5,040 nt of DNA from Sulfurimonas sp. (lineage in GTDB: Bacteria; Campylobacterota; Campylobacteria; Campylobacterales; Sulfurimonadaceae). This document shows, piece after piece, positions 1-5,040 of the stretch. Numbering within the stretch: the first letter of the stretch is position 1; the number at the start of each line of letters is the position of its first letter. The DNA lies in the NCBI GenBank assembly GCA_022712845.1, contig JAFLJV010000010.1, positions 1 to 5,040 of the forward strand. Direction: 5' to 3'. A program made the translations under genes and the position numbers. The notes beneath the pieces were generated by a model, which saw nothing but the letters and a program-made list of their open reading frames with translations, was not told the origin of the DNA and searched no databases.

Positions 1-885
1 ATTAATCAAAGTATTCCAAATACTACTTTAATAGCTACTACAATTGGTAAATCACGTGGTTCTGCTGATGATAGAACTAGTAAACGTGAAAGTATTACAG
101 GTTCTGGTAATATAAATGATATTCCAGCTACTGTTGCTGGTTATGTAGCTGCAGATGGTGAGTTTTCTACATTTGGTTCTCAAGGTACATATGCTTTTGG
201 TTTTTTAAATAACTCTATTGAATCACTTACTGTTCAGGGGTGGTATTATGATATGGTTCAATTAGCTCAAGCATATTGGTTACAAGCTGATATAAATGTT
301 GATGGTATTATGGCAGGTGTTCAATATATGAATACTGATTTAGATAAAGGTGCAGAGCTTGGTGATGTTACTGACACTAATGTAAATACTATAGCAGGTG
401 ATACTGAAGATACAACAGCTTGGTCTGCAATGCTTGGTTATGAAATAAAAGATGTTGCTACTTTTAAAATTGCTTATTCTGATGTTGATGAAGATGGTAC
501 TTTAGGTGTTGCTAATACTGCGACAGGTTCTATAGCTACTGTTGGTGGTCAATCAAGACTTTATACAGAGATGTGGTGGAACTATGGTTATGCTTCTGCG
601 GTAGGTGCTCAATCTTTTTCAATCACTGCTGAAGGTAATGTTGCAGATATCGACCTATTACTGGGCTACTACAATGCAGATATAGATGCAGGTAGTGCTA
701 CTGTAAATCTTCTTCGTGGTTTTTCTGATGTAGATTTAACAGAAGTTACATTAGTTGCTTCTAAATCTTTTGGTCCACTTGATACTTCTTTTGCAATTAT
801 TCATGCTGATCTTGAAGATAATACAACACCAGCTAATGATGTTACAACAACAGATCTTCAAGTTTATTTAACATATAACTTTTAG
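1..885 (+). CDS. Outer-membrane porin, Opr/MOMP-like family (5' end missing)
   Basis: The frame is open from base 1 to the TAG at 883-885, giving 294 residues. The start and signal peptide lie left of the window. The ATG at 253 is internal, because the upstream codons continue the same porin-like protein. Visible features are alternating polar/hydrophobic strands separated by Gly/Asp/Asn/Thr-rich loops, aromatic girdle segments (VQGWYYDMVQLAQAYW near residues 78-93; TEMWWNYGYASAVGAQS near 189-205), and a C-terminal strand ending in YNF. A terminal Phe is the usual BAM recognition signal of outer-membrane barrels. The WWNYGYASA region resembles Campylobacterota Opr/MOMP porins, which form trimeric general diffusion channels. 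Use of GGT, GCT, TAT and GAT codons is strongly biased, as expected for an abundant protein. An acidic DVDEDG sequence lies at residues 161-166. The family assignment is by recognition, not by a search; OprD-like is an alternative label. The gene is followed after 8 bases by the hairpin array. Confidence 0.85.
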   Translation: MNQSIPNTTLIATTIGKSRGSADDRTSKRESITGSGNINDIPATVAGYVAADGEFSTFGSQGTYAFGFLNNSIESLTVQGWYYDMVQLAQAYWLQADINVDGIMAGVQYMNTDLDKGAELGDVTDTNVNTIAGDTEDTTAWSAMLGYEIKDVATFKIAYSDVDEDGTLGVANTATGSIATVGGQSRLYTEMWWNYGYASAVGAQSFSITAEGNVADIDLLLGYYNADIDAGSATVNLLRGFSDVDLTEVTLVASKSFGPLDTSFAIIHADLEDNTTPANDVTTTDLQVYLTYNF

Positions 886-893
886 TCGCTTTA

Positions 894-932
894 AACTTAT
901 TTTCTCCTTCCTGTTTTGTGAGAAAATAAGTT
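894..932. other. Hairpin 1 of the array
   Basis: A perfect 13-bp stem (894-906 with 920-932) closes a 13-nt loop at 907-919 that contains TTCCTGTTTT. The stem is AT-rich and its right arm reads GAGAAAATAAGTT. It begins 8 bases after the porin stop codon. The following bases are GCCCTC, not a T-tract. Confidence 0.9.
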
Positions 933-942
933 GCCCTCTATA

Positions 943-980
943 GTTCATTTCCTGCTTTCCTGTTTTGTATGGAAATGGGC
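943..980. other. Hairpin 2 of the array
   Basis: A 7-bp Watson-Crick stem, CATTTCC (946-952) with GGAAATG (971-977), extends to 10 bp as RNA by two G-U pairs and a G-C pair (943-945 with 978-980). The 18-nt loop at 953-970 contains TTCCTGTTTT at 957-966. The two G-U pairs form only if the plus strand is the RNA, which weakly favours plus-strand function. Confidence 0.8.
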
Positions 981-984
981 CCTC

Positions 985-1020
985 CTCATCCTCTCATTTC
1001 CTGTTTTATGAGAAGATGAG
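985..1020. other. Hairpin 3 of the array
   Basis: A 13-position stem (985-997 with 1008-1020) has one C-A mismatch (991/1014) and closes a 10-nt loop that is exactly TTCCTGTTTT (998-1007). It aligns with hairpin 1 and carries two compensatory pair changes relative to it. A T-rich stretch begins about 8 bases downstream (1028-1042), so weak terminator activity is possible but the spacing is not canonical. Confidence 0.85.
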
Positions 1021-1030
1021 TAGAGTCTAT

Positions 1031-1051
1031 TTTAACTTTTTTGGATATACT
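1031..1051 (+). promoter_or_regulatory. Probable sigma-70 promoter of the permease gene
   Basis: TATACT at 1046-1051 matches five of six positions of the TATAAT -10 box and is preceded by a T-rich tract (1031-1042). T-tracts upstream of the -10 box, without a clear -35 box, are typical of Campylobacterota housekeeping promoters. The expected transcription start is about 1058-1059, the A of the ATG itself, so the mRNA may have no leader. This fits the lack of a well-placed Shine-Dalgarno sequence. Inferred from motif and spacing only. Confidence 0.45.
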
Positions 1052-1058
1052 TTTCATT

Positions 1059-2018
1059 ATGAATCAACTCATCAAAAAAATCTTTTATATACTTTTTATG
1101 CTTATATTAATCTCTATTATTTCATTTTTAGCTATTCATGCCGCTCCAAATAGTTTTTTTGGTGCTGGTGAATTAAATCCAAATATGACACCAGAAGCAA
1201 TAGCCGCCTTAAAAGCTATATATGGGCTAGATAAATCACTTTTACAGCAATATACTGACTGGGTTATAAATATTTTTTCTTTCAATTTTGGTATCTCGTT
1301 TGTTAATGGACAAGATGTTAGCTCTGAGATACTAAAGAGACTTCCAATTACTCTTAGTATGAACATAATAGCTCTCCTAGCGGTATTTATTATATCTTTA
1401 TATTTAGGCATAAAATCAGCACTTAATTATGAAAAAAAAACTGATTATATCATTCGTCAAATCTCTTTAATCTCTTTTTCAATGCCATCATTTTATTTGG
1501 CATTGCTATTTATCATATTTTTCTCATTAAATTTAGATTTGTTTCCAATTTCTGGTCTTCATTCAATTGAACCAAAAGAGGGATTTGAGTACTATCTTGA
1601 TATGGCTTGGCATTTAGTTTTACCAATAGGTGTTATGATATTTCTTGGTCTTGGAAGTATGATAATTTATGTTCGATCACTTACATTAGAGATACTAAAG
1701 AGTGATTATTACTATTTTGCACTATCTCGTGGCTTAGAAAAAAAAGAGTTATTAAGATATTACATCTTTCCAAATCTATTACCACCAATTATTACACTTT
1801 TAGGATTATCTATCCCTGGATTAATAGGAGGTAGTGTTATTTTAGAGTCTATATTTGGGATTGAAGGTATGGGACAGTTGTTTTTTATGAGTGCATTAAG
1901 TAGAGATTATCCTATTATTATGGGAACTTTAATGATTACAGCATTTTTAACACTGCTTGGAAATATGATAGCGGATTTAATTTTATTAAAATTAAATCCA
2001 TATATGAAACGGGGATAG
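1059..2018 (+). CDS. ABC transporter permease, DppB/OppB type
   Basis: This 319-residue inner-membrane protein has the usual length for the DppB/OppB permease family, which pairs with a DppC-type partner, ATPases and a periplasmic binding protein to import peptides, nickel or related solutes. From the ATG: TM1 at about 8-28; the family N-terminal region with LNPNMTPEAI and YGLDKSLLQQY at about 40-66; hydrophobic segments near 98-120, 135-160, 183-206, 241-262 and 288-310; the EAA cytoplasmic loop at about 221-238 (ALSRGLEKKELLRYYIFPN), which docks onto the ATPase; and the family signature ESIFGIEGMG at 263-272 followed by SRDYPIIMG. A TTG at 1041 in the same frame could start the protein six residues earlier, but it lies upstream of the -10 box and lacks a ribosome site. 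GGA at 1043-1045 is too far from the ATG for a normal Shine-Dalgarno. No DppC, ATPase or binding-protein gene is present, and the next gene is on the other strand. The substrate cannot be told. Confidence 0.85.
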   Translation: MNQLIKKIFYILFMLILISIISFLAIHAAPNSFFGAGELNPNMTPEAIAALKAIYGLDKSLLQQYTDWVINIFSFNFGISFVNGQDVSSEILKRLPITLSMNIIALLAVFIISLYLGIKSALNYEKKTDYIIRQISLISFSMPSFYLALLFIIFFSLNLDLFPISGLHSIEPKEGFEYYLDMAWHLVLPIGVMIFLGLGSMIIYVRSLTLEILKSDYYYFALSRGLEKKELLRYYIFPNLLPPIITLLGLSIPGLIGGSVILESIFGIEGMGQLFFMSALSRDYPIIMGTLMITAFLTLLGNMIADLILLKLNPYMKRG

Positions 2019-2023
2019 TAAAC

Positions 2024-3157
2024 TTAACTAAACATAGCCTCTAACGCATCTAAGCCATCTTTAGATTCTTGAATCTCACCATCTTCATTAGTTGTATTAT
2101 CTGTTTCAACTAACTCAATATTTAATCCACTTAACATTGAAGCTAAACGGATATTTATACCACTCTTTCCAATAGCTTTAGACTTTTGATCTGCGGGAAG
2201 CGTGATAATTGCTCTTTCTGCTTCACCTTCATCATTTTTAATGATTTCTACAGTAGATATAATTGCAGGTGACATAATTCTTGATATAAAAAGTTCAGGG
2301 ATAGAAGTATGTTCAATACAATCAATATTTTCACCAATTAACTCTTGACTTACAGCGTTAATACGAACACCTTTAACACCAACTGTAGCTCCAACAGCAT
2401 CAACTTGTGGATGAGTGCTAATAAGTGCTATTTTAGCTCTTTCTCCAGGTATACGAGCACTTGCTTCTACAATAACTGTTCCATCAGAAATTTCAGGAAC
2501 TTCAAGTGCTAAAAGCTCTTCTAAAAATTTAGGAGAGGTGCGAGATAGCTCTATTTGGATACCATTTTCTTTATCCATATTAACACGGCGAACAACGGCT
2601 TTCATATGATCACCTACTTTAAATACTTCACCTTTTATACGACTTTTCATTGGTAATATGGCACGAACTTCATCAACTTCTATATATGTTGAGTTGTTTG
2701 CATCAACTCTTGTAACTCTACCTGTTACAAGTGTTCCTATTTTTGATTTATATTTGTTATAAAGTTCATCTTCTACAAGTCTTTGAATATGATACTCTAT
2801 TTCACGATGAAGTTGAGAAGCACCTGTTCTACCATACTCTTCTAAAGCGTGTGGAATTTGAAGTTGATCATCAAGTTCTATTTGATCATCATATTCTCTA
2901 GCCTCACTTATAGAAATATATGAAGGAGCTAAATCTTCATCATTAAGTCTTTCATCTTCATCTGAAACTACTGTAATTGTTTGAATTATATCAAGGTTTT
3001 TTGTTTCATCATTTATAACTGCTTCAAATGTAAATTTTTGATCAATTACTCTTTTTGCTGTTTGGATAAATGCTGTTTTTAGAGCTTCTATAACTTTATC
3101 AGGTTGAAGGTTTTTTTCATGTGCGATTGCTTCTGCAATATCTAGAATTTTTTCCAT
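2024..3157 (-). CDS. nusA: Transcription elongation/termination factor NusA
   Basis: NusA binds RNA polymerase near the RNA exit channel and modulates pausing, intrinsic and Rho termination, and rRNA antitermination. The protein is 377 residues from the ATG at 3157. Domains: N-terminal RNAP-binding domain at about 1-130 (MEKILDIAEAIAHEKNLQPDKVIEAL); S1 domain at about 139-206 (TLVTGRVTRVDANN through IQIELSRT); KH1 at about 215-285 (DAVGATVGVKGVRINAVSQE, with the GVKG loop at 260-263); KH2 at about 290-350 (AIGKSGINIRLASMLSG, GKSG at 330-333); and a short acidic tail. It lacks the acidic C-terminal repeats of the roughly 495-residue E. coli protein, as is usual outside the gammaproteobacteria. 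An in-frame GTG at 3184 would add nine residues but has no ribosome site, whereas AAAAGG (3170-3165) lies 7 nt before the ATG. The gene stands alone rather than in a rimP-nusA-infB operon, and its stop is 5 bases from the convergent permease stop. Confidence 0.97.
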   Translation of the reverse strand: MEKILDIAEAIAHEKNLQPDKVIEALKTAFIQTAKRVIDQKFTFEAVINDETKNLDIIQTITVVSDEDERLNDEDLAPSYISISEAREYDDQIELDDQLQIPHALEEYGRTGASQLHREIEYHIQRLVEDELYNKYKSKIGTLVTGRVTRVDANNSTYIEVDEVRAILPMKSRIKGEVFKVGDHMKAVVRRVNMDKENGIQIELSRTSPKFLEELLALEVPEISDGTVIVEASARIPGERAKIALISTHPQVDAVGATVGVKGVRINAVSQELIGENIDCIEHTSIPELFISRIMSPAIISTVEIIKNDEGEAERAIITLPADQKSKAIGKSGINIRLASMLSGLNIELVETDNTTNEDGEIQESKDGLDALEAMFS

Positions 3158-3164
3158 ATTTTTG

Positions 3165-3170
3165 CCTTTT
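3165..3170 (-). promoter_or_regulatory. Ribosome binding site deciding the nusA start
   Basis: On the minus strand AAAAGG lies 7 nt upstream of the ATG at 3157. The alternative in-frame GTG at 3184 has only A/T-rich sequence upstream and no purine-rich site, so the shorter protein is preferred. Confidence 0.8.
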
Positions 3171-3232
3171 AAATGGTGTTTCACAAAAAATAAATGTTAA
3201 AAGTTTTATAGTGATTTCTTATGAAGTATGAC

Positions 3233-3238
3233 ATTATA
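3233..3238 (-). promoter_or_regulatory. Probable -10 box of the nusA promoter
   Basis: The minus strand reads a perfect TATAAT here, in the context GGATATAATG. The start of transcription would be near 3226, giving a leader of about 69 nt before the nusA ATG. No -35 box at 16-18 bp spacing is visible; the nearest TTGATT is only 14 bp away. A weaker TATAAA closer to the gene (minus strand of 3205-3210) is an alternative. Confidence 0.5.
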
Positions 3239-3252
3239 TCCAAACTCTATAA

Positions 3253-3272
3253 AATCAACTTTAATCAACTTT
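3253..3272 (+). repeat. Perfect 10-bp tandem repeat in the divergent promoter region
   Basis: AATCAACTTT occurs twice head to tail (3253-3262 and 3263-3272). With the T-tract at 3281-3284, T-runs recur about every 10-11 bp (3260-3262, 3270-3274, 3281-3284), all on one helical face, upstream of the plus-strand TATAAT at 3288. This resembles the periodic AT signal that replaces the -35 box in Campylobacterota promoters, but an exact repeat could also be a regulator site acting on both divergent promoters. Confidence 0.6.
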
Positions 3273-3287
3273 TTAGTAGATTTTAAC

Positions 3288-3293
3288 TATAAT
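3288..3293 (+). promoter_or_regulatory. Probable -10 box of the HP0268-like/miaB operon promoter
   Basis: A perfect TATAAT is preceded by periodic T-tracts. The predicted start near 3300 gives a leader of about 16 nt containing the ribosome site AAGGA (3304-3308). It also rules out the ATG at 3292, which overlaps the -10 box, as the start codon of the first gene. Confidence 0.7.
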
Positions 3294-3303
3294 GCAAAAA
3301 AAT

Positions 3304-3308
3304 AAGGA
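3304..3308 (+). promoter_or_regulatory. Ribosome binding site deciding the start of the HP0268-like gene
   Basis: AAGGA is 7 nt upstream of the ATG at 3316, an ideal spacing. It lies inside the reading frame that would open at the ATG at 3292, so the longer protein is unlikely. Confidence 0.8.
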
Positions 3309-3315
3309 AATTATT

Positions 3316-3561
3316 ATGGATTTAAAATTTGCAAGAACTGATATTACTATGAAACCAAAAAAAGCTGATTTAAGTAAAATGGAAGCTAGTATTGAAAAAG
3401 ATGATAGTGTGATTTTTTATTTTGATAGAGAAAATTCTCATAAAGATTTATTAGAACTTCAAGATCATTTTGAAGCTAAAGGTAAAAGTTTTTACATGAG
3501 TGAAGTGAAATATGGACTTTCTGAAAATGAATACATGTACCAAGTTCATATTATTAACTAA
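3316..3561 (+). CDS. HP0268-family small protein (possible Smr-like nuclease)
   Basis: An 81-residue, charged, soluble protein with no signal peptide or membrane segment. The length (HP0268 of H. pylori is 80 residues), the core [21 protein letters not shown] (residues 32-52), the [17 protein letters not shown] end, and the position directly before miaB all match the Campylobacterota-restricted HP0268 family. HP0268 was reported to have an Smr-like fold and to act as a DNA-nicking and RNA-cleaving enzyme; this is family knowledge recalled, not visible here. Asp50 and several Lys residues near the N terminus (14, 15, 16, 21) are candidates for catalytic or nucleic-acid contacts, by inference. 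It is the first gene of a tight operon with miaB (5-base gap) and the acyltransferase-like gene, and is divergent from nusA. Its true cellular role is unsettled. Confidence 0.8.
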
Positions 3562-3566
3562 AATTA

Positions 3567-4868
3567 ATGTCAAAAAAATTATTTATTGAAACACTTGGTT
3601 GTGCGATGAATTCTCGTGATTCAGAGCATATGATTGCACAACTTAGTGAAAAAGAGGGTTATATTATCACAGATGATATGCCCTCAGCTGATTTAATTTT
3701 AATAAATACATGTTCAGTAAGAGAAAAACCAGTTGCTAAACTGTTTTCAGAACTTGGTGTTTTTAACAAAAAGAAAAAAGCCTCTGCAAAGATAGGTGTA
3801 TGTGGGTGTACAGCATCTCATCTTGGTGAAGAGATAATTAAAAGAGCCCCATATGTGAGTTTTGTTTTAGGTGCTAGAAATGTATCTAAAATTACAGAAA
3901 TAATCCATAAAGAAAAAGCTGTTGAAGTAGATATAAATTATGATGAGAGTGAATTTGCCTTTGATGATTTTAGAACATCTCCATATAAAGCTTTTATAAA
4001 TATATCTATCGGATGTGATAAAGCTTGTACTTTTTGTATAGTCCCTAAAACTCGTGGTGATGAGATATCAATTCCAGATGGACTTATTATCCGTGAAGCT
4101 AAAAGAGCAGTTGATAATGGAGCAAAAGAGGTTTTTCTTCTTGGTCAAAATGTAAATAATTATGGTCGTCGTTTCTCAGGAGATCATGAGAAGGTAAACT
4201 TTTCAGAACTTCTTCGTAGGCTTAGTAAGATTGATAAACTTCAAAGAATTCGTTTTACGTCTCCTCATCCTTTTCATATGGATAATGAGTTTATAGAGGA
4301 GTTTGCTTCGAACCCTAAAATCTGTAAATCAATGCATATGCCACTTCAAAGTGGATCAAGTAAAGTTCTTAAAGATATGAAACGTGGTTACTCAAAAGAG
4401 TGGTTTTTAGAGCGTATTGCTAAATTAAGAAGTGAGTGTCCTGAGGTTAGTATAAGTACTGATATTATTGTTGCATTTCCAGGTGAAAGTGATGAGGATT
4501 TCGAGGATACGATAGATGTGATGAAAGAAGTTAGGTTTGATCAAATTTTTTCTTTTAAATACTCACCTCGTCCCCAAACTGAAGCAGAACATTTTACAAA
4601 CACTGTTGATGAGGATGTGGCATCTCATAGACTTACAACTCTTCAAAATCTTCAGACAGATATCTTAGATGAAAAAAATGCAACACAACTAGGGAAAATT
4701 TATAGTGTTTATTTTGAAGACTTAAACAAAGACTACTTTGTTAGTGGCAGAAGTGATAATAATTTTGTTGTGAAAGTTAAAGGTTCAGATGAGCTTTTAG
4801 GCGAGTTTAGAGATGTTAAAATCACACAAATAGGGCGAACAATTTTAACTGGAGAACTTGTTGGCTAA
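3567..4868 (+). CDS. miaB: tRNA-2-methylthio-N6-isopentenyladenosine synthase MiaB
   Basis: This radical-SAM methylthiotransferase converts i6A to ms2i6A at position 37 of tRNAs reading UNN codons, after MiaA has added the isopentenyl group. The 433 residues are of normal family length. The N-terminal MTTase domain (about 1-120) carries the auxiliary 4Fe-4S cysteines C12 (TLGCAMN), C49 (INTCSVRE) and C81 (GCTAS). The radical-SAM domain carries CDKACTFC with C150, C154 and C157, followed by [18 protein letters not shown] at 192-200 and the MPLQSGS sequence near 258-264 are MiaB-type motifs. The C-terminal TRAM domain spans about 373-433 and should contact tRNA. NTCSVRE and LGQNVN favour MiaB over MtaB or RimO. 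The start ATG is 5 bases after the preceding stop and has no good Shine-Dalgarno, so translation is probably coupled to the HP0268-like gene. C79, two residues before the ligand C81, is an extra cysteine. Confidence 0.97.
4851..4854 (+). promoter_or_regulatory. Ribosome binding site inside the miaB end, for a TTG start
   Basis: GGAG lies within the last miaB codons, 6 nt before the TTG at 4861. No ATG or GTG occurs in the right place: the first in-frame ATG is deep in the protein, after the conserved WHGELL motif. A second in-frame TTG at 4858 is only 3 nt from the site and so is less likely. Confidence 0.6.
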
Positions 4869-5040
4869 AAAACTATTTCGTGCAATAGCACTGGCAATAG
4901 TTCCATTTTTAGCATCTATCTTAATCCGATTACTATATTTAACAAATAAAAAAAAATTTCATATACCAAAAACTGTAGGTGATGAGCCTATTATCTTTGC
5001 TTGTTGGCATGGGGAGCTTTTGATGCTTCCATATTTATAC
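4861..5040 (+). CDS. DUF374 lysophospholipid-acyltransferase-like protein (3' end missing)
   Basis: Sixty codons are visible before the window ends. The protein begins with a basic residue cluster (AKKLFR) and a hydrophobic segment at about 8-26 ([19 protein letters not shown]), likely a membrane anchor. After a basic stretch ([10 protein letters not shown]) comes [15 protein letters not shown] at about 44-58. The WHG motif corresponds to the catalytic-histidine region of the DUF374 branch of the LPLAT superfamily, whose members are thought to transfer acyl chains onto lipid A or lysophospholipid-type acceptors at the inner membrane. The equivalents in H. pylori and C. jejuni, as remembered, are HP0270 and Cj0457c. 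The TTG start overlaps miaB by 8 bases, implying co-transcription and coupled translation. An A9 run is at 4948-4956. The substrate is unknown and the C-terminal half is not visible. Confidence 0.8.

What the first reader, a model, noticed from the sequence alone, without database searches (positions are those of the whole stretch)
894..1020. Three tandem hairpins with conserved loops and co-varying stems behind a porin gene
Three hairpins in 127 bases share the exact loop 10-mer TTCCTGTTTT (908, 957, 998) while their arms differ. Hairpins 1 and 3 are alignable, with left arms offset by 89 bases and right arms by 90. They differ by two fully compensatory pairs, 898/928 against 987/1018 and 901/925 against 990/1015, plus one C-A mismatch. 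A conserved loop on changing but pairing-preserving stems is the signature of a structured RNA or single-stranded DNA element whose loop is the recognised part. None has the T-tract of an intrinsic terminator, and no family I can name matches. It could be a stability or processing module of the porin mRNA, a multi-hairpin small RNA released from the 3' UTR, a protein-binding array, or a dispersed repeat family found at gene ends.
Basis: partly seen in the sequence, partly recalled or inferred. Interest (0 to 1): 0.72.

Follow-up and report, generated by a model that had tools for sequence, protein, structure and literature searches.

The report
Conserved-loop hairpins behind Sulfurimonas porin genes
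Behind outer-membrane porin genes of many Sulfurimonas bacteria sit hairpins whose stems change freely between species while the loop, UUCCUGUUU, stays nearly the same, so the loop is probably read by a partner that is still unknown.

Summary
The three hairpins are real and placed as described. They are not a dispersed repeat. In 135 Sulfurimonas-group genomes a covariance model gives 53 hits: 41, in 38 genomes, lie at one locus between an outer-membrane porin gene and an OppB-type permease; the other 12 are weak, 8 of them inside open frames. Stems differ between clades but keep pairing; the loop motif is unpaired in 31 of 32 occurrences folded. G-U outnumbers A-C in the stems 23 to 6, favouring RNA of the porin-sense strand. 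Upstream genes are of an Opr-like or a TorF porin family, and one copy is a terminator-like hairpin behind a third beta-barrel gene. Best reading: a 3'-end stem-loop of porin mRNAs whose exposed C/U-rich loop is recognised in trans, as RepG and CJnc190 loops are, without shown kinship. No transcript, partner or target was found. No Rfam family matches. Against it: the nearest relative, L001, carries the loop inverted; only 28 of 76 loci have the motif; four have an ordinary terminator in front of it.

The parts
894..932 (+). Hairpin 1: arms 894-906/920-932 (13 of 13 paired), loop motif TTCCTGTTTT 908-917
   Evidence: 53.9 bits with R1, but it is one of the five rows R1 was built from
943..980 (+). 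Hairpin 2: arms 943-952/971-980, loop motif 957-966; weakest of the three; its 3' arm overlaps the basal arm of extended hairpin 3
   Evidence: R1 30.4 bits
973..1032 (+). Hairpin 3: core arms 985-997/1008-1020, extended 973-997/1008-1032 (imperfect), loop motif 998-1007; the copy with orthologues at the same distance from the permease in close relatives
   Evidence: R1 32.0 bits
1..885 (+). 3' part of the upstream porin-like gene (frame open at the window start; ends ..YLTYNF)
   Evidence: no Pfam match for this fragment; full-length relative L005 matches NCBIfam Opr family porin at 36.9 bits, cut-off 150
1046..1051 (+). Probable -10 box (TATACT) of the permease gene, 13 bases before its ATG
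   Evidence: position read; distance from loop motif 46 in the window, 25-89 in 28 rows
1059..2018 (+). OppB/NikB-type ABC transporter permease gene downstream
   Evidence: NCBIfam equivalogs all below their cut-offs; Pfam BPD_transp_1 above

Best explanation
The hairpins are a 3'-end RNA element of outer-membrane porin mRNAs in Sulfurimonas. The porin transcript runs into one to three stem-loops that sit where its terminator sits, between the stop codon and the next gene's promoter. Their stems end or protect the mRNA, which needs pairing but no particular sequence. The loop leaves UUCCUGUUU unpaired, and this exposed C/U-rich motif is recognised in trans, most likely by base pairing (as a 3'-UTR-derived small RNA or as a docking site on the mRNA), less likely by a protein. 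Shown by sequence: essentially one locus per genome, conserved loop, pairing-preserving stems, unpaired motif, link to porin genes. Supported only by a G-U excess: function as sense-strand RNA. Inferred: transcription through the element, 3'-end formation or protection there, and the existence of a trans partner.
For: Locus: 41 of 53 model hits, in 38 of 135 genomes, lie at the porin-permease locus with 26.3-56.5 bits; the other 12 have 24.4-28.1 bits, 8 of them inside open frames. Four of the 41 are rows the model was built from, and some have variant loops (for instance G018, G051, G057, G133). In 36 loci fetched for a promoter-spaced pattern, all 17 hairpins of arm score 10 or more stand before this permease. 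Loop: TTCCTGTT occurs in 23 of 76 upstream regions, as often as the commonest octamer with the -10 box (GATATAAT, 24); 0-2 in 20 shuffled sets. Unpaired: 31 of 32 occurrences at least 0.9 unpaired, 30 of 32 also enclosed by 7 or more pairs, other positions mean 0.44 (four pairs of loci are near-copies). Covariation: 10 of 12 pairs changed on both sides in 5 hairpins, 98.3% of cells paired against 78.6% shuffled (rows chosen as hairpins). Strand: G-U 23, A-C 6 in 33 hairpins; 12 to 1 outside the eight with the window's hairpin-3 type of stem. Porins: L039 has the hairpin plus nine T behind the first of two tandem porins; L136 has the loop in a terminator-like hairpin behind another beta-barrel gene; TorF porin behind L018, 148.6 bits, cut-off 47.15. 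Precedent in the phylum: RepG and CJnc190 act through C/U-rich loops (passages).
Against: No transcript data. L001, the nearest relative (91% permease identity), has the loop of hairpin 3 inverted. In L024, L038, L056 and L073 a canonical terminator precedes the motif hairpin, so it would be reached only by read-through. T content after the last G-C pair is 0.51 for 24 motif hairpins and 0.52 for 53 short-loop ones; directly after the arm 0.60 against 0.51, so termination at the motif hairpin is neither shown nor excluded. No target found; 7-mer complements in the upstream gene are not enriched (7 in 34.4 kb against 13 in 53.8 kb). Only 28 of 76 loci carry the motif under a loose pattern, and related but different loops occur (L013, L049, L063, G018), so it is replaceable. 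Strand-biased C-to-T mutation could also give a G-U excess; no neutral control was run.
Confidence: 0.5

Rival explanations
1. Ordinary intrinsic terminators (single or tandem) of strongly expressed porin genes; the loop is kept for transcriptional or structural reasons, or by descent, without a partner.
For: Same position as the short-loop hairpins of loci without the motif, e.g. L003, L066; T tracts in L039, L048 and L136; T fraction directly after motif hairpins 0.60 against a background of 0.40; the G-U excess also fits any RNA terminator; related C/T-rich loops in L013, L049, L063 suggest a continuum.
Against: Many loci end the porin with short loops, so the site does not need the motif; the motif persists behind a canonical terminator in four loci and in internal loops; longest T run of 4 or more after the last G-C pair in 11 of 24 motif hairpins only.
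Confidence: 0.27
2. A binding site for an RNA-binding protein or nuclease on porin mRNAs, recognising UUCCUGUUU held above a stem.
For: Motif unpaired and enclosed in 30 of 32 occurrences, in apical or internal loops; shared by unrelated porin genes.
Against: No protein identified or searched for. CsrA sites (GGA, recalled) would fit only the other strand, where the G-U evidence points the wrong way.
Confidence: 0.15
3. A small RNA on the opposite strand whose loops read ACAGGA, a CsrB/RsmZ-like sponge.
For: Minus-strand loops read AAAACAGGAA, with further GGA motifs between them in the window.
Against: G-U 23 against A-C 6 favours the plus strand. Most relatives have one motif hairpin. Starts of abstracts seen in the listing (PMC4894983, PMC7829508) describe CsrA control in Campylobacter jejuni by FliW, without antagonising small RNAs.
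Confidence: 0.04
4. A DNA-level element: an upstream site of the permease promoter, or a single-stranded DNA hairpin.
For: Loop inverted in L001, which a DNA hairpin would tolerate; near the permease promoter in most carriers.
Against: Distance from motif to -10 box varies from 25 to 89 bases; L039 and L136 carry it away from the permease; G-U bias.
Confidence: 0.04

Closest known systems
RepG sRNA of Helicobacter pylori
   Same: C/U-rich loop of a terminator stem-loop; same phylum; the loop is the acting part (PMC8295292, passages seen)
   Different: RepG is transcribed from its own intergenic gene and has a known G-repeat target; here the hairpins directly follow porin genes and no target is known; kinship was not tested beyond Rfam
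CJnc190 sRNA of Campylobacter jejuni
   Same: C/U-rich loop that pairs with a G-rich ribosome-binding site (PMC8687705, passages seen)
   Different: Encoded opposite another small RNA and matured by RNase III; different setting
Short-loop hairpins (presumed intrinsic terminators) at the same locus
   Same: Position between porin stop codon and permease promoter; often a pyrimidine-rich 5' arm and purine-rich 3' arm
   Different: Loops there are mostly 3-8 bases, often T-rich, with a few longer C/T-rich ones (L013, L049, L063); here TTCCTGTTT or a close variant in loops of about 10-20 bases
REP and other dispersed palindromes
   Same: Palindromes between genes
   Different: Not dispersed: one locus per genome, plus one case at another beta-barrel gene end and few weak hits

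Membership tests
Rfam families (release 15) | Match at the curated gathering score | tested here: not met
   0 matches in the window and 12 loci at gathering; best in the window at E up to 1: RF03788, 23.6 bits, cut-off 75
Intrinsic terminator | GC-rich stem directly followed by a T tract | tested here: inconclusive
   24 motif hairpins: T fraction 0.60 directly after the arm, 0.51 after the last G-C pair (9 of 24 at 0.66 or more); 53 short-loop hairpins: 0.51 and 0.52; background 0.40. Clear in L039, L048, L136; the window's hairpins are not in the terminator list
Dispersed repeat (REP-like) | Many copies per genome | tested here: not met
   67 TTTCCTGTTTT sites in ten genomes: 8 hairpins of score 12 or more, 7 at the porin locus; 1-3 model hits per carrier genome
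RepG/CJnc190-type regulatory RNA | C/U-rich unpaired loop in a stem-loop | tested here: met
   (predicted structure)
RepG/CJnc190-type regulatory RNA | Discrete small transcript | not testable with these tools
   no transcriptome available
RepG/CJnc190-type regulatory RNA | Complementary purine-rich target near a ribosome-binding site | tested here: inconclusive
   AAACAGGAA 1-10 bases before ATG: 200 sites in 28 of 28 genomes, reversed-pattern control 79 (my sums); an excess is expected from AGGAA ribosome-binding sites; the list was cut and the genes were not identified
CsrB/RsmZ sponge | Several GGA loops on one transcript | tested here: inconclusive
   present on the minus strand of the window; most relatives have one motif hairpin; strand bias is against it

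The most novel reading that the evidence does not exclude
Sulfurimonas porin mRNAs of unrelated families carry a shared 3'-UTR module that is released as a small RNA, with one to three near-identical C/U-rich loops and freely evolving stems, and that co-ordinates outer-membrane composition by pairing with purine-rich ribosome-binding sites: a convergent or distant counterpart of RepG, encoded in the porin message itself.
Probability: 0.25. Interest if true: 0.72.

Novelty: new variant of a known kind. Interest (0 to 1): 0.5.

Why it matters
A nine-base loop kept across much of a genus while its stem is rewritten marks an interaction site that can be tested directly. If it is a porin-encoded regulatory RNA, it would show how Campylobacterota (recalled: without Hfq or ProQ) might tie outer-membrane protein supply to other genes. 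The work also gives a covariance model and a list of carrier genomes for that test.

Tried and rejected
CsrB-like sponge on the minus strand: the first idea after (note); set aside after the G-U/A-C count and the single-hairpin relatives. Dispersed repeat: rejected. Promoter-upstream protein site: made unlikely by the variable distance to the -10 box. Pairing of the loop with the porin's own ribosome-binding site or coding region: the upstream genes' Shine-Dalgarno stretches read mostly AAGGAGAA, GGGAGAA or AAGGAAA, without a consistent match (by eye), and 7-mer complements are not enriched. Trans target with an 11-base complement: in ten genomes the AAAACAGGAAA sites outside the locus mostly lie in long open frames, and no shared ribosome-binding-site target was seen (by eye). 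Mutually exclusive pairing of hairpins 2 and 3 (attenuator): the arms overlap in the window, but my three-way complementarity test was too permissive (27 of 28 motif loci, 44 of 48 others, shuffles about 0.65), so nothing is claimed. Presence outside the genus: in 248 genomes drawn evenly from the order, 6 have a hit at E up to 0.001; three are genus members at the locus, three others lie inside open frames (the search used stricter filters and scored 27 candidates per genome). Motif presence on a permease tree: 28 of 76 rows, at least 14 changes, 6 forced by starred branches (quick method); gain and loss cannot be separated.

Rows dropped or chosen before counts: the strand count uses 33 of 36 distinct hairpins (L065, L215 and L217 left out as not at porin genes; with them 24 against 6); one of the 33 is L136. 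The structure count uses 5 hairpins picked because they fold and align without gaps. One search skipped sites within 30 bases of a locus end. Searches use 76 of 81 sequences (five too short upstream). In one search seven loci cut by contig ends have no upstream gene (L019, L021, L026, L037, L041, L058, L071). One search covers 36 fetched loci, not all matches. One search leaves out loci whose upstream region is under 30 or over 350 bases or unknown, for instance L026 and L037. In one search only two of five loci gave a readable gene end (L265, which is L136 again, and L266, loop TTCTCCTGC); the other three were missed by the script's filter. Porin family was tested on L005, L018, L039 and L136 only; other upstream genes were judged by eye from their ends.

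Full report
What is in the window. The window holds the end of a porin-like gene (1-885), an OppB/NikB-type permease gene (1059-2018), nusA on the other strand, an HP0268-family gene, and a radical-SAM/UPF0004/TRAM gene of the MiaB type (the name MiaB is recalled). The permease is 91% identical to that of a Sulfurimonas metagenome assembly (L001). No whole genome is held for the window itself.

One locus, much of a genus. A scan of genome contigs with the permease gave 80 loci of Sulfurimonas type. Of 106 TTCCTGT sites in them and the window, 23 lie in hairpins of arm score 9 or more; 22 of these lie just upstream of the permease, in 20 loci and the window (the other, in L017, lies inside the permease match). 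Nine rearranged heptamers gave 0-2 such hairpins each. In ten whole genomes all 67 TTTCCTGTTTT sites were fetched and folded: eight reach arm score 12, seven at this locus and one behind another beta-barrel gene. The pattern count itself is only moderately above its reversed control in several of these genomes, so it is the hairpins, not the motif, that single out the locus. A covariance model built from five copies finds 53 hits in 46 of 135 genomes of the genus: 41 hits in 38 genomes lie at this locus, the other 12 are weak (24.4-28.1 bits), 8 inside open frames and 4 outside those listed. Four of the 41 are the model's own rows; G018, G051, G057, G133 and the upstream copies of G014 and G025 have variant loops. 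The permease is found in 121 of the 135 at E up to 1e-80. In 248 genomes from the order the only locus hits are in three genus members.

Loop constant, stem free. Stems range from 7 to 25 positions and share little between clades beyond a pyrimidine-rich 5' arm and a purine-rich 3' arm. In five gapless hairpins 10 of 12 pairs have changed on both sides and 98.3% of cells still pair, against 78.6% in shuffles; these rows were chosen as hairpins, so this shows how far stems have diverged rather than proving structure. The less biased test is, where regions were taken because they hold CCT[GA]TTT, not because they fold: 31 of 32 occurrences are at least 0.9 unpaired and 30 of 32 are also enclosed by at least seven pairs; other positions average 0.44. 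The exceptions are an arm match in L029 and an unenclosed extra motif in L056; four pairs of loci are near-copies, so the 32 are not independent. In L028, L038, L051, L057 and L073 the motif lies on the 5' side of an internal loop with another stem above it, so it is exposure of the motif, not a loop size, that is kept. TTCCTGTT occurs in 23 of 76 upstream regions, level with the commonest single octamer holding the -10 box (GATATAAT, 24; the box in all contexts is commoner), and 0-2 times in shuffled sets.

Which strand. In 33 distinct hairpins at porin genes, G-U pairs on the porin-sense strand number 23 and A-C pairs (G-U on the other strand) number 6, with arms chosen by a strand-symmetrical score. 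Without the eight hairpins that share the window's hairpin-3 type of stem it is 12 against 1. This supports an RNA of the sense strand. The hairpins are related, so a probability would overstate it; strand-biased mutation is not excluded and no neutral control was run. The permease -10 box lies 11-13 bases before the permease match in 24 of 28 rows, so the hairpins lie upstream of the permease's own transcript.

Which gene it goes with. The upstream gene is an Opr-like porin (L005, NCBIfam 36.9 bits, below the cut-off of 150) or a TorF-family porin (L018, 148.6 bits, cut-off 47.15). L039 has two porins in a row and carries the hairpin, with nine T shortly behind it, after the first one and not before the permease. 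L148 and L152 have a variant-loop hairpin after the large porin and the standard one after the small one. L136 is a terminator-like hairpin with the loop TTTCCTGTTTT behind a third kind of beta-barrel gene (OMP_b-brl 28.5 bits, cut-off 28.7); a 51% identical relative has the loop TTCTCCTGC. In five loci where the upstream gene is not a porin (L012, L014, L023, L033, L067) the motif is absent. So the element goes with porin gene ends.

What it does. Many loci without the motif have a short-loop hairpin in the same place, so the site is the porin's 3' end. The motif is kept where a canonical terminator already precedes it (L024, L038, L056, L073). T content behind motif hairpins is 0.60 directly after the arm (short-loop hairpins 0.51, background 0.40) but 0.51 against 0.52 after the last G-C pair: compatible with termination, not specific to it. 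I therefore take the stem as a 3'-end structure and the loop as a recognition site. C/U-rich loops of RepG and CJnc190 pair with G-rich mRNA sites in this phylum (passages of PMC8295292 and PMC8687705), which makes RNA pairing the first guess. No target was found. A complement search (AAACAGGAA shortly before ATG: 200 sites in 28 of 28 genomes, control 79) was not followed to gene level and decides nothing.

Against. L001, the nearest relative, has hairpin 3 with the loop inverted. Its other hairpin has a C/U-rich loop (TCCCTCCTATTTTT) in the normal direction, so a sense-strand function could survive there, but the inversion remains the strongest single observation against an RNA reading. Only 28 of 76 loci carry the motif, scattered over the tree with at least 14 changes, and related but different loops occur (L013, L049, L063), which leaves room for a plain terminator with a drifting loop.

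Known or new. No Rfam family matches in the window or 12 carriers. Literature searches (open-licence papers, listings; passages only of PMC12306157, PMC3847290, PMC8687705 and PMC8295292) showed no description of such an element; subscription papers are not covered.

Noticed in passing
window:973-984: The 3' arm of hairpin 2 overlaps the basal 5' arm of extended hairpin 3, so the two cannot both form fully; a similar overlap is seen by eye in L001 and L005. My test for an attenuator was uninformative.
   Followed up: partly
L001:4926-4963: The loop of the orthologous hairpin is inverted between its arms in the nearest relative, as if the palindrome had flipped its spacer.
   Followed up: partly
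window:1046-1061: The permease -10 box is only 11-13 bases before the permease start in 24 of 28 rows, suggesting a leaderless or nearly leaderless mRNA.
   Followed up: no
L013, L029, L014, L015: Closely similar permeases (L013/L029, L014/L015) have different genes upstream, so the slot beside the permease may be exchanged between close relatives; these are metagenome assemblies.
   Followed up: no
L217:1685-1720: Well-paired hairpin with the loop TTTCCTGTTTTTG outside the listed open frames in G134, not behind a recognised porin; of the 12 off-locus model hits it is the one closest to the porin element.
   Followed up: no
L219:91-121, L221:1633-1663: Two genomes carry the hairpin TGTTATTTTCCC..GGGAAAATAACA with a different loop directly behind the same lipoprotein-like gene; found as weak model hits.
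   Followed up: no
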